DNA of 64,000 bases from Naumannella cuiyingiana (GTDB taxonomy: Bacteria > Actinomycetota > Actinomycetes > Propionibacteriales > Propionibacteriaceae), in NCBI RefSeq assembly GCF_013408305.1, contig NZ_JACBZS010000001.1, positions 1,860,001 to 1,924,000 on the forward strand, given 5' to 3'. The notes under the pieces were generated by a model. The model saw nothing but the letters and a program-made list of their open reading frames with translations. It searched no databases and was not told where the DNA came from. Below, one piece after another: positions 1 to 64,000 of this stretch; position 1 is the first letter of the stretch, and the number at the start of each line of letters is the position of its first letter. Made by a program: the position numbers and the translations under genes.

Positions 1-2
1 CC

Positions 3-704
3 TCGCCCGGCGCTGCGCTGGCACCGACCGGTTCCCTGCGCGCCGTGATCAACCTGGGCAATCCGGTGCTCGCCGGTGGTACGCCCGATGCGCCGAGCGG
101 GGTGACGACGGAGCTTGCGCGAGCGTTGGCCGATGATCTTGGTGTCGACCTGCGGCTGAGCACGGTCGACGGGGCGCGCAAGGCATTCGACGCGCTGGTC
201 GCGGGCGAGGTGGACATCGCCTTCCTCGCCGACGAGCCCGCCCGCGCCGAACAGGTGATCTTCACCGCCCCCTACCTGTTGATCGAGGGCGTGTACGCGG
301 TGCCCGAGGGCAGTGAGCTCGCGGCCGCCGACGAGGTCGACCGCGCCGGCGTACGGATCGCGGTGAAGGAGGGCTCGGCCTACGACCTCTACCTGACGCG
401 AACGCTGGCGGCCGCCGAGGTGGTCCGCGGCGCCGACGGCCCGCAGGTGCTGGCCGACGGGCGCGCGGACGTGCTCGCCGGCATCCGGCAGCCGGTGACC
501 GAGTACGCCCGCGCGCACGGGCTGCGGGTGGTGGAGCCGGCGTTCATGCAGATCCGGCAGGCGGTCGCGGGCCCGCGAGGGCTCGCGCCGGCAGCCGCGG
601 CGTACCTTCGCGGATTCGTCGAGCGGGCCAAGGCGTCCGGGCTGGTCGCCGATGCGCTCGCCCGCGCCGGGCAGGTCGCGACCGTCGCGCCGCCCGCCGA
701 CTGA
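3..704 (+). CDS. ABC transporter substrate-binding protein, family 3 (5' end outside window)
   Basis: The frame is open to the window edge, so the N-terminus, including any signal peptide or lipobox, is missing. The visible 233 residues resemble the extracellular domain of family-3 (amino-acid type) solute-binding proteins: an INLGNPVLA strand after the leader, a TTELARALADDLG helix, DIAFLADEPARAEQ, the domain-crossing FTAPYLLIEGVYAV, and the lobe-two start VKEGSAYDLYLTR. A GTG at 45 lies inside the conserved domain and is unlikely to be the start. Such proteins capture a small polar ligand outside the membrane for an ABC permease, but no permease follows here. The ligand cannot be inferred. 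Confidence 0.8.
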   Translation, partial: SPGAALAPTGSLRAVINLGNPVLAGGTPDAPSGVTTELARALADDLGVDLRLSTVDGARKAFDALVAGEVDIAFLADEPARAEQVIFTAPYLLIEGVYAVPEGSELAAADEVDRAGVRIAVKEGSAYDLYLTRTLAAAEVVRGADGPQVLADGRADVLAGIRQPVTEYARAHGLRVVEPAFMQIRQAVAGPRGLAPAAAAYLRGFVERAKASGLVADALARAGQVATVAPPAD

Positions 705-760
705 GGCCGCACGCACCGGCAGGCGGCCGAACTGTCGGTGTGCGCTGTGATGCTGGTGGC

Positions 761-1981
761 GTGAGCGAGGCGGGGGCGCCGGGCGGCGCCGGGCGGGCGG
801 CGGCGAGCATCCTGCACGCCGACCTCGACGCGTTCTACGCCTCGGTCGAGCAGCGCGACGACCCGCGGCTGCGCGGCCGGCCGGTGATCGTCGGCGGCGG
901 GGTGGTGCTCGCGGCGAGCTATCAGGCGAAGGCCCGCGGCGTGCGCACGGCGATGGGCGGCGCCAGGGCGCGTCGGCTGTGCCCGGAGGCGATCGTCGTG
1001 CCGCCCCGGTTCGCGGCCTACACCGAGGCGAGCCGGGCGGTGTTCGCGGTGTTCGACGACACCACGCCGCTGGTGGAGCCGATCTCGATCGACGAGGCAT
1101 TCCTCGACGTGGCGGGCCTGCGCCGGATCCGCGGCTCGCCGGCCTCGATCGCGGCGCGGCTGCGCGCGCAGGTGCGCGAGCGCGTCGGGCTGCCGATCAC
1201 CGTCGGCATCGCGACGACGAAGTTCCTGGCGAAGGTGGCGAGCGCGGTCGGCAAGCCCGACGGCCTGCTGGAGGTGCCCGCGGGCGAGGAGCTGGCGTTC
1301 CTGCATCCGCTGCCGGTGCGGCGGCTGTGGGGTGTCGGCGAGGCCACCGCGGAGAAGCTGGCTCGGGAGCAGATCGTCACCGTCGGCCAGCTCGCAGCCG
1401 AGTCCGAGCGCCGACTGGCCGGGATCGTCGGGCCGGGCGCGGCGCGGCATCTGCACGCGCTGGCGCACGCGCGCGATCCGCGGCGCGTCCGCACCGGGGT
1501 ACGCCGCCGCTCGATGGGCTCCCAGCGCGCCATCGGCCGCGGCGCGCACAGCGCCGCCGAGCTGGACGCCGCGGTGCTCGGGATCGTCGACGGGCTCGGC
1601 AAGCGGTTGCGTGGCGCCGGCCGGCAGGCCCGGACGGTGGTGCTGCGGCTGCGCTTCGACGACTACTCCCGGGTCACCCGTTCGCACACCCTGCCCGGTG
1701 CCACGTCGCAGACCGAGCTGATCATGACCGCGGCGCGACGGCTGCTGCGCGACGCCTTGCCGTTGATCATCGAGCGCGGCTGCACACTGATCGGGATCAC
1801 GCTGGCCAATCTCGATCAGCCCGGCAGCCTGCAGCCGACCCTGCCGCTGGATCCGCTGCACGACACGGAGCTGGATGCGGCGCTGGACGAGGTCCGGCGG
1901 CGCTGGGGCCGGGGCGCGGTGACGCGCGGTGTGCTGGTCGGCCGCGATGCGGGCGCCGAGGTGCCGCTGCTGCCGGACTGA
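761..1981 (+). CDS. dinB: DNA polymerase IV (Y-family translesion polymerase)
   Basis: This error-prone Y-family polymerase extends primers across damaged templates. The palm motif DLDAFYASVEQ is at about residues 19-29 and the second acidic motif SIDEAFLDV at about 111; together they supply the metal-binding Asp and Glu. A little-finger domain follows. QPTLPL near residue 360 resembles a sliding-clamp-binding peptide. The GTG at 761 is chosen because it directly precedes the conserved fold. A GTG at 740 would add seven unconserved residues, and neither has a clear Shine-Dalgarno sequence. About 406 residues is normal for the family. The gene stands alone, convergent with the next one. Confidence 0.93.
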   Translation: MSEAGAPGGAGRAAASILHADLDAFYASVEQRDDPRLRGRPVIVGGGVVLAASYQAKARGVRTAMGGARARRLCPEAIVVPPRFAAYTEASRAVFAVFDDTTPLVEPISIDEAFLDVAGLRRIRGSPASIAARLRAQVRERVGLPITVGIATTKFLAKVASAVGKPDGLLEVPAGEELAFLHPLPVRRLWGVGEATAEKLAREQIVTVGQLAAESERRLAGIVGPGAARHLHALAHARDPRRVRTGVRRRSMGSQRAIGRGAHSAAELDAAVLGIVDGLGKRLRGAGRQARTVVLRLRFDDYSRVTRSHTLPGATSQTELIMTAARRLLRDALPLIIERGCTLIGITLANLDQPGSLQPTLPLDPLHDTELDAALDEVRRRWGRGAVTRGVLVGRDAGAEVPLLPD

Positions 1982-1988
1982 TCGACCC

Positions 1989-2639
1989 TCAGCCGCGCCG
2001 GAAGACGAAGTCCGGGATGGCCTCGGCGATGGCGATCAGCGTGGCGGCGCGATCGCGTACCTCCGCGGGATCGGGACGTCCACGACGGAAGCTGATCAGG
2101 TGATCACCGATGACCTGGACGGTCAGGTCCTTCGGCAGGTCCTGCAGGAGGGCGATCACGTTGGGTGAGAGCACGGCATGCGCGAGCTGGTCGTCGTCGG
2201 CCATCACGTCGCGGGCCGAGTTGAACCGCGCCGACTCGACATCGAGATCGGAACGCTCGATCCGGCCGCCCTTGACGATGTTGATCGTCGGCAGGGCGGC
2301 GGGCAGTTGGACGGCGACCAGGCTGTAGGAGAGCCCGCTGATGGTGAGCCGGGTCTCGATGCGGATGTTCCCACCGCCCCGGCTGGTCGCCCAGCCGCGA
2401 CCGTCGGTGCGGGCCGCGGTCAGATTTCGCCCGGCTTGGGACCAGGTGGTGATCCCCGAGGCGTTCCGCACCAGGCCGGCCAGCCCGAGCCGCCTCAGCA
2501 GGGCGGCGGATTCGGGCCCGGAGTGCCCGTCCCGCTCCCGCTGCCGGATGATTCTTCGGTGCAGCAGGCCGATCCCGATCAACAGCGCGGCCGAGAGCAG
2601 GAGCGCGCCGCCGATGATCAACGCCGTCGGCAGGTCCAT
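1989..2639 (-). CDS. hypothetical membrane-anchored protein
   Basis: This 216-residue protein is not recognised. Residues about 5-25 form one hydrophobic helix followed by a basic stretch (HRRIIRQRER), so the N-terminus probably anchors it with the rest in the cytoplasm. The soluble part has an alternating beta-like pattern around GGGNIRIETRLTISG and a C-terminal helical region. The ATG at 2637-2639 is preferred because it starts directly at the hydrophobic segment. The frame stays open upstream to 2765, but that part is low-complexity and overlaps the antiporter promoter and start. The gene is divergent from the antiporter. Confidence 0.72.
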   Translation of the reverse strand: MDLPTALIIGGALLLSAALLIGIGLLHRRIIRQRERDGHSGPESAALLRRLGLAGLVRNASGITTWSQAGRNLTAARTDGRGWATSRGGGNIRIETRLTISGLSYSLVAVQLPAALPTINIVKGGRIERSDLDVESARFNSARDVMADDDQLAHAVLSPNVIALLQDLPKDLTVQVIGDHLISFRRGRPDPAEVRDRAATLIAIAEAIPDFVFRRG

Positions 2640-2710
2640 CCGCCGATGATCGCACGGGCGCCGGTCAGGGGTGGGGCCGCACGACGGGGCTGACGGCACC
2701 ACCGGCCGGT

Positions 2711-2740
2711 TTGTCTGACCGGCCCCGGCTCGGGTAGATA
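2711..2740 (+). promoter_or_regulatory. putative promoter of the antiporter gene
   Basis: TTGTCT at 2711-2716 and TAGATA at 2735-2740 are separated by 18 nt. The ATG follows the -10 by 8 nt, which would give a leaderless or nearly leaderless transcript. Confidence 0.4.
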
Positions 2741-2748
2741 GATCGACT

Positions 2749-4032
2749 ATGTCGGCCGATCTCATCTATCTGGTGTTGGGTCTCGCCCTGCTGCTCGCGG
2801 TCGTCCTGCCGATCGCGCTGTCGCGTTGTGCCGTCTCGGCGCCCATCGTCCTCGTCGGTGTGGGCGCGGTGATCGGGCTGTTGCCGTTCGACAAGTACGG
2901 CCTGGACCCGGTCAGCCAGCAGGCCTTCACCGAGCACCTGGCCGAGCTGACCGTGATCGTCGCCCTGATGGGCGTCGGGTTGGCGCTGGATCGCCCGCTC
3001 AGCCTGCTCCGCCCGCGGAGCTGGCGGGGCTGGTCGCTGACCTGGCGGTTGCTGCTGATCGCGATGCCGCTGAGCATCGCCGGCGTCGCCCTGCTCGGTT
3101 GGTGGGTGATGGGCCTGGCCCCGGCGGCCGCGCTGCTGCTCGGGGCGGCCCTGGCCCCGACCGATCCGGTGCTGGCCTCCGATGTCCAGGTCGAGGGACC
3201 ATCGGTCACCGATGATCATGACGAGATCGAGGAATCCGATCAGGTGCGGTTCGCGCTGACCTCGGAGGCGGGCCTGAACGACGGGCTGGCCTTTCCCTTC
3301 GTCTATGCGGCGATCCTGCTGGCCACGGCGGGTCCGGTCGCGGAGTGGGGTCTGAAGTGGGTCGGTTGGTATGTGATCGCGAAGATCGCCATCGGCGTGA
3401 TCATCGGTGTGGTCGGCGGCTGGTTGCTGGGCAAGATCGCGTTCCGGTCCGCTCGCGAGTCGCTGGCCGTGGCCCGCCGGGGTGAACCGTTGCTGGCACT
3501 GGGCGCGCTGCTGGCGGTCTACGGCCTCGCGGAGGTCGCCCAGGGCTACGGATTCCTGGCCGTGTTCGCGGCGGCGATGACCCTGCGCTCCCAGGAACGC
3601 GGCCACGAGTACCACGAGACGATGCATTCGATGATCGAACGCCTGGAACAGATCCTCACGCTGATGGTGCTGTTGCTGCTCGGGATCGCACTGACCAACG
3701 GGCTGCTGGCGGCGCTGACCTGGCCGGGTGTGCTGGTCGGGCTCGCGCTGGTCTTCGTCGTCCGGCCGCTGGCCGGCTGGGTCGCGCTGCGGGTGGGGCA
3801 CCGGTCGGAGCCGATCGGTGTGGCCGAGCGGTGGGCGATCGCCCTGTTCGGGGTACGCGGGGTCGGCTCGGTCTACTACCTGGCCTATGCCGAGGGTCAG
3901 GCGGTCTTCCCCGAGCTCCGCGAGCTCTGGTCGACCATGGCCTTCACCATCATCGTGTCGGTGCTGGTGCACGGGATCTTCGCGACCCCGGTGATGCGCC
4001 GCCTGGAACGGATCCGGGCCGCGGCGGCCTGA
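2749..4032 (+). CDS. CPA1-family Na+/H+ antiporter
   Basis: This integral membrane exchanger of Na+ (or K+) for protons serves pH and salt homeostasis. It has 427 residues and about 12 hydrophobic segments, typical of the bacterial NhaP/CPA1 membrane domain. Characteristic stretches are APTDPVLASDVQ near residue 141 and SEAGLNDGLAFPF near 174, which holds the Asn-Asp pair of electroneutral CPA1 exchangers. The N-terminus starts directly in the first helix. There is no long cytosolic tail, unlike the second CPA1 antiporter at 13312-15153. It ends back to back with the convergent metalloprotease gene. Confidence 0.93.
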   Translation: MSADLIYLVLGLALLLAVVLPIALSRCAVSAPIVLVGVGAVIGLLPFDKYGLDPVSQQAFTEHLAELTVIVALMGVGLALDRPLSLLRPRSWRGWSLTWRLLLIAMPLSIAGVALLGWWVMGLAPAAALLLGAALAPTDPVLASDVQVEGPSVTDDHDEIEESDQVRFALTSEAGLNDGLAFPFVYAAILLATAGPVAEWGLKWVGWYVIAKIAIGVIIGVVGGWLLGKIAFRSARESLAVARRGEPLLALGALLAVYGLAEVAQGYGFLAVFAAAMTLRSQERGHEYHETMHSMIERLEQILTLMVLLLLGIALTNGLLAALTWPGVLVGLALVFVVRPLAGWVALRVGHRSEPIGVAERWAIALFGVRGVGSVYYLAYAEGQAVFPELRELWSTMAFTIIVSVLVHGIFATPVMRRLERIRAAAA

Positions 4033-5451
4033 TCAGCCGTCGAGGGTGCGGTGGAACAGCTCGCGAACCTGATCGGGCAGCTCGGGCTCGGGGAGCTGGA
4101 CATCGAGCGGCACCGTGCGACACGCGACCCGGTAGGTGTAGCGATCCGGCTCCGGCGCGTCGGAGCGGCTCCACGTGGTCAGCTCGGGGCCGCCGAGCAA
4201 CTGTCGCCAGGAGTCGGCATCGGGCGGCGACAGCTCGCCCAGCCGGAACTCCCGCGACCGGCTCATCCCGGTGAAGCCGCCCGAGCGGCCGAGGTAGAGC
4301 TCGGCGTCATCGCCGATTCGGTCGTCCGGCGCCCCAGGTTCACTCGACGGTGCTGGTTCACTCGACGGTGCTGGTTCACTCGCCGGTGCGGGGGCGGGCC
4401 GCTGCTCGGCGTCCGGCGCCTCGTCGACCGGTAGGCCGACCTCGGCCCAGGCCCGGCGTACCGCCTCGGCCTCGGTCTCGCCGATCGCCGCCGCGGCCTG
4501 GCTGGTGAGTCGGGCGAAGGTCGCGAAGTCGCAGTCGGCGCTGATCTGGTCGCCGGTCAGGGCGGCGTACCAGATCGCGCCGGCGCGCTCCCACGCATTG
4601 CCGCCGAGGGCGGTCGCGGCGAGCTGGAAGGCCTTGTTCGGGATGCCGGAATTGATGTGTACGCCGCCGTTGTCGTCGGTGGTGGTGACGAAACCGTCCA
4701 TGTGGCCGGGCTGGGGATCCTTGCCGAGCACCGGGTCGTCGTAGGCGCTGCCGGGTTCGATCATGGAACGCAGCGCGACCCCGCGCACCTTGTCGGTGAA
4801 CAGCTCGGCACCGATCAGCCAGTCCGCCTGGTCCGCGGTCTGGCCGAGTTGGTGCTGCTTGACCAGGGCGCCGAAGACATCGGCGACGGATTCGTTGAGC
4901 GCGCCGGACTGGTCGGCATAGCGCAGGCCGGCGGTGAACTCGATGACCCCGTGGCTGAGCTCGTGACCGATCACGTCCAGGCTCGCGGTGAACCGGTTGA
5001 ACAGCTCGCCGTCCCCGTCGCCGAAGACCATCTGTTTGCCGTCCCAGAAGGCGTTGGCGTAGTCGGTGCCGTAGTGCACGGTGCCGAGCATCGGCATCCC
5101 GCGCCCGTCGAGGGAGTCGCGGGAGTAGGCGTCGAAGAACAGTTGCCAGGTGGCGCCGAGGCCGTCGTAGGCCTCATCGACCGCGGGATCGCCGGTGGCC
5201 GGCGCGCCCTCGGCGCGGGCCTCGTCGCCCGGCAACTGCTCGGTGTTGTTGGCCGAGAAGATCGTCCGGTTGGGTTGGCCGGGGGTGGCGCCCGGAGCGG
5301 GTGTCGGCGGCGCCGGGGACGTCGTCGAGCGGGCGCTACGGATCTCGGCGTCGCGGCGCAGCGTGGCGCGGGCGCGCTCGGCGGCGGGCTCGGGCCCGCG
5401 CTCGGCGATCGCCTCGAGGAGATAGGGCGGCAACAGCATCGGGATGCTCAT
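4033..5451 (-). CDS. thermolysin-like (M4, protealysin-type) metalloprotease with C-terminal emfourin-like inhibitor domain
   Basis: This zinc endopeptidase has 472 residues. It lacks a signal peptide and begins with a short protealysin-type propeptide (PPYLLEAIAE, residues 8-17). The catalytic domain carries HELSH at 163-167 (zinc ligands and general base), NESVAD at 186-191 (third zinc ligand) and GGVHINSGIPNKAF with the transition-state His. A Pro/Glu/Ala/Ser linker with three SEPAPS-like repeats joins it to a C-terminal domain from about residue 384 that begins YLGRSGGFTG. That domain resembles emfourin, the proteinaceous protealysin inhibitor, which in known cases is usually a separate neighbouring gene. 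The fusion suggests a self-restrained enzyme. GGAG lies 5 nt before the ATG. Confidence 0.94.
   Translation of the reverse strand: MSIPMLLPPYLLEAIAERGPEPAAERARATLRRDAEIRSARSTTSPAPPTPAPGATPGQPNRTIFSANNTEQLPGDEARAEGAPATGDPAVDEAYDGLGATWQLFFDAYSRDSLDGRGMPMLGTVHYGTDYANAFWDGKQMVFGDGDGELFNRFTASLDVIGHELSHGVIEFTAGLRYADQSGALNESVADVFGALVKQHQLGQTADQADWLIGAELFTDKVRGVALRSMIEPGSAYDDPVLGKDPQPGHMDGFVTTTDDNGGVHINSGIPNKAFQLAATALGGNAWERAGAIWYAALTGDQISADCDFATFARLTSQAAAAIGETEAEAVRRAWAEVGLPVDEAPDAEQRPAPAPASEPAPSSEPAPSSEPGAPDDRIGDDAELYLGRSGGFTGMSRSREFRLGELSPPDADSWRQLLGGPELTTWSRSDAPEPDRYTYRVACRTVPLDVQLPEPELPDQVRELFHRTLDG
4337..4390 (-). repeat. 18-bp tandem repeat (3 copies) in the protease linker
   Basis: Two identical 18-bp units (4337-4354 and 4355-4372) and a third with a few changes (4373-4390) encode the SEPAPS-type linker between the M4 peptidase and the emfourin-like domain. 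In-frame gain or loss of units would change linker length without breaking the frame. Confidence 0.85.
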
Positions 5452-5496
5452 GGCTCCAGTGTGCTCCTGGGTGCCGACAAGCAGACGTCCGGGCGA

Positions 5497-6528
5497 TCAA
5501 TCCGCCGGGTACGCCATGGCCTCCCCGACGAGCCGAATCCGGACCGATTCCCCGGGCGTCGGCAACGCATGCGCGGGCCAGCGCGCGCTGATGGCGGTGC
5601 CGTCGCCGAGCTCGAGCCGCACCAGGCCGTCCGGGCCGGCGTAGCGCAGCCCGAGCACACGGGCGGCCGCCCCCTCGGGATCGGGCACCACCTGCTCCGG
5701 CCGCACGAACGCGAGCACCCGCGGGCCCGCTGGCCGGGCCGGCGCGGCGACCGGCACGGGCCCGGCCGCGGTGCGCACCAGCGACCCGTCGAGCTCCCCG
5801 TCGAGCAGCACCGCCTCGCCGACGAAGCGCGCGACCCAGGGGTCGACCGGGCGCGCATAGACCTCCCGCGGGGGCCCGTGCTGGACGATCCGCCCGTCGC
5901 GCATCACCGCAACCGCGTCGGCCATCATCAGCGCCTCGGTCTGATCGTGGGTGACCAGGAGCGCGGTCGCGCCGATTCGCCGCAGCAGGGCGGCCACCTC
6001 GGCCCGCAGCTCCGCGCGCAGCGCGGCATCCAGCGCGCTGAACGGTTCGTCCAGCAAGACGACGCCCGGCTGCGGCGCGAGCGCCCGGGCCAGCGCCACC
6101 CGCTGTTGCTGGCCGCCGGACAGCTCGTCCACACCGCGCGCGTCGAGGCCCCCGAGGCCGACCAGCTCCAGCATCGCGGAGACCCGCTCGGCGCGCTCGG
6201 GCCGGGCCAGGCGCCGCAGGCCGAAGCCCACATTGCCCGCCACGGTCAGGTGCGGGAACAGTGCGCCCTCCTGCGGCACCAGGCCGACCCCGCGTCGCTC
6301 GGGCGGCAGGTGCACCCGCGGTCCGTCCAAGGTCTGCCCGCCGAGGACGATCGTGCCCGCGTCGGGCCGCGCGATCCCGGCGATCGCCCGCAGCAGCGTG
6401 GTCTTCCCGCAGCCGGACGGGCCGAGGACCGCCAGCAGCCGACCCGACGGCACCTCAAGATCGACACCGTCCAGTGCCGGCACATCGCCGAATCGGCGCG
6501 CGGCGCCGCGCACCTCCAAGTCGCTCAC
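5497..6528 (-). CDS. Fe(III) ABC importer, ATP-binding protein (FbpC type)
   Basis: This ATPase of 343 residues powers the permease encoded just upstream. Walker A is GPSGCGKTT near residue 36, the signature is LSGGQQQR near 136, Walker B is VVLLDEPFSALD near 156, and the H-loop is LVTHDQTEA. A C-terminal TOBE-like regulatory extension begins after VGEAVLLDG. The GTG at 6526-6528 overlaps the permease stop as GTGA, indicating translational coupling. The frame is open far upstream, but that region is the permease read out of frame. The assignment to iron rests on the neighbouring binding protein and the IdeR-like box; thiamine or 2-aminoethylphosphonate importers have similar ATPases. Confidence 0.92.
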   Translation of the reverse strand: MSDLEVRGAARRFGDVPALDGVDLEVPSGRLLAVLGPSGCGKTTLLRAIAGIARPDAGTIVLGGQTLDGPRVHLPPERRGVGLVPQEGALFPHLTVAGNVGFGLRRLARPERAERVSAMLELVGLGGLDARGVDELSGGQQQRVALARALAPQPGVVLLDEPFSALDAALRAELRAEVAALLRRIGATALLVTHDQTEALMMADAVAVMRDGRIVQHGPPREVYARPVDPWVARFVGEAVLLDGELDGSLVRTAAGPVPVAAPARPAGPRVLAFVRPEQVVPDPEGAAARVLGLRYAGPDGLVRLELGDGTAISARWPAHALPTPGESVRIRLVGEAMAYPAD

Positions 6529-8045
6529 GCCCGCTCCCGCCGTTCGCCGAACAACGCCAGCACCGCCGTCGGCACCGCCGCGACCAGCACCACGGCGATC
6601 GCATAGGGGGCGGCAGCCGCGTACGAGGCAGCGCTGATCCTGCCCCAGAGCTCGGTGGCCAGCGTCTCCATGCCGGTCGGGCGCAGGAACAGCGTCGCGG
6701 GCAGTTCCTTCATCACCGTCAGGAAGACCAGCGCGCCGGCCATCGCCAGCCCGGGTGCCGCGAGGCGGCCGGTGATCGACAACCGAGCCCGCCGGGGGCT
6801 GTGGCCGAGGGTGCGCGCGACATCCTCGAGCGCCGGCGGCGCCTGCGCGACCGCCGCCTGTGTCACGCCCAGCGCCAGCGACAAGAACAAGATCACGTAC
6901 GCCATGATCAACAGGGGCAGCTCCTGGTAGACGGGACGCGCGAACCTGATCCCGAAGAACACGACGGCCAACCCGACGACCACGCCGGGCAGCGCGTGGC
7001 CGGCGTAGGCCGCCAGCTCGGCGGCCCGGGCGAGCCGACCGGGCCAGCGTACGGCCAGCACCGCGAGCGGGAACGCGATCGCCACCACACAGGCTGCGCC
7101 GAGCGCGGCGACCACCACGGTCGAACCGAGCGCCACCGCGGTCCGCTGGATCTCGAATGCCACGGCCCCGCGGCCCAGCCACTCCGCCATGCCGATCCCC
7201 GGCACGATCAGCGCCACCGCCAGCACCCCCGCGGGGGCGAGCGGCGCGACCCACCGCCAGGGACCGAGCGGCACGATCGGTTGCCGCCGCGGCACCCGCG
7301 CCGCCAGGCGCGCGCGGCCGCGTCGGGTGAGCTGCTCGATCACCACCACCAGCAACGCCAATCCGGCCAGCAGGCAACCCAGCACGGCCGCGGGGGTGAT
7401 GTCGAACAGCGATCGGTAGGAGCGGAAGATGCTCGTCGTCAGCACCTCCAGCCGCATCGTCGCGACCGCACCGAAGTCGCTCAGTGCGTACAGCCCGACC
7501 AGCAGGGCCCCGCCCGCCAGCGCGGGCCGTAGCTGCGGCATCACGATCCGCGCCCAGGTCGCCGCCTGACCGAGGCCGAGAGTTCGGGCGACGGCCTCGG
7601 CGTCCGGATCGGTACGCCGCAGCGCCGCCATCGCGGGCAGATAGACATACGGATAGGAGATGGAGGTCAACACCAGCCATGAGCCGGCGAACCCGGCCAG
7701 CGCCGGATTCACGGCGATCCAGCTCCACGCGGCCACATAGGATGGCAACGCCAGCGGCAGTCCGCACGCAACCTGCCAGAACCTGCGGCCCGGAAGGTCG
7801 GTGCGGGTGACCAGCCACGCGAGTCCGGTCCCGATCACGAGACAGCTCGCGGTCACGGCGACGGCAAGACCGATCGAGACGGCCAACAGCTCAACGGTCC
7901 GCCATCGCAGGATCAGCGAGGCAGCCCCGGCAGCCCCGCCGTCGAGCGCCCGGAGCACCAGATAGGCCAGGGGCAGCACCGCCAGTGCGATGGCGAGGAC
8001 GGCCGCCGCGGCCAGGCCGAGCGGCGGCCGCCCGACGCGGCTCAT
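6525..8045 (-). CDS. Fe(III) ABC importer, fused double permease (FbpB type)
   Basis: This membrane protein of 506 residues has two BPD_transp_1 permease modules in tandem, so one polypeptide can form the whole channel, as in FbpB/SfuB iron permeases. Each half has about six hydrophobic segments. The EAA-type loops that contact the ATPase are visible near RTDPDAEAVARTLGLGQ (first half) and PPALEDVARTLGHSPR (second half). It follows the binding-protein gene by 10 nt and overlaps the ATPase start by 4 nt, giving the order binding protein, permease, ATPase. Confidence 0.92.
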   Translation of the reverse strand: MSRVGRPPLGLAAAAVLAIALAVLPLAYLVLRALDGGAAGAASLILRWRTVELLAVSIGLAVAVTASCLVIGTGLAWLVTRTDLPGRRFWQVACGLPLALPSYVAAWSWIAVNPALAGFAGSWLVLTSISYPYVYLPAMAALRRTDPDAEAVARTLGLGQAATWARIVMPQLRPALAGGALLVGLYALSDFGAVATMRLEVLTTSIFRSYRSLFDITPAAVLGCLLAGLALLVVVIEQLTRRGRARLAARVPRRQPIVPLGPWRWVAPLAPAGVLAVALIVPGIGMAEWLGRGAVAFEIQRTAVALGSTVVVAALGAACVVAIAFPLAVLAVRWPGRLARAAELAAYAGHALPGVVVGLAVVFFGIRFARPVYQELPLLIMAYVILFLSLALGVTQAAVAQAPPALEDVARTLGHSPRRARLSITGRLAAPGLAMAGALVFLTVMKELPATLFLRPTGMETLATELWGRISAASYAAAAPYAIAVVLVAAVPTAVLALFGERRERA

Positions 8046-8055
8046 GGGGCGCCGG

Positions 8056-9108
8056 TCACGAGAGGTAGCCCTCGCGGGTCAGCATCGCCTGCGTCTGCTC
8101 CAGGGAGTCCAGGTCGGTCAGGTCGATCTTCGGGCCGCCGAGCTCGGCGAGCGGCGGGATGTCGGCGGGACCCTCGATGCCGGGCACCACCGGGTACTCC
8201 CAGGTCTCGTCCACGAATGCCTGCTGGCCGGTCTCCGAGAGCAGGTAGTCGATCAGTTGCACGGCTGCGGGGTTGGTCTCGCCCTTCTTGGTCACCCCGG
8301 CCGCGGTCGCGTTGACGAGGCCACCCGGGTCGTCGCTGGTCGGGAAGACGATCTTCGTCCGGTCGCGCTCGGCCGGCTCCTGCCGCGCCCAGTAGTAATG
8401 ATTGATCAGCCCGATCGCCTGGTCGCCGCGACCGACGGCCTCCAACAGGTCGCCGTTGGACTCATAGCCGGTGTTGACCCCGTTCGTCTTCATGTCGCGC
8501 AGCCATTGCTCCGCGGCGGGCTCGCCGCGAGAGACCCGAAAGCCGGTCATCGCGGCCTGGAATCCGGCATTGCCGGGCACGAGCCCGACGAGATCGCGGT
8601 ACGCGGGATCGGTCAGCCCCTCCATCCCGGTCGGGGCCGGGGCGTCGCCCAGTGCGCCCTCGTTGTAGACGAGCACCCGCGAGCGGGCCGTCACGCCGAC
8701 CCAGGCGCGGTCGGCGGCCGGGCGGAACTGCGGCGCGACCCGGTCGATGGTCGCCTGCGGCAGTTGGCCCATCAGGTCGCGGCGGGCGAGAGCACCGACG
8801 GCCCCGACCTCTTGGGAGTAGAAGACGTCCGCCGGGGTCGCCTCGCCCTCCTCGGCGAGCTGGGCCGCCATCTCGGCCGAGTTGCCGTAGCGGACCTCGA
8901 CGTTCACGCCGGTCTCGGCACGGAAGCGGTCGATGATCGGGCCGACGAGCTTCTCGTCGCGGCCGCTGTACAGCGTCACCGTGCCCGGCTCAGTGGTGCT
9001 CGTCCCGGCCGTATCCGGCGCGGAGCCGGCCTGGCCCTGTCCGCAGGCACCGAGCAGCAGGGCCAGCGGAAGGGCGAGTGTGGCGAGCGCGCCCATGGAT
9101 CGACGCAT
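8056..9108 (-). CDS. iron(III)-binding lipoprotein of the ABC importer (FbpA type)
   Basis: This extracellular solute-binding lipoprotein of 350 residues is anchored through a lipobox Cys (LALLLGACGQ, Cys near residue 18). The mature protein opens with GTVTLYSGRDEKLVGPIID, the start seen in FbpA-like ferric-binding proteins, and carries the neighbouring tyrosines INHYYWAR that bind ferric iron in this family. The ATG at 9106-9108 is preceded by GGGAG at good spacing. The frame stays open upstream to 9543, but that part runs through the divergent sirtuin gene and has no leader. An IdeR/DtxR-like box lies 28-46 nt upstream. Confidence 0.93.
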   Translation of the reverse strand: MRRSMGALATLALPLALLLGACGQGQAGSAPDTAGTSTTEPGTVTLYSGRDEKLVGPIIDRFRAETGVNVEVRYGNSAEMAAQLAEEGEATPADVFYSQEVGAVGALARRDLMGQLPQATIDRVAPQFRPAADRAWVGVTARSRVLVYNEGALGDAPAPTGMEGLTDPAYRDLVGLVPGNAGFQAAMTGFRVSRGEPAAEQWLRDMKTNGVNTGYESNGDLLEAVGRGDQAIGLINHYYWARQEPAERDRTKIVFPTSDDPGGLVNATAAGVTKKGETNPAAVQLIDYLLSETGQQAFVDETWEYPVVPGIEGPADIPPLAELGGPKIDLTDLDSLEQTQAMLTREGYLS

Positions 9109-9135
9109 GTTGTTCTCCCGTTCTTGGTCAGAAAG

Positions 9136-9154
9136 TAAGATTAGGCGAACCTTA
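9136..9154 (-). promoter_or_regulatory. IdeR/DtxR-like iron box
   Basis: On the minus strand the 19 bp read TAAGGTTCGCCTAATCTTA. This agrees with the DtxR/IdeR consensus TWAGGTTAGSCTAACCTWA at 17 of 19 positions by eye. It lies just upstream of the ferric-binding protein start, where Fe(II)-loaded repressor would block transcription. It is in the gap shared with the divergent sirtuin gene, about 85 nt from that start. Confidence 0.78.
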
Positions 9155-9226
9155 GCTGCTGGTGCTCGTCGTTGCCGAACCGGGCCGCGCGACCGGTGCG
9201 GTTGGCGGCGCTGGGTGGGATCGACA

Positions 9227-9232
9227 TACCGT
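9227..9232 (+). promoter_or_regulatory. -10 box of sirtuin gene (leaderless)
   Basis: TACCGT ends 6 nt before the GTG start, so transcription would begin at or next to the start codon. No Shine-Dalgarno sequence is present. Confidence 0.4.
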
Positions 9233-9238
9233 GCTCGC

Positions 9239-9994
9239 GTGAGCGAGCCACCCTCCGAGATCGTCCGGCTGGCCCGCGAGGCGCGTCGCGTCACGGTGCT
9301 GACCGGTGCGGGGATGAGCGCGGAGAGCGGCGTGCCCACCTTCCGCGACGCGCAGACCGGGCTGTGGGCCCGGTACGACCCGATGACGCTGGCCACGCCG
9401 GAGGCCTTCGAGACCGATCCGGAGCTGGTCTGGGCCTGGTACGCCTGGCGCCGCCGGCTGATGCAGCAGGTGCAGCCGAATGCCGGGCACCGCGCGCTGG
9501 CCGAGTGGGGCCGCCGCGACGGCGTGCAGGTGCGGATCGCCACCCAGAACGTCGACGACCTGCACGAGCGGGCGGGTAGCGAGGTGCTCGCCCATCTGCA
9601 CGGCAGCCTGTTCGAGCTGCGCTGCTTCGACTGCGACCGCCGCTACACCGGGGCGGTCGAGATCCCCGACGAACAGGTCGAGCGGTTGGAGCCGCCGGTC
9701 TGCGGAGCGTGCGCCGGGCCGGTACGCCCGGGCATCGTCTGGTTCGGCGAGCTGTTGCCGCAGCGCGACCTCGCCCGCGCGGAGCAGGCGGCGACCGAGG
9801 CCGACCTGGTGCTCGTGGTGGGCAGCTCGGGACTCGTCCACCCGGCGGCCGGGCTGCCGCTGCAGGCGCTCGCGGCCGGCGTACCCACCATCGAGGTGAA
9901 CCCCGCGGAGTCGGCCTTCAGCCCCTACGCCGACTTCGCCTGGCGTACCACCGCGGGTACGGGGCTGCCCGCTCTCGTCGCCGCGCTCGACTGA
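9239..9994 (+). CDS. NAD+-dependent protein deacylase (sirtuin, CobB-like)
   Basis: This enzyme of 251 residues removes acyl groups from protein lysines using NAD+, giving nicotinamide and O-acyl-ADP-ribose. The order of motifs is canonical: GAGMSAESGVPTFRD near residue 22, TQNVDDLHERAG near 104, the catalytic His in LHGSLFELRC, two CxxC zinc pairs (CFDC and CGAC), VWFGE and VVGSSG. WYAWRRR near residue 67 places Tyr and Arg three residues apart, the class III signature linked to preference for acidic acyl groups such as succinyl. The GTG at 9239 is the only start close to the Rossmann motif. Confidence 0.92.
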   Translation: MSEPPSEIVRLAREARRVTVLTGAGMSAESGVPTFRDAQTGLWARYDPMTLATPEAFETDPELVWAWYAWRRRLMQQVQPNAGHRALAEWGRRDGVQVRIATQNVDDLHERAGSEVLAHLHGSLFELRCFDCDRRYTGAVEIPDEQVERLEPPVCGACAGPVRPGIVWFGELLPQRDLARAEQAATEADLVLVVGSSGLVHPAAGLPLQALAAGVPTIEVNPAESAFSPYADFAWRTTAGTGLPALVAALD

Positions 9995-10029
9995 TCCCCG
10001 GGCACTGGCGCGTCGCGGCGGGGCGGTCC

Positions 10030-10035
10030 TAGCGT
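10030..10035 (+). promoter_or_regulatory. -10 box of the PCD-VOC gene (leaderless)
   Basis: TAGCGT is followed by 7 nt and the ATG at 10043, with no Shine-Dalgarno sequence between. Confidence 0.45.
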
Positions 10036-10042
10036 CGGGTCC

Positions 10043-10723
10043 ATGACCTCGAACTCCGCGGATGCCGCCGCCTTCGACCCGAGCGAGCTGGAGCGGCTCG
10101 GCCTTGCCGATTGGACCTATGCCGGGGGTGTGCTGAAGGCGCGCTACGACACGGGGGACTTCCGCACGGCGGTACGCCTGCTCGACGCCGTCGCCGACGC
10201 GGCGGATGCCGCCGACCACCATCCCGATGTGACCCTCGGCTACGGCCGGATCGACTTCGCCCTGCACAGCCATGATCAGGGCGCGGTGACCGAGCGCGAT
10301 ACCGCCCTGGCCGCAACGATCTCCGGGCTCGCGGCCGAGCAGGGCGTCAGCCGCGAGGGCGGATCGCTGAGCTTCCGGGCGGGGGAGGCGGTGCCGCCGG
10401 CGGCCGTGCCGTTCTGGCTCGCCGTGCTGCGCGGTCCGAACCCGCCGGCCGGGGAGGAACTGGTGATCGGCGATGATCACGAGGTCGTCAAGATCACGGG
10501 GGACGATGGCCAGGGCCGCTTCCGGGTGAATGTCACCGTCGATGCAGGTGACGCACCGGGTGATCTTGTCCGGGCCACACTGGAGGCGCGCGGATCTCTG
10601 GTCAGCGACGAGTACGCGCCGAATTGGTGGCTGGTGGCCGATCCGGTCGGCAATCAGGCCCGGATCTGCGGCCAGACCGAGGGATTGCCGCCGCTGGCGC
10701 AGGACGGCCCGCTCGCGCGCTGA
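10043..10723 (+). CDS. pterin-4a-carbinolamine dehydratase fused to a glyoxalase/VOC-like domain
   Basis: The N-terminal half of this 226-residue protein (to about 95) is a pterin-4a-carbinolamine dehydratase domain, recognised by DHHPDVTLGYGRIDFALHSH, which matches the family pattern of His-His-Pro, an aromatic residue, a later His and a final Asp. The C-terminal half (about 110-220) ends DPVGNQARICG, the typical last strand of VOC/glyoxalase-like domains. PCD enzymes recycle 4a-hydroxytetrahydropterin; other PCD proteins act as transcription cofactors. The role of the VOC half is unknown. No aromatic amino acid hydroxylase is nearby. Confidence 0.86.
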   Translation: MTSNSADAAAFDPSELERLGLADWTYAGGVLKARYDTGDFRTAVRLLDAVADAADAADHHPDVTLGYGRIDFALHSHDQGAVTERDTALAATISGLAAEQGVSREGGSLSFRAGEAVPPAAVPFWLAVLRGPNPPAGEELVIGDDHEVVKITGDDGQGRFRVNVTVDAGDAPGDLVRATLEARGSLVSDEYAPNWWLVADPVGNQARICGQTEGLPPLAQDGPLAR

Positions 10724-10767
10724 GCGCAATCACTGTCAGGCAAGGGGATCGCGGGTGGGGAAAGAGA

Positions 10768-10798
10768 AGGCGGGAGACGTCTGACACGTCTCCCGCCT
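10768..10798 (-). terminator. hairpin, terminator-like on the minus strand
   Basis: A perfect 13-bp stem (10768-10780 with 10786-10798) has a 5-nt loop. Read on the minus strand it is followed by TTCTCTTT, a weak U-tract, while on the plus strand no T-run follows. It may once have terminated the antiporter gene whose remnant lies upstream on the minus strand, and it may also serve the PCD-VOC gene. Confidence 0.5.
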
Positions 10799-10913
10799 GC
10801 TCCGGGATTTGCGCCAGCCCGCCCCCCAGCAAGGCTGGTTCCTACTCCCGGCACCAAGTGTTGCCCCGAATGGGGTCGCTAGCAAGTGTTTCGCCGGATG
10901 GACGCCAAGCTGT

Positions 10914-11002
10914 CTCACCCTGTGATCCGGTGTCGGTGACGCCAGCGCCGGGCTCTTCCGGCGCGAGGCCGTGCGTCACGAGGGCCCGGCCTCCCCGAAG
11001 TG
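10914..11002 (-). pseudogene. decayed 3'-end remnant of a UBP-zinc-finger Na+/H+ antiporter gene
   Basis: This stretch aligns over about 90 bp with 13311-13401, the 3' end of the intact antiporter gene, with roughly 16 differences by eye, two of them single-base deletions. Read on the minus strand with two frame corrections it gives HFGEAG, then an RRWRHRHRITG end with the same TGA, against HFEETG and WRWCYRHRITG in the intact copy. Similarity fades after 11002. The intact and decayed copies lie in the same orientation on either side of the ABC cassette. Confidence 0.75.
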
Positions 11003-11190
11003 GTCGGTCGACGAAAAGCGAAACCGGACGGTCGGCCCCCCACGACGACAAAGGGTGACGACCTGTTGACATGCACCCATGCGGACGGCAACGTTGTCGG
11101 CCAACGGCCACTTTTCCGTGAGCATTGTTCGCGAGCGCGGCTGGAGCGCATATTGGTGTATTGTCCCACTTTCCCGTCGATGGACATTGA

Positions 11191-11916
11191 GTGAACGGGC
11201 TCGCGCTTCACGAGGTCAATTCGGTGCGGGGCGACTTCTCTCTCGGGCCGGTCGACCTCAATCTTGATCGGCCGATCACGTGTATTGTCGGCCCGAATGG
11301 CGCCGGGAAGTCGACCCTGATCGGATGTTGTACCGGCGCGGTTCCCCATACCGGACGCGTCTTCTGGGACGGGCGCGAAATCGGTAGGGGAGCGGTCCGG
11401 GACTGGGACGGTGTGGCATACGTCAGCGACACCTGGCCCAAGGTATTTGACGGCCTCACGGCAGCCGACTATTGGCATCTTGTCGCCGCGGTACGCCTGC
11501 ATCGCGGCACCCGCGGCAGGCTCGGCGAATGGATGGCGCGTGCCTACGCTTTGTTGGACAGCTTCGGGGCGGTGGAAATCAACAGGCCGTGTCAGTATCT
11601 GAGCTTTGGCTCGCGACGCAAGGTGCAACTCATCGGGGCGCTGATGTGCGAGCCGAGCCTGCTGTTCATCGATGAACCGCAAAACGGCCTCGACTTCGTT
11701 GCGTCGACCACGCTGGCTGCCGTGCTACGCGATCACGCGCGCCGGCCAGGCACGGTGACGGTGCTGGCCAGTCATGATCTGGGATCGGTCGCGGCGATGG
11801 CTGATGCGGTCGTTGCGCTCCGGAACGGGCAGGTCGTGCGGCGGCTGGACGGCGGACCACCGGAGGAGGTCCGAGCCGCACTCGAACGCGTCTTCCTCGC
11901 CGACCCAAGCGGTTAG
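11191..11916 (+). CDS. ABC transporter ATP-binding protein, substrate unknown
   Basis: This ATPase has 241 residues. Walker A is GPNGAGKST near residue 34 and Walker B is LLFIDEPQNGLD near 158; a switch His lies in LASHDLGSVAAMAD. The signature loop reads LSFGSRRKVQL instead of LSGGQ, a departure seen in some small ABC-2 type exporters. It is paired with the 455-residue membrane protein 6 nt downstream. Codon use is less GC-rich at third positions than in the neighbours (more ATT, GTT, TTT), suggesting recent arrival. The GTG at 11191 is the first start before the beta-strand leading to Walker A. Exported substrate unknown; peptide or antibiotic efflux is possible. Confidence 0.85.
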   Translation: MNGLALHEVNSVRGDFSLGPVDLNLDRPITCIVGPNGAGKSTLIGCCTGAVPHTGRVFWDGREIGRGAVRDWDGVAYVSDTWPKVFDGLTAADYWHLVAAVRLHRGTRGRLGEWMARAYALLDSFGAVEINRPCQYLSFGSRRKVQLIGALMCEPSLLFIDEPQNGLDFVASTTLAAVLRDHARRPGTVTVLASHDLGSVAAMADAVVALRNGQVVRRLDGGPPEEVRAALERVFLADPSG

Positions 11917-11922
11917 GCGCTC

Positions 11923-13290
11923 GTGTACACGTTGGTCATCCGAAGCCTCCTGCTCGTGGCCGGTCGACGGCTGCGCGACAAACTTGGCGTGGGCACCGGG
12001 CTGTTCGCCGTCCTTCTCGGGGCGGCCTTGTGTGCCTCCGGCTTGTTCGCCGGGATTGCTGTGCTTCGCATCGCGGAAGCGGGAGCTGTGGCGCGCGCCT
12101 TCGAGCCCGGGATCGGCTACCTGCTCGCTACGGTGGTCGGGATCGGCGTGTCGTATTCGTATCTGGTGTCCGTCGTGCTCGGCGCCGGGTTCGCCCGCGG
12201 TGTGATCGGTGATCTTGCATCGGTGCCCATCGGGAGACGGGCCGCGCGCAGGATCGGGATCGGCATGATTCTGGTCCCCCCGACGGTTGCGGGTGCGGCG
12301 GCCCTCGCCCTTCTCGTCGCCTACTATCTGGGCACTCGGACCGTGGGCTTTCCGGTGCTCGCAATCCTGGCGTTTGCGTCAGCCGTGCTGCCGATGGTGT
12401 CGGTACTGCTGACGGGTGCCGAGCGGGTCGTGGCGCATGCGCGGCGCACACCAGGAATGCCCGGCTTGACGGTGCATCTGGCGGTGGTCGGGTTGGTATC
12501 GGCCGTTGCGCTCGGTTTGTACTTCGCTGGCATCGAGGCGCTGGTGGATCACCTGTCGATCCCGCCCATCGGCTGGTTCTACACGGCCGAGGCCGGCAGT
12601 TCACCGGACTGGTGGGTGACCATTGGCTGGTTGGTGGTGTCGGCGGCCATCATCGCCGGCGCAGGTGCGGTCGAACGCTCGCAGCTTCCGCGACGGGCGG
12701 ATTCCCTGCGGTCGGGGCCTCGCCGCAACCTGGTGGCGTTCTCGGATCGTCCCGCGCTGGCGATCACCGGCAGTGTTGCCCGCGGCCTCCGGCGGAGGGT
12801 CGGGATGCTGACCGAAGTGATGCCGTGGATGCTTCCCGTGGGTCTGGCCGCCTGGCTCGGCGGTGTCGTGTTGCAGGCGAGATATGTCTGGCAGGGCACC
12901 ACCGGCATCGTCGTCGCCGGCATCCTGACGTCCGGCCCGGGGCATCGGTTGTCCGCGTTCTTGAGCCCGTTCGAGGAGTATCGGCGGCTCGGGCTCTCCT
13001 ACCGGGAGTGGGTTCTCCTACTGGCCGGGGCTCGGCTGGTCTGGTGCTTGCCCGTGACTGTCGTGGGACTCGCGGTGCTGCTCATGACGGGTGGCACGGG
13101 CGCCGCCGTCGTGGCGCTGATCGTCGGCAGCCTCGTGATCCAGGCACTGTTTGCGGCACTGTCCATGGTCGCTCGGCGCATCGGCCCGTCGGCACCGACG
13201 GCGTCGTTGTTCGGGGTCATCGTCTGCGGTGTCTGCAGCATCCTCGCGGGCCTCATCCTGGGCGCGGCCGCGGGCGACCTGTTGCCGTGA
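11923..13290 (+). CDS. polytopic membrane protein, ABC exporter permease partner
   Basis: This 455-residue protein has about ten to twelve hydrophobic segments spread over its whole length and no recognised motif. Its position 6 nt after the ATPase gene and the absence of any other membrane partner make it the likely transmembrane component. The arrangement resembles ABC-2 type systems with one large permease per ATPase. Short basic loops such as GRRAARRIG and RRRVG fit cytoplasmic connectors. The start is a GTG at 11923. The gene ends about 20 bp before the intact copy of the flanking direct repeat. Confidence 0.8.
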   Translation: MYTLVIRSLLLVAGRRLRDKLGVGTGLFAVLLGAALCASGLFAGIAVLRIAEAGAVARAFEPGIGYLLATVVGIGVSYSYLVSVVLGAGFARGVIGDLASVPIGRRAARRIGIGMILVPPTVAGAAALALLVAYYLGTRTVGFPVLAILAFASAVLPMVSVLLTGAERVVAHARRTPGMPGLTVHLAVVGLVSAVALGLYFAGIEALVDHLSIPPIGWFYTAEAGSSPDWWVTIGWLVVSAAIIAGAGAVERSQLPRRADSLRSGPRRNLVAFSDRPALAITGSVARGLRRRVGMLTEVMPWMLPVGLAAWLGGVVLQARYVWQGTTGIVVAGILTSGPGHRLSAFLSPFEEYRRLGLSYREWVLLLAGARLVWCLPVTVVGLAVLLMTGGTGAAVVALIVGSLVIQALFAALSMVARRIGPSAPTASLFGVIVCGVCSILAGLILGAAAGDLLP

Positions 13291-13310
13291 CCGGACGGCG
13301 ACCCGGGCGC

Positions 13311-13401
13311 CTCACCCGGTGATCCGGTGTCGGTAGCACCAGCGCCAGGACTCTCCCGGCTCGAAGCTGCGCATCACGGGGTGCCCGGTCTCCTCGAAGT
13401 G
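13311..13401. repeat. right copy of the imperfect direct repeat flanking the ABC cassette
   Basis: These 91 bp form the intact 3' end of the antiporter gene and match the remnant at 10914-11002 in the same orientation at about 82% identity by eye. The two copies enclose roughly 2.3 kb containing only the ABC gene pair. Confidence 0.75.
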
Positions 13402-15153
13402 CCGGGTCGCGTGCCGCCCGACGGAGGAATCGCAGCAGCCGACGTGACCGCAGGCCAGGCAGATCCGGAGCTGGACGGGATTGGTGCCGTCGCGTTCGCA
13501 GTCCGGGCAGGTCTCGGGATGATCGGGCGCGACGGTGTGCGGAGCGGCGCGCAACTCGGCGCAGTCCCCGCCCGGCGGCTCGGTCTCCAGCTCGCGCGAG
13601 CGGCGGGCATGGCGTACCTGCGCCACCTCGAGGGCGGTCTCTTCGAGGTCGAGCCCGGCGAGCACATTCTTCACGGCCTCCTGGTCGGTGCCGTCGGTCG
13701 TCCGCAGCCGGAGCAGTTCCTCGCGTTCGGCGTCGAGCATCTTCATCCGGACGCGGCGGTACGCCTCACTCGGCGTCTCGTACTCGCCGTCCGGATCGGC
13801 CAACTGCTCCCAGGCGATGTGCGAGCGGCGCTCGGCCAGGTTGCGCAGGTTCTGGCGGATCTCGTCGTCGATGTCATCGGTGGCATCGAGGGCGGCGATG
13901 CCCCGGTCGGTGGCGTGCTGGGTGAGGATCGCCTCCTGCAGGGCATCCTCCCGCGGGTCGGGACCGCGTACCCCCAGCCGGCGGGCGAGCGCGGGCAGGG
14001 TCAGGCTCTGCAGGCCGAGCGTGCCCGCGGTGACGACCATCGCAGTCAAGATCAACACCTCGCGCAGCGGGGTGTCGGCGGGCAGCGTGAGCGCGGCGGC
14101 CAGGGTGACCACGCCCCGCATCCCCGCCCACGAAGTGATCACCAGATAGGACATCGGGATGCGTTCGCCGCGGGTGAGCAACGGCCAGCCGATCAGGTTC
14201 CAGATCGGCCGGAGCACGAACACCGCGACCAATGCGATCAGCGCGAACTCGATGGCGCCGACCGTCGAGGTCGGCGACACGATCACAGCGTCGATGATCC
14301 AACGCGCCTGCAGGCCGATCAGCAGGAAGACCGCATTCTCCAGCAGGAACTGGATCGTGGCCCAGTTCACCCGCGTGCTGGTCCGCGCGGCGGCGCTCTG
14401 CACCCGGGGCGCCTGGTGCGCGACGATCACACCGGTGACCACGACCGCGACCACACCCGAGGCCTCGACCGCCTCCGCGGGCAGATAGGCCAGATAGGGG
14501 GTGATCAGCGTGATCGCCGTGGTCGAGACCGGGTCGCGGACCACACGCAGCACCCGGTTGATCACGATCGCCAAGATCACGCCGATCGCGATCCCGCCGC
14601 CCGCGGCGATCACGAAGTCGAGGGCGACCTCGCCCGGGCTGACGGTGGCGCTGAGGGCGACGATGGCGGTCCGCAGGGCGACCAGCGCGGTCGCATCGTT
14701 GAACAGCGACTCGCCCTCCAACCAGGTGACGACGCGGCGCGGCAGGCCGATCCGGCGGCCGATCGCCGAGGCGGCGACGGCATCGGGCGGTGCGACGATC
14801 GCGCCGAGGGCCAGCCCCGCCGGCAGCGGGATCGGCAGCAACCACCAGGCGAGCAGGCCGATGCCGATGGTGGTGAACAGGGTCATCCCGACCGAGAGGA
14901 AGGCGATCTTCCAGCGCTCGTTCTTCAGCTCGATCAGCGAGGACTGCCGGGCGGCGGCATACAACAGCGGCGGCAGGAGCCCGACCAGGACGAGCTCGGC
15001 GTCCAGCGGCTCCTGCGGGACGAACGGGACGTAGGAGGCGATCACGCCGACCGCCACCAGCAGCAGCGGCGCGGGCAGCGCGATCGCCCGCGCCAGCCGG
15101 GCCGTGACGAGCACCGCGACCACCACGGCGATCAGGTAGGGCAGGTTCTCCAC
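13312..15153 (-). CDS. CPA1 Na+/H+ antiporter with C-terminal UBP-type zinc finger
   Basis: This 613-residue protein has about 12 hydrophobic segments in residues 1-400, with the CPA1 motifs APPDAVAASAIG near 122 and EGESLFNDATALV near 145 (Asn-Asp ion site). A helical cytoplasmic tail with charged stretches follows. The last 70 residues carry CPDC, CLACGHVGCCDSS and HATRHFEETGHP, a UBP-type zinc finger, a fold that in eukaryotes binds the free C-terminus of ubiquitin. In actinobacteria this finger recurs on CPA1 tails, where its ligand is unknown. The start is a GTG at 15151-15153 with a weak upstream signal. The 3' end is duplicated at 10914-11002. Confidence 0.92.
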   Translation of the reverse strand: MENLPYLIAVVVAVLVTARLARAIALPAPLLLVAVGVIASYVPFVPQEPLDAELVLVGLLPPLLYAAARQSSLIELKNERWKIAFLSVGMTLFTTIGIGLLAWWLLPIPLPAGLALGAIVAPPDAVAASAIGRRIGLPRRVVTWLEGESLFNDATALVALRTAIVALSATVSPGEVALDFVIAAGGGIAIGVILAIVINRVLRVVRDPVSTTAITLITPYLAYLPAEAVEASGVVAVVVTGVIVAHQAPRVQSAAARTSTRVNWATIQFLLENAVFLLIGLQARWIIDAVIVSPTSTVGAIEFALIALVAVFVLRPIWNLIGWPLLTRGERIPMSYLVITSWAGMRGVVTLAAALTLPADTPLREVLILTAMVVTAGTLGLQSLTLPALARRLGVRGPDPREDALQEAILTQHATDRGIAALDATDDIDDEIRQNLRNLAERRSHIAWEQLADPDGEYETPSEAYRRVRMKMLDAEREELLRLRTTDGTDQEAVKNVLAGLDLEETALEVAQVRHARRSRELETEPPGGDCAELRAAPHTVAPDHPETCPDCERDGTNPVQLRICLACGHVGCCDSSVGRHATRHFEETGHPVMRSFEPGESWRWCYRHRITG

Positions 15154-15184
15154 CCGGCAATGATCGCTCAGGTATCGGCTGGTC

Positions 15185-15775
15185 TCAGTTCGGCGGTTCG
15201 AAGATGTCGTCGACGCGGATGAACCGGGTCGACAGGCGGCCGACCGCGTCCAGCCCCGCCAGGTCGACGTGCAGGCGCTCGTCGATCAGGTCGTCGCGAA
15301 CGTGCAGCGCGAGCACCCGGAGCAGGTTCAGCGTGTAGGCACCGACCTCGATCCGACGGGTACGCGTGACCTCCAGCGCCGCCGGCGCATCGGCCACCCG
15401 CAGCGCCGCCACCCGATCGCCGGGCTCGGTCGGCAGGCCGGCCGCGGCGTACTCGTCGACCTCCGGCTCGTGCGTCAGGCTGGAATGCCACATCTGCTCG
15501 AACTGCGGATAGGAGACGAGACTGATCGTCGCCCCCGGATCATGATCGAGATTGGTCAGGGAGTCCTTGTCGCGGCCGTCCGGCCGGTTGGTGATGCTGA
15601 CCATCACCGTCGGCGGATCGTTGGAGACGACATTGAAGAAGCTGAACGGCGCAAGATTCGGTACGCCGTCCGCAGACATCGTGCCCAGCCAGGCGATCGG
15701 CCGTGGCACGACGAGCGCGCTGAGCAGCTTGTACGTCCGCGACGGGCCCAGGTCGGCCGGGTCGAGAGTCGTCAT
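15185..15775 (-). CDS. flavin reductase-like (FMN-binding split barrel) protein
   Basis: This 196-residue cytoplasmic protein belongs to the flavin reductase-like domain family. It shows the N-terminal PRPIAWLGTMSADGVPNLAPFSFFNVVS, where family members bind FMN, and VMVSITNRPDGRDKDSLTNL. Members include flavin reductases feeding two-component monooxygenases and proteins of unknown function. The ATG at 15773-15775 is preferred over an upstream TTG because a TACGAT -10 lies 8 nt before it. It is 19 nt from the acyl-CoA dehydrogenase stop. Confidence 0.88.
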   Translation of the reverse strand: MTTLDPADLGPSRTYKLLSALVVPRPIAWLGTMSADGVPNLAPFSFFNVVSNDPPTVMVSITNRPDGRDKDSLTNLDHDPGATISLVSYPQFEQMWHSSLTHEPEVDEYAAAGLPTEPGDRVAALRVADAPAALEVTRTRRIEVGAYTLNLLRVLALHVRDDLIDERLHVDLAGLDAVGRLSTRFIRVDDIFEPPN

Positions 15776-15783
15776 GGTCGCCA

Positions 15784-15789
15784 ATCGTA
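15784..15789 (-). promoter_or_regulatory. -10 box of the flavin reductase-like gene
   Basis: TACGAT on the minus strand ends 8 nt before the ATG at 15775. It sits in the 19-bp gap after the acyl-CoA dehydrogenase gene, suggesting a separate, nearly leaderless transcript. Confidence 0.35.
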
Positions 15790-15794
15790 GGCCC

Positions 15795-16946
15795 TCAGAT
15801 GCCGAGCGAGCGGCCGATGATCTCCTTCATGATCTCGGTGGTTCCGCCGTAGATCGTGTGCACGCGGGTGTCGGTGTACATCCGGGAGATCTCGTACTCG
15901 CTCATGTAGCCGTAGCCGCCGTGCAACTGCACCGCCGCGTTGATGATCTTCTGGGTCAGCTCGGTCGTCCACCACTTCGCCTTCGCTGCCCCGACCGCGT
16001 CGAGCGTTCCCTCGACCATCCGGGCGATGCAGTGATCGACATAGGTACGCATCACGTCGACCTCGGTCGCCAGCTCCGCCAGCACGAACCGGTTGTGCTG
16101 GAACGCGCCGATCGGCCGGCCGAAGGCCTGCCGGGTCCGTGCGTGTTCCAGCGCCAGCGCGAACGCCTTCTCGGCGGCGGATGCCGCCGCCACGGCGATC
16201 GCGAGGCGCTCCGACGGCAGGTTTTCCATCAGGTGCGCGAAGCCGCGGTTCGGCGTACCCAGCAGATTCTCTTTCGGCACCACGACGTCGGTGAAGAACA
16301 GCTCGGCGGTGTCCTGGGCGTGCTGGCCCATCTTGGCCAGATTGCGTCCGCGCTCGAAGCCCGACATGCCGCGCTCGACGACCAGCAGCGAGATGCCCTT
16401 GTGCCCGGCATCGGGATCGGTACGGGCGACGACGATGATCAGATCGGACAGGATGCCGTTGCTGATGAAGGTCTTCTGCCCGTTCAGCAGCCAGTGATCG
16501 CCCCGGTCCTCGGCGCGGGTGGCGATGCCGTTCAGGTCCGAGCCGGCGCCCGGCTCGGTCATCGCGATCGCGGTGATCAACTCGCCGCTGCAGAAGCCGG
16601 GCAGCCAGCGTTGCTTCTGCTCGTCGTCGGCCAGTCGCACCAGGTAGGGCCCGATCACGTCGTTGTGCAGGGACAGCGCGACGCCGGAGCCGCCAAGGCG
16701 GGTGAGTTCCTCGGTCAGCACGGCGTTGTAGCGAAAATCGTCCCCCACCCCGCCGCCGCCGTACTCCTCGGCGACGAACCAGCCCAGCAGTCCCTGTTGC
16801 CCGGCGGCGCGCCAGACCTCGCGGGAGACGATGCCGTCGGCATCCCACTGCTCGGCGTGCGGCGCGATCTCGCGCGCGACGAACTCGGCCACGATCTTGC
16901 GGAAGTCCTCGTGCTCGGTGTCGAAGATCGCCCTGGGACGCCCCAT
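15795..16946 (-). CDS. acyl-CoA dehydrogenase (long-chain type)
   Basis: This FAD enzyme of 383 residues catalyses alpha-beta dehydrogenation of acyl-CoA in beta-oxidation or branched amino-acid breakdown. It shows AMTEPGAGSDLNGI (FAD/substrate contact) near residue 130, TFISNGILSDL, RTRQAFGRPIGAFQHNRF and QLHGGYGYMSEYEISRMY. Residues near the end read YGGTTEI, with Gly where short- and medium-chain enzymes keep the catalytic Glu, while LPSERLAIA supplies a Glu at the place used by long-chain and isovaleryl-CoA dehydrogenases. A strong AAGGAGG lies 8 nt before the ATG. No partner electron-transfer flavoprotein genes are in the window. Confidence 0.93.
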   Translation of the reverse strand: MGRPRAIFDTEHEDFRKIVAEFVAREIAPHAEQWDADGIVSREVWRAAGQQGLLGWFVAEEYGGGGVGDDFRYNAVLTEELTRLGGSGVALSLHNDVIGPYLVRLADDEQKQRWLPGFCSGELITAIAMTEPGAGSDLNGIATRAEDRGDHWLLNGQKTFISNGILSDLIIVVARTDPDAGHKGISLLVVERGMSGFERGRNLAKMGQHAQDTAELFFTDVVVPKENLLGTPNRGFAHLMENLPSERLAIAVAAASAAEKAFALALEHARTRQAFGRPIGAFQHNRFVLAELATEVDVMRTYVDHCIARMVEGTLDAVGAAKAKWWTTELTQKIINAAVQLHGGYGYMSEYEISRMYTDTRVHTIYGGTTEIMKEIIGRSLGI

Positions 16947-17071
16947 CGCCAGCCTCCTTGCCGGTGCTCGGACGGCCCATCCTGCCAAGGCGGCCGGGTG
17001 GGGAGCGGGTGGGGTCGGCGCGGGCGGCTCGGCACGCGGCGGATGTCGGCGGCGCGCGGCAGAATGCCGCC

Positions 17072-18601
17072 ATGCTGCTGAACGAGGTCGCCGAGACCTC
17101 GGCGGCGCTCGCCGCCACCCGCTCACGCAATGCCAAGCGCGATCTGCTCGCCGACCTGCTCCGGCGTGCCGAGCCCGCGGACCTGCCCGTGCTGACCAGC
17201 TACCTGGCCGGCGAGCTGCGGCAGCGGCGGACGGGCGTCGGGTGGGCCTCGCTCGGCAAACTGCCCGGGCCTGCCGAGCGACCGACATTGACGCTGGCGG
17301 GGGTCGATGCGGCGTTCGAGCGGATCGCCGCGCTGTCCGGCCCGGGCTCCCAGGGGGCGCGGGCGTTCGCGTTGGCGGAGCTGTTCGGCGCGGCGACCGC
17401 GCCCGAGCAGCGGCTGCTCCGCGGGCTGGTCTCGGGCGAGCTGCGCCAGGGCGCGCTGGATGCCGCCATCGTCGATGCCGTCGCCGCCGCGTCCGGCGTA
17501 CCGTTGGCCGACCTGCGGCGGGCCGTGATGCTGAGCGGCGCGACCGCACCGGTCGCCGAGGCGGCGATGGCCGGGGGCGCCGAGGCGGTGCGCGCGTTCA
17601 CGCTCGAGGTCGGTCGGCCGGTACGCCCGATGCTCGCCGGCTCCGCACCCGATGTCGCCGCCGCCTTCGCCAAGCTCTCCGGCCCGGTCGCGGTGGACAC
17701 CAAGCTCGACGGGATCCGCATCCAGGCGCACAAGTCCGGTGACCGGGTGCGGCTGTTCACCCGCAGCCTGGACGAGGTGACCGAGCGGCTGGGCGATGTG
17801 GCGGAGGTGATCGCCGCGCTGCCGGCCGAGGAGTTGATCATCGATGCCGAGGTGCTGGCCAGCGACGATCGAGGGCGCCCGCGGCCGTTCCAGGAGACCG
17901 CCGCCAGGACCGCCACCCAAGAGGTGCCGGCCGGAGCGGGGCACCGGCTGGTGCCGGCGATCTTCGACGTGCTGGCGATCGACGGCGAGGCGCTGATCGA
18001 CCAGCCGCTGGAGGTACGCCAGCGCCGGCTCGACCAACTGGTGCCGCAGGAGTACCGGATCCGGCGCCTCGATCGCCCCGATGCCGACGCCGCCCGGGCC
18101 TTCTTCGATGCCGTGATCGCCGACGGGCACGAAGGCGTGGTGATCAAGGACCTGGCGGCCCCCTACAGCGCCGGGCGCCGCGGATCCGGCTGGATCAAGG
18201 TCAAGCCGCGACACACTCTCGATCTTGTCGTGCTGGCCGTCGAGCGGGGGAGCGGTCGTCGGCGCGGGATGCTGTCGAACATCCATCTCGGCGCGCGTGA
18301 CCCCGGGACCGGCGAGTTCGTGATGTTGGGCAAGACCTTCAAGGGAATGACCGACGAGATGCTCGCCTGGCAGACCCGGCGGTTCACCGAGCTGGCCGAC
18401 GGGCCGGTCGGCGACGACGACTGGGTGATCAAGCTCCGCCCCGAGCAGGTCGTCGAGATCGCCTTCGACGGGGTGCAGCGCTCGACCCGCTATCCCGGCG
18501 GCGTTGCGCTGCGCTTCGCCCGCGTGCTGCGCTACCGCGACGACAAGCGCGCCGACGAGGCGGACACCATCGAGCAGGTACGCGCGCTCGGCGCGGGCTG
18601 A
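17072..18601 (+). CDS. ATP-dependent DNA ligase (LigB-like)
   Basis: This 509-residue enzyme seals nicks using ATP. The adenylation site KLDG (in DTKLDGIRIQAHK) is near residue 212, motif III is FTRSLDEVTERL, motif IV EGVVIKD and motif V GWIKVKP; an OB-fold domain follows. An N-terminal ligase domain of about 170 residues precedes the catalytic core, as in mycobacterial LigB. No polymerase or nuclease domain of LigD is fused. Actinobacteria also carry the NAD+-dependent replicative LigA, so this is an accessory repair ligase. The ATG at 17072 is chosen; the frame is open to 16958 but that part is low-complexity. It ends back to back with the convergent monooxygenase. Confidence 0.92.
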   Translation: MLLNEVAETSAALAATRSRNAKRDLLADLLRRAEPADLPVLTSYLAGELRQRRTGVGWASLGKLPGPAERPTLTLAGVDAAFERIAALSGPGSQGARAFALAELFGAATAPEQRLLRGLVSGELRQGALDAAIVDAVAAASGVPLADLRRAVMLSGATAPVAEAAMAGGAEAVRAFTLEVGRPVRPMLAGSAPDVAAAFAKLSGPVAVDTKLDGIRIQAHKSGDRVRLFTRSLDEVTERLGDVAEVIAALPAEELIIDAEVLASDDRGRPRPFQETAARTATQEVPAGAGHRLVPAIFDVLAIDGEALIDQPLEVRQRRLDQLVPQEYRIRRLDRPDADAARAFFDAVIADGHEGVVIKDLAAPYSAGRRGSGWIKVKPRHTLDLVVLAVERGSGRRRGMLSNIHLGARDPGTGEFVMLGKTFKGMTDEMLAWQTRRFTELADGPVGDDDWVIKLRPEQVVEIAFDGVQRSTRYPGGVALRFARVLRYRDDKRADEADTIEQVRALGAG

Positions 18602-19600
18602 TCAGCCGACCCGCACCGCGGCGCGGGCCAGCAGGTCGCGCGCGGGCAGCGCGCGCCGAGCCATGGCCAGCCGGGCCATCACCGACGACGCGCGCTGGAC
18701 CCCGGTCGCGGCGCGGCGGCGGTCGCGGTCGTAGGCGGCGAGGGCCTCGGGGACGGGCAGGCCGGCCAGGTGGTCGGCGAGCGCGCCCGCGTCGAGGATC
18801 GTCTCGCACGCGCCCCGGCCGAGATTGGGGGCCATCGCGTGTGCGGCATCGCCGATCAGGGCGATCCGCCCGGATGCGTACCGGCGCAGCGGCGGCGCCA
18901 GCAGGGCCTCGTGCCGCAGGACGGTGTCGTCGGCGATCGCGTCGATCACCGCGCGCACCGGCGGGTGCCAGTCGCGGAAGAGGCGTGGCAGCTCGGCGGG
19001 CGCGTCGGCCGGCGGCGTGGCGATCGTGGCGTACCAGTTGGTCGACCCGCCGGGTCGCGGCGTCATCCCGAACAGCGCGCCGGGCGCCCAGGTCTCGATC
19101 AGCTCGGTGCACGGCGTGCGCGCCACCCCGCGCCAGATGGTGATCCCCGGGCGTCGTACGCCGGCGTCGGTCAGGGCCGCCCGGGTCGGGCTGTGTACGC
19201 CGTCGGCGCCGACCACCAGATCGGCGCCGGCCGCCGATCCCGGGTCGTCGATCGGTGAGCCGAAGTTGATCTTGCCGCTCGCGTCGGCGACGGCCGCCAG
19301 CAGCTCGGGCCGGTTGATCAACCAGGCCCCGGGTTCGCGGTCGACTCGCGCGATGGTCGACCCGTCCGGTCGGCAGAGGCGACCGCGGGACTGCAGCGTC
19401 GCCGCCGCGCGCAGCCGCTCGCCGATCCCGAGTCGGTCGAGCACCGCCATCGCGTCCGGCCAGATGCCGAGGGTGGTGCCGCTGGCCGGCAGTGCGGAGG
19501 CACGCTCGTGCACCGTCACGTCCCACCCGCCCGCACGCCGCAACAGCCCCGCCAGCACGAGGCCGCCGATCCCGCCGCCGATGATCGCCGCCGTCCGCAT
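18602..19600 (-). CDS. FAD-dependent monooxygenase
   Basis: This 332-residue flavoprotein is of the aromatic-hydroxylase/squalene epoxidase-like group. The dinucleotide motif GGGIGGLVLAGLLRR is at residues 8-22, the DG motif is VVGADGVHSPTR near 131, and the GD motif is LIGDAAHAMAPNLGRGACE near 250. These proteins hydroxylate small molecules with NAD(P)H and oxygen. The substrate is unknown. The gene is divergent from a TetR regulator, with a palindrome overlapping its -10 box, so it is probably the regulator's target. Confidence 0.9.
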   Translation of the reverse strand: MRTAAIIGGGIGGLVLAGLLRRAGGWDVTVHERASALPASGTTLGIWPDAMAVLDRLGIGERLRAAATLQSRGRLCRPDGSTIARVDREPGAWLINRPELLAAVADASGKINFGSPIDDPGSAAGADLVVGADGVHSPTRAALTDAGVRRPGITIWRGVARTPCTELIETWAPGALFGMTPRPGGSTNWYATIATPPADAPAELPRLFRDWHPPVRAVIDAIADDTVLRHEALLAPPLRRYASGRIALIGDAAHAMAPNLGRGACETILDAGALADHLAGLPVPEALAAYDRDRRRAATGVQRASSVMARLAMARRALPARDLLARAAVRVG

Positions 19601-19606
19601 GAGGCA

Positions 19607-19622
19607 ATACTACAAATGTAGT
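19607..19622 (-). promoter_or_regulatory. TetR operator overlapping the monooxygenase -10 box
   Basis: ACTACA-AA-TGTAGT at 19609-19622 is a perfect dyad in the 70-bp gap between the divergent monooxygenase and TetR genes. On the minus strand TAGTAT (19607-19612) is a -10 box 6 nt before the monooxygenase ATG and overlaps the dyad, so bound repressor would block initiation. Confidence 0.6.
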
Positions 19623-19670
19623 GCCGGGTCGCGCAATCGCCGTGTCGGAGGCGGTCGGTAGCTTCGTGCC

Positions 19671-20204
19671 ATGGCGCGACGAGAGCTGGTCGTCGACACC
19701 GCGATCGATGTGCTCGGCCGGTCCGGCATGCGCGGGCTGACCCACCGGGTGGTGGATCGCACGGCCGGCCTGCCGGAGGGCTCGACGTCGAACCTCTTCC
19801 GCACCCGGGATGCGCTGCTGGGGGCCGTGGCGAGCCGGGTCGCCGAGCGCGACCGCGAGCTGTGGCGCGCCGTCGTGCCCGGCCGGCTCACCGGACGCGC
19901 CGACCTGATCGACGCGCTGGCCGCCTGGCTGGATCGCGCGCTGACCGCCGAGCGGAACCTCACGGCCGCGCGCTATGCCCTGTTCCTCGCGGCGGCCGAC
20001 AACCCGACGCTGCGGGGCGCGCTGGAGCAGTCGCGGAGCGGGATCGAGGCCTGGGCGGGCAGCGAGCTCGCCGCGGCCGGGCTGGCCGCCGACGCGCTGG
20101 CCACGATCCTCGATCAGCTCGACGGCCTGCTCCTGCACCAACTGTGCTTCCCCCGTGCCGGCTTCGATCCGCGGCCGAGCATCGAGCGCATCGTGCCGGG
20201 CTGA
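19671..20204 (+). CDS. TetR-family transcriptional regulator
   Basis: This 177-residue regulator has an N-terminal helix-turn-helix (residues about 5-50) reading IDVLGRSGMRGLTHRVVDRTAGLPEGSTSNLFRT when pieced together, with the typical turn before the recognition helix and the LF tail. The C-terminal helices form the ligand-binding and dimer domain. It is short for the family but complete. TAGCTT lies 6 nt before the ATG, implying a leaderless transcript. The divergent monooxygenase and the palindrome between them suggest local repression relieved by a small-molecule ligand. Confidence 0.88.
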   Translation: MARRELVVDTAIDVLGRSGMRGLTHRVVDRTAGLPEGSTSNLFRTRDALLGAVASRVAERDRELWRAVVPGRLTGRADLIDALAAWLDRALTAERNLTAARYALFLAAADNPTLRGALEQSRSGIEAWAGSELAAAGLAADALATILDQLDGLLLHQLCFPRAGFDPRPSIERIVPG

Positions 20205-20343
20205 TCGGGCAGTTCCCGCCCACGGTCGTGCGCCGGGGCGCGTGGGTCGGACCGTGGTCCTGATCGCGCCAGCGGGGTTTGGTCGGGGCGCCCGGCGACC
20301 TACCGTCGAAGACTCCGTCACCCAACTCGACCCTGGCAGGCGC

Positions 20344-21333
20344 ATGTCCACCGAAGAATCCGAAGCACCCCGCTCCACCTCCCGCAGGCTCGTCGGCGAC
20401 CTGTCCTTCCTCCAGGTCATCGGCAGCGCGCTCGCGGCGATCACCTCCGCAGTCGCGGCCTCCCGGCTCGGCGTGGCCGGCACGGTCGTCGGCGCCGCGC
20501 TCGGCAGCGTCATTGCCACCGTGGGCGGGACCCTCTACAGCAATTCGTTGAGGTTGAACGCCGAGAAGCTCGCCGCGCTGCGCGGCCGCGGACGCGGGGG
20601 TACGCCCCAGGTGGCGGATCCGGAGGCGACGCGGGTGCTTCCGCGTACCGCCCCCCGGACCGAGGCCGCCGCCCGGACCGAGGACCCGCCCACCGAGCCG
20701 GTTGCGGCGGTCGGGGCGGATGCGGAAGCCGCGCCCTACGCAACCGAGCCAACCGGCCCAACCGGCCCAAGGGAACCAACCGAGCCACCGGGTCGCCGGC
20801 GCCGGATCCGGTGGGGCATCGTCGTCGGCGCCGCCGGGCTGATCGCGGTCGTGGCGATGGCCGTGATTACCGGCGTCGAGGCGGTCCTCGGACACCCGCT
20901 GTCCGACCCGCGGGGCAGCGGCACCACCGTCACCGCGCTGCAACGCGGCGACCGGCCGAACGGCGGCGGCACCGAACCGGCCGACGGGCCCACCGAACGC
21001 CCCGGGTCCGGCTCCGAGCGCGAGCCGACCGGGCGTACCCCCGAACCGCGCGCCAGCGCCGAACCCAGCGTGCGGCCCACCCCGGACGCCGACGGCTCCA
21101 CCCCGAGTGCCGATCCCGGGAGCCGGCCGACGAGCGAGCCGGGCGGGTCCGGTGGATCCGGCGGGTCCGGCTCGAACTCCGGCTCGAACTCCGACGCGGA
21201 CTCCGGGTCGAACTCGGGCTCGGGCAACGGTTCGGGATCGGGCGACGGGGGCACGGATTCGGGGTCGAATGCGGGCACCGGCTCGGGCGCCCGCAGCGGC
21301 GCCGAACCCGAGCCGGGGTCAACCGGCTCGTGA
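20344..21333 (+). CDS. membrane protein with two hydrophobic regions and a Ser/Gly/Pro-rich disordered tail
   Basis: The function of this 329-residue protein is not recognised. Residues about 20-65 hold a long Ala/Gly/Val-rich hydrophobic region (FLQVIGSALAAITSAVAAS and VAGTVVGAALGSVIATVGGT), a pattern recurring in actinobacterial proteins of unknown role. A charged Pro-rich segment is followed by a second membrane helix near 160-180. The last 130 residues are low-complexity (GSGGSGGSGSNSGSNS and similar), probably an unfolded extracytoplasmic tail. The ATG at 20344 starts just before the first conserved block; the open frame further upstream lies inside the TetR gene. It stands alone. Confidence 0.78.
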   Translation: MSTEESEAPRSTSRRLVGDLSFLQVIGSALAAITSAVAASRLGVAGTVVGAALGSVIATVGGTLYSNSLRLNAEKLAALRGRGRGGTPQVADPEATRVLPRTAPRTEAAARTEDPPTEPVAAVGADAEAAPYATEPTGPTGPREPTEPPGRRRRIRWGIVVGAAGLIAVVAMAVITGVEAVLGHPLSDPRGSGTTVTALQRGDRPNGGGTEPADGPTERPGSGSEREPTGRTPEPRASAEPSVRPTPDADGSTPSADPGSRPTSEPGGSGGSGGSGSNSGSNSDADSGSNSGSGNGSGSGDGGTDSGSNAGTGSGARSGAEPEPGSTGS

Positions 21334-21424
21334 CTCGTTACCCGCCGGTCACATAGGCCAGCCATCATGATTGACTCAAAGGTGTTCGACGGGGGTGCTG
21401 GCGGGCGAAGGCGAGGTGGTGCGG

Positions 21425-22657
21425 ATGCGGGTGGCGTTGCTGTCGTACCGCTCGAAGCCGCATTCCGGCGGGCAGGGCACCTACGTACGCCAGCTCAGCC
21501 GTGGCCTGGTCGACATCGGGCACCGCGTCGAGGTCTTCTCCGGGCCGCCCTATCCCGAGCTTGATCCGCGCGTCCGCCTGACGCGGGTGCCGAGCCTCGA
21601 CCTCTACCGCGAGCCGGATCCGTTCCGGGTGCCCAGGCTCGCGGAGTTCCGGGACGCGGTCGATGTGGCGGAGTTCGCGCTGATGTGCAGCGCCGGGTTC
21701 CCCGAGCCGTGGACCTTCTCGGTACGCGTGGCGCGGCTGCTCGCCGAGCGGCACGGCGACTTCGACGTGATCCACGACAACCAGTCGCTCGGCAGCGGCC
21801 TGCTCGCGCTGCGTCGACAGGGCTGGCCGCTGGTCGCCACCATCCACCACCCGATCAGCCGCGACCGCCGACTCGATCTCGCGCGGGCGCGGGGCTGGCG
21901 GCGGATCACGGTGCGCCGCTGGTACGGCTTCCTGCGGATGCAGCGCCGGGTCGCCCGGCGGCTCCCGCACCTGATCACCGTGTCCGCGAGCTCTGCCGCC
22001 GACATCGTTGCCGACTTCGGCGTCTCGCCCAAGCAGATCACCACGGTGCCGCTCGGCGTGGACACCGCGCTGTTCGCGCCCGGCCGCGAGCGCGTGCCCG
22101 GTCGGATCGTCTGCATCGCGAGCGCCGACATGCCGCTCAAGGGCGTACCGGTTCTGCTGGAGGCGTTGGCCGCGCTGCGCGCCGATCGCGAGGTTGAGCT
22201 GGAGTTGATCACCCCGCCGGGCGGCAGCGCCGAGCGGCAGGTGCGCCGGCTCGGGCTCGCCGGGGCGGTGCGGATCCGTTCGGGGCTGTCGGAGGAGGAG
22301 CTGGCCGAGGCGATCGGGACCGCGCAGGTGGCGTGCGTGCCGTCGCTCTACGAGGGATTCTCGCTACCGGCGGTGGAGGCGATGGCCAGCGGTACGCCGC
22401 TGGTGGCGACCCGCGCCGGCGCCATCCCCGAGGTGGTCGGCCAGGCGGCGATGCTGGTGCCGCCCGGCGACGCGGGTGAGTTGCGGCTGGCGCTCGCCAA
22501 GGTGCTCGACGACGCGCAACTGCGCGAGGCGCTGGCGCGCCGCGGGCGCGAGCGGGTGCTGCAGCGCTACGGCTGGGTCGCCGCCGCGCGCGCCACCGCG
22601 CAGGTCTACACCCGGGCCATCGAGGAGTCCGGGGCCGCATACCGGAAGGGAGCATAG
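21425..22657 (+). CDS. glycosyltransferase, GT4 family
   Basis: This retaining GT-B glycosyltransferase has 410 residues. The acceptor-domain start MRVALLSYRSKPHSGGQGTY contains the GG-G loop, and the donor-binding end has VPSLYEGFSLPAVEAMASGTP with the EX7E pattern of GT4 enzymes. It likely moves a sugar from a nucleotide donor to a lipid or glycan at the inner membrane face. The ATG at 21425 is chosen over earlier starts because it opens the first beta strand. It is directly followed by a methyltransferase and a prenyltransferase-like gene, suggesting one glycolipid pathway. Confidence 0.9.
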   Translation: MRVALLSYRSKPHSGGQGTYVRQLSRGLVDIGHRVEVFSGPPYPELDPRVRLTRVPSLDLYREPDPFRVPRLAEFRDAVDVAEFALMCSAGFPEPWTFSVRVARLLAERHGDFDVIHDNQSLGSGLLALRRQGWPLVATIHHPISRDRRLDLARARGWRRITVRRWYGFLRMQRRVARRLPHLITVSASSAADIVADFGVSPKQITTVPLGVDTALFAPGRERVPGRIVCIASADMPLKGVPVLLEALAALRADREVELELITPPGGSAERQVRRLGLAGAVRIRSGLSEEELAEAIGTAQVACVPSLYEGFSLPAVEAMASGTPLVATRAGAIPEVVGQAAMLVPPGDAGELRLALAKVLDDAQLREALARRGRERVLQRYGWVAAARATAQVYTRAIEESGAAYRKGA

Positions 22658-23359
22658 GTGCTCACATTCGACTTCGACCGGCTCGGCGTGGGCCCCGGCA
22701 CCCGGGCGATCGACATCGGCGCCGGCCTCGGCCGGCACTCCTTCGAGCTCTACCGGCGCGGTGCCGAGGTGATCGCCTTCGACCAGGCCGTCGATGATCT
22801 TGCCCAGGTCAAGGAGCTGTTCGTGGCGATGGAACTCGAAGGGCAGGTGCCCGCCGGTGCGACCGCGGAGGTGGTCACCGGCGATGCCGCGCACCTGCCG
22901 TGGCCGGACGGCCACTTCGACCTGGTGATCTTGTCCGAGATCCTTGAGCACGTGCCCGGTGATCTTGCGGTGATCCGGGAGGCGGTGCGGGTCACCCGTC
23001 CGGGCGGGCGGGTCGCCGTGTCGGTGCCGCGGGCCTGGCCGGAGCGGATCTGCTGGGCCCTGTCGACCGAGTACCACACCGTGCCGGGCGGACACGTGCG
23101 GATCTACACCGAGACCGAGCTGATCACGAAGTTGACCGCCGCCGGGCTGCGGCTGGACGGCCACGGCGGGGCGCATGCCCTGCATGCGCCGTACTGGTGG
23201 TTGCGCGCCGGGCTCGGCGAAGATCATCCGCTGGCCCGGGCCTGGCACGCGATGCTGGTCTGGGACCTGATGAAGGCCCCCTGGCCGACGCGGGCCGCCG
23301 AGCGGCTGCTCGACCCGGTGCTCGGCAAGTCGATCAACCTCTACCTGACCCGACCATGA
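22658..23359 (+). CDS. SAM-dependent class I methyltransferase
   Basis: This 233-residue enzyme has motif I AIDIGAGLGRHSFEL near residue 19, an acidic residue at the end of strand two (IAFDQAVDDL), DAAHLPWPDGHFDLVILSEI (motifs for adenine and strand four) and RVTRPGGRVAVSVP. It resembles UbiE/Methyltransf_11 type enzymes. The GTG start comes directly after the glycosyltransferase stop with GAAGGGAG just upstream, and the gene's own stop overlaps the next ATG as ATGA, so the three are translationally coupled. The acceptor is unknown. Confidence 0.9.
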   Translation: MLTFDFDRLGVGPGTRAIDIGAGLGRHSFELYRRGAEVIAFDQAVDDLAQVKELFVAMELEGQVPAGATAEVVTGDAAHLPWPDGHFDLVILSEILEHVPGDLAVIREAVRVTRPGGRVAVSVPRAWPERICWALSTEYHTVPGGHVRIYTETELITKLTAAGLRLDGHGGAHALHAPYWWLRAGLGEDHPLARAWHAMLVWDLMKAPWPTRAAERLLDPVLGKSINLYLTRP

Positions 23360-24387
23360 CCGCGATCACCTCCCGCGCGGTGCCGGTGCTGCCCGGAGTG
23401 CTGTCGGCCGCGGAGGTACGCGCCACCGGCGCGGGGATCGCGGCGATGCAGCACCCGAGCGGAGCCATCCCGTGGTTCACCGGCGGGCACATCGACCCCT
23501 GGGACCATGTCGAGGCCGCGATGGGGCTGGCCGTCGCGGGATTCGTCGACGAGGCCGAACGGGCGTACCGGTGGAGTGCCGCGACCCAGCGCCCGGACGG
23601 GAGCTGGCCGATCAAGATCAACGCCGACGAGACGGTCGCCGACGACGGCACCGATGCCAACTTCATCAGCTACCTGGCCGTCGGGGTCTGGCACCAGTGG
23701 CTGGTCACCGGCGATGATCGTTTTCTGGCCGAGCTGTGGCCGATCGTGCGGGCCGCCGTGGACAAGGTGTGCGGGATGCGTACCACCGACGGCATGATCG
23801 CCTGGGCCGAGGACGCACGCGGGAATCGGTTCGACGAGGCGCTGGTCTCCGGCAGCGCCAGCGTGCACCACTCGCTGACCGCGGCGCTGGCGCTGGCCGA
23901 GGCCGTCGGGGAGCGGCGTCCGGACTGGGTAGAGCTGCGGGCCCGGATCGCCGATGATCTCGGCCGGCACCCCGAGCGGTTCGCCGACCGCCGTCGGTGG
24001 TCGATGGACTGGTACTACCCGGTGCTCGGCGGCGCGATCACGGGCGAGGCGGCCCGGGCCCGGCTGTCGGGCCGCTGGGAGGAGTTCGTGGTGCCGGGGC
24101 TCGGCATCCGATGTGTTGCCGACCGGCCCTGGGTGACCGGCGCGGAGACCTGTGAGCTGGCGATCTGTCTGGCGGGGCTGGGGGATCGCGACGGCGCGGA
24201 ACGGCTGCTGGCGGACATGCAGCACCTGCGCGAGGCGGACGGCAATTACTGGACCGGGCTGGTCTTCAGCGACGGGCTGCGCTGGCCGGAGGAGTTGTCA
24301 TCCTGGACGGCCGCCGCGATGCTGCTCGCCGCGGACGCGATCACCGTGGCGACCGCGGGGCATCGGGTGCACCGCCCGGCTCGCTGA
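23356..24387 (+). CDS. prenyltransferase-like alpha/alpha-barrel protein
   Basis: This 343-residue protein is built of helical repeats similar to the prenyltransferase/squalene-cyclase and six-hairpin glycosidase barrels. Repeat-like segments such as MQHPSGAIPWFTGGHIDPWDHVEAA (seen in parts), QRPDGSWPIK and DGNYWTGLVF carry Gly-Trp turns. It is commonly labelled prenyltransferase, but no DxDD cyclase motif is visible, so that activity is doubtful and a glycan-acting enzyme fits equally well. Its ATG overlaps the methyltransferase stop (ATGA). It ends the trio. Confidence 0.75.
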   Translation: MTAITSRAVPVLPGVLSAAEVRATGAGIAAMQHPSGAIPWFTGGHIDPWDHVEAAMGLAVAGFVDEAERAYRWSAATQRPDGSWPIKINADETVADDGTDANFISYLAVGVWHQWLVTGDDRFLAELWPIVRAAVDKVCGMRTTDGMIAWAEDARGNRFDEALVSGSASVHHSLTAALALAEAVGERRPDWVELRARIADDLGRHPERFADRRRWSMDWYYPVLGGAITGEAARARLSGRWEEFVVPGLGIRCVADRPWVTGAETCELAICLAGLGDRDGAERLLADMQHLREADGNYWTGLVFSDGLRWPEELSSWTAAAMLLAADAITVATAGHRVHRPAR

Positions 24388-24442
24388 CGATCGTGTTGTC
24401 GCCGTAGTCGGCCAGGCAGCCGTCGCCGACCCTGCCCCGGGT

Positions 24443-25471
24443 TCAGGTGCTTGTCCGCGCCGGTTGTCCGTTCGGCTGTGGCGCGCGCGGTCCGGGCGGG
24501 ACGGCACGGCCCGCCCGCTTCAGCGATCGCAGGGCGATCGCGACATCGGCATGTTGCAGTCCCGGAAGGCCGCCGATCGTCCGGGAGATGAAGGTGTAGA
24601 GCTCGGACTCCGAGGCCACCGCGATCTCGCCGCACAGGTTCCGGTCGCCGGTGGTCGCCGCGATCATCAAGACCGCGGGATGCTCGGCGAGGAGCGCCCC
24701 GGCCTTGCCGAGCTGGGTCGGGTTCACGTTCAGCCAGACGAAGGCGTTCACGGCCAGGCCGATGGCCTCCGGTTCGACGACGGTTCGGGTACGCAGGGTG
24801 CCGCTCGCCATCATCTGCTCCACGTGATGCCGAGCGGTCACGGCGCTGATGCCGCAGCGCCGGGCGATCATGCGCCAGGACTGCCGGGCGTCGTCCTGCA
24901 TGGCACCGGCGACCAGGGCCGCGACCGGGGGCAGATCCGCGCGATCGGGCGGGGAGGACTCCAGCCAGCGGTCGATACGCAGTGCGCGCAGCGCTGCCAC
25001 GGCGGCGTCGGGGAGCAGCGGCGGCATCCACCGATGCGGGGTGGAGTAGCGACGGATCACCTGATTGCTCCAGATCGCCTGCACTCCGTTCAGGGCGGGC
25101 AGTTGCTCGAGGGTGAGGTCGAGCAGATGGTCCTGGCTGGTGTAGCTGATCTCGGCGACCGCGTCGACGCTGCCGGTCACCAGCTTGACCGAACCGCACT
25201 CGGGCCACGATGCCAACCGCTCGACCGTGGACAAGACATTGCCGGGCGTACAGCGCAGCCGCACGAACAGCGACCGCGACCGGTTCGTGGCGCGGCTGTC
25301 GACGACGCCGGTGACCCACACGGTGCCGTCGGCGACGAGCCGGCTGACCCGGCGGGAGACGGTCGCCGGAGAGGTATGGGCCGCGTCGGCGAGCTGCGCA
25401 TTGGTCGCCCGCGGATGGGCAAGCAGCCCGCCGATGACTCTCCGGTCAACCGCATCCATCTGAGGCGTCAT
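24443..25471 (-). CDS. Lrp/AsnC-type regulator with two tandem HTH-ligand modules
   Basis: This 342-residue regulator is twice the usual Lrp length. The first module begins PQMDAVDRRVIGGLLAHPR with an AsnC-type winged helix (TNAQLADAAHTSPATVSRRV) and a RAM-like ligand domain. The second has a degenerate helix-turn-helix near QSWRMIARRCGISAVTARHHV and another RAM-like domain (VFVWLNVNP-like strand to VAIALRSLKRAG). The ATG at 25471 has GAGGAAG about 10 nt upstream; a GTG three codons earlier sits too close to it. It is divergent from the sugar ABC importer and probably controls it. Confidence 0.88.
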   Translation of the reverse strand: MTPQMDAVDRRVIGGLLAHPRATNAQLADAAHTSPATVSRRVSRLVADGTVWVTGVVDSRATNRSRSLFVRLRCTPGNVLSTVERLASWPECGSVKLVTGSVDAVAEISYTSQDHLLDLTLEQLPALNGVQAIWSNQVIRRYSTPHRWMPPLLPDAAVAALRALRIDRWLESSPPDRADLPPVAALVAGAMQDDARQSWRMIARRCGISAVTARHHVEQMMASGTLRTRTVVEPEAIGLAVNAFVWLNVNPTQLGKAGALLAEHPAVLMIAATTGDRNLCGEIAVASESELYTFISRTIGGLPGLQHADVAIALRSLKRAGRAVPPGPRAPQPNGQPARTST

Positions 25472-25623
25472 TTGATTCACTTCCTCAGTCTTGGATCATC
25501 GTTCATTGCAAAAGGAGCGGGTGTTGCGACCGAATGGTACAGCTGGGATACGTTGCGGACAGGAACCGAGCGTGCGCCGACGCACCCGTGTTGCACGCTC
25601 CCCGCGATCCGAGGAGGCTGCAC
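25472..25623. promoter_or_regulatory. divergent control region between the Lrp-type regulator and the sugar ABC operon
   Basis: The 152 bp hold the regulator's Shine-Dalgarno sequence at the left and GGAGG before the binding-protein ATG at the right. A possible plus-strand promoter is TTGCGA at 25524-25529 with an AT-richer stretch GGGATACGTT 17-19 nt on. The segment TTGGATCATCGTTCATTGC near 25492-25510 is the most AT-rich part and the likeliest regulator site, but no clear palindrome is visible. Confidence 0.35.
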
Positions 25624-26994
25624 ATGTCCCGTTTCCTGCATCGCTCGGCGGTGGCCGTCGCGGCCGCGTCCGTGCTGGTCCTTGCCGCCTGCTCCGGCGC
25701 CGGCGGTGACGCCGGGGAGTCTGACTCCGTCACCTTCTGGACGCCCCAGACATCACCCGAGCGGCTGGCTGCCCAGCAGGCGATCGCCGCCGCCTTCGAG
25801 CAGGAGTCCGGCATCAAGGTCGACGTGGTGCCGATGGCCGCTGCCGACCAGGACCAGGCTCTGGTCACGGGTGCCGCCTCCGGCGACGTGCCCGATGTGA
25901 TCCTCGCATCGGCGACCCAGACCAGCGCCTGGAACGCCCAGGGCCTGCTCGACACAGATGCGGCAGCGGCCACGGTGGAGGCGCTCGGGCCGGGCACCTT
26001 CAACGAGCGCGCGCTGCAGGCGCTCACCCCGGAGAGCCAGGCCGCCGCAGTGCCGAGCGACGGGTGGACCCATGTCATCGCGTACCGGAAGGATCTGCTG
26101 GAGAAGGCAGGGGTCGAGCCACCCACCAGCCTGGCGGAACTGGCCGCCGCCGCGACGACGATCAAGGAGAAGCTGGGCATCACCGGGCTGGCCTTCGGCA
26201 CTCAGGCCGGCACCGCTTCGGCCACCGAAGGAATCCAGTCGCTCTTCCAGACCGCCGGCTGTGAGCTGGTGACCGACGGCACGGTGACCATCGACTCCCC
26301 GGAGTGCACCGCCGCAGCCGAGCAGTTCATGACCCTGCGGAACTCCTCGACCTCCGGTGACTTCGATGTCAGCAGCGCCCGGGCGGCGTACCTGAACGGC
26401 GATGCGGGCATGCTCTTGTTCTCCACCCACCTGTTGGACGAGCTCGCCGGGCTGGATGATGCCAACCCGCCGACCTGTGAGCAGTGCGCCGACGACCCGG
26501 CCTTCCTGGCCAAGCAGAGCGAGTTCCTGACCGTACTCAACCCGGACAACCCGCGGCAGTACGGCACCGTGCTTGGGTACAACATTCCGCAGGGTGCCAA
26601 CGCCGAGGCCGCCCAGCGCTATGTCGAGTACGTCATGAGCACCGGCTATGTGGACACGCTCGCAGTCGCCACCGAGGGGCGGATCCCGCTGCGCAATGGC
26701 ACTCAGGAAAACCCGACCGAGTATCTCGACGCCTGGGGCAGACTCGGGATCGGTGCCGGCGCCAAGGCGAGCGCGGGCGACCTGTACGGCGAGGAGTTCG
26801 TCGACAGCATGTCCACCGGCATCAACTCGGTCTACCAGTGGGGCATGGGTACGCCCGATGCCGAGCTCGCCGGAGTGGTATTCAACCAAGGGGTACTGGC
26901 CGCGGAGATCGAGCAGTTGTACAGCGGCCGGCCGGCGGCCGAGGTCACCGCAGCCATGAAGAGCGCCGTCGAGGGAGTCCAGGCAGGGTTGTGA
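25624..26994 (+). CDS. sugar ABC transporter substrate-binding lipoprotein (CUT1 type)
   Basis: This 456-residue extracellular lipoprotein has a signal peptide with lipobox VLVLAACSGAG (Cys near residue 23). The mature part starts DSVTFWTPQTSPERLAAQQA and belongs to the family-1 solute-binding proteins that capture oligosaccharides or sugar derivatives. DVPDVILASATQTSAWNAQG and NGDAGMLLFSTHLLDELAG are typical blocks. GGAGG lies before the ATG at 25624. It is first in an operon with two permeases and no ATPase. The ligand is not deducible. Confidence 0.92.
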   Translation: MSRFLHRSAVAVAAASVLVLAACSGAGGDAGESDSVTFWTPQTSPERLAAQQAIAAAFEQESGIKVDVVPMAAADQDQALVTGAASGDVPDVILASATQTSAWNAQGLLDTDAAAATVEALGPGTFNERALQALTPESQAAAVPSDGWTHVIAYRKDLLEKAGVEPPTSLAELAAAATTIKEKLGITGLAFGTQAGTASATEGIQSLFQTAGCELVTDGTVTIDSPECTAAAEQFMTLRNSSTSGDFDVSSARAAYLNGDAGMLLFSTHLLDELAGLDDANPPTCEQCADDPAFLAKQSEFLTVLNPDNPRQYGTVLGYNIPQGANAEAAQRYVEYVMSTGYVDTLAVATEGRIPLRNGTQENPTEYLDAWGRLGIGAGAKASAGDLYGEEFVDSMSTGINSVYQWGMGTPDAELAGVVFNQGVLAAEIEQLYSGRPAAEVTAAMKSAVEGVQAGL

Positions 26995-27956
26995 CGGGCA
27001 GGGCTGTGACGGAACGTGTCCTGACCCGGCCGCGGCGGGGACAGTTGGCGCGGCGGGAGAGCCGACAGGGGCAACTGTTGACCCTCCCGACCCTGCTGGT
27101 GATCACCTTCGCCTCGATCCTGCCCCTGGTGCTGGTCTTCGTCTTCGCCTTCTCCGAGATCCGGCTGGTCGACATCCCCCGGATCGGCACCGAGCCGATC
27201 GAGTGGTCGCTGGCGAACTTCGAGCGCGCTTTCGGCAACCCGACCTTCTGGAATGCGCTCGGCACCACCCTGCTCTATGCCACATTGACCATGATCGGAT
27301 CGGTTGGCTGCGGGCTGGTGCTGGCGCTGTGCCTGCGCAGGCCGTTCCCCGGACGGGGTGTCGTGCGGGCGCTGCTGCTGGTGCCCTATGTCCTGCCGAT
27401 CATCGCGGCGGTGACGATCTGGCAGACGATGCTGAATCCCCAGTACGGCATCGTCAACGCGATCGGCCGGGAGTTCCTCGGCTGGTCGGCCCCGGTGGCC
27501 TTCCTGAACACCACCACGGTGGAGGCGTGGGGGATTCCGATCCCGCTGTCGCTGCTGGTCGTGGTGGTTTTCGAGATCTGGAGCTCCGCGCCGCTGTCCT
27601 TCCTGTTCATCACCGCCCGGCTGCAGAGCGTGCCCGCCGAGCTGGAGGAGGCGGCGGCGCTCGACGGCGCCTCCCGCTGGCAGACATTGACGCAGATCGT
27701 CCTGCCGCAGCTACGGGGGGTCATCCTGCTGCTCTGCCTGCTGCGATTCATCTGGACCTTCCAGAGCTTCAACGAGGTCTATCTGCTGACCGAGGGGGCG
27801 GGGGGCACCCAGGTGATGGCGCTGAAGGTCTACACCGAGCTGATCACTCGCGCCGATATCGGCAGTGCCGCCGCCTACGGCCTGCTGATGTCGGCCGTGC
27901 TGACCGTGCTGCTGGCCGCGTACGTGATCATCGGACGCCGCAAGGAGGCCATGTGA
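26991..27956 (+). CDS. sugar ABC transporter permease (MalF-like)
   Basis: This 321-residue permease has about six transmembrane helices and the EAA loop AELEEAAALDGASRWQTL near residue 224, which docks an ATPase. The cytoplasmic N-terminus is basic (RPRRGQLARRESRQGQ). The GTG at 26991 overlaps the binding-protein stop as GTGA; a second GTG at 27006 follows a GGGCAGGG stretch and is also possible. It pairs with the next gene to form the heterodimeric channel. No ATPase gene is in the cluster, so a shared MsiK-like ATPase encoded elsewhere is likely. Confidence 0.91.
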   Translation: MTGRAVTERVLTRPRRGQLARRESRQGQLLTLPTLLVITFASILPLVLVFVFAFSEIRLVDIPRIGTEPIEWSLANFERAFGNPTFWNALGTTLLYATLTMIGSVGCGLVLALCLRRPFPGRGVVRALLLVPYVLPIIAAVTIWQTMLNPQYGIVNAIGREFLGWSAPVAFLNTTTVEAWGIPIPLSLLVVVVFEIWSSAPLSFLFITARLQSVPAELEEAAALDGASRWQTLTQIVLPQLRGVILLLCLLRFIWTFQSFNEVYLLTEGAGGTQVMALKVYTELITRADIGSAAAYGLLMSAVLTVLLAAYVIIGRRKEAM

Positions 27957-28819
27957 GCTCTCGCTCCTCGTTGCGTAGCCCGCTCCCGCTGCGGGTCCTC
28001 CGGGGCGTGATCATCGCCGCCGCGCTGGTCGCCTCGCTGGGCCCCGTGCTCTACGGCGTACTGCTCACCCTGCGACCGGCGTCGTCGGTGATCCGGGAGC
28101 CGCTGCGGCTGATCCCCGGCCCGGACGAGATCGATCTGTCCGCCTATGCCACCGCGATGCTGAACGAGTCGGCCGGCGGATTCGGGCTGGGGCGCTTCGT
28201 CCTGAACTCCCTGGTGGTGGCGCTGTGCACGGTCGTATTGTCGATCCTGGTATCGGTGCTCGGCGCCTATGCTGCCGCCCGCCTGCGCTATGCCGGTCGA
28301 GGCGTGGTGAACGCGATCATCCTCGCGGTCTATCTGTTTCCCGGGATCGTCTTGTCCGTACCGCTGTTCGTGCTGCTCGCCCGGGTCGGGCTCACCGGTT
28401 CGCTGGCCGGGTTGTTCCTGGTCTATGTGGCAAGCACCGTGCCGGTCGCGCTCTACATGATGCGCAACTACTTCATCGCCTTGCCGATCAGCATCGAGGA
28501 GGCGGCCACGGTCGACGGCGCCTCGCTGCCCAGGATGCTGTGGAACATCATCTTGCCGGTGGCGATCCCCGGTGTCGTCTCGACGGCAATCTATACGTTC
28601 ATGATCGCCTGGAACGAGTACTTCTACGCCCTGCTCTTCCTGGTCCAGCGCCGGGAGCAGTGGACCGCACCGCTCGGTATCGCGCAGTTGAGCGATTTCG
28701 ACGTGCCCGTGACCGTCCTGCTGGCCGGATCGATCACCGTGACGGTGCCGGTGATCATCCTGTTCTCGGTCGTCCAGCGATTCCTGATCGACGGGCTCAC
28801 CTCCGGGGCCGAGAAGTGA
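27953..28819 (+). CDS. sugar ABC transporter permease (MalG-like)
   Basis: This 288-residue permease has six predicted helices and the EAA loop ISIEEAATVDGASLPRML near residue 180, as in MalG-type CUT1 subunits. The periplasmic segment RLIPGPDEIDLSAYATAM follows helix one. The GTG start overlaps the preceding stop (GTGA) and lies 5 nt after AAGGAGG, so translation is coupled and strong. It is the last gene of the importer operon and is convergent with the Gfo/Idh genes. Confidence 0.91.
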   Translation: MSSRSSLRSPLPLRVLRGVIIAAALVASLGPVLYGVLLTLRPASSVIREPLRLIPGPDEIDLSAYATAMLNESAGGFGLGRFVLNSLVVALCTVVLSILVSVLGAYAAARLRYAGRGVVNAIILAVYLFPGIVLSVPLFVLLARVGLTGSLAGLFLVYVASTVPVALYMMRNYFIALPISIEEAATVDGASLPRMLWNIILPVAIPGVVSTAIYTFMIAWNEYFYALLFLVQRREQWTAPLGIAQLSDFDVPVTVLLAGSITVTVPVIILFSVVQRFLIDGLTSGAEK

Positions 28820-28875
28820 CCGCGGACTCGCGGGACGGGGCGACCGGTGGGCGCGGCCGAGGCGTGCTGCGGGGC

Positions 28876-29880
28876 TCAACCGGGCCGGACCGGGCTGCCG
28901 GTGGCCAGCGACTCGTAGGCGGCCAGGGCGATCGCCATGCTGCGCCGACCGCTACGCCCGTCGGGCTGCGGCGCGACCCCGGTGCGGATGCCGTCGAGGA
29001 AGGCCGTGAGCATCGCGGCGTTCGCATCCTCGCCGTAGTCGCGCCGCAGCGGCCTTCCCTGTTCACCGGAGAATCCGGAGATCTGTTGGGAGTCGAAGGC
29101 GTCCATGTCGGCCAGACCGCCGGTGCCGAGCACCTGCAGGGTGAGGCCGCCCCAGACCAGGTCGCTGTCCGGGCGCGACCAACTGCAATCGATCGTGCCG
29201 ATCACGCCGTTGGCATACGCGATCGAGACCAGGCCGCCGGTCTCGGCTCGCGCGCGATCGGAGTTGATCATGGTATTGGCCGCCGCCAGCACCGAGGTCG
29301 CCTCGGTATCAGGCAGCAGGACCGTCAGCAGGTCGGCGATGTGCACCGTATGGTCCATGATCGCGCCGCCGCCGGATTCGGCCGGCTCGGAGAACCAGGC
29401 CCGTTCGGAGGGGAGCTTGCCGTTGTTCGTGCCGGCATAACTGACCAGTTCCCCGAGCTGCCCGGACTCCAGCGTGGCCTGCAGGGCGGCGAGCGGTCGG
29501 GAGAAGCGCACCGGATAGGCCGTCATCAGGTGCACCCCGGCCGCGGCGCAGGCCTCGATCATGGCATCGGCATCCGTCAGCGAGGTCGCCAGCGGTTTCT
29601 CGCAGAGCACGTGGATACCGGCGCCGGCGATCTTCTCGGTCGCCTCGCGGTGCCGGCTCGTCTCGGTGCAGACGATCACTCCGTCGGGATGCCAGGACAG
29701 CAGTTGATCGAGATCGTCGAAGTACCGGGCGCCGTAGGCGGCGGCAGCCTCCGGGCCGCGTGGTGACCCCTCGAGGGGCGGCGTGTCCACCAGCCCGACC
29801 TCCACCCCGGGACGCTCGGCCAGGACCCGCAGATAGCTGTACCCGTGGGTGTGGGCGAGGGAGTGGATGCCGATCCTCAT
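28876..29880 (-). CDS. Gfo/Idh/MocA-family oxidoreductase 1
   Basis: This 334-residue NAD(P)-dependent dehydrogenase acts on a sugar, inositol or related polyol. The Rossmann start MRIGIHSLAHTHGYSYLRVL is atypical, lacking the full GxGxxG. It keeps HVLCEKPLATSLTDADAM with the catalytic Lys near residue 90, and the C-terminal barrel has MDHTVHIADLL with the catalytic-type His. The ATG at 29880 begins the first strand and overlaps the upstream dehydrogenase stop (ATGA). The HTHGY stretch suggests an altered cofactor or substrate site. Confidence 0.88.
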   Translation of the reverse strand: MRIGIHSLAHTHGYSYLRVLAERPGVEVGLVDTPPLEGSPRGPEAAAAYGARYFDDLDQLLSWHPDGVIVCTETSRHREATEKIAGAGIHVLCEKPLATSLTDADAMIEACAAAGVHLMTAYPVRFSRPLAALQATLESGQLGELVSYAGTNNGKLPSERAWFSEPAESGGGAIMDHTVHIADLLTVLLPDTEATSVLAAANTMINSDRARAETGGLVSIAYANGVIGTIDCSWSRPDSDLVWGGLTLQVLGTGGLADMDAFDSQQISGFSGEQGRPLRRDYGEDANAAMLTAFLDGIRTGVAPQPDGRSGRRSMAIALAAYESLATGSPVRPG

Positions 29881-30911
29881 GCGCTGCGCTCCTCGGGCTG
29901 CGTGCTGGTCCATGCGTCGCCGAGCCGGACCGGACGCCCGGCCCGTGCCGATTCCGACGCGGCGGTGGCGATCGCGACCGCTTGCACCCCGTCGAACGCC
30001 GATACCCGGGTGGGGGCGCCGTCGCGGATCGCGGACAAGAACTCGCCGAGCTGATCATGGAACGGGCTCCGGCCGAGGTTGCGCGGGAGCAGGCCGCCGC
30101 GGGGTTGACCCGGCGCCGGGGCGTCCACGCGTACCGGTCGGTTGTCGGCAGAATCGTGGCGCAGATAGCCCGCGGTGCCGGCCAGGGAGAAGGCGGTTCG
30201 AAAGCTGGTGCCGGCGCTCGCCCAGGCGCCGAAGGCGCTGCTGATCGCCCCTGATGCGTGTTGCATCACCACCTGGGCGGCGGTCACCTCGCCCGTGTCG
30301 GCCGCGCGGGTGACGGAACGGGCGAAGACCTCGGTCACCTCACCGGCCAGCCAGCGGGCCATGTCCAGGTCATGGATCATCTGGTCGAGGATGATGCCGC
30401 CGGCGAGCGCCGGTTGATGGAACCACTCGCGCTTCGGGCGCTCGGCGATCCGGGTGAACCGCAGCACGGCCGGCGTACCGACGATGCCGGCGGCCACCTG
30501 CTGCTGCAGCGCCCGGTATTCGGGGAAGAAGCGGACGACCTGGGCCGGGAACAGCGAGACACCGGCTGCGGCGCAGGCGGACATGATCTCTCGCGCCTGT
30601 TCCGGATCCAATCCGAGCGGCTTCTCACAGATCACCGGGCGGCGGGCCGCGACGGCCTGCAACACCAGATCGCGATGGGTGTAGGTCGGGCTGCAGATGT
30701 CGACGATGTCGGCGCGCTCCAACAGCTCCGCCAGGCTGGTCACGGCCTCACCGGCGCCATGCCGCTCGATCAGCCCGGCGGCGCCCTCGTCGACGGAGTA
30801 CACCAGTACGCGGACACCGAGGTCGCGCCATGCCGGTAGATGCGCATTGGCGATCCCGCCGGCGCCGATGATGCCGACGGTGATCAATGCGCTGTCGGCC
30901 CGTTCTCCCAT
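29877..30911 (-). CDS. Gfo/Idh/MocA-family oxidoreductase 2
   Basis: This 344-residue NAD(P)-dependent sugar or polyol dehydrogenase has the canonical VGIIGAGGIANAHLPAW at residues 12-28, RPVICEKPLGLDPEQAREIM with the catalytic Lys near 98, and DQMIHDLDMARWLAGE with the substrate-site His. It is followed by its paralogue through a 4-nt overlap. The pair faces the sugar importer operon, which suggests stepwise oxidation or epimerisation of the imported compound, as in inositol or keto-sugar pathways. AAGGG lies before the ATG. Confidence 0.9.
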   Translation of the reverse strand: MGERADSALITVGIIGAGGIANAHLPAWRDLGVRVLVYSVDEGAAGLIERHGAGEAVTSLAELLERADIVDICSPTYTHRDLVLQAVAARRPVICEKPLGLDPEQAREIMSACAAAGVSLFPAQVVRFFPEYRALQQQVAAGIVGTPAVLRFTRIAERPKREWFHQPALAGGIILDQMIHDLDMARWLAGEVTEVFARSVTRAADTGEVTAAQVVMQHASGAISSAFGAWASAGTSFRTAFSLAGTAGYLRHDSADNRPVRVDAPAPGQPRGGLLPRNLGRSPFHDQLGEFLSAIRDGAPTRVSAFDGVQAVAIATAASESARAGRPVRLGDAWTSTQPEERSA

Positions 30912-31029
30912 TGCCGCCCTTCCCTGGCTGCGTGCTGTGCTCGCGCCGGACGCTAGCAGCCGCGATGCCTGCCGAGATCGGACTTCGAGCGGCCTGCAGG
31001 AGGCAGGTCCGAAGTCGGGCGCGACTGAA

Positions 31030-31043
31030 TGAAAGTTGTTTCA
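31030..31043. promoter_or_regulatory. LacI-like palindrome before the phosphoesterase and dehydrogenase genes
   Basis: TGAAA-GTTG-TTTCA lies in the 256-bp gap between the divergent dehydrogenase 2 and phosphoesterase genes. Its half sites match those of LacI-family operators (TGAAA/TTTCA), although the central CG is absent. An overlapping CTGAA-N10-TTCAG dyad spans 31025-31044. It could control either direction. Confidence 0.35.
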
Positions 31044-31167
31044 GAACTGCACCTGATGAGAAGTACAAGCATGATGCGGAGATTCGTTGATCGGAAGCGG
31101 CGAACGTATCGGGCACTCGTGCACGAAGGGTTGCCGCGCGCTGCGTGGCCGCTGAAGAATCAGGGCC

Positions 31168-33396
31168 GTGAGCGACACCGAACCCGGCATCGATCTTTCC
31201 GACCGGAGCGCCCTCTCCCGCCGCGCCGCGCTGCGTGGCGGCGCGGCGGTGCTGGTGGGCGCGGCCGCCGCGTCGACGCGGTCCCCGCGCGCCGCGGCTC
31301 AGCCAGGCACGCCGGAGTCTCGGCGTACCGTCGCGTTCCTGACCGATACCCACGTCGATCCGGAGAATGCCCGGCATCTGACCAACCTGCGGGCCGTGTT
31401 CGCTGCGATCGAGGCCGATCGGCCGGACCTGGTGCTGCACGGGGGTGACGTGACGGAGTACGGGAGCGCGGCGGAGTACCAGGCCTATCTCGACCTGGTG
31501 CCGGGATCGCTGCGAGACATCGTCTGGCATGTGCCGGGCAACCACGAGATCCGCTGGGACGTGACGGCCGCGGAGCTGTACGAGCGATACCTTGATCAAC
31601 GCAATGTGGAGGTGCACCTGGCGGGAATCCAGTTCTTGTTGCTGGATCCGACAATCTGGCAACAAGAGGTTGGCTACTACACCGAACAGGACCTCGCCTG
31701 GCTGCGGCGCAAGCTGCAGAACAAGTCGGCGAAGACCCCCACGGTGTTGGTCACGCACTATCCGATGGCCGAGGGCCACTACTACGTTGTCAATACCGAT
31801 GACCTGCTGCGAACGATCGAGGGCCGCAATGTGCAACTCGTGCTCGCCGGGCACACCCACCGACAACTGATCGACCTGTTCAACGGCCTCACCCAGTTGG
31901 AGGGAGCGGCCGTCAAGAACGCCGCCCAGTACTACCGGCTGACAGTCGTCGGCGAGGCCCGGCGACCGTCGCGGTTGCTGGTGGAACACGTCGGCATCGA
32001 CAACCCGGAACGCCCCGAGGACCGCCGTATCACCGAGGTGGTCGCCCTGCAGCTCGATGATCATCGCGGCCATCGCGAACGGCAACGCCGTCGGCAACCC
32101 GATCGTCTGCGGGTGCGGGTACGCGGGGACGAGCTGCTGATCACCGCCGTGACGAGCCAGCCGTCCGAAGGTCTGACGGCCCGGTGCGGGATCTACCAGC
32201 AACAGCTCTACGCCGGATCGATCGCGGAGAAGTGGACCCAGCTCACCCGCCGCGGCCGCAGCATCGAGGGGAGCCTGGACATCTCCGGCCTGCCGCCGGG
32301 TGAGCACCGGGTGAATGTCGAGTTCGTCGACGGCGACTCGCGCTGGCGGGTGATCGAGACGTTCCGCATCGATTCCGACGCGTACCGACCCGTCGACGAT
32401 GTCGCGCTCGGCGCGATCATCACCGGTGGCACGGTTCGGGTCGGAAACCGAGTGGTGGTTCCGGGCGCGGTCAACGGCGTGACCGCGCTGCAGGTCGGCC
32501 GGCGGCTGACGCGCGCCTGGGAGGCCGATACCGGGCCGGTGCTGACGAACCTGGCGGTCAGCGAGGATGAATCTCTGCTGGTGGCGGGATCGGCTGACGG
32601 CTATCTGATCGGTCTGGAAGCAGACAGCGGGAAGCAGCTCTGGCGCACGGGCCTGGGAGGGCCGGTGATGGCCGACCCGGCGATCTTCAAAGCGTCCGGG
32701 CGGGAACGGGTCGCGGTGATGGTCGGCGCCGAGCTGGTGTTGCTGGACGCCTCCGGCGAGGTGATCTGGTCCCGTCCGCAGCCCGGCATCAGCGCCGGCC
32801 GGGTCGCCGCCGATGACGAACTGATCTTCCTCGGCACCGGCGACGGCAAGGCGCGGGCGGTCAGGATCGAGGACGGCTCGCCGGTCTGGGAGGTGCTGCT
32901 GGCCGATCGTCCGGACGCCTACCGGAGGCTGATCTACGGTCCATGGACGACCCAGGCGACGGTGATCGACGATCGCGCGGTCTTCGTGGCGACGGTCTCC
33001 GGCGGGTACGCGCTGGACCGGGCGAGTGGCGAACAGGTCTGGGCGATCGAGCAGTCCTACCTGTATTCGGCGGTCAGGCCGCTGGCCGGCGGGGACCTGT
33101 TGCTGATTGACGAGTGGGGTGCGGCCAGCCGGGTCGAGGCGGCTACCGGCAATCTGCGGTGGACCACCGACCGGATGGTCTCCCGCTCGCTGGATGCGGC
33201 GCCGGTGATCGACGGCGAGACGGCCTATGTGATCGGCACCATGGGTGATCTCGCCGTGCTCGATCTGGCCACCGGGGAGTACCGGAAGGTGCGCCAGCTT
33301 TCCGCCTCGCCGGTGATCTCCTCACCGACGCTGATCGACTCGATGCTGATCAGCGCCCATCTCGACGGACGGGTACTCCTGACTCGGCTCGATTAG
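31168..33396 (+). CDS. Tat-exported metallophosphoesterase fused to a PQQ-like beta-propeller
   Basis: This 742-residue secreted protein has a twin-arginine leader SRRAALRGGAAVLVGAAAA at residues 16-34. The calcineurin-like phosphoesterase domain follows with DTHVD near 59, GGDVTEYG near 91, GNHE near 116, THYP and GHTHR, the full set of dimetal ligands. After a beta-sandwich linker (about 285-420) come PQQ-type repeats to the end, with blades such as AVSEDESLLVAGSADGYLIG and DSGKQLWRTGL. It probably hydrolyses a phosphoester outside the cell near the sugar importer, perhaps releasing the transported molecule. GTG start at 31168. Confidence 0.9.
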   Translation: MSDTEPGIDLSDRSALSRRAALRGGAAVLVGAAAASTRSPRAAAQPGTPESRRTVAFLTDTHVDPENARHLTNLRAVFAAIEADRPDLVLHGGDVTEYGSAAEYQAYLDLVPGSLRDIVWHVPGNHEIRWDVTAAELYERYLDQRNVEVHLAGIQFLLLDPTIWQQEVGYYTEQDLAWLRRKLQNKSAKTPTVLVTHYPMAEGHYYVVNTDDLLRTIEGRNVQLVLAGHTHRQLIDLFNGLTQLEGAAVKNAAQYYRLTVVGEARRPSRLLVEHVGIDNPERPEDRRITEVVALQLDDHRGHRERQRRRQPDRLRVRVRGDELLITAVTSQPSEGLTARCGIYQQQLYAGSIAEKWTQLTRRGRSIEGSLDISGLPPGEHRVNVEFVDGDSRWRVIETFRIDSDAYRPVDDVALGAIITGGTVRVGNRVVVPGAVNGVTALQVGRRLTRAWEADTGPVLTNLAVSEDESLLVAGSADGYLIGLEADSGKQLWRTGLGGPVMADPAIFKASGRERVAVMVGAELVLLDASGEVIWSRPQPGISAGRVAADDELIFLGTGDGKARAVRIEDGSPVWEVLLADRPDAYRRLIYGPWTTQATVIDDRAVFVATVSGGYALDRASGEQVWAIEQSYLYSAVRPLAGGDLLLIDEWGAASRVEAATGNLRWTTDRMVSRSLDAAPVIDGETAYVIGTMGDLAVLDLATGEYRKVRQLSASPVISSPTLIDSMLISAHLDGRVLLTRLD

Positions 33397-33402
33397 CGGC
33401 AT

Positions 33403-34889
<1,487 letters not shown>

Positions 34890-34905
34890 GGACCGAACAG
34901 ACGGC

Positions 34906-35817
34906 CTACCAGGCCAGCTCGTCGCACCCCTGGTGGTTGGCGGGCTCGACCTGCAGAGTTGCGTGCTCGATCGCGAACCTGGTCCGCATCACCTCGCGTG
35001 CCGCATCGAGCACGCTGTGCGCGTCGGCACCGTCGTCGGTGACCAGGTGGGCGGTGGCGACGTTCATTCCCGAGGTCAGGGTCCACAGGTGCAGGTCGTG
35101 CACGCTCTGCACGCCGGGGCAGGATTCCAGAGCCGTCGTCACCTCGCCGACATCGATGCCGTCCGGCGTACCCTGCGAGAGGACGTGCAGCACCTCACGG
35201 CCGAGCATGATCGCCCGCACGGCGACGAAGATCGCGATGGCGAGACCGATCAAGGTGTCCCACAGCGCCTGACCCGTCGCCTGGACCAACACACCGGCGA
35301 CGATCACGCCGACCGAGCCGAGCGTGTCGGCCATCACCTCGAGGTAGGCGCCCTTGACGTTCAGGGATTCCTTCGATCCACCGCGCAGCAACAACAGGGC
35401 GATGATGTTGATCAGCAGACCGATGCCACCCACGACGAACATGATCATCGTGTTGACCTCGACCTCGGGCTTGCCGATCCGGTCGACGGCCCCGTAGCCG
35501 ATGGAGATGGAGACGATCAACATCAACAACACGGCGAGGCCGGAGGCGAAGATCTCGGCGCGGTACCACCCGTAGGTCCGCTTGCCCGTCTCGTCGCGGG
35601 TGCTCGCGAGCTTCGTGGCGACGAGCGCGGCACCCAGCGCCACCACATCCGCGGCCATGTGTCCGGCATCGGAGATCAGGGCCAGCGAGTTGGAGATGAT
35701 GCCGAAGACCAGCTCCACCACGAAGAACGTCAGGACCAGGCCGAACGAGAGCTGGAGCCGCCAGCGATTGCGGCCGCCGGCGTGCCCGGCGGGGGCGTGG
35801 GAGTGTCCGGAACCCAT
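34906..35817 (-). CDS. cation diffusion facilitator (CzcD-like divalent metal efflux)
   Basis: This 303-residue inner-membrane metal/proton antiporter has about six helices. It starts with the His-bearing MGSGHSHAPAGHAGG. The metal-site helices are SDAGHMAADVVALG near residue 49 and VMADTLGSVGVIVAG near 162, where the usual His of the second HxxxD motif is Val-Met, with Asp kept. A cytoplasmic domain ends with HDLHLWTLTSGMNVATAHL. Substrates of the family are Zn, Cd or Co. The ATG overlaps the stop of the upstream ArsR gene by one base, so sensor and pump form one operon. Confidence 0.91.
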   Translation of the reverse strand: MGSGHSHAPAGHAGGRNRWRLQLSFGLVLTFFVVELVFGIISNSLALISDAGHMAADVVALGAALVATKLASTRDETGKRTYGWYRAEIFASGLAVLLMLIVSISIGYGAVDRIGKPEVEVNTMIMFVVGGIGLLINIIALLLLRGGSKESLNVKGAYLEVMADTLGSVGVIVAGVLVQATGQALWDTLIGLAIAIFVAVRAIMLGREVLHVLSQGTPDGIDVGEVTTALESCPGVQSVHDLHLWTLTSGMNVATAHLVTDDGADAHSVLDAAREVMRTRFAIEHATLQVEPANHQGCDELAW

Positions 35818-36227
35818 CAGGCGGTCTCCTTCTTGGAATCGGTCGCGGAGCCCGCGTGGGAGACGTGTTCGCGGGTCAGATCGAGCAGCATTCGCACGTG
35901 GGCGTCGGCCAGCCGGTAGAAGACGAGCCGGCCCTCGCGTCGGGCGGTGACAACCCCCGACATGCGGAGCAACCGCAGCGCGTGGGAGGCGGTCGCCTCC
36001 TGGACGCCCGTCGCCGCGGCGAGATCGCAGACGCAGAGCTCGCCGGCCTCGAGCAGCGCGTAGAGCAGTCGGGTCCGGGTGGGGTCGCCGAGCAGCTTGA
36101 ACAGCGTCGCCGTGGCGGCCAGCTCCGGCTCGCCCAGCGCAGCGGATCGCACCATCGCGACCTTCTCGGGGTCGACATGATCGGTCGCACAGCCGCCGAC
36201 CGTCGTAATCTCGACATCTGATCGCAT
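35817..36227 (-). CDS. ArsR/SmtB-family metal-sensing repressor
   Basis: This 136-residue repressor has a winged helix with FKLLGDPTRTRLLYALLE, and ELCVCDLAAATGVQEATASHALRLL, where CVC in the third helix is the typical Cd/Pb/Zn ligand set of CadC/CmtR-like sensors. A further Cys lies in GGCATDHVDPEKV at the N-terminus. It is probably released from DNA by metal to induce the CDF pump. The ATG at 36227 is the likely start: TAAACA lies 7 nt before it and a palindrome covers the start codon, while the further upstream TTG lacks support. Confidence 0.9.
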   Translation of the reverse strand: MRSDVEITTVGGCATDHVDPEKVAMVRSAALGEPELAATATLFKLLGDPTRTRLLYALLEAGELCVCDLAAATGVQEATASHALRLLRMSGVVTARREGRLVFYRLADAHVRMLLDLTREHVSHAGSATDSKKETA

Positions 36228-36240
36228 GTGCAGATGTTTA
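36214..36240 (-). promoter_or_regulatory. ArsR operator and leaderless promoter
   Basis: ACATCTG at 36214-36220 and CAGATGT at 36231-36237 form a perfect 7-bp dyad with a 10-nt spacer that contains the arsR start codon. On the minus strand TAAACA (36235-36240) is a -10 box 7 nt before the ATG. Bound repressor would cover both -10 and transcription start, as expected for autoregulation. Confidence 0.55.
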
Positions 36241-36288
36241 CACGGTCCGGCGTCCGGTGGCAATCCCGCCGTCCCCCACGGCCGCGAT

Positions 36289-37185
36289 TCAGGGGGTACG
36301 CAGATGCGCGCGGGCGGCGGAGCGTACCGCCGTGGTGAGCCGGTCCAGCAGGTCCGAGGCCAGCCGCCAGCGCTGCCAGTGCAGGGCGATGTCGACGTGG
36401 CGGCGGCCGAGCCGCAACAGGCGCCCGGATTTCAGGTCGCCGCCCAACTGGTGCTCGGGTACCAGACCCCAGCCCAGTCCCGCGCGGACCGCGACGGCGA
36501 AGTCGGCGGAGCTGGGGACGAGGTGGACCGGCGTACCCGGTTCGGCACCGAGCCGGCGCAGCAGCCCGTGTTGGAGGTCGTCCTTGGCGTTGAACCGGAT
36601 CAGCGGTAGCCGCGACCAGATCGTTCCGCGCGAGGTCACCGCTCCGGTGCGTTCGATCAGCTCCGGGGTCGCCACGGGCAGATATCGCATCGCGCCGAGC
36701 GGTTCGATCGAACAGCCCTGGACCGGTTGCGGATCGGAGGTGACGGCGGCCAGTGTCTCGCCGGAGCGCAGCAGGTCCGCGGAATGATCCTGGTCCTCGA
36801 TCCGGAGGCGCAGTGCGACGCCCGGCCAGGTGCCGATCTCGGCCAGTACCGGGGCGAACCACGAGCCGACGGAGTCGGCATTGATCGCGAGCGGGAGCTG
36901 GGTGGTGACGGTGCCCGGCCCGTCGAGCCGCGCCGCCGTCTCGTCCTCCAGCAGCGCGAGCTGGCGCGCCAGGCGGAGCAGTTCCGCACCGGCGGGGGTG
37001 GTTCGGCACGGCTTGGTACGCCGCAGCACGAGCTGTCCGACGCTGCGCTCCAGCGCCCGGATGCGCTGGCTGAAGGCCGACGGGGTGATGTGCAGGGCGC
37101 GGGCCGCCGCGTCGAAGGTCTCGTGGTCGACCGCGGCCGCCAGCGCCTCCAGTTGGGCGCGATCCCAGCCTCGGGTGTCGCTCAT
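36289..37185 (-). CDS. lysG: LysR-type regulator of amino-acid export (LysG/ArgP)
   Basis: This 298-residue regulator has an N-terminal helix-turn-helix (FDAAARALHITPSAFSQRIRALE, residues about 24-46) that follows the ArgP/IciA pattern. RTKPCRTTPAGAELLRLARQ and the effector-domain stretch LPLAINADSVGSWFAPVL are typical of LysG/ArgP. In Corynebacterium the orthologue activates lysE when lysine or arginine accumulates. The gene is divergent from the lysE-type exporter here, matching that arrangement. TAGGCT lies 8 nt before the ATG. Confidence 0.9.
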   Translation of the reverse strand: MSDTRGWDRAQLEALAAAVDHETFDAAARALHITPSAFSQRIRALERSVGQLVLRRTKPCRTTPAGAELLRLARQLALLEDETAARLDGPGTVTTQLPLAINADSVGSWFAPVLAEIGTWPGVALRLRIEDQDHSADLLRSGETLAAVTSDPQPVQGCSIEPLGAMRYLPVATPELIERTGAVTSRGTIWSRLPLIRFNAKDDLQHGLLRRLGAEPGTPVHLVPSSADFAVAVRAGLGWGLVPEHQLGGDLKSGRLLRLGRRHVDIALHWQRWRLASDLLDRLTTAVRSAARAHLRTP

Positions 37186-37193
37186 GGGTGTCC

Positions 37194-37265
37194 AGCCTAG
37201 ATGAAGCTTTGCTACAGGTAATGCAGAATTACGCGATGGCCTTCAGCGGGTGGGGCGCCTAGGGT
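37194..37265. promoter_or_regulatory. divergent lysG-lysE promoter region with LysR-type site
   Basis: On the minus strand TAGGCT (37194-37199) is the likely lysG -10 and on the plus strand TAGGGT (37260-37265) lies 6 nt before the lysE GTG. Between them TAAT-N5-ATTA (37219-37231) matches the T-N11-A pattern of LysR-type binding sites. Confidence 0.5.
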
Positions 37266-37271
37266 CGGCCC

Positions 37272-37877
37272 GTGATCATCCCCATGCTGACGGGCCTGTT
37301 GACCGGGCTGACGCTGATCATCGCGATCGGCGCGCAGAACGCTTTCGTGCTGCGGCAAGGACTCGCCCGTTCCCACGTCGGGTTGGTGGTGGCGATCTGT
37401 GCCGCCTCCGATGCGGTGTTGATCACCGCGGGCGTCGCCGGCCTCGGCGCGTTGGTCACCGCGCAGCCGGCGCTGCTGACGGTGATCCGCTGGGCCGGGG
37501 CGGCGTTCCTGATCGGCTACGGCGCGTTGGCGATACGCCGTGCGTTGCGCCCGGGGAGGCTGGTGGCCGCCGAGGAGACCGCGGGCAGCGCCTGGTCGGC
37601 GGCGGCCAAGGTGATGGCCCTGACCTGGCTGAACCCGCACGTCTATCTGGACACCGTGCTGCTGCTCGGTTCGATCGCCAGCCAGCAGGGCGATCCCGGT
37701 CGCTGGTGGTTCGCCGGCGGTGCCGTCGTCGCGAGCATCGGGTGGTTCACCGCCCTCGGCTTCGGTGCCCGAGCGCTGCGACCGCTGCTGGCGACCCCGG
37801 CCGCCTGGCGGGTGCTGGACGTGGTCATCGGCGCGATCATGATCGGCATCGCGATCAAGCTCCTGCTGGGCGGTTGA
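37272..37877 (+). CDS. lysE: LysE-family basic amino acid exporter
   Basis: This 201-residue membrane protein has about six helices. The N-terminus LTLIIAIGAQNAFVLRQGL is the hallmark of LysE/ArgO exporters, and TWLNPHVYLDTVLLLGSIA supplies the conserved Asn-Pro-His segment. It pumps lysine and arginine out when intracellular levels rise. The GTG start follows a TAGGGT -10 by 6 nt. The divergent LysG-type gene supports the assignment, and the next gene, agmatine deiminase, also concerns arginine-derived compounds. Confidence 0.91.
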   Translation: MIIPMLTGLLTGLTLIIAIGAQNAFVLRQGLARSHVGLVVAICAASDAVLITAGVAGLGALVTAQPALLTVIRWAGAAFLIGYGALAIRRALRPGRLVAAEETAGSAWSAAAKVMALTWLNPHVYLDTVLLLGSIASQQGDPGRWWFAGGAVVASIGWFTALGFGARALRPLLATPAAWRVLDVVIGAIMIGIAIKLLLGG

Positions 37878-37950
37878 CGTTCACCGGTACGTGGCTGACG
37901 ATGGGTACGCCGACGCCGACCCGCGGCGCATGCGGGCGATGGGGGGCGAG

Positions 37951-38949
37951 ATGGCGTGGACCATGCCCGACGAGGGCGAGCCGCACACGCGTACCTGGCT
38001 GGCGCTCGGCGCGACCGAGACGATCTGGGGCGACGACCTGATCGATGAGGTTTGGGAGAACCTCGCCGATCTCGCCGGAACCATCGCCGAGTTCGAGGAG
38101 GTCAGCGTCCTGGTCCGGCCGAGCGACGTCGCGGAGGCACGCGAGCTGCTGGCCCCGACGGTGCGGATCGTCGAACATGAGATCGACGATCTCTGGGTAC
38201 GCGACACCGGCCCCGTCTTCGTGCGTGGCGACGGCCTCGCCGGTGTCGACTTCAACTTCAACGGCTGGGGTGGCAAGCAGGATCACGCGGCCGATGCCAC
38301 GGTTGCCGCGGCCGTGATCGCGCAGGCCGGCGCCACCGCGCTGGGCACCGAGCTGGTCCTGGAGGGCGGCGCGCTGGAGGTCGATGGCAAGGGGACGGCA
38401 ATCATCACGCGCAGTTGCGTGCTCAACGACAACCGCAACCCCGGCTGGTCCCAACAAGACGTCGAGGCCGAGTTGGCCCGGCTGCTCGGCATCCGCAAGG
38501 TGATCTGGCTGCCCGGTGTCGCCGGCCGCGACATCACCGACGGGCACACCGACTTCTATGCCCGCTTCGTCCGACCCGGCGTGGTGGTGGCGGCGTTGGA
38601 CGAGGATCCGCAGTCGTTCGATCATGAAGTCACCCGCGAGCACCTGGCGCTGCTGAACGAGGCGACCGATGCCGACGGCGGCCCGCTGGAGGTCGTGACG
38701 CTGACGGCGCCGTGGGCGATTCGCGAGGACTTCCTGACCGACGATTTCGCCGCGGGCTATGTGAACTACTACGTCTGCAACGGGGCGGTGATCATGCCCG
38801 AGTTCGGCGATCGCCGCGCAGACACGGCGGCGGCGACGAAGCTGCGCCAGCTCTTCCCCGAGCGCGAGATCGTGCCGGTGGCGATCGACGGCATCGCCGC
38901 CGGTGGCGGGGGCATCCACTGCGCCACCCAGCAACAGCCGGCGCCGTGA
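37951..38949 (+). CDS. aguA: agmatine deiminase
   Basis: This enzyme hydrolyses agmatine to N-carbamoylputrescine and ammonia; it has about 332 residues. It is a pentein/PAD-fold protein with DDLWVRDTGPVFV (substrate guanidinium contact), ELVLEGGALEVDGKG, DITDGHTDFYARF with the catalytic His, and the nucleophile Cys in GGGGIHCATQQ near the C-terminus. The ATG at 37951 is preferred because GGGGGGCGAG directly precedes it and the product begins MAWTMPDEGEPH, as in homologues; a GTG at 37891 would add twenty unconserved residues. No carbamoylputrescine amidase is adjacent. Confidence 0.92.
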   Translation: MAWTMPDEGEPHTRTWLALGATETIWGDDLIDEVWENLADLAGTIAEFEEVSVLVRPSDVAEARELLAPTVRIVEHEIDDLWVRDTGPVFVRGDGLAGVDFNFNGWGGKQDHAADATVAAAVIAQAGATALGTELVLEGGALEVDGKGTAIITRSCVLNDNRNPGWSQQDVEAELARLLGIRKVIWLPGVAGRDITDGHTDFYARFVRPGVVVAALDEDPQSFDHEVTREHLALLNEATDADGGPLEVVTLTAPWAIREDFLTDDFAAGYVNYYVCNGAVIMPEFGDRRADTAAATKLRQLFPEREIVPVAIDGIAAGGGGIHCATQQQPAP

Positions 38950-38995
38950 GCCGCGCCGCCGAAGATCCTCGCCCCCGCCCCCGCCCCCGCCCCAC

Positions 38996-39068
38996 CCCCG
39001 AATTGTTTCCGTAGTTATGCCCGCCATTCGGCTCGAATGGCGGGCATAACTACGGAAACAATTCGGGG
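38996..39068. terminator. 35-bp perfect inverted repeat between convergent genes
   Basis: The left arm 38996-39030 and right arm 39034-39068 are exact complements with a 3-nt loop GCT. The arms start CCCCGAATTG and end GCCATTCG. The position between agmatine deiminase and glpK suits a bidirectional terminator, but the stem is far longer than needed and no T-run flanks it. Its right arm resembles that of the hairpin at 57214-57295. A purine-rich stretch follows to 39190 with no gene. Confidence 0.7.
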
Positions 39069-39191
39069 AGAGGGGTGGGTGGAGTCGGGGTGGTGAATGA
39101 GGAGAGGGGTGAGTGGAGCGGGGGTGGATGGAGCTGCCGGGGAGAGGAATGGATGGAGAGGCGGGCTGCGTGTGGCCAGGGGGGCGCGGGC

Positions 39192-40706
39192 TCAGCGCAC
39201 GTCGTCGTCCACCCAGTCGAAGGTCTTGGTGACGGCCTTCTTCCACTGTCGCAGCAGCCGGTCGCGCTCGGCCGGGTCGAGCTGCGGCTCCCAGCGCTTG
39301 TCCTCCTGCCAGTTCTTCACCAGCTCCTCGGTGGAGGACCAGAAGCCCACCGCCAGCCCGGCGGCGTACGCGGCACCGAGTGCGGTGGTCTCGATCACCT
39401 TCGGCCGGATCACCGGGATGCCGAGGATGTCGGCCTGGAACTGCATCAGCGCGTCGTTCGCGGTCATCCCGCCGTCGACCTTCAGTTCGGTCATCCGGAC
39501 CCCGGCATCGCTGTCGGCGGCGTCCAGCACCTCGGCGGTCTGGAACGCCGTTGCCTCCAGCGCCGCACGGGCGATGTGGCCCTTGTTGGCGAACCGGGTC
39601 AGGCCGACGATCGCACCCCGGGCATCGCCACGCCAGTACGGCGCGAACAGGCCCGAGAACGCCGGCACGAAGTAGACCCCGCCGTTGTCCTCGACCGACT
39701 CGGCGAGCTGCTCGACCTCGGGTGCGGCGGAGATGATCCCGAGTTGATCACGCAGCCACTGGATCGCCGAACCGGTGACGGCGATCGATCCCTCCAGCGC
39801 ATAGACCGGGTCGGCATCGCCGATCCGGTAGCAGACCGTGGTCAGCAGGCCGTTCTCGGAGCGGACGATCTCGGTGCCGGTGTTGACGATCAGGAAGTTG
39901 CCGGTGCCGTAGGTGTTCTTCGCATCGCCGCGCTCGAACGCGACCTGGCCGAAGGTCGCCGCCTGTTGATCGCCGAGAATGCCGGCAACCGGCGTCTCGC
40001 GGAGCAGTTGGGACGCGGCGACGGTTCCGTAGACCTCGGAGGAGGACTTGATCTCCGGCAGCATGGATTTCGGTACGCCGAAGGCGGCCAGGATGTCGTC
40101 ATCCCAGGCGAGCGTCTTCAGGTCCATGAACATCGTCCGCGACGCGTTGGTGACGTCGGTGATGTGCACGCCGCCGTCGGTGCCGCCGGTGAGATTCCAG
40201 ACCAACCAGGAGTCGGTGGTGCCGAAGAGCAGATCGCCGGCCTCGGCCTTCTCCCGCGCGCCGTCGACATTGTCCAGGATCCACTTGATCTTGGTCCCGG
40301 AGAAATAGGTGGCCAGCGGTAGGCCGACGGTGTCCTTGAACCGTTCGACGCCGCCGTCGGCGGCCAGCTCGTCGACGATCTTCTGGGTCCGGGTGTCCTG
40401 CCAGACGATCGCGTTGTAGACCGGCTCACCGGTGTTCTTGTCCCAGACCACCGCGGTCTCGCGCTGGTTGGTGATCCCGACGGCGGCGATGTCGTGCCGG
40501 GTCAGATTGGCCCGGGACAATGCCTGCCCGATCACCTCACGGGTATTGGCCCAGATCTCGTTCGGGTCGTGTTCCACCCAGCCGGCGCGGGGCAGGATCT
40601 GCTCGTGCTCCTTCTGGCCGGACGAGACGATCGAGCCCGCGGAGTCGAAGACGATGGCGCGGCTGCTGGTCGTGCCCTGATCGATGGCAATCACGTAGTC
40701 GGCCAT
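39192..40706 (-). CDS. glpK: glycerol kinase
   Basis: This 504-residue enzyme phosphorylates glycerol to sn-glycerol 3-phosphate. It is an FGGY-family ATPase with the N-terminal phosphate loop [14 protein letters not shown] (residues 6-19), the glycerol-site segment [14 protein letters not shown], and ATP-domain blocks [10 protein letters not shown] and [19 protein letters not shown] near the C-terminus. AGGTG precedes the ATG. It follows the glycerol facilitator gene by 39 nt in the same direction, forming a glpF-glpK uptake operon. Glycerol 3-phosphate dehydrogenase is not in the window. Confidence 0.95.
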
Positions 40707-40745
40707 GGTGGCACCTCCTTGTGCGGTGGGTTCGGGTTCAGGCTG

Positions 40746-41468
40746 TCAGAAGAGCGCCGCGGCGGCCACCCCGGCGAGCGCACCGCCGATCAGCGGTCCG
40801 ACGACCGGGATCCAGGCGTACCCCCAGTCGCTGGAGCCCTTGTGCTTGATCGGGAGCAGCGCGTGGGCGATCCGCGGCCCGAGGTCGCGGGCGGGATTGA
40901 TGGCGTACCCGGTCGGTCCGCCGATGGCGATGCCGATGCCGAGCACCAGCAACGCGACCGGCAGCGGGCCGAGCTCGTTCGGCGTACCGGCCAAACTCAT
41001 GATCACGAAGACCAGCACGAAGGTCGCGATGATCTCGGTGATCAGGTTCCACAGCGGACTGCGCAACTGTGGCCCGGTGGAGAAGACGCCGAGCACATTG
41101 GCCGGGTCCTCCTCGGCGTCGAAATGCATCCGGTACGCCAACCAGACGACGACGGCCCCGATGATCGCACCGAGCATCTGGGCGGCGAAGTAGGCGAATG
41201 CCGTGCCGACCGAGGCCGGTACGCCGTCGGCGAAGTCGTCACCCTTGAGCAGCAGGCCGAGGGTGACGGCCGGGTTCAGGTGGGCACCGGACTTCGCGGC
41301 GACGAAGACACCGCAGAAGACGCCGAGCGCCCAGCCCCACGAGATCATCAGCCAGCCGCCGCCGTTGCCCTTGGACTTCGCGAGGATGGCATTGGCGACC
41401 ACGCCGCAGCCGAAGATCAACAAGATCGCCGTGCCGAAGGTCTCGGCGACGAATATCTGGGGGGTCAT
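40746..41468 (-). CDS. glpF: glycerol uptake facilitator (aquaglyceroporin)
   Basis: This 240-residue MIP-family channel has six helices and the two half-helix motifs, HLNPAVTLG near residue 64 and AINPARDLGPR near 189. Asp after the second NPAR is typical of glycerol-conducting channels rather than water-only aquaporins. Glycerol enters by facilitated diffusion and is trapped by GlpK from the next gene. AGGAG lies at good distance before the ATG at 41468. Confidence 0.94.
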   Translation of the reverse strand: MTPQIFVAETFGTAILLIFGCGVVANAILAKSKGNGGGWLMISWGWALGVFCGVFVAAKSGAHLNPAVTLGLLLKGDDFADGVPASVGTAFAYFAAQMLGAIIGAVVVWLAYRMHFDAEEDPANVLGVFSTGPQLRSPLWNLITEIIATFVLVFVIMSLAGTPNELGPLPVALLVLGIGIAIGGPTGYAINPARDLGPRIAHALLPIKHKGSSDWGYAWIPVVGPLIGGALAGVAAAALF

Positions 41469-41599
41469 CGTTGCTCCTCATCGATGGGGACGCCCCGACG
41501 TTAGCGCGGCTCGGCCGCCACGGCAGGCGATCGGGGCGATCGCATAGGCAAGCCTGCCCGCCGTGGCGAACGACACGCCAGTGTGGGCAGGCTGGTGGG

Positions 41600-42307
41600 A
41601 TGAGTACCACCCATCCGGGCGAGCCGCACGTCTCGGGCTGGTCGTCGCGGCTGAACTGGCTACGGGCCGGGGTGCTCGGCGCCAACGACGGGATCGTGTC
41701 GGTGGCGGGCATCGTGATGGCCGCCGCGGGCGCGACGACCGATACCGCGCCGATCGCCATCGCGGGCGGGGCGGGGTTGGTGGCCGGCGCGTTGAGCATG
41801 GCGGTCGGCGAGTACGTGTCGGTCAGCACGCAGCGCGACAGCGAACGGGCCCTGTTGCGCAAGGAGCGCCGCGAGCTGGCCGAGCTGCCGGAGGCGGAGC
41901 TCGACGAGCTGGCCGCGATCTACCGGGACAAGGGGCTGAGCGAGAAGCTGGCGCGGGAGGTCGCGGTGCAACTCACCGCACACGATGCGCTCGGCGCGCA
42001 CGCCGAGGCCGAGCTCGGGATCGATCCCGACGAGCTGGCGCGCCCCTGGCAGGCGGCCTTCGCGTCCTTGATCAGCTTCACCGTCGGCGCGCTGCTGCCG
42101 CTGCTGGCGATCTTGCTGCCGCCGCCGAGCTGGCGGATCGCGGTCACGGTCGGTTCGGTCGTGCTGGCGCTGCTGCTCACCGGCTGGATCAGCGCCCGGC
42201 TCGGCCGGGCGCCGCGGGCCCGCGCGATCGCGCGCAATATCGGCGGTGGCTGCCTGGCGATGGCGATCAGCTACGGCGTCGGCACGCTGATCGGCCACGC
42301 GATCTGA
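41600..42307 (+). CDS. VIT1/CCC1-family metal transporter
   Basis: This 235-residue membrane protein has about five hydrophobic helices. The first helix GVLGANDGIVSVAGIVMA and GGAGLVAGALSMAVGEYVSVSTQRDSE (in pieces) are the family signature, and the charged loop RKERRELAELPEAELDELAAIYRDKG corresponds to the cytoplasmic metal-binding hairpin. Relatives move Fe(II) or Mn(II) out of the cytoplasm. The ATG at 41600 has no good Shine-Dalgarno sequence; CAGGCT 6 nt upstream could be a -10. The gene stands alone between glpF and parE. Confidence 0.88.
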   Translation: MSTTHPGEPHVSGWSSRLNWLRAGVLGANDGIVSVAGIVMAAAGATTDTAPIAIAGGAGLVAGALSMAVGEYVSVSTQRDSERALLRKERRELAELPEAELDELAAIYRDKGLSEKLAREVAVQLTAHDALGAHAEAELGIDPDELARPWQAAFASLISFTVGALLPLLAILLPPPSWRIAVTVGSVVLALLLTGWISARLGRAPRARAIARNIGGGCLAMAISYGVGTLIGHAI

Positions 42308-42322
42308 GACGGCCGGGAATGA

Positions 42323-44464
<2,142 letters not shown>

Positions 44465-44470
44465 CCGCCG

Positions 44471-44476
44471 AGGCTA
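44471..44476 (-). promoter_or_regulatory. -10 box of parE (leaderless)
   Basis: TAGCCT on the minus strand is 6 nt from the GTG at 44464. It supports the choice of that GTG, which lacks a Shine-Dalgarno sequence. Confidence 0.4.
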
Positions 44477-44687
44477 CCCGCGGGGGCCGCCGCGACGGCG
44501 TACCCACGCGGTGGGCGCACCGCGCCCGACGTCGGACGTGAGATACGCCACACACCGGCTCGTGGATGTCGGTGGAATTGCCCGCAACGCCGAGTACCCT
44601 CGAATCACGACAGCCAGGCATGGGCGCCGACCGGAATAGCGCCGGTCGCGAGGGCGTTGGACTGGCGAGAGTGAAGGAGGGCCACAA

Positions 44688-44885
44688 GTGAGCAACACGA
44701 TCGTCGACGACGCCCTGACCGCTGCTGACCGCTGCGACCGTTGCGGCGCTCAGGCATATGTCCGCGTCACCCTGGAGGGTGGCGCCGAGCTGCTGTTCTG
44801 CGCACACCACAACAAGGCCCACGAGGCCAAGCTCAAGCAGGTAGCGCTCAAGATCCAGGACGAGACCGCGCGGCTGCACGCCTGA
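44688..44885 (+). CDS. small zinc-ribbon protein, DUF7455 family
   Basis: This 65-residue protein has CDRCGAQAYVRV near residue 16 and LFCAHHNKAH near 37, a CxxC plus CxHH arrangement that probably binds zinc. It belongs to the actinobacterial DUF7455 group; its function is not established. AAGGAGG lies before the GTG at 44688. A strong hairpin terminator follows 22 bp after the stop, so it is probably monocistronic. It is divergent from parE. Confidence 0.9.
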   Translation: MSNTIVDDALTAADRCDRCGAQAYVRVTLEGGAELLFCAHHNKAHEAKLKQVALKIQDETARLHA

Positions 44886-44907
44886 GAGCAGTCTCACAGA
44901 CCTACGG

Positions 44908-44943
44908 CGAGGGCCGGCACCCCGATCGGGGTGCCGGCCCTCG
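44908..44943 (+). terminator. strong GC hairpin after the DUF7455 gene
   Basis: The 36 bp are fully palindromic, with GGGCCGGCACCCC paired to its complement around GATC. The only T after the stem is the start of TCGTCATG, so it is an intrinsic terminator without a T-run, which is common in high-GC actinobacteria. Confidence 0.75.
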
Positions 44944-44977
44944 TCATGTCGGTACGCCTGGTCAACCGACGGCGGGG

Positions 44978-45565
44978 TCAGCCGACGGCGGGCGCCGAGA
45001 CCAGGGCCCCGAGCGCACGTCCGGCGTCGGCGATCTCGGCGGTGTCGCCGAGGGCGGTGGCCGGGTCGACCAGCCGCCCGTCCGGGCCGTAGGCGTCGCG
45101 GGCGAGCGTGATCGCCACATCGTCGTCGGTCAGCCGCAGGCCGATGAACTCGAGCACCGCGCGCAGTTGCGCAGCCCCGGCACCGCCGCCGCGGCCGCCG
45201 TAGCTGATGATCAGTGCGGGCTTGCCCTGCCATTCGGCGTACAGGTAGTCGATGGCGTTCTTCAGCCCGCCGGGGTAGCCGAAGTTGTACTGCGGGGTCA
45301 GGAAGACGATCGCCGCGGCGTCGCGCACGATCCGGCTCCACTCGCGGGTGTGGGCGTTGGCGTAGTCGTCGGTAGCGGCGGCCATCACCGGCTCGTCGAG
45401 CAGCGGCAGTGCCAGGTCGGTCAGGTCGACCGTGCGTACCTCCAGGCCGGTCGTCTCGGCCAGCACGGGCGCGATCTGCGCGGCGAGCTGGTCGCCGACC
45501 CGGACCGGGCGGGTGCTGCCGACCACCAACACGATGTGCGGCCGGTTCTCCGTGTTCTGTGTCAT
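44978..45565 (-). CDS. NADPH-dependent FMN reductase family protein
   Basis: This 195-residue flavodoxin-like oxidoreductase has the phosphate loop VVGSTRPVRVGDQLA (residues 14-28) and FLTPQYNFGYPGGLKNAIDYLYAEW, the FMN loop of the NADPH:FMN/quinone/azo reductase group; SYGGRGGG continues the site. The likely role is two-electron reduction of quinones or flavin. AAGGAGAT lies before the ATG at 45565. The frame stays open upstream, but that part is the ABC-F control region. A CsoR-like palindrome lies 33 nt before the start. Confidence 0.91.
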   Translation of the reverse strand: MTQNTENRPHIVLVVGSTRPVRVGDQLAAQIAPVLAETTGLEVRTVDLTDLALPLLDEPVMAAATDDYANAHTREWSRIVRDAAAIVFLTPQYNFGYPGGLKNAIDYLYAEWQGKPALIISYGGRGGGAGAAQLRAVLEFIGLRLTDDDVAITLARDAYGPDGRLVDPATALGDTAEIADAGRALGALVSAPAVG

Positions 45566-45597
45566 GGGATCTCCTTCGCGATCGCCCTCTGCAACGC

Positions 45598-45615
45598 ATA
45601 ACCCCCCGGAGGTAT
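45598..45615. promoter_or_regulatory. CsoR-like copper operator before the FMN reductase
   Basis: The 18 bp ATAACCCCCCGGAGGTAT approach the CsoR operator pattern of ATACCCCC paired with GGGGGTAT. They resemble the site before the second csoR at 61691-61708. The box lies in the gap between the divergent FMN reductase and ABC-F genes, nearer the former. Confidence 0.5.
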
Positions 45616-45704
45616 TTCCCGAGTTTGGCCGATGGCGTACGCCGGCCCGGCCGGCCCCGATAACGGTTCGCGAGAACGCGCGGGGCTTGGCAGGATCGGC
45701 CGAC

Positions 45705-47381
45705 GTGGGACACGTGGACCTGTCCGGGATCGGCCATGACCTGCCGGACGGCCGGCGGCTGCTGGACGACGTGAGCTTCCGTGTCGGCGAGGGAGCCAAG
45801 GTCGCGCTCGTGGGTGCGAACGGCGCCGGCAAGTCCACCCTGCTGCGAATGATCGCCGGCGAGCTGGACCCGCACCGGGGCACGATCTCGCGTTCGGGCG
45901 GGCTCGGCATCATGCGCCAGGCCGTGGGCAAGGGCTCCGACGACGTGCGCGAACTGCTGTTGTCGGTCGCACCGCCGCGGGTACGCGCGGCCGCCGCCGA
46001 CGTGGACCGGCTCGAACTCGCGCTGATGGAGGCCGACGACGAACCCACCCAGTTGCGGTACGCCGCGGCACTGGCGGAGTACGCCGACGCGGGCGGCTAC
46101 GAGCTGGAGGTCGTCTGGGACGCCTGCTGCACCGCCGCGCTCGGGGTCGGTTTCGACCGGGTCCGCTGGCGCGAGCTGACCACGCTGTCGGGCGGGGAGC
46201 AGAAGCGGCTGGTCCTGGAGGCACTGCTGCGTGGACCCGACGAGGTGCTGATCCTGGACGAGCCCGACAACTACCTCGACGTGCCGGCCAAGGAATGGCT
46301 GGAGGGTCGGCTGACCGAGTCGCCGAAGACGGTGCTCTTCGTCAGCCACGACCGCGAGCTGATGGCGCGGACCGCCACCCGGGTGGTCACCCTGGAGCTC
46401 GGTGCCGCGGGCAACACGGCCTGGGTCCATCCGGCCGGCTTCGGCACCTATCACGCGGCGCGCCGCGAGCGGTTCGCGCGGCTGGAGGAGCTGCGCCGGC
46501 GCTGGGACGAGGAACATCACAAGCTGCGCGAGCTGATGTTGATGTACAAGAACAAGGCCGCCTACAACGCCGACATGGCCTCGCGCTACCGCGCGGCGCA
46601 GACCCGGCTGAAGCGATTCGTCGACGCCGGGCCGCCGCAGGCCATCCCGCGCGAGCAGCAGGTCCGGATGCGGCTGCGCGGCGGGCGTACCGCCAAGCGG
46701 GCGGTGATCATCGAAGATCTCGAACTGACCGGCCTGATGCGCCCGTTCGACCTCGAGGTCTGGTACGGCGAACGCGTGGCCGTGTTGGGATCCAACGGCT
46801 CGGGCAAGTCGCACTTCCTGCGGCTGCTGGCGGCCGGCGGCTCCGATCCGGACACCGAACACCGGCCGGTCGGCGAGTTGATCATCGAACCGGTAGGCCA
46901 CACCGGCCGCGCCCGGCTCGGCGCCCGCGTCCGGCCCGGCTGGTTCGTCCAGACCCATGATCATCCGGAGCTGATCGGGCGTACCCTGCTGGAGATCTTG
47001 CACCGCGGTGATGATCACCGCACGGGCCTGCCGCGGGAGGAGGCCTCCCGCAAACTCGATCGCTACGAGCTCGCCGGCAGTGCGGAGCAGCCGTTCGAGT
47101 CACTGTCCGGCGGGCAGCAGGCGCGGTTCCAGATCTTGTTGCTTGAGCTGTCCGGCGCCACGCTGCTGTTGCTCGACGAGCCGACCGACAATCTCGACGT
47201 GGAATCGGCAGAGGCGCTGGAGGAGGGGCTGGCCGGCTTCGACGGGACGGTGCTGGCGGTCACCCACGACCGCTGGTTCGCCCGCGATTTCGACCGCTTC
47301 CTGGTCTTCGGTGGCGACGGGGAGGTCCGCGAGTCGGCGGAACCGGTCTGGACCTCCGAGCGCGTGCGTCGCGCTCGATGA
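45705..47381 (+). CDS. ABC-F family ATPase
   Basis: This 558-residue cytoplasmic protein has two ABC domains and no membrane segments. Domain one has Walker A GANGAGKST near residue 38, signature LSGGEQKR and Walker B VLILDEPDNYLD. The linker (about 240-320) is charged and helical (RRRWDEEHHKLREL and on), as in ribosome-acting ABC-F proteins. Domain two has GSNGSGKSHFL, LSGGQQAR and LLLLDEPTDNLD. Family members rescue stalled ribosomes or protect them from antibiotics; which applies here cannot be told. GTG at 45705; a second GTG at 45714 is possible. Confidence 0.91.
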   Translation: MGHVDLSGIGHDLPDGRRLLDDVSFRVGEGAKVALVGANGAGKSTLLRMIAGELDPHRGTISRSGGLGIMRQAVGKGSDDVRELLLSVAPPRVRAAAADVDRLELALMEADDEPTQLRYAAALAEYADAGGYELEVVWDACCTAALGVGFDRVRWRELTTLSGGEQKRLVLEALLRGPDEVLILDEPDNYLDVPAKEWLEGRLTESPKTVLFVSHDRELMARTATRVVTLELGAAGNTAWVHPAGFGTYHAARRERFARLEELRRRWDEEHHKLRELMLMYKNKAAYNADMASRYRAAQTRLKRFVDAGPPQAIPREQQVRMRLRGGRTAKRAVIIEDLELTGLMRPFDLEVWYGERVAVLGSNGSGKSHFLRLLAAGGSDPDTEHRPVGELIIEPVGHTGRARLGARVRPGWFVQTHDHPELIGRTLLEILHRGDDHRTGLPREEASRKLDRYELAGSAEQPFESLSGGQQARFQILLLELSGATLLLLDEPTDNLDVESAEALEEGLAGFDGTVLAVTHDRWFARDFDRFLVFGGDGEVRESAEPVWTSERVRRAR

Positions 47382-47396
47382 GGCCCGTGTTGGGCC

Positions 47397-47427
47397 TTGA
47401 GCTCAAGCGCGGTTGAGCGCCTAGCGT
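47397..47427 (+). promoter_or_regulatory. SoxR/MerR-like promoter of the LLM oxidoreductase
   Basis: TTGAGC (47397-47402) and TAGCGT (47422-47427) are separated by 19 nt, the overlong spacer typical of MerR-family promoters. Between them CTCAA-GCGCGG-TTGAG (47402-47417) has the same arms and 6-nt centre spacing as SoxR boxes. The -10 is 7 nt from the ATG at 47435. Confidence 0.6.
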
Positions 47428-47434
47428 CGACGAC

Positions 47435-48301
47435 ATGCACGCACAGGTGATCGGCCACTCCTCGACAGAACTGTGGCCCAGTGGCTGCCTCGGCGTCAGC
47501 CTGTCCGGGCCAGATGCGGCCGACCCTCCCGCCTGGCTGGCCGAGCTCCCCGGGCTCGGCTACTCCACCATCTGGCTCGCCGGCGGGGCCCTGGCGACGC
47601 TCGATCCCGTCCAGCGGGTGCTCGCCGCCACCCACGAGATCGGCGTCGGCACGGCGGTCGCGCCCATGAGCGTGCACCCCGCCGATGAGCTGGTACGCCG
47701 ATTCCGGGTGCTGGACGAGGCATACCCCGACCGGTTGATCATCGGCACGGGCGACGCCGGCTTCGGGCTCGCCGCCACCGAGCGCTACCTCGGCGAGCTG
47801 ATTCCGGGCGTACCGCGGGAGCGGACGATGCTCGCCGCCCTCGGCCCGCGCAAGCTCGCGCTCGCCGCCCGCGCGACGGCCGGCGCGCTCCAGCTCCTGG
47901 TCACGCCCGGCCAGGTCGCCGCGACGCGCACCGTGCTCGGGTCGGACGCGTTGCTGATCGTCCACCAGGTCGCGGCACTCGCGCCCGATCGCGCGCGGAC
48001 CCGCGAGCAGATCGACGCGACGGTCGGCTTCCTCGCGCGCCTGCCCGGGTACGCCGCCAGCCTGCGTCGGGCGGGCCTGTCGCAGGCCGCGATCGACGGG
48101 CTCGGCGACGAGCTGATCGACGCGGTGATCGCCTGGGGCGGCGCGGACGACATTGCGGCCCGCGTCACCGAGCTCAGGGCCGCCGGCGCCGATCAGATCG
48201 TGTTGGACGCCTCCCTCGGCCGCGACGCCCTCGCCGCGATCGCCGAGGCACTGGACGACACCGATCAGCCCAGCTCGGTCCGCATCCAGAACACGTCGTA
48301 G
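47435..48301 (+). CDS. LLM-class (F420-dependent type) oxidoreductase
   Basis: This 288-residue luciferase-like TIM-barrel flavoenzyme probably uses coenzyme F420. The N-terminus places Gly-rich beta strands at CLGVSLSGPD; TIWLAGGALATLDP and AVAPMSVHPADELVRRF correspond to barrel strands where the deazaflavin binds. DRLIIGTGDAGFG is the family's central block. The best fit is the actinobacterial TIGR03620-type group of probable F420-dependent oxidoreductases, whose substrates are unknown. The SoxR-like promoter suggests induction by redox-cycling compounds. The last 37 bp overlap the convergent DUF4185 gene. Confidence 0.85.
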   Translation: MHAQVIGHSSTELWPSGCLGVSLSGPDAADPPAWLAELPGLGYSTIWLAGGALATLDPVQRVLAATHEIGVGTAVAPMSVHPADELVRRFRVLDEAYPDRLIIGTGDAGFGLAATERYLGELIPGVPRERTMLAALGPRKLALAARATAGALQLLVTPGQVAATRTVLGSDALLIVHQVAALAPDRARTREQIDATVGFLARLPGYAASLRRAGLSQAAIDGLGDELIDAVIAWGGADDIAARVTELRAAGADQIVLDASLGRDALAAIAEALDDTDQPSSVRIQNTS

Positions 48302-49254
48302 TCGTCCCACTGCGACATCGTCCAGTACAGCGGTCCGCCGGCCAGGCACCACGGATGGATGAAACCCCCGTACAGCCCCGGGTACGCCGCGGCGTCCGCG
48401 ACCGGCTCGCCGTCGGTCCAGGGCCCGGTCGGTTCCGGCGCGCGGCGCACCAGGATCGCCGCCCGTCGCTCGTCCAGGTGCATCGCGAGCCAGCCGTGTT
48501 GATCATGCCGGGCCACCGACAGCTCGCCGACATTACCCGGCAGTACCGGCGCCGCGCGGTGCGCACCGCGTACCCAGGTCCGCCCGTCGAAATAGCGGTA
48601 CGCCCGCCGCTGGCCGATGTCAGCCGGCCGGGTCCGGGCCACGAAGGCCGGGCCGAACCGTCCGTTGGTCGTGCCGTAGAGGTAGATCCACTCGTCGTCG
48701 CGGGCGAAGCAGCCGACCTGGAAGCGCTCGCGACCGGTCGGGTTCCACCAGCGCGCGAGCTTGCGCCAGCTCAGCCCGTCGTCGACCGAGACGGCGATCC
48801 CCGCATGGCTGGTACGCCAACGACCGGGCCCGAGCCACCTGAGGATCGACATCCAGTGCACGTAGTGCACCCCGCCCACCGTGATCCCCGAGCACGGAAT
48901 GACGGTGTGCTCGACCCAGCGGGGCAGGGATCTGATCACCTGGGCGGCGATCCCGCGTTCGGGCCAGCTCACGGCGGCGTCCAACCGCAGCCCCGAACCA
49001 AGATCACGATCGGTCGAGACGGCGAGCGTGTTCTTGCGCCACTGCGCTGTTGCCGGTCCCGCGCCCGGCCCGGCCCAGCCCTCACCGTAGGTGTCGCCGA
49101 ACATCACGAACACCCGCGGGTCGCCGCCGGCGCCGGGCCCGGCATCCCAGATGAAGCCCAGGTCGGTGCCGTGGATCCCGAATCGGGTGGCGGTGTCGTT
49201 GGGCTCGCCCACCCCGGTCACGCGCGACAGCCGGGTCGTCTCGACGATCTGCAC
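48265..49254 (-). CDS. DUF4185-type beta-propeller protein
   Basis: This 329-residue protein matches the DUF4185 pattern: early FGIHGTDLGFIWDAG, FVMFGDTYGEGW, then RKNTLAVSTDRDL and a final blade NVGELSVARHDQHGWLAMHL. Such domains have a five-bladed glycosidase-like propeller and are often secreted, but no signal peptide is visible here. A carbohydrate-related role is speculation. The GTG at 49254 follows TAGGCT by 7 nt. The C-terminal codons overlap the convergent oxidoreductase gene by 37 bp. Confidence 0.83.
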   Translation of the reverse strand: MQIVETTRLSRVTGVGEPNDTATRFGIHGTDLGFIWDAGPGAGGDPRVFVMFGDTYGEGWAGPGAGPATAQWRKNTLAVSTDRDLGSGLRLDAAVSWPERGIAAQVIRSLPRWVEHTVIPCSGITVGGVHYVHWMSILRWLGPGRWRTSHAGIAVSVDDGLSWRKLARWWNPTGRERFQVGCFARDDEWIYLYGTTNGRFGPAFVARTRPADIGQRRAYRYFDGRTWVRGAHRAAPVLPGNVGELSVARHDQHGWLAMHLDERRAAILVRRAPEPTGPWTDGEPVADAAAYPGLYGGFIHPWCLAGGPLYWTMSQWDDYDVFWMRTELG

Positions 49255-49264
49255 GCGCCGCAGC

Positions 49265-50689
49265 CTATAGGTCGGCGCGCAGCACAGGCTTGATCACCAA
49301 CTGCTGCAACTGGGCCGGCGACCGTGGGTTCATGCTCACGGAGCAGCGCAGCACTCCGCGTCCGGCGGGCAGGTCCCAGGACCGCTTCGACGGGTCGTCG
49401 GAGGCCGCGCCGACCGGTTCGCCGCCGAGCAGGCCTCCGAGGAAGTCGATCGCCGAGACGAGCTCGGCCTGCCGCTCGGCGAGGGTGCCGTCCTGGACCA
49501 GATTCGGCGACAGCGCGTCGCGTTCGACGGCCAGCGCGCCGAGATCGCCCGCCCCGATCGCCGCGATCACGCGGTCGGCCGCCGCCAGCGTCTCCGGCCA
49601 GGGGACGACCTCCGGCGCGTCCGGAACCACGGCCGCCAGGGCCTCGGCGCAGAACCGCGCCGGGCTGGCGTACCTGGCATTGCCGAAGCCGACGATGCCG
49701 AGCCCCGAGGCCGGGTCCCAGCGCAGGTGCGAACCGAAGCCGGGGTAGCCGCCCGAGTGGGACACCGTCCGCCCGCGCCCGGACTCCTCGATCACCAGCC
49801 CGTAGCCGTATCCCTTTCCCCACAGGTGTTCCTCGTAGGGCTCCGGCGGGTACGCCCGGACGATCTGTTGCATCTCCCGGCGGGTGGCGGCCGACAGCGG
49901 CGCGTCGTCGTCGAACCGGTCCGGGCGCCAGGCGGCGGTCAGCCAGCCCGCCCAGGCGGCAAGATCGACAACGGTGGAGAACAGGCCGCCGATCGGGGAG
50001 AACGCGCCGGGCGCGGTGTGCGGCTGCGGCTCCCACTGCCGCCCGGTCCGGGCGTACCCGGTCGCGATCGGATCGCCCATCCGCACGTCGAAACCGGTTC
50101 GGTCCAGCCCCAGCGGGTCGATGATCAGTTCGCGCGCCACGGCAGGGAACGGCCGGCCGGCCGCGGCCTCGATGGCCTGCCCGACCAGGGCGTAGCCGAG
50201 ATTGGAGTACGCATAGCGCGTCCCCGGCCAGGCGCCGAACCGGACGCCGCTGTTGATCATGGCCCGGAACTCGTCGTCGCCGAGCGCCTCCAACCGGTCG
50301 GCCCACGGATCGTCCTTGGTCAGGCCGCCCGACATCGACAGCAGCATCCGGACGGTCGGTGGTGCGGCGCCGTCGGGCACGTCGAGGCCGACCAGCCAGT
50401 CGAGCAGGTCGGTGACCGGGGCGTCGAGGTCGAGCTGGCCGCGATCGCGCAGGGCGAGCGCGGTGGCGGCGGTGAAGGACTTGGTGATCGAGGCGATCCG
50501 GAACGCGGTGTGCTCGGTCGGCGGAGCGCCGTCGGCGCCCGCGTGCCCGAGCATCCCGGTGCCGATCAGCTTGCCGTCGCGGAACAACCCCCAGGCAAAA
50601 CCCGGGGCGGAGCCGCCGGCGAACCATCGGTCAGCATGATCGGAGACGGTGGCGAGCAGGTCGGCATCGGGCCGAGCAGGATCGGACAT
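49265..50689 (-). CDS. serine beta-lactamase-like hydrolase (class C / D-aminopeptidase type)
   Basis: This 474-residue protein has SxxK as SITK near residue 67 (nucleophile and base), YSN as YAYSNLGYAL near 155 and HSG in SHSGGYPGFGSH near 312, the three catalytic elements of the penicillin-binding/class C beta-lactamase fold. No signal peptide is visible, so it may act inside the cell as an esterase or peptidase. A C-terminal domain of about 130 residues after the catalytic part is unassigned. It lies 10 bp downstream of the DUF4185 start in the same direction. Confidence 0.88.
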   Translation of the reverse strand: MSDPARPDADLLATVSDHADRWFAGGSAPGFAWGLFRDGKLIGTGMLGHAGADGAPPTEHTAFRIASITKSFTAATALALRDRGQLDLDAPVTDLLDWLVGLDVPDGAAPPTVRMLLSMSGGLTKDDPWADRLEALGDDEFRAMINSGVRFGAWPGTRYAYSNLGYALVGQAIEAAAGRPFPAVARELIIDPLGLDRTGFDVRMGDPIATGYARTGRQWEPQPHTAPGAFSPIGGLFSTVVDLAAWAGWLTAAWRPDRFDDDAPLSAATRREMQQIVRAYPPEPYEEHLWGKGYGYGLVIEESGRGRTVSHSGGYPGFGSHLRWDPASGLGIVGFGNARYASPARFCAEALAAVVPDAPEVVPWPETLAAADRVIAAIGAGDLGALAVERDALSPNLVQDGTLAERQAELVSAIDFLGGLLGGEPVGAASDDPSKRSWDLPAGRGVLRCSVSMNPRSPAQLQQLVIKPVLRADL

Positions 50690-50714
50690 GGCGCCCAGAT
50701 TGCCATCGCGCGCC

Positions 50715-51347
50715 TCAGCGGTCGCGCCAGCCCTCCCCGGTGATCGCGGGGTCGAGTCCCAGCTCGGCGAACAGCGCCTGCGCGCGTGACCAGTGGGCGG
50801 CGGGCACGCTGAGCGCGATTCGCGCCCGCTCGCCGTAGTCGACCCCGTCCACGGTCAGCCCGAGCGTGGGGGCGCGGGTCCGCAGGTCGTTGTCCAGCCG
50901 GCCGATCCGGTCGAGGGCGACGCTCGCCTCGGCGTGCCGGACGAGTTCGCGTTCGCGACCACCCGCCGCGGCCAGGCCGGCGGCGGCCGCCTCGCCGTAG
51001 GCCCGCGCCAGGCCGCCCGTGCCGAGCTTGATCCCGCCGAACCAGCGGCTCACCACGACCACGACGTCGCTCAGCCCGCGGGCCCGGATCGCCTCCAGGA
51101 TGGGCATTCCGGCGGTGCCCGCGGGTTCGCCGTCGTCGGAGCTGCGCGTGATCTCTGCCTGCACCCCGAGCGCGAACGCCGAGCAGTGGTGCCCGGCATC
51201 GCGGTGGGTACGCCGGCACTCCTCGATCACCCGGCGGGCCGCATCCTCCTCCCCGACCCGGCGTACCGTCGCCAGGAAACGGGACTTCCGTTCGATCAGC
51301 TCCGCCGAGGCGTCGGCGCCGATGATCGAATAGCTGGTGGGCATCAT
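50715..51347 (-). CDS. YigZ/IMPACT family protein
   Basis: This 210-residue protein has the UPF0029 core: ELIERKSRFLATVRRV near residue 18, HRDAGHHCSAF, SSDDGEPAGTAGMPIL near 85 and VVVVSRWFGGIKLGTGGLARAY near 108. Eukaryotic IMPACT binds Gcn1; the bacterial role is undefined. An EF-G-like C-terminal domain follows. ATGATG lies at 51342-51347, and either codon could be used. The frame upstream to 51410 is not conserved. It lies 25 nt from the serine hydrolase start and may share its transcript. Confidence 0.9.
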   Translation of the reverse strand: MMPTSYSIIGADASAELIERKSRFLATVRRVGEEDAARRVIEECRRTHRDAGHHCSAFALGVQAEITRSSDDGEPAGTAGMPILEAIRARGLSDVVVVVSRWFGGIKLGTGGLARAYGEAAAAGLAAAGGRERELVRHAEASVALDRIGRLDNDLRTRAPTLGLTVDGVDYGERARIALSVPAAHWSRAQALFAELGLDPAITGEGWRDR

Positions 51348-51363
51348 GGGCGAGGTGTGTCTG

Positions 51364-51948
51364 TCAGTGCGAGGCGAGGTCGATGCAATGGCGCTGAACG
51401 CGTTGTGCAAAGCCAGGGCATCCCGCAGCCCGCAGCTTTGCCGAGAGCGTTGAAGAGTCGCCCGACGACCTGAAGTGCGCGAGCTGACGGCCGGTCACCG
51501 CCATCACATGCGCTGGCATGGAGTCATCGACAAGCAGGAAGAACTCGTCCGGAGAATAGATCTCATACCGCAGTGCGTCCTTCTCGCTTTCGGGCAGGCC
51601 CAGGAATCCTGTGTCGCTGGTGATGACGGCGTCGATGGCACCGGCGACGGCGGCCGCGTGGACGTGCCGGTCGAATGGATCCTTCACGGGAGCGTCTGTC
51701 CCGGCTGGGTACTGATCAATGCGCTCGTCCATCAAGGTAACGATCTTGTCGTGGATGCCGGTGATCTGGTCGCCGGTGAGGTCAGGGCGCGCCCTGCGGA
51801 TGCCCTTGATCGTCTCGGCGAGGATGTCCACGGTGTAGCACAGGCGAAACGCTCGCCCGCCCGTCTCGTCATTCAGCAGGAACAGCCAGTCACGGAGGAC
51901 TCTGCCGTGGAGCACGTTGGCGTCCGGCAGGGTCCGCGTGACAGCCAT
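51364..51948 (-). CDS. PIN-domain toxin (putative ribonuclease)
   Basis: This 194-residue protein has a PIN nuclease fold with acidic residues at DANVLHGRVL (residue 9), AETIKG (about 45), KDPFDRHVHAAAVAGAIDAVITSD (in pieces, about 89-112) as expected for VapC-like metal-dependent RNases. It is longer than typical VapC (about 130), with an extra C-terminal helical part after FFLLVDDSM. It follows the HTH antitoxin gene by 36 nt, which is the usual antitoxin-first order. Confidence 0.87.
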   Translation of the reverse strand: MAVTRTLPDANVLHGRVLRDWLFLLNDETGGRAFRLCYTVDILAETIKGIRRARPDLTGDQITGIHDKIVTLMDERIDQYPAGTDAPVKDPFDRHVHAAAVAGAIDAVITSDTGFLGLPESEKDALRYEIYSPDEFFLLVDDSMPAHVMAVTGRQLAHFRSSGDSSTLSAKLRAAGCPGFAQRVQRHCIDLASH

Positions 51949-51984
51949 GTCACGACCTTATCGAGCGTTGCCTTCCGCCCGCGG

Positions 51985-52407
51985 TCACAGCCCGAGTGAG
52001 TCCTCCAGCTCGATCAGTTCCTGCAGCGCTTCGCGCTTGCGCTGCAGGCGGCGATCGCGAGCGGCGAAGACGTCATCGGTGCGCAACCGGGTGTGCGAGC
52101 CGACCTTCACGTGCGGCAGCTCGCCATCGCGAACCATCCGCATGACGGTGCTCCGGGACACGCCAATGACGTCGGCGGCCACCGTGGTCGACAGGAGTTC
52201 CGGGAACGAACTCAACACGACGCTCCCACCGTCGGCGACGGTGCGCAGCGCGCGCAGGAGCAGATTGGCGAGCTCGGGCCCGAGGTCCAGGTCGCCCGAG
52301 ACCGACCTGTTCGGCTGCCGGTGCTGCTCAATCCAGGCAGCGAACTGGTCTGCCTGTGCCCGATCTTCGAAGGTCGCGAGCAGCGATTGACGGCTGGTGG
52401 TGGTCAT
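51985..52407 (-). CDS. antitoxin with excisionase-type helix-turn-helix
   Basis: In this 140-residue protein the C-terminal half carries LLSTTVAADVIGVSRSTVMR and VRDGELPHVKVGSHTRLRTDDV, a MerR/excisionase-type winged helix that probably binds its own promoter. The N-terminal half (TFEDRAQADQFAAWIEQHR) is helical and unassigned. Paired with the downstream PIN gene it forms a type II toxin-antitoxin module. Direct repeats at the promoter are a candidate operator. Confidence 0.87.
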   Translation of the reverse strand: MTTTSRQSLLATFEDRAQADQFAAWIEQHRQPNRSVSGDLDLGPELANLLLRALRTVADGGSVVLSSFPELLSTTVAADVIGVSRSTVMRMVRDGELPHVKVGSHTRLRTDDVFAARDRRLQRKREALQELIELEDSLGL

Positions 52408-52452
52408 GTCCGGGTCCTTGTCAGGCTCGCTTCCAGGATCTCGCGATGATCA

Positions 52453-52497
52453 ACTGTAACTGCTCGCCCTGTCACCTACAAGTGACCACAAGTGACC
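52453..52497 (-). promoter_or_regulatory. promoter and direct-repeat operator of the PIN toxin-antitoxin module
   Basis: On the minus strand TTGTAG (52476-52481) and TACAGT (52453-52458) are spaced by 17 nt. Two adjoining copies of ACAAGTGACC (plus strand, 52478-52487 and 52488-52497) overlap the -35 and extend upstream, and GTCACCTAC nearby adds a partial inverted copy. Binding of antitoxin here would block initiation. Confidence 0.6.
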
Positions 52498-52504
52498 AGA
52501 CGGC

Positions 52505-54022
52505 TCAGTCGAGGTAGTCCCGGAGCACCTGCGAGCGCGACGGGTGCCGCAGCTTGCTCATGGTCTTGGACTCGATCTGGCGGATCCGCTCGCGGGTCAC
52601 GCCGTAGACCTTGCCGATCTCGTCGAGCGTCTTCGGCTGGCCGTCGGTCAGGCCGAAGCGCATCGAGACCACGCCCGCCTCGCGCTCGCTCAGCGTGTCC
52701 AAGACATCGTGCAACTGCTCCTGCAGCAGCGTGAAGCTGACGGCGTCGGCCGGCACGACCGCCTCGGAGTCCTCGATCAGGTCGCCGAACTCCGAGTCGC
52801 CGTCCTCGCCCAGCGGGGTGTGCAGCGAGATCGGCTCGCGGCCGTACTTCTGCACCTCGACGACCTTCTCCGCCGTCATGTCCAACTGCTCGGCCAGCTC
52901 GTCCGGGGTGGGCTCGCGGCCGAGGTCCTGCAGCATCTGCCGCTGCACGCGGGCCAGCTTGTTGATCACCTCGACCATGTGCACCGGGATGCGGATGGTG
53001 CGCGCCTGGTCGGCCATCGCGCGGGTGATCGCCTGCTTGATCCACCAGGTCGCATACGTGGAGAACTTGTAGCCCTTGGTGTAGTCGAACTTCTCCACGG
53101 CCCGGATCAGACCCAGATTCCCCTCCTGGATCAGGTCCAGGAACAACATCCCGCGGCCGGTGTAGCGCTTGGCCAGCGAGACCACCAGGCGCAGGTTGGC
53201 CTCCAGCAGGTGGTTCTTCGCGCGGCGGCCGTCGTCGGCGATCCAGGAGTACTCCTCGACGTCGTTCGCCTTGACCTTCTTGGAGTCGTCGGCGAGCCGC
53301 TCGTCGGCGAACAGGCCGGCCTCGATCCGCTTGGCGAGCTCGACCTCCTGCTCGGCGTTCAGCAGCGCGACCTTGCCGATCTGCTTCAGGTAGTCCTTGA
53401 CCGGGTCGGCGGTGGCGCCCGCGACCATCACCTGCTGCTCGGGCTCGTCGGCATCGTCGGCATCGGAGAGGCTGAAGCCCTGGTCCTCGGTGAGCTCCTT
53501 CTCGTCCTTGGCCTCCTTGGCCTGGTCGAAGCTCGCATCGTCGACATCGTCCAGGCCGGCCTTCTTGCCGACCCGCAGCACCACCTCGTCGCCGTCGATC
53601 TCGACCTGCACGTCCGGCGTACCGATCTTGTTCACCAGATCGCCCTTGGTCGTCGCGGGGCTCGTCCCGTTGGATTCCGCCTCGCCGGCGGCCTTCTTCG
53701 CCGGGGCCTTCTTGGTGCTCGCCTTCTTGGCCGGGGCCTTCTTGGCGGCCGCCTTCTTCGCCGGCGCCTTCTTCGCCGGGGCGCCCTTGGCCTGGGCCGA
53801 CTTGGCGGCAGGCTTCGCCGCGGTCGTCTTCTTCGACGCCGACCCGGACTCGCCCGACTTCGCCGCCGCGGTCTTGCGCGTGGTCCCGGACTTCGCCGCG
53901 GTGCCTGTCTTCTTGGCGGTACGCGATCCCGACGCGGGAGCCGAGACCTTGGCTGACCGGGCCGCCGCGGCCGCGACCGGGGTCGCGTCGCTGGTGGGCT
54001 GTTCGCTGGGGGCGGGTGTCAC
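52505..54022 (-). CDS. sigA: principal RNA polymerase sigma factor (SigA/HrdB)
   Basis: This 505-residue group 1 sigma-70 has a Lys/Ala/Pro-rich N-terminal region (about 60-125, with repeats of [10 protein letters not shown]), typical of actinobacterial HrdB/SigA. Region 1.2 begins [16 protein letters not shown], region 2 has [33 protein letters not shown] (in pieces) and [19 protein letters not shown], region 3 [14 protein letters not shown] and region 4 [13 protein letters not shown] to [20 protein letters not shown]. The GTG at 54022 with GAGAGG 6 nt upstream is the likely start; the frame continues upstream without conserved sequence. It directs housekeeping transcription. Confidence 0.96.
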
Positions 54023-54206
54023 AGAGAACCTCTCGAAAAATGCTCGACTCGTGCTGTTCGATTTTCGGGCGCACACCACCAGCCGGAAGTCAATGGTGCT
54101 CCGCTGCGCCATTCTGGCACGCGCGGAGCGACTACCCAAACGAGAAGCCAGGGGTCGGAGGTCTGGCTCCTCCATGTCGACAATCAGGTCCCCGGGCGCC
54201 CGGAGG

Positions 54207-54566
54207 TCAGTCGCCCTTCACCGCGAGCACGGGTACGCCGGCATCGAGCAGCACCCGCTGGGCGTGCATGCCCAGCAACAGCTTGCCCGTGGGGGAGCGG
54301 CGGCGCAGGCCGATCACGATCAGCTCGGCGCCCTCGGCATCGGCGATCTCCATCAGGTTCTCCGCGATGGCGCCCTCGGGCGAGGACGGCCGGGTCTCCC
54401 ACGCCACTCCGGCCACCTCGAACTCGGCGGCATGCGCGCCCGGGTCGTCGGCGTCGGTGTTCGGGACGACGAGCACCGATGTGGAGCGCAGCCGTGCCTC
54501 CGCGATGGCGGCCGTCAGCGCGGCCTGTCCCTCGGGTTTCGTCGAATATCCCACTACCACCGACAT
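54207..54566 (-). CDS. universal stress protein (UspA family)
   Basis: This 119-residue single-domain Usp starts [20 protein letters not shown], the usual nucleotide-site strand. The C-terminal loop [20 protein letters not shown] corresponds to the ATP motif G2xG9xG(S/T), here with Met-His-Ala where Gly-Ser/Thr is expected, so ATP binding may be weakened. The ATG overlaps the stop of the upstream GCS2 gene, so the two are cotranslated. Confidence 0.88.
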
Positions 54567-56062
54567 CAGACCGGTTCCTCCTCACTCGCCGGGAATACCG
54601 GCCAGGTGTGCACGGGCTGGTTGCGATGCATCCGCAGGAGGTACGCACGGACCATGCCTGCCAGCGCCTCGTCGCGACTCATGCCAGCGTCCTCGCGGGC
54701 AGCTACCTCGGCAGTCTGCCATGCCGCGCCGTTCTGCCCGGTCGCGCACCTGCCCTCGATCACCCCGAGGTAGTGCGCGATGTTCTCCGCATCCACGCCA
54801 TAGGCCGCCAGCCCCGCGGCCGCGCGCGGCAACAGCACCTCCGGAACCAGCTCGCGCGCCGGCCGTTCGCCCACCCCCGGCCAGCTCAGGGTGGCGTCAA
54901 TGCCGTCGCGTACCCCCGCCTCGAAGTTGCGGCGCGCCCAGTCGAACGGCTCGTCCGGCCACAGTTCCGCGGCCCGCTCGGCCAGCTCGCGGGTCAGCCC
55001 GGCATAGAGCGCGACATTGGCCATCATGTCGACCGCGGTCGGGCCGGCCGGCAGGACCCGGTTCTCGATCCGCAGATGCGGGCCGGGCGGGGTGTGGTCG
55101 TAGACGGGCCGGTTCCAGCGGTAGATGGTGCCGTTGTGCAGCGTCAGTTCCGCCAGATCCGGCACCTCGCCGGCGGCGCGGGCGGCCCGCGGATCCTGCG
55201 CGGAGACCTCCGGCAGCAGCGGCGAGTAGCGCATGTTCGCCCGGAACAGGTCCATCGGCGACCCGATCCAGTCGTCGCCGAAGAACACCCGCGGGGTGAC
55301 GTCGGCGGCGCGCTCGTCCGGCGTCCGGGTGTCGGTCGCCTGCCCGAACAGCGGGATCCGCGACTCGGCGTACCAGCGATGTCCGAAGACGTAGGGCGAG
55401 TTCGCACCCAGCGCGAGTTGCACGCCGGCGATCGCCTGGCTGGCGTTCCAGTAGCCGGGAAAGTCGGCCGGGGAGACCTGCAGATGGATCTGCATCGACG
55501 TGCACAGCGCCTCCGGGGCGATCGAGTCGCTGCTCACCCGCAGCGGCTCCGGCCCGTCGATCACGATCTCGAACGGCGCGCCGCGCAGCCACCGCATGTA
55601 GGTGTCGAGCATGGCGTAGCGCGGATTGGGCGTCAGCGTCTCGCTGGTCACGTCGGCGGGGGTCGCCGTGGGCAGTACGCCGATCGCGGCCAGCCCGACA
55701 TCGAGCGGCTCGGCCCGCGCCGCCGCATCGTTCAGCGACGACCGGACGACATGCTCGAAGGTCAGGATGCCGCCCGGCCCGAGGTGGCGCGGGGTCAGAT
55801 TGAGTTCGATGTTGAACCGGCACAGCTCGGAGACGAAGGCCTTGTCGTCGATCGCCGCGAGCACGTCGACATTCGACATCGACGGCCGGCCGTCGGCGCC
55901 GACGAGATAGATCTCGACCTCCATCCCGGCGCGCGGATGGGCGTGCTCGAAGGTGTCGGTGGCGAGCATCTCGTCCAGCACCCCGAGACAGTCCTCGACC
56001 CGTTCGGTGAACCGGGCGCGGTCCTCGTCGGTGTAGTCGGCCCCTTCGACCTCCGAACCCAT
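54566..56062 (-). CDS. glutamate-cysteine ligase family 2 (GCS2) protein
   Basis: This 498-residue carboxylate-amine ligase of the GCS2 group has GMEVEIYLVGADGRPSM near residue 45 (metal/ATP Glu residues), FVSELCRFNIELNLTP near 77, CTSMQIHLQVSP near 188 and HLRIENRVLPAGP near 332. Actinobacterial relatives include glutamate-cysteine ligases for ergothioneine or glutathione-like thiols and uncharacterised ligases. No egtB-E or mycothiol genes adjoin, so the product is uncertain. It overlaps the Usp start and is 3 nt downstream of the hydrolase stop, indicating one operon. Confidence 0.86.
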   Translation of the reverse strand: MGSEVEGADYTDEDRARFTERVEDCLGVLDEMLATDTFEHAHPRAGMEVEIYLVGADGRPSMSNVDVLAAIDDKAFVSELCRFNIELNLTPRHLGPGGILTFEHVVRSSLNDAAARAEPLDVGLAAIGVLPTATPADVTSETLTPNPRYAMLDTYMRWLRGAPFEIVIDGPEPLRVSSDSIAPEALCTSMQIHLQVSPADFPGYWNASQAIAGVQLALGANSPYVFGHRWYAESRIPLFGQATDTRTPDERAADVTPRVFFGDDWIGSPMDLFRANMRYSPLLPEVSAQDPRAARAAGEVPDLAELTLHNGTIYRWNRPVYDHTPPGPHLRIENRVLPAGPTAVDMMANVALYAGLTRELAERAAELWPDEPFDWARRNFEAGVRDGIDATLSWPGVGERPARELVPEVLLPRAAAGLAAYGVDAENIAHYLGVIEGRCATGQNGAAWQTAEVAAREDAGMSRDEALAGMVRAYLLRMHRNQPVHTWPVFPASEEEPV

Positions 56063-56065
56063 GTC

Positions 56066-56638
56066 TCATCCTCCCCCATCACTGGCCAGCAGGGTGGTGA
56101 TTCTCTCGATCGTGCGCGCGGTGGCCGCGGCGTCGCCGTCCGGCGTGGCCGGGTCGGTGAACAGGTGGCCGGAGCCCGGCAGCACATGATCGGCGAACGA
56201 GGCGCCGGAGTCGGTGACCGCTCGACCGAGGGCTGCCACGTCCGCTGGTGCGATCCAACTGTCATCGGCGTACCGGTGCACCTGGACGGGCTGTCCGGGC
56301 CATCGCCCGCGCGGCGCGGCGGCGTAGTGCAACAAGATCACCGCCGCGGCCCCGGGCCGCTCGGCGGCCAGCCGCTGGGCGAAGGCGGCGCCCAGGGAGA
56401 AACCGGCGAGGACGGTGTCGGGCGGCAGATCTGCCAGCGTCGGGCGTACCCGCTCGAAGAGCTCGCGCCCGCCCACCTGGTCGCGGTAGCCGATCCCGCC
56501 CGCGGTGTCGTCGAAGACCTGGCCGTCGTAGAAATCGGGGGTGATCACCTCGTGACCGGCTCCGCGGAGCGCGTCCGCGAAGTCGCCGACGGCGGGACGC
56601 AGCCCCAGCGCAGAGTGCAACAGCAGCACGGTGCTCAT
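56066..56638 (-). CDS. dienelactone-hydrolase-like alpha/beta hydrolase
   Basis: This 190-residue enzyme starts MSTVLLLHSALGLRPAVGDFADALR and has the nucleophile elbow GFSLGAAFAQ near residue 101, with Ser where classical dienelactone hydrolases use Cys, an acidic residue in YADDSW, and the final His in GSGHLFTD. The substrate is unknown. The ATG at 56638 begins the first strand; the open frame further up belongs to other sequence. It heads the operon with the GCS2 and Usp genes. Confidence 0.87.
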   Translation of the reverse strand: MSTVLLLHSALGLRPAVGDFADALRGAGHEVITPDFYDGQVFDDTAGGIGYRDQVGGRELFERVRPTLADLPPDTVLAGFSLGAAFAQRLAAERPGAAAVILLHYAAAPRGRWPGQPVQVHRYADDSWIAPADVAALGRAVTDSGASFADHVLPGSGHLFTDPATPDGDAAATARTIERITTLLASDGGG

Positions 56639-56703
56639 GCGCTCAGCTTGGCACGCCGACATGTCGTTACGTGCGCGGTACGCGCCGTCGATCACCCGAG
56701 GAC

Positions 56704-56709
56704 TAGCGT
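56704..56709 (+). promoter_or_regulatory. -10 box of the GNAT gene (leaderless)
   Basis: TAGCGT is followed by 7 nt and the GTG at 56717. It favours 56717 over a second GTG at 56726. Confidence 0.45.
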
Positions 56710-56716
56710 GATCGCC

Positions 56717-57202
56717 GTGAGTCCTGTGTCCATCCGCGAGGCGACCGCGGCCGATGCGGCGGCCTGCCGCGAGATCTATGCGCATTACGTCACCGACACG
56801 GTGATCACGTTCGAGTACGAGGTGCCGACCAGCGACCAGATGGCGGCCCGGATCGAGGCGGCGCACGCCTGGCTGGTGGCCGAACGCGACGATCGCGTCG
56901 TCGGGTACGCCTACGCCGGCCCGCACAAGGCCCGCGCGGCCTATGACTGGTCGTGCGAGGTGAGCGTCTACCTCGCGCCCGGGCTGCGGCGCACCGGCGC
57001 GGGCCGGGCGCTGTACGAGGCGCTGTTCGCGGTGCTCCGCGAGCGCGGGTACGCGATGACCGTCGCCGGGATCACCCTGCCGAACCCCGCCAGCGAGGGC
57101 CTGCACGCCGCCCTCGGGTTCGAGCCCGTCGGGGTGTTTCGCCGGATCGGGTGGAAGTTCGACGCCTGGCACGACGTGTACTGGTGCCAGCGGGCGCTGT
57201 GA
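56717..57202 (+). CDS. GNAT N-acetyltransferase (phosphinothricin-acetyltransferase-like)
   Basis: This 161-residue protein has SIREATAADAAACREIYAHYV at the start, TFEYEVPTSDQMAARIEAA, VVGYAYAGPHKARAAYDWS and the acetyl-CoA pyrophosphate loop LRRTGAGRALYEALF near residue 96, the layout of Pat/YncA-like enzymes that acetylate methionine analogues or phosphinothricin. The substrate is inferred from similarity only. It is convergent with the ASCH-HhH gene, with a long hairpin between them. Confidence 0.89.
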   Translation: MSPVSIREATAADAAACREIYAHYVTDTVITFEYEVPTSDQMAARIEAAHAWLVAERDDRVVGYAYAGPHKARAAYDWSCEVSVYLAPGLRRTGAGRALYEALFAVLRERGYAMTVAGITLPNPASEGLHAALGFEPVGVFRRIGWKFDAWHDVYWCQRAL

Positions 57203-57213
57203 TCATGCACCCG

Positions 57214-57295
57214 CCGCTCCCCAAGCGTGTCGTCAGTTATCGCCGCCCGCCGGCCCCGGCGGGCGGCGATAACTGACGACACGTTTCGGGAGCGG
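57214..57295. terminator. about 38-bp imperfect inverted repeat between convergent genes
   Basis: A perfect 26-bp stem (57226-57251 with 57258-57283) with a GGCCCC loop is extended by three further pairs, one mismatch and an outer 8-bp stem CCGCTCCC/GGGAGCGG. It lies between GNAT and the ASCH-HhH gene and probably terminates both. Its right arm resembles that of the hairpin at 38996-39068. Confidence 0.7.
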
Positions 57296-57296
57296 G

Positions 57297-58103
57297 TCAG
57301 GAGCGGGGGCGGTCGCCGAAGGCCCAGTCGCGCTCGGCGAGGGCGGCGGCGAGGATCCGGATGGCCTTCGGGCCGACGCCGTGCAGGGCGAGCAGGTCGC
57401 GTTCGGTCCAGCCGCGGACGGCATCGAGGGTCCAGATGCCCTGCTGGCGCAGCGCGCGGGTGGCCGGGGCGCCGATCCGCGGCATCGGCGTACCCTCCGG
57501 CGGCGCCGCCCGATCTGCCCGCGGTCCGCCGGCCTCGTGGTCGACGACCGCGATCCCGCGCGGTGACAGTCGATAGCCGATGTCGAGCGACTCGGTCAGC
57601 CCGAGCTCCTTCAGCTTGCGGACATCGATCTTGAAATCGGCGGTCTCCCGGCCGAGGTCGGCGGCCAGGTCGGGCGCGCGGACGGTCGGCCGGGCATCGA
57701 TGATCGCCAGCGTCGCCCGGGTCCAGGGCCCGATCGGGGAGGCGGCATCCAGCCGGTCCAGCCGGGCGATGATCGTCGCGATCTCGGCCGCGTCGGGCAC
57801 GGTGGAGCGCAGGGCCTCGCGCGGGTCCGGCCCGGCGTGGCGCAGCTCGATCCGCCAGACCGGGCGCTCGGGATGGTGGTCGAGCTGCGCGCGCAGCTCG
57901 ACCAGGGAGCCCGCTCCCGCGCGGCGAGCCTCCGCGGCGGTGATCCGGGAGGCGGGAACGCGGTCCACCGCCACCACCTCGACCAGGCCGACGGCGGTCC
58001 GCAGCCGCGTCCCGGCCTTCACCCGCGGTCGGTCCCAGCGCCGGAAGGCAAGATCCACGCGGCCGTCGCGGATGGCGGCGAGCGTGTCCGGCCGGATCAT
58101 CAT
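57297..58103 (-). CDS. ASCH-domain protein with C-terminal helix-hairpin-helix
   Basis: The first half of this 268-residue protein (MIRPDTLAAIRDGRVDLAFRR to VEVVAVDRV) matches an ASCH/PUA-like RNA-binding fold. The middle (about 110-190) has a winged-helix-like pattern (ADLGRETADFKIDVRKLKELG). The last 60 residues read GAPATRALRQQGIWTLDAVR and LLALHGVGPKAIRILAAAL, a helix-hairpin-helix of the kind that binds DNA non-specifically. The combined function is unknown; a nucleic-acid role is likely. TAACTT lies 6 nt before the ATG at 58103, giving a leaderless start. Confidence 0.84.
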   Translation of the reverse strand: MMIRPDTLAAIRDGRVDLAFRRWDRPRVKAGTRLRTAVGLVEVVAVDRVPASRITAAEARRAGAGSLVELRAQLDHHPERPVWRIELRHAGPDPREALRSTVPDAAEIATIIARLDRLDAASPIGPWTRATLAIIDARPTVRAPDLAADLGRETADFKIDVRKLKELGLTESLDIGYRLSPRGIAVVDHEAGGPRADRAAPPEGTPMPRIGAPATRALRQQGIWTLDAVRGWTERDLLALHGVGPKAIRILAAALAERDWAFGDRPRS

Positions 58104-58137
58104 GGTCGCAAGTTAGCGCGGCGGGCATCATGGGTGG

Positions 58138-58539
58138 ATGCGGAACTTCGTAATCGGCACCGTCACCAGTGCCCTCGCGCTGTGGGTCACGGTGGCACTG
58201 CTGCCGGGGGTCGCGCTGATTCCCTACGCCTCCGGGACCCTCCCGGCCGTCCTGACCTATCTCGCCGTCGCGTTGATCTTCGGGCTGGTCAACGGGATCA
58301 TCGCGCCGGTGATCAAGTTCGTGACGTTCCTGTTCTATGTGATCACGCTCGGCCTGTTCGGCCTGCTGGTGAACGGATTCCTGTTCTGGCTGGTGTCGGT
58401 GATCTCCGACCAGCTCGGCTTCGGGCTGCGCGTCGACGGGTTCTGGTGGGGCGTCGGCGGGGCGATCGTGATGGGTATCGCGGCGGCGCTGATCGGGCTG
58501 ATCACGGGTCCGTTGCGCAAGCGCGAGACCGCGCGCTGA
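58138..58539 (+). CDS. phage holin family 4-like membrane protein
   Basis: This 133-residue protein has four hydrophobic helices spanning almost the whole sequence (from FVIGTVTSALALWVTVALL to GIAAALIGLITGPLRK). It matches the Phage_holin_4 superfamily pattern of chromosomal YvlD-like proteins, whose name reflects similarity rather than phage origin. No endolysin or phage gene is nearby. It ends in a basic tail. Confidence 0.87.
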   Translation: MRNFVIGTVTSALALWVTVALLPGVALIPYASGTLPAVLTYLAVALIFGLVNGIIAPVIKFVTFLFYVITLGLFGLLVNGFLFWLVSVISDQLGFGLRVDGFWWGVGGAIVMGIAAALIGLITGPLRKRETAR

Positions 58540-58610
58540 TCGCACGAAGCCGGGTACGCCGCAAGCCGCGGCCCCCGCTAGCCTGATCGGACCAGACGCA
58601 GGGAGGCATC

Positions 58611-59498
58611 ATGGCGCGACGGTACCCGGACGAGGCGCGAGCGGCGGCGCGCACGGCGTACACCCGGATCGAACCGCTGCACGTGGTCGCCTATTTCAAT
58701 CCCGAGGCCCAGGCCGCCTCGGAGGGCGTCCAGGCCGATCCGCGTGCGTGGTACTTCGGGGTTCGCGCCCAGCCGATGGGCGAGGCGGCGCCGGCCGTGG
58801 TCGCGGCCGCCTTCCACAGCTTCAACCCGGTGATGGTGGACCGGGTCTGGCCGCGGGTGCTCAAGGTGGGTCTGGAGACTCTGGCCGGGGCCCGCACCGA
58901 GATGCTGGATCGCGCGCTGCGCACGGCATTCGGCGAGCTCGTCGACTCCCCGGACCTGCCCGCGCTGGTCGACGCGATCAGCGACCTGAACGCCACGCTG
59001 CCGCTCGGCGGCCGGCCGCTCGGTGCGGCCTGGGCGGAGGCGCCGGCGACCGGGATCGATCATGTCGACCTGTGGCAGGAGCTGACGATCCTGCGGGAGT
59101 GGCGAGGCGACGGACACATCGCGGTGCTGAACCATGCCGGGCTGGGGCGCGTCGAGGCGATCGCCCTGCATCTCGCGGAGCATCCCGACCCGCCGAAGGG
59201 CCATGTCGGCGGCCCGCCGCGCGAGCAGGCGCTGAAGCTGCGCGACTGGTCGGAGAGCGATTGGCAAGATGCCGTCGCGGCGCTGGTCGAGCGTGGCCTG
59301 ATCGAACCCGCGGGCGGCCGGCTCAGCGAGGCCGGGGTGGAGCTGATCGACGAGCTGGAGGCGGCCACCGACGACGCCGCGGCGTACCCGTGGCGCGAGG
59401 CGGAGGCCCGCGAGTTGCTGGAGCGGCTCCGGCCCTTCACCAAGGCCGTGCTTGCCTCGGGCTTCCTGCCCTGGGTGGCGGCGCGCGGCGGATCCTGA
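58611..59498 (+). CDS. SCO6745-family conserved protein
   Basis: This 295-residue cytoplasmic protein is of the actinobacterial SCO6745 family. Typical parts are RIEPLHVVAYFNPEA near residue 22, YFGVRAQPMGEAAPAVVAAAF, and HIAVLNHAGLGRVEA near 175. The C-terminal half (WSESDWQDAVAALVERGLIE) has a winged-helix-like pattern. No function is established. GGGAGG lies before the ATG. It ends back to back with the convergent MFS gene. Confidence 0.86.
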   Translation: MARRYPDEARAAARTAYTRIEPLHVVAYFNPEAQAASEGVQADPRAWYFGVRAQPMGEAAPAVVAAAFHSFNPVMVDRVWPRVLKVGLETLAGARTEMLDRALRTAFGELVDSPDLPALVDAISDLNATLPLGGRPLGAAWAEAPATGIDHVDLWQELTILREWRGDGHIAVLNHAGLGRVEAIALHLAEHPDPPKGHVGGPPREQALKLRDWSESDWQDAVAALVERGLIEPAGGRLSEAGVELIDELEAATDDAAAYPWREAEARELLERLRPFTKAVLASGFLPWVAARGGS

Positions 59499-60908
59499 TC
59501 AGTCGGTCCGCGCAGTCGGCTGCTCCGGGTTGCGGATGGTGAACCACGACACCACCCCGCCGGCGGCCAGCAGGGCGGCGCTCCACAGCATCGCCGCGCG
59601 GTAGCCGCGGTCGAAGACCACCGGGTCGGCGTAGTCGCCGCCGGACAGACCGACCATCAGCGGCAGCGCGGCTACCGCCAGCAGCGAGCCGGCGCGCGCG
59701 ACGGCATTGTTGATCCCCGAGGCGATGCCGGCATGGTGATCCGGCGCGGCGGCCAGGACGGTGGCCGTCAGCGGGGCGACCAGGGTGGCCAGCCCGAGGC
59801 CGAAGATGGTCAGCGGCGCCGCGACGTCGAGCCAGTAGTTGACCTGCGGGCCGACCCGGGCCAGCAGCAGCGTACCCACCGCGCAGAGCAGGGGTCCGAT
59901 CGTCATCGGCAGCCGCGGGCCGATCTTCGCGGCCAGCGCCCCGCCCCGGCCGGCCAGCAGGATCATCATGATCGTCACCGGCAGGGTGGACAGTCCGGCC
60001 GCCAGCGCGTCGAATCCCGACACCACCTGGAGTTGCAGGACCAGGAAGAACATCACCGCGCCGAGCGCGGCATAGGTGAGCAGCGTCATCGCGTTGGCGG
60101 CGGAGAACTGGCGCGAGGCGAACAAGCCGGTGGGCATCATCGGGTTTCGCGAGCGGCGCTCGTTGATCACGAACGCGAGCCCGGCGAGTAGACCGATGAT
60201 CAGCGCGGGCACCGCGATCGAGGGCAGTGCGGTCCACTCGATCAGCGCGTAGGTGATGCCCGCCAGCCCCAGGCTGCCGAGGATCGCGCCCGGGATGTCG
60301 AAGCCCTTGACCGCCTCGGGGTCCCGGGTCTCCGGCACGTGCCGGGCGGCGTACAGCGTGATCGCCGCGATCGGCAGATTGATCAGGAACACCCAGCGCC
60401 AGCTCGCGTACTGCACCAGCCAACCGCCGAGAAACGGGCCGATCGCGGTGGCGACGCTGCCCAGGCCCGACCAGGTGCCGATCGCCCGGGCGCGGTCGCG
60501 CTGCGCGAAGGCGCCCTGGATCATGGCCAGGCTGCCCGGGGTGAGCAGCGCCGCGGCGACGCCCTGGGCGATCCGGGCGATGATCAACACAGCAGGGGTC
60601 GGGGCGAGCCCACAGGCCAGCGAGGCGATGGCGAAGCCCGCGACCCCGATCACGAAGATCCGCCGCCGACCGAAGTGGTCGCCGAGGGATCCGCCGAGCA
60701 GGATCAGGGAGGCGAGGCTGAGCAGGTAGCCGTTCGAGATCCACTGCAGGTCCGACAGACTGGCGCCGAGGTCCTCACCGATCCGGCGCAGGGCGACATT
60801 GACGACCGTGCTGTCCAGCAACGCCATCCCCGAGCCCAGCGTGGCGGCGGCGAGCACCCAGCGCCCGGTCGAGGACTTGAGGGAGACGCTCGCCGACAGC
60901 TGGCTCAT
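59499..60908 (-). CDS. MFS drug-type exporter (DHA2, 14 helices)
   Basis: This 469-residue membrane protein has the drug:H+ antiporter start LGSGMALLDSTVVNVALRRIG near residue 26, the loop GGSLGDHFGRRRIFVIG near 76 and TPGSLAMIQGAF with the export-motif region PFLGGWLVQYASWRWVF. About 14 helices and GIASGINNAVARAGSLLAVA near the end fit DHA2/EmrB-like exporters. The substrate is unknown. ATG at 60908; a larger upstream open frame is antisense to the csoR gene. It is divergent from csoR. Confidence 0.91.
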   Translation of the reverse strand: MSQLSASVSLKSSTGRWVLAAATLGSGMALLDSTVVNVALRRIGEDLGASLSDLQWISNGYLLSLASLILLGGSLGDHFGRRRIFVIGVAGFAIASLACGLAPTPAVLIIARIAQGVAAALLTPGSLAMIQGAFAQRDRARAIGTWSGLGSVATAIGPFLGGWLVQYASWRWVFLINLPIAAITLYAARHVPETRDPEAVKGFDIPGAILGSLGLAGITYALIEWTALPSIAVPALIIGLLAGLAFVINERRSRNPMMPTGLFASRQFSAANAMTLLTYAALGAVMFFLVLQLQVVSGFDALAAGLSTLPVTIMMILLAGRGGALAAKIGPRLPMTIGPLLCAVGTLLLARVGPQVNYWLDVAAPLTIFGLGLATLVAPLTATVLAAAPDHHAGIASGINNAVARAGSLLAVAALPLMVGLSGGDYADPVVFDRGYRAAMLWSAALLAAGGVVSWFTIRNPEQPTARTD

Positions 60909-61019
60909 CGCCACAGCATCGCACGGGTGGCGTGGTCCGTCACCGGCTCGCCCGGCCGCGACGGTTCGCGAGCAGCTTGCCCCGTGCTGCATGCTTGTCC
61001 CAGACAGTACGGAGGACGC

Positions 61020-61313
61020 ATGGGCACGCATCAGCACGGCTACATCGGCGACAAGGACGACTACCTCAAGCGGTTGCGCCGGATCGAGGGGCAGGTCCGC
61101 GGCCTGCATCGGATGGTCGACGAGGAGCAGTACTGCATCGACATCCTGACCCAGGTCAGCGCCGTGACGAAGGCCCTGCAGGCGGTCTCGTTGGGCCTGT
61201 TGGAGGAGCACATGGGTCACTGCGTGGTGAATGCCGCCCGCGAGAGCGACGAGGCGGCGGACGCGAAGGTACGCGAGGCCGCCGACGCCATCGCCAGGTT
61301 GGTGCGCTCGTGA
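61020..61313 (+). CDS. csoR: CsoR-family copper-sensing repressor 1
   Basis: This 97-residue all-helical repressor has a Cu(I) site of Cys in YCIDILTQV near residue 42 and His/Cys in EEHMGHCVV, spaced H-x3-C as in CsoR. LKRLRRIEGQVRGLHRM is the DNA-contacting helix. GGAGG lies 4 nt before the ATG. The stop overlaps the GTG of copZ (GTGA). Sensor and chaperone form an operon, but no copper ATPase lies nearby. Confidence 0.92.
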   Translation: MGTHQHGYIGDKDDYLKRLRRIEGQVRGLHRMVDEEQYCIDILTQVSAVTKALQAVSLGLLEEHMGHCVVNAARESDEAADAKVREAADAIARLVRS

Positions 61314-61513
61314 TCACCGAGTACACCGTGAGCGGGATGACCTGCGAGCACTGCGTGCGCGCCGTCACCGACGAGGTCACCGAGCTGCCGGGTGTGACCG
61401 GCGTCGACGTCGAGCTGGAGACCGGGCGACTGCTCGTCACCTCCGATGCCGAGCTGGACGTCGATGCGGTACGCGAGGCCGTCGACGAGGCGGGCGGATA
61501 TCGCCTCGCCTGA
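61310..61513 (+). CDS. copZ: copper chaperone (HMA domain, CopZ-like)
   Basis: This 67-residue soluble heavy-metal-associated domain has the metal motif GMTCEHCVRAVTDEV near residue 9, which binds Cu(I), and the full beta-alpha-beta-beta-alpha-beta order ending AGGYRLA. It delivers copper to an efflux ATPase or to CsoR. Translation is coupled to csoR 1 by GTGA overlap. A 30-bp stem hairpin follows 64 bp after the stop. Confidence 0.92.
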   Translation: MITEYTVSGMTCEHCVRAVTDEVTELPGVTGVDVELETGRLLVTSDAELDVDAVREAVDEAGGYRLA

Positions 61514-61577
61514 GCCGCGGCGTACCCGCTGAGATCCTGCGGGGCAGCGGGCGCCCTTCTCGCCACCTCCCCGGGAT

Positions 61578-61647
61578 GCTGACCCAACACCTGTTCGCTC
61601 ACCCAACAGCTATAGGCGTTGGGTGAGCGAACAGGTGTTGGGTCAGC
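61578..61647. terminator. 30-bp perfect inverted repeat after copZ
   Basis: The left arm 61578-61607 and right arm 61618-61647 are exact complements with a 10-nt loop. The arms start GCTGACCCAACACCTG. It lies between copZ and the second csoR, both on the plus strand, and may insulate the second operon from the first. The sequence is unlike the other two long hairpins. Confidence 0.65.
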
Positions 61648-61690
61648 GTCGGCGGAGGGGGTCGGGGCGGCGAACAGCTGGCGGGGGCCG

Positions 61691-61708
61691 ATTACCCCGC
61701 GGGGGTAT
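61691..61708 (+). promoter_or_regulatory. CsoR operator before csoR 2
   Basis: ATTACCCCGCGGGGGTAT is a near-perfect 18-bp palindrome matching the CsoR pattern of ATACCCC facing GGGGTAT, ending one base before the ATG at 61710. It indicates copper-responsive autoregulation of the second csoR. Confidence 0.7.
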
Positions 61709-61709
61709 C

Positions 61710-62027
61710 ATGACGGTCATGAACGAGCAGGGCATGAGCGAGCAGGGCCACGGCTACATCGGCGACAAGGATGCCTACCTGAAGCGGCTGCGCCGGATCG
61801 AGGGGCAGGCGCGTGGCCTGCAGCGGATGGTGGAGAACGACGAGTACTGCATCGACATCCTGACCCAGGTCAGCGCCATGACGAAGGCGCTGCAGGCGGT
61901 CTCCCTCGGACTGCTCGACGACCATCTTCGGCACTGCGTGGTAGACGCAGCCAAGGAGGGTGACGAGGCGGCCGAGGCCAAGGTGCGCGAGGCCTCCGAC
62001 GCCATCGCCCGGCTGGTCCGCTCCTGA
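61710..62027 (+). CDS. csoR: CsoR-family copper-sensing repressor 2
   Basis: This 105-residue paralogue of the repressor at 61020-61313 is highly similar over its length from GYIGDKD onward: LKRLRRIEGQARGLQRM, the ligand Cys in YCIDILTQV and His/Cys in DDHLRHCVV are all kept. The N-terminus varies; ATG at 61710, 61719 or 61734 could be used. Gene duplication with divergence of the extra N-terminus is likely. It is monocistronic and convergent with the reductase gene, 1 bp apart. Confidence 0.9.
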   Translation: MTVMNEQGMSEQGHGYIGDKDAYLKRLRRIEGQARGLQRMVENDEYCIDILTQVSAMTKALQAVSLGLLDDHLRHCVVDAAKEGDEAAEAKVREASDAIARLVRS

Positions 62028-62028
62028 C

Positions 62029-62682
62029 TCAGGACTCCTCGGGCAGCCCCGCCAGCGCCTCGGCGATCGGGACGTCGCCGTCGTTGAACCGGATGGTACG
62101 CCGGATGGTCCCCCGATCGCCCAGCGCGGCGACGATCACCCGGGCCACATTGCCGCGCGAGACCTCGCCCGCCGCGTCCCCGAGCTCGATCCGGCCGGTC
62201 GGCTCCTGGGTGGTCAGCCGGCTCGGCCCGAGCACCGTCCAGTCCAGCCCGCTGGCCCGCAGGTGATCGTCGGCGCGGGCCTTGGCCTCGGCATAGAAGC
62301 TGAACGGATTGTCGGCCGGAATGTCGTCGATTCCCGAGCCGAAATAGGACACCATCACATAACGCAGCGCGCCCGCCGCCTCCGCCGCGTCCATCGACCG
62401 CTCCGCGGCATCCTGGTCGATCGCGATGGTGCGCTTCGGGTCACCGCCACCCGCGCCCGCGGACCAGACGACCGCATCCTGGCCGTCCAGCAGCGTGGTC
62501 AGTCCTGCGGTGTCCAGCGTCTCGATGTCGGCGACCTCGGGCGCCGCGCCGGTCGCCGCCACCGCCTCGGCCTGGTCGGGATTGCGAATCACCGCGGTGA
62601 CCCGGTAGCCGGCCTCGACCAGCAGCGGCGCCGCCAGTAGGGCGACCTTGCCGTGGCCGCCGATGATCATCACATTCGTCAT
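62029..62682 (-). CDS. NAD(P)H-binding Rossmann oxidoreductase (atypical SDR)
   Basis: This 217-residue protein has the dinucleotide motif VMIIGGHGKVALLAAPLLV near residue 4 and VIRNPDQAEAVAATG. The NmrA/YtfG-like layout continues with VVWSAGAGGGDPKRT and FYAEAKARADDHLRASGL, with a Lys in place of the SDR Tyr-Lys site. Its likely roles are quinone or isoflavone-type reduction, or redox sensing. The ATG overlaps the stop of the upstream esterase (ATGA). Confidence 0.87.
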   Translation of the reverse strand: MTNVMIIGGHGKVALLAAPLLVEAGYRVTAVIRNPDQAEAVAATGAAPEVADIETLDTAGLTTLLDGQDAVVWSAGAGGGDPKRTIAIDQDAAERSMDAAEAAGALRYVMVSYFGSGIDDIPADNPFSFYAEAKARADDHLRASGLDWTVLGPSRLTTQEPTGRIELGDAAGEVSRGNVARVIVAALGDRGTIRRTIRFNDGDVPIAEALAGLPEES

Positions 62683-63728
62683 CGCGCATCTCCTGTCGAT
62701 CCTGGGTCGGTCTCGATCCGTCCGGTCAGTGCGGTGCGCAGCCCGGCGATCATGCTCTGCCGGAAGTCGATCATGGTGGGCGCGTTGGGCACGAAGTCAT
62801 CGGCGCCGTGGTACATCCCGGCCTCGATGATCAACTCCACCGGCACGCCGGCGTCCTGGAGGCGGCGGGCATAGTCGACGTCCTCGTCGAAGAACAGGTC
62901 CAGGTCCCCGACGCCGATCCAGGCTGGCGGCAGCCCCGTCAGATCGGTACGCCGGGCCGCCGCGGCATACTCCGGGGCCTCGTCGGCTCGCGGTGGCCGG
63001 CCCAGATAGCTGGTCCAGGCGTAGGCGTTCGAGGTCGGGGTCCAGACGAAATTGCCGCGCCCGGAGTGATCATCGACCAGCACGGTGCGATCGTCGATCA
63101 TCGGGTAGATCAGGGCCTGGTAGGCGATCGGGGGCCCGCCGGCATCGTGGGCGCGCTGGGCCAGCGCGGCCGCCAACCCACCCCCGGCGCTTTGTCCGCC
63201 GACCGCGATCCGGTCCGGATCGATGCCAAGGGAGTCGGCATTGGTGTGCAGCCACTGCAGCGTCGCGAAGCAGTCGTCGAGCCCAGCGGGGAACGGGTGG
63301 TCCGGTGCGAGCCGATAGTCGGGCGCGACGACCAGCGCCCCGACCTCGGCGGCGATCCGCTCACAGATCGGCGCCGACTGCTCCGGCGTACCCATGATCG
63401 TGCCGCCGCCGTGCAGCCACAGCACCGCGGGGGACCGGCGGTCCCGTTCGGCCGGCTCGAAGGCCACCAGCTCGATCGGCGACCCGCCGTCGGATCGCGG
63501 GGCCGTCCGACGGTCGCGGCGAACGCCGAGGTCCGGTCCGGCCGGGCGGGGCAGCGGCAGGTTCCGCAGCAGGGTCAAAGTGGCGCGGTCGCCGACGGCG
63601 AGCGGCGGCCACAGGCCGGGCCCGCGCAGCTCGGGGTCGACGGCGTCGATCTCGCGGCGACGGCGGCTGGCGTAACGGCCGATCGCCCCGGCCGCGAGGC
63701 CGAGCGCGAGCAGGGCGGTGGGCTTCAT
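62679..63728 (-). CDS. hormone-sensitive-lipase-like carboxylesterase
   Basis: This 349-residue alpha/beta hydrolase has the HSL oxyanion motif LWLHGGGTIMG near residue 116, the nucleophile Ser in GGQSAGGGLAAAL near 190, Asp in FFDEDVDYARRL and His in AGMYHGADDF. A hydrophobic start (TALLALGLAAGAIGRYA) is a weak signal anchor. Substrates are probably short acyl esters. GGAGG lies before the ATG at 63728. It is cotranscribed with the reductase. Confidence 0.89.
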   Translation of the reverse strand: MKPTALLALGLAAGAIGRYASRRRREIDAVDPELRGPGLWPPLAVGDRATLTLLRNLPLPRPAGPDLGVRRDRRTAPRSDGGSPIELVAFEPAERDRRSPAVLWLHGGGTIMGTPEQSAPICERIAAEVGALVVAPDYRLAPDHPFPAGLDDCFATLQWLHTNADSLGIDPDRIAVGGQSAGGGLAAALAQRAHDAGGPPIAYQALIYPMIDDRTVLVDDHSGRGNFVWTPTSNAYAWTSYLGRPPRADEAPEYAAAARRTDLTGLPPAWIGVGDLDLFFDEDVDYARRLQDAGVPVELIIEAGMYHGADDFVPNAPTMIDFRQSMIAGLRTALTGRIETDPGSTGDAR

Positions 63729-63878
63729 CCGATGACCTCCGGGACGGGTGTGCGGTCGGTGCGTTCCCACGGTATCCGCCCCGACGCGCGCCCGGATCGG
63801 GCGGTCAGCGCCTACACTGCGAACACTTGATCACCGAGCCTGGCGTCCTGACCCGAGTCGACCGAAGGAGTTCCCGAG

Positions 63879-64000
63879 ATGATCTTCATCACCGCACGAT
63901 TCCCCGTGCAGCCCAAGTACGCCGACGACTGGCCCGACCTGTCGCGCGCCTTCACCGAGGCCACCCGCGCCGAGGATGGCTGTCTGTGGTTCTTCTGGTC
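63879..64000 (+). CDS. ABM-domain (antibiotic biosynthesis monooxygenase-like) protein, truncated by window end
   Basis: The first 40 residues read MIFITARFPVQPKYADDW, then LSRAFTEATRAEDGCLWFFW, the start of a dimeric alpha/beta quinol-monooxygenase-like fold. GAAGGAG lies before the ATG. The rest is beyond the window, so function and length are open. Confidence 0.75.
   Translation, partial: MIFITARFPVQPKYADDWPDLSRAFTEATRAEDGCLWFFW

Follow-up and report, generated by a model that had tools for sequence, protein, structure and literature searches.

An intact and a decayed copy of an antiporter gene end flank an atypical ABC gene pair in Naumannella cuiyingiana

In the genome of Naumannella cuiyingiana, the 3' end of a Na+/H+ antiporter gene occurs twice in the same orientation, and two genes of an ABC transporter lie between the copies. 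This arrangement raises the question of whether the ABC pair was inserted behind the antiporter gene, duplicating the gene end, and by which route it would have entered. All positions given below are those of the window, the stretch of 64,000 nucleotides that was analyzed.

Two copies of the antiporter gene end

The intact gene (positions 13312 to 15153, minus strand) encodes a CPA1-type Na+/H+ antiporter with a C-terminal zf-UBP finger (PF00999, E = 1.5e-52; PF02148, E = 1.4e-11; TIGR00831, 280.8 bits against a cutoff of 279.6). Its composition and codon usage are typical of the genome. In the genome-contig scan the antiporter had no close relative, the best identities being about 50%. The last 31 codons and the stop codon, which end in the protein tail CYRHRITG, form the intact copy of the repeat (13311 to 13409, minus strand). 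The decayed copy, also on the minus strand, lies at 10914 to 11010 and differs by 17 substitutions and two 1-base deletions. When the two were aligned in direct orientation, 97 bases were aligned and 80 of 99 columns were identical, with a local score of 99; both single-base deletions fall in the left copy. The ABC pair is thus bordered on both sides by a direct repeat of the target sequence, 97 bp on the left and 99 bp on the right.

The repeat score of 99 compares with a maximum of 33 in 1,000 dinucleotide shuffles and with 35 for the highest-scoring of the unrelated 410-base stretches taken from the window. The initial annotation had described, by eye, a gene end present twice in direct orientation, about 82% identical, with a left copy decayed by two deletions, and had named an alignment at background level as an outcome that would speak against it. 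The description was right to within a few bases, and the score is far above background. The starts of both copies also stand; the high ends lie about 8 bases further, at 11010 (first given as 11002) and 13409 (first given as 13401). A possible extension of the repeat toward the permease stop codon (10894 to 10913 against 13291 to 13310) shows 11 of 20 identical bases, a level reached by 4.1% of the 20-mers in the window. A DNA search of the whole genome with the flanking stretch from 10724 to 11190 returned the antiporter tail (E = 1.1e-17) and a match between a hairpin in this stretch and its own other arm (E = 2.7e-6). There was no third copy of this flanking DNA in the genome; beyond the tail and the hairpin arm, nothing was better than E = 0.41.

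Within 464 kb of the host genome, made up of the window and 20 further stretches of 20 kb each, 56 rows of short-range repeats exceeded the score limit, a base rate that is indicative only, because the gene finder was crude, with a coverage of 76% and the ABC ATPase uncalled. Among the gene ends in these 464 kb, that of the antiporter alone has a separate intergenic copy, the one near case being a tandem array (L148) that reaches 25 bases into the 3' end of a gene. The remaining rows, in classes read partly from coordinates alone, are a modular repetitive stretch (L132), repeats within genes, tandem or intergenic repeats, palindromes, and neighboring pairs of similar genes.

Origin and decay of the left copy

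The CYRHRITG tail was not seen among the listed antiporter tails of relatives, many of which read like YVDE-LG; one of the two comparisons listed loci scoring above 60 with the intact copy or above 50 with the left copy. Against these tails the intact copy scored up to 106, whereas the left copy scored at most 36, compared with 99 against the intact copy and a shuffle maximum of 33. Since the unusual tail is common to both copies and the relatives' tails are unlike it, we conclude that the left copy arose from this gene within its own lineage.

The left copy might instead descend from an independent zf-UBP paralogue that has decayed, without being a copy of the antiporter tail. Matches to zf-UBP are frequent in the relatives, and the host genome has a second zf-UBP locus. 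However, a paralogue is hardly credible given how low the left copy scores against the relatives' antiporter tails; in addition, the whole-genome DNA search, listed up to E = 10, lacks the second zf-UBP locus, and the local alignment extends only to 11010, a position within the finger.

The 17 substitutions of the left copy, 13 of them transitions, are distributed over codon positions 1, 2, and 3 in the ratio 7:7:3. A copy that diverged while still coding is expected to differ mainly at third positions; here the two copies differ at 3 of 33 third positions. With 3/17, the deficit at this codon position does not by itself reach significance (binomial P = 0.13). The majority base of 69 related tails, comparable at 15 sites, equals the base of the intact copy 11 times, that of the left copy once, and neither 3 times. 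Taken together, the distribution of substitutions and the agreement of the majority with the intact copy point to the left copy being a decayed duplicate of the antiporter tail, presumably under neutral decay. These figures lend no support to the suggestion of the initial annotation that an integrating element had restored the 3' end of its target with a diverged copy. The comparison also offers a simple way to distinguish the two cases, in that differences at synonymous sites indicate a restored 3' end and differences at all codon positions a decayed duplicate.

The enclosed ABC pair

The first gene between the repeats (11191 to 11916, plus strand) encodes an ABC transporter ATPase (PF00005, E = 1e-17), in whose translation Walker A, the LSFGS signature, Walker B, and the H-loop are readable. 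The second (11923 to 13290, plus strand) begins 6 bp behind the ATPase stop codon and encodes a protein of 455 amino acids. This protein had no match in Pfam even at E = 10 and none in NCBIfam or PADLOC, and its single-sequence structure model is all helical at low confidence (pLDDT 46.9). Its position directly behind the ATPase gene and its helical nature suggest a permease, and the pair is most likely an exporter. This orphan pair may belong to an unrecognized transporter family. The leader in front of the pair (11011 to 11190) has a low GC content of 58.9% and presumably carries the promoter; no sigma-70 consensus site was found in it.

The composition of the two genes was compared with 267 called genes of at least 600 nucleotides from the 464 kb of host genome. 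The ATPase gene has a GC content of 65.4% (1.5th percentile), a GC3 of 75.6% (0.7th percentile), and a codon score below those of all 267 genes. The putative permease gene deviates less, with a GC content of 68.6% (16th percentile), a GC3 of 82.7% (5th percentile), and a codon score at the 5th percentile. The less GC-rich codons noted from the letters alone are thereby borne out for both genes. The pair was probably acquired from elsewhere, although its atypical composition may also reflect weak codon selection.

We searched for homologues of the pair at several taxonomic levels. The putative permease gave only three fragment matches (E = 4.7e-4 to 7.3e-4) in 56 genomes of relatives, 390 other genomes of the order, and 393 other genomes of the class, samples that overlap and of which the latter two were scored with at most four candidates per genome. 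It had no match in plasmids or phages, and the 8 pattern matches in viral contigs included no relative of it. Among 395 further genomes of the phylum, none gave an ATPase match at E = 1e-30, with up to seven candidates scored per genome. The DNA matches listed for 197 other genomes of the family, with two candidates scored per genome, fell on the antiporter gene, the gene on the left of the repeats, and the ATPase gene around the nucleotide-binding loop, and none fell on the permease gene or the left tail copy. A donor of the pair was not found among the genomes, plasmids, phages, and viral contigs sampled, with limited numbers of candidates scored per genome.

Flanks and the locus in relatives

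A hairpin of 13 pairs with a T-rich tail lies on the minus strand at 10768 to 10798, with a fold z score of -5.0 on this strand compared with -2.8 on the plus strand. It is oriented in the direction of the antiporter gene, about 116 nucleotides beyond the decayed stop codon of the left copy. The stretch directly behind the intact antiporter stop (13200 to 13311) has no special structure (z = +0.9). A hairpin beyond the left copy and none behind the intact stop fits an insertion that separated the gene from its terminator. The proposal that this hairpin was the ancestral terminator of the antiporter gene remains plausible in view of its z score and its T-rich tail. However, the position of the hairpin is not proof of insertion, because it also lies 45 nucleotides behind the left neighbor, a gene convergent with the antiporter gene, and may serve that gene instead. 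This neighbor (10043 to 10723, plus strand) encodes a pterin-4a-carbinolamine dehydratase (PCD) domain (PF01329, E = 1.6e-18) and a second, glyoxalase-like domain just under the cutoff (PF18029, 23.5 bits against 23.6).

The hairpin also bears on a scenario with no insertion, in which the ABC pair was already the neighbor of the antiporter gene and a later local duplication copied the tail across the pair. The left copy comes from the resident lineage and bears no sign of a foreign allele, in keeping with such a duplication. The atypical composition of the pair and its lack of homologues in the relatives sampled speak against it, as does a leftward hairpin that lies beyond the left copy and has no counterpart directly behind the intact stop. 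On balance, a local duplication is decidedly doubtful.

The sole congener compared (G001) keeps the flanking SIR2 and ligase genes 6.9 kb apart with unrelated genes between them, which by eye from their open reading frames are an alpha/beta hydrolase gene, fatty acid oxidation genes, and a thioredoxin-reductase-like gene. Nothing in this interval matched the antiporter, the PCD gene, or the ABC pair; an antiporter of 42% identity is located elsewhere in the congener. The interval from SIR2 to the ATP-dependent DNA ligase is of similar length in the window (9995 to 17072) and in G001 (locus L047), 7.1 and 6.9 kb, respectively, and its gene content differs. Because other genes lie between conserved flanks in G001, the whole interval is variable and does not offer an empty site there. 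An antiporter gene convergent with a PCD gene was found at none of 114 loci scanned, with flanks of 1.5 to 8 kb. At one of these loci, in a member of the family (L025), a 35%-identical PCD gene lies upstream of the antiporter gene in the same direction.

Downstream of antiporter homologues, no direct tail copy above background was seen at any of 107 other loci, only 60 of which had at least 6 kb of downstream sequence; flanks of about 1.5 kb could not reveal a copy 2.3 kb away, many of the homologues are distant, and two of the loci (L012 and L050) are the same gene. At one locus, that of Streptacidiphilus melanogenes (L085), an inverted partial copy of the 3'-end region of the antiporter homologue lies about 5.7 kb downstream, with a score of 66 compared with 33 in 20 shuffles.

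Route of entry

The initial annotation had favored an integrating element and named recombination with foreign DNA as a second option. As a remnant of a site-specific integrating element, the locus would have arisen when a since-lost integrase joined an attP site carrying the antiporter 3' end to the chromosomal copy, and the displaced original 3' end would then have decayed. Genomic islands at the 3' ends of genes leave a duplicate 3' end on the far side of the insert, and the duplicated gene 3' end across the ABC pair resembles them. The anatomy agrees in that a gene 3' end is the target, its stop codon closes the repeat block, the copy that would have been displaced is on the same side as the terminator-like hairpin, and 23 of 24 bases are identical in the stretch at the stop codon. 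In the rest of the repeat 57 of 73 bases are identical, a difference that falls short of significance (Fisher P = 0.06).

Further evidence weakens the case for such an element. No recombinase of the tyrosine or serine type, the two whose domains were searched for, lies between the repeats. The two long open reading frames there are those of the ABC ATPase and of the helical protein without a family match, as the initial annotation had recognized in stating that no integrase is present. The genome has two genes with a Phage_integrase domain, at 2.98 and 3.19 Mb of contig C1 and thus about 1.1 and 1.3 Mb away, and one gene with a Resolvase domain on a second contig of 32 kb (C2). There is also no excess of third-position differences (3/17, with a binomial P of 0.13 for so few), and none of the 107 other loci (60 with at least 6 kb downstream) has a direct tail copy above background downstream. 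In contrast to genomic islands at gene 3' ends, the locus has no integrase domain nearby, its att core is unclear, it lacks a synonymous excess, and no recurrent use of the site was seen. An integrating element is therefore less likely than recombination, and we consider it unlikely.

The reading that we prefer, and to which we give somewhat better than even weight, is that the ABC pair was acquired and inserted behind the antiporter stop codon by recombination without a recombinase, duplicating the gene end. Recombination is the simplest account because the copy is of resident origin and no such recombinase is nearby. The ABC pair would have arrived on a circle or a fragment that also carried part of an antiporter tail, derived from this lineage or one very close to it. 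It may have entered by a single crossover or by homology-facilitated illegitimate recombination (HFIR), in which the junction is homologous on one side and illegitimate on the other, with no dedicated recombinase, and would have come to lie just behind the antiporter stop, between the gene and its terminator. In this process the last 97 bp or so of the antiporter gene, or more, would have been duplicated, so that a direct repeat borders the pair on each side. The right copy would have kept coding for the C terminus, and the left copy, severed from the gene, would have decayed.

Several lines of evidence argue for this insertion. The repeat is far above chance, and the genome search gave no further copy; the left copy derives from the gene's own lineage and shows a neutral decay pattern; the ABC genes, the ATPase gene most of all, are atypical in composition, and the pair is without a close homologue in the samples searched; and a terminator-like hairpin faces leftward beyond the left copy. 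Against it stand the lack of a donor in the samples searched, the congener interval without the antiporter, the PCD gene, or the ABC pair, and the antiporter-PCD convergence found at 0 of 114 loci. Furthermore, for pairing by RecA, 97 bp of homology is little, but the block may originally have extended further. The repeat, the identity of its decayed copy, the unusual composition of the pair, and the hairpin with its orientation are observed directly; from the balance of this evidence we infer that an insertion occurred, in the direction and by the route outlined. The locus is best read as an insertion of the ABC pair with duplication of the antiporter gene end, and recombination with foreign DNA fits better than the element first proposed.

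Two variants of recombination were considered as well. A block from a relative, consisting of the ABC pair and the 3' part of an antiporter gene, could have displaced the resident 3' part and left the resident tail as a remnant. Such a replacement would yield the same anatomy as the insertion that we favor, but the overall codon usage of the antiporter gene is typical. The donor and recipient alleles would also have to be nearly identical, since the unusual tail is present in both copies and only 3 of 33 third positions differ. We therefore give the replacement little weight. As a second variant, the locus could be a cargo-only cassette without a recombinase of its own, which would use the antiporter tail as docking homology, loop out as a circle, and reenter the same gene end in related strains. 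This is very improbable; if true, the tail of a housekeeping gene would serve as an attachment site.

Comparison with known insertions

A precedent for the insertion that we favor comes from an HFIR test in Escherichia coli, in which single-crossover integrants, 14 clones of which were sequenced, had partial gene duplications of 109 to 950 bp (PMC3240628). The locus described here likewise consists of an insert plus a partial duplication of the end of one gene. Unlike here, the integrants in the excerpted report arose from a laboratory plasmid with a homologous segment under a selected marker, and their copies were fresh.

Insertions with long target duplications (Nobusato et al. 2000, as cited in excerpts of PMC1643837, PMC3031569, and PMC3154945) comprise genes flanked by long duplications of the target, frequently with restriction-modification genes, and were recognized by the comparison of two strains. 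The ABC pair is similarly flanked by a long direct target duplication. In the present case, unlike in those excerpted, an ABC pair makes up the cargo, the duplication has aged and decayed, and an empty site for comparison is lacking. For the displacement of type VI secretion system (T6SS) effectors in Vibrio cholerae, an HFIR-like route that leaves old 3' parts behind has been proposed, as excerpts of the report state (PMC5361080). The likeness again lies in foreign genes inserted with an old 3' part remaining; the Vibrio model as excerpted includes a conserved upstream anchor and orphan immunity genes, whereas only a tail fragment is present here. The kind of event is thus already known, and the locus looks like the scar of an ordinary insertion by recombination, with no new element. 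Its value is as a readable scar of gene gain in a high-GC genome, apparently made without a mobile-element enzyme.

Other repeats in the genome

The genome contains a dispersed palindromic, REP-like element, seen in the window at 57214 to 57295, in the sampled stretch L138 at 3580 to 3641, and at other places in the genome. Its half-site, GTCAGTTATCGCCGCC, occurs 27 times in the genome with up to 2 mismatches, compared with 0 for the reversed control, and 22 of the 27 occurrences are in inverted pairs that start 30 bp apart. A near-perfect palindrome of 94 bp at 38986 to 39079 of the window has arms with GTTATGCCCGCC and is perhaps related to this family. A second family of long palindromes, with the unit CACCCAACA / TGTTGGGTG, is represented in the window at 61575 to 61650 and in stretch L151 at 7909 to 7970 and 9120 to 9193, where the copies enclose a called gene at a distance of about 1.2 kb from each other.

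Neighboring copies of a small gene were found at 61035 to 61313 and 61749 to 62027 of the window, 83% identical over 279 bp. The product resembles a CsoR-type metal-sensing repressor. Between the two copies lies an open reading frame whose product resembles a heavy-metal-associated domain.
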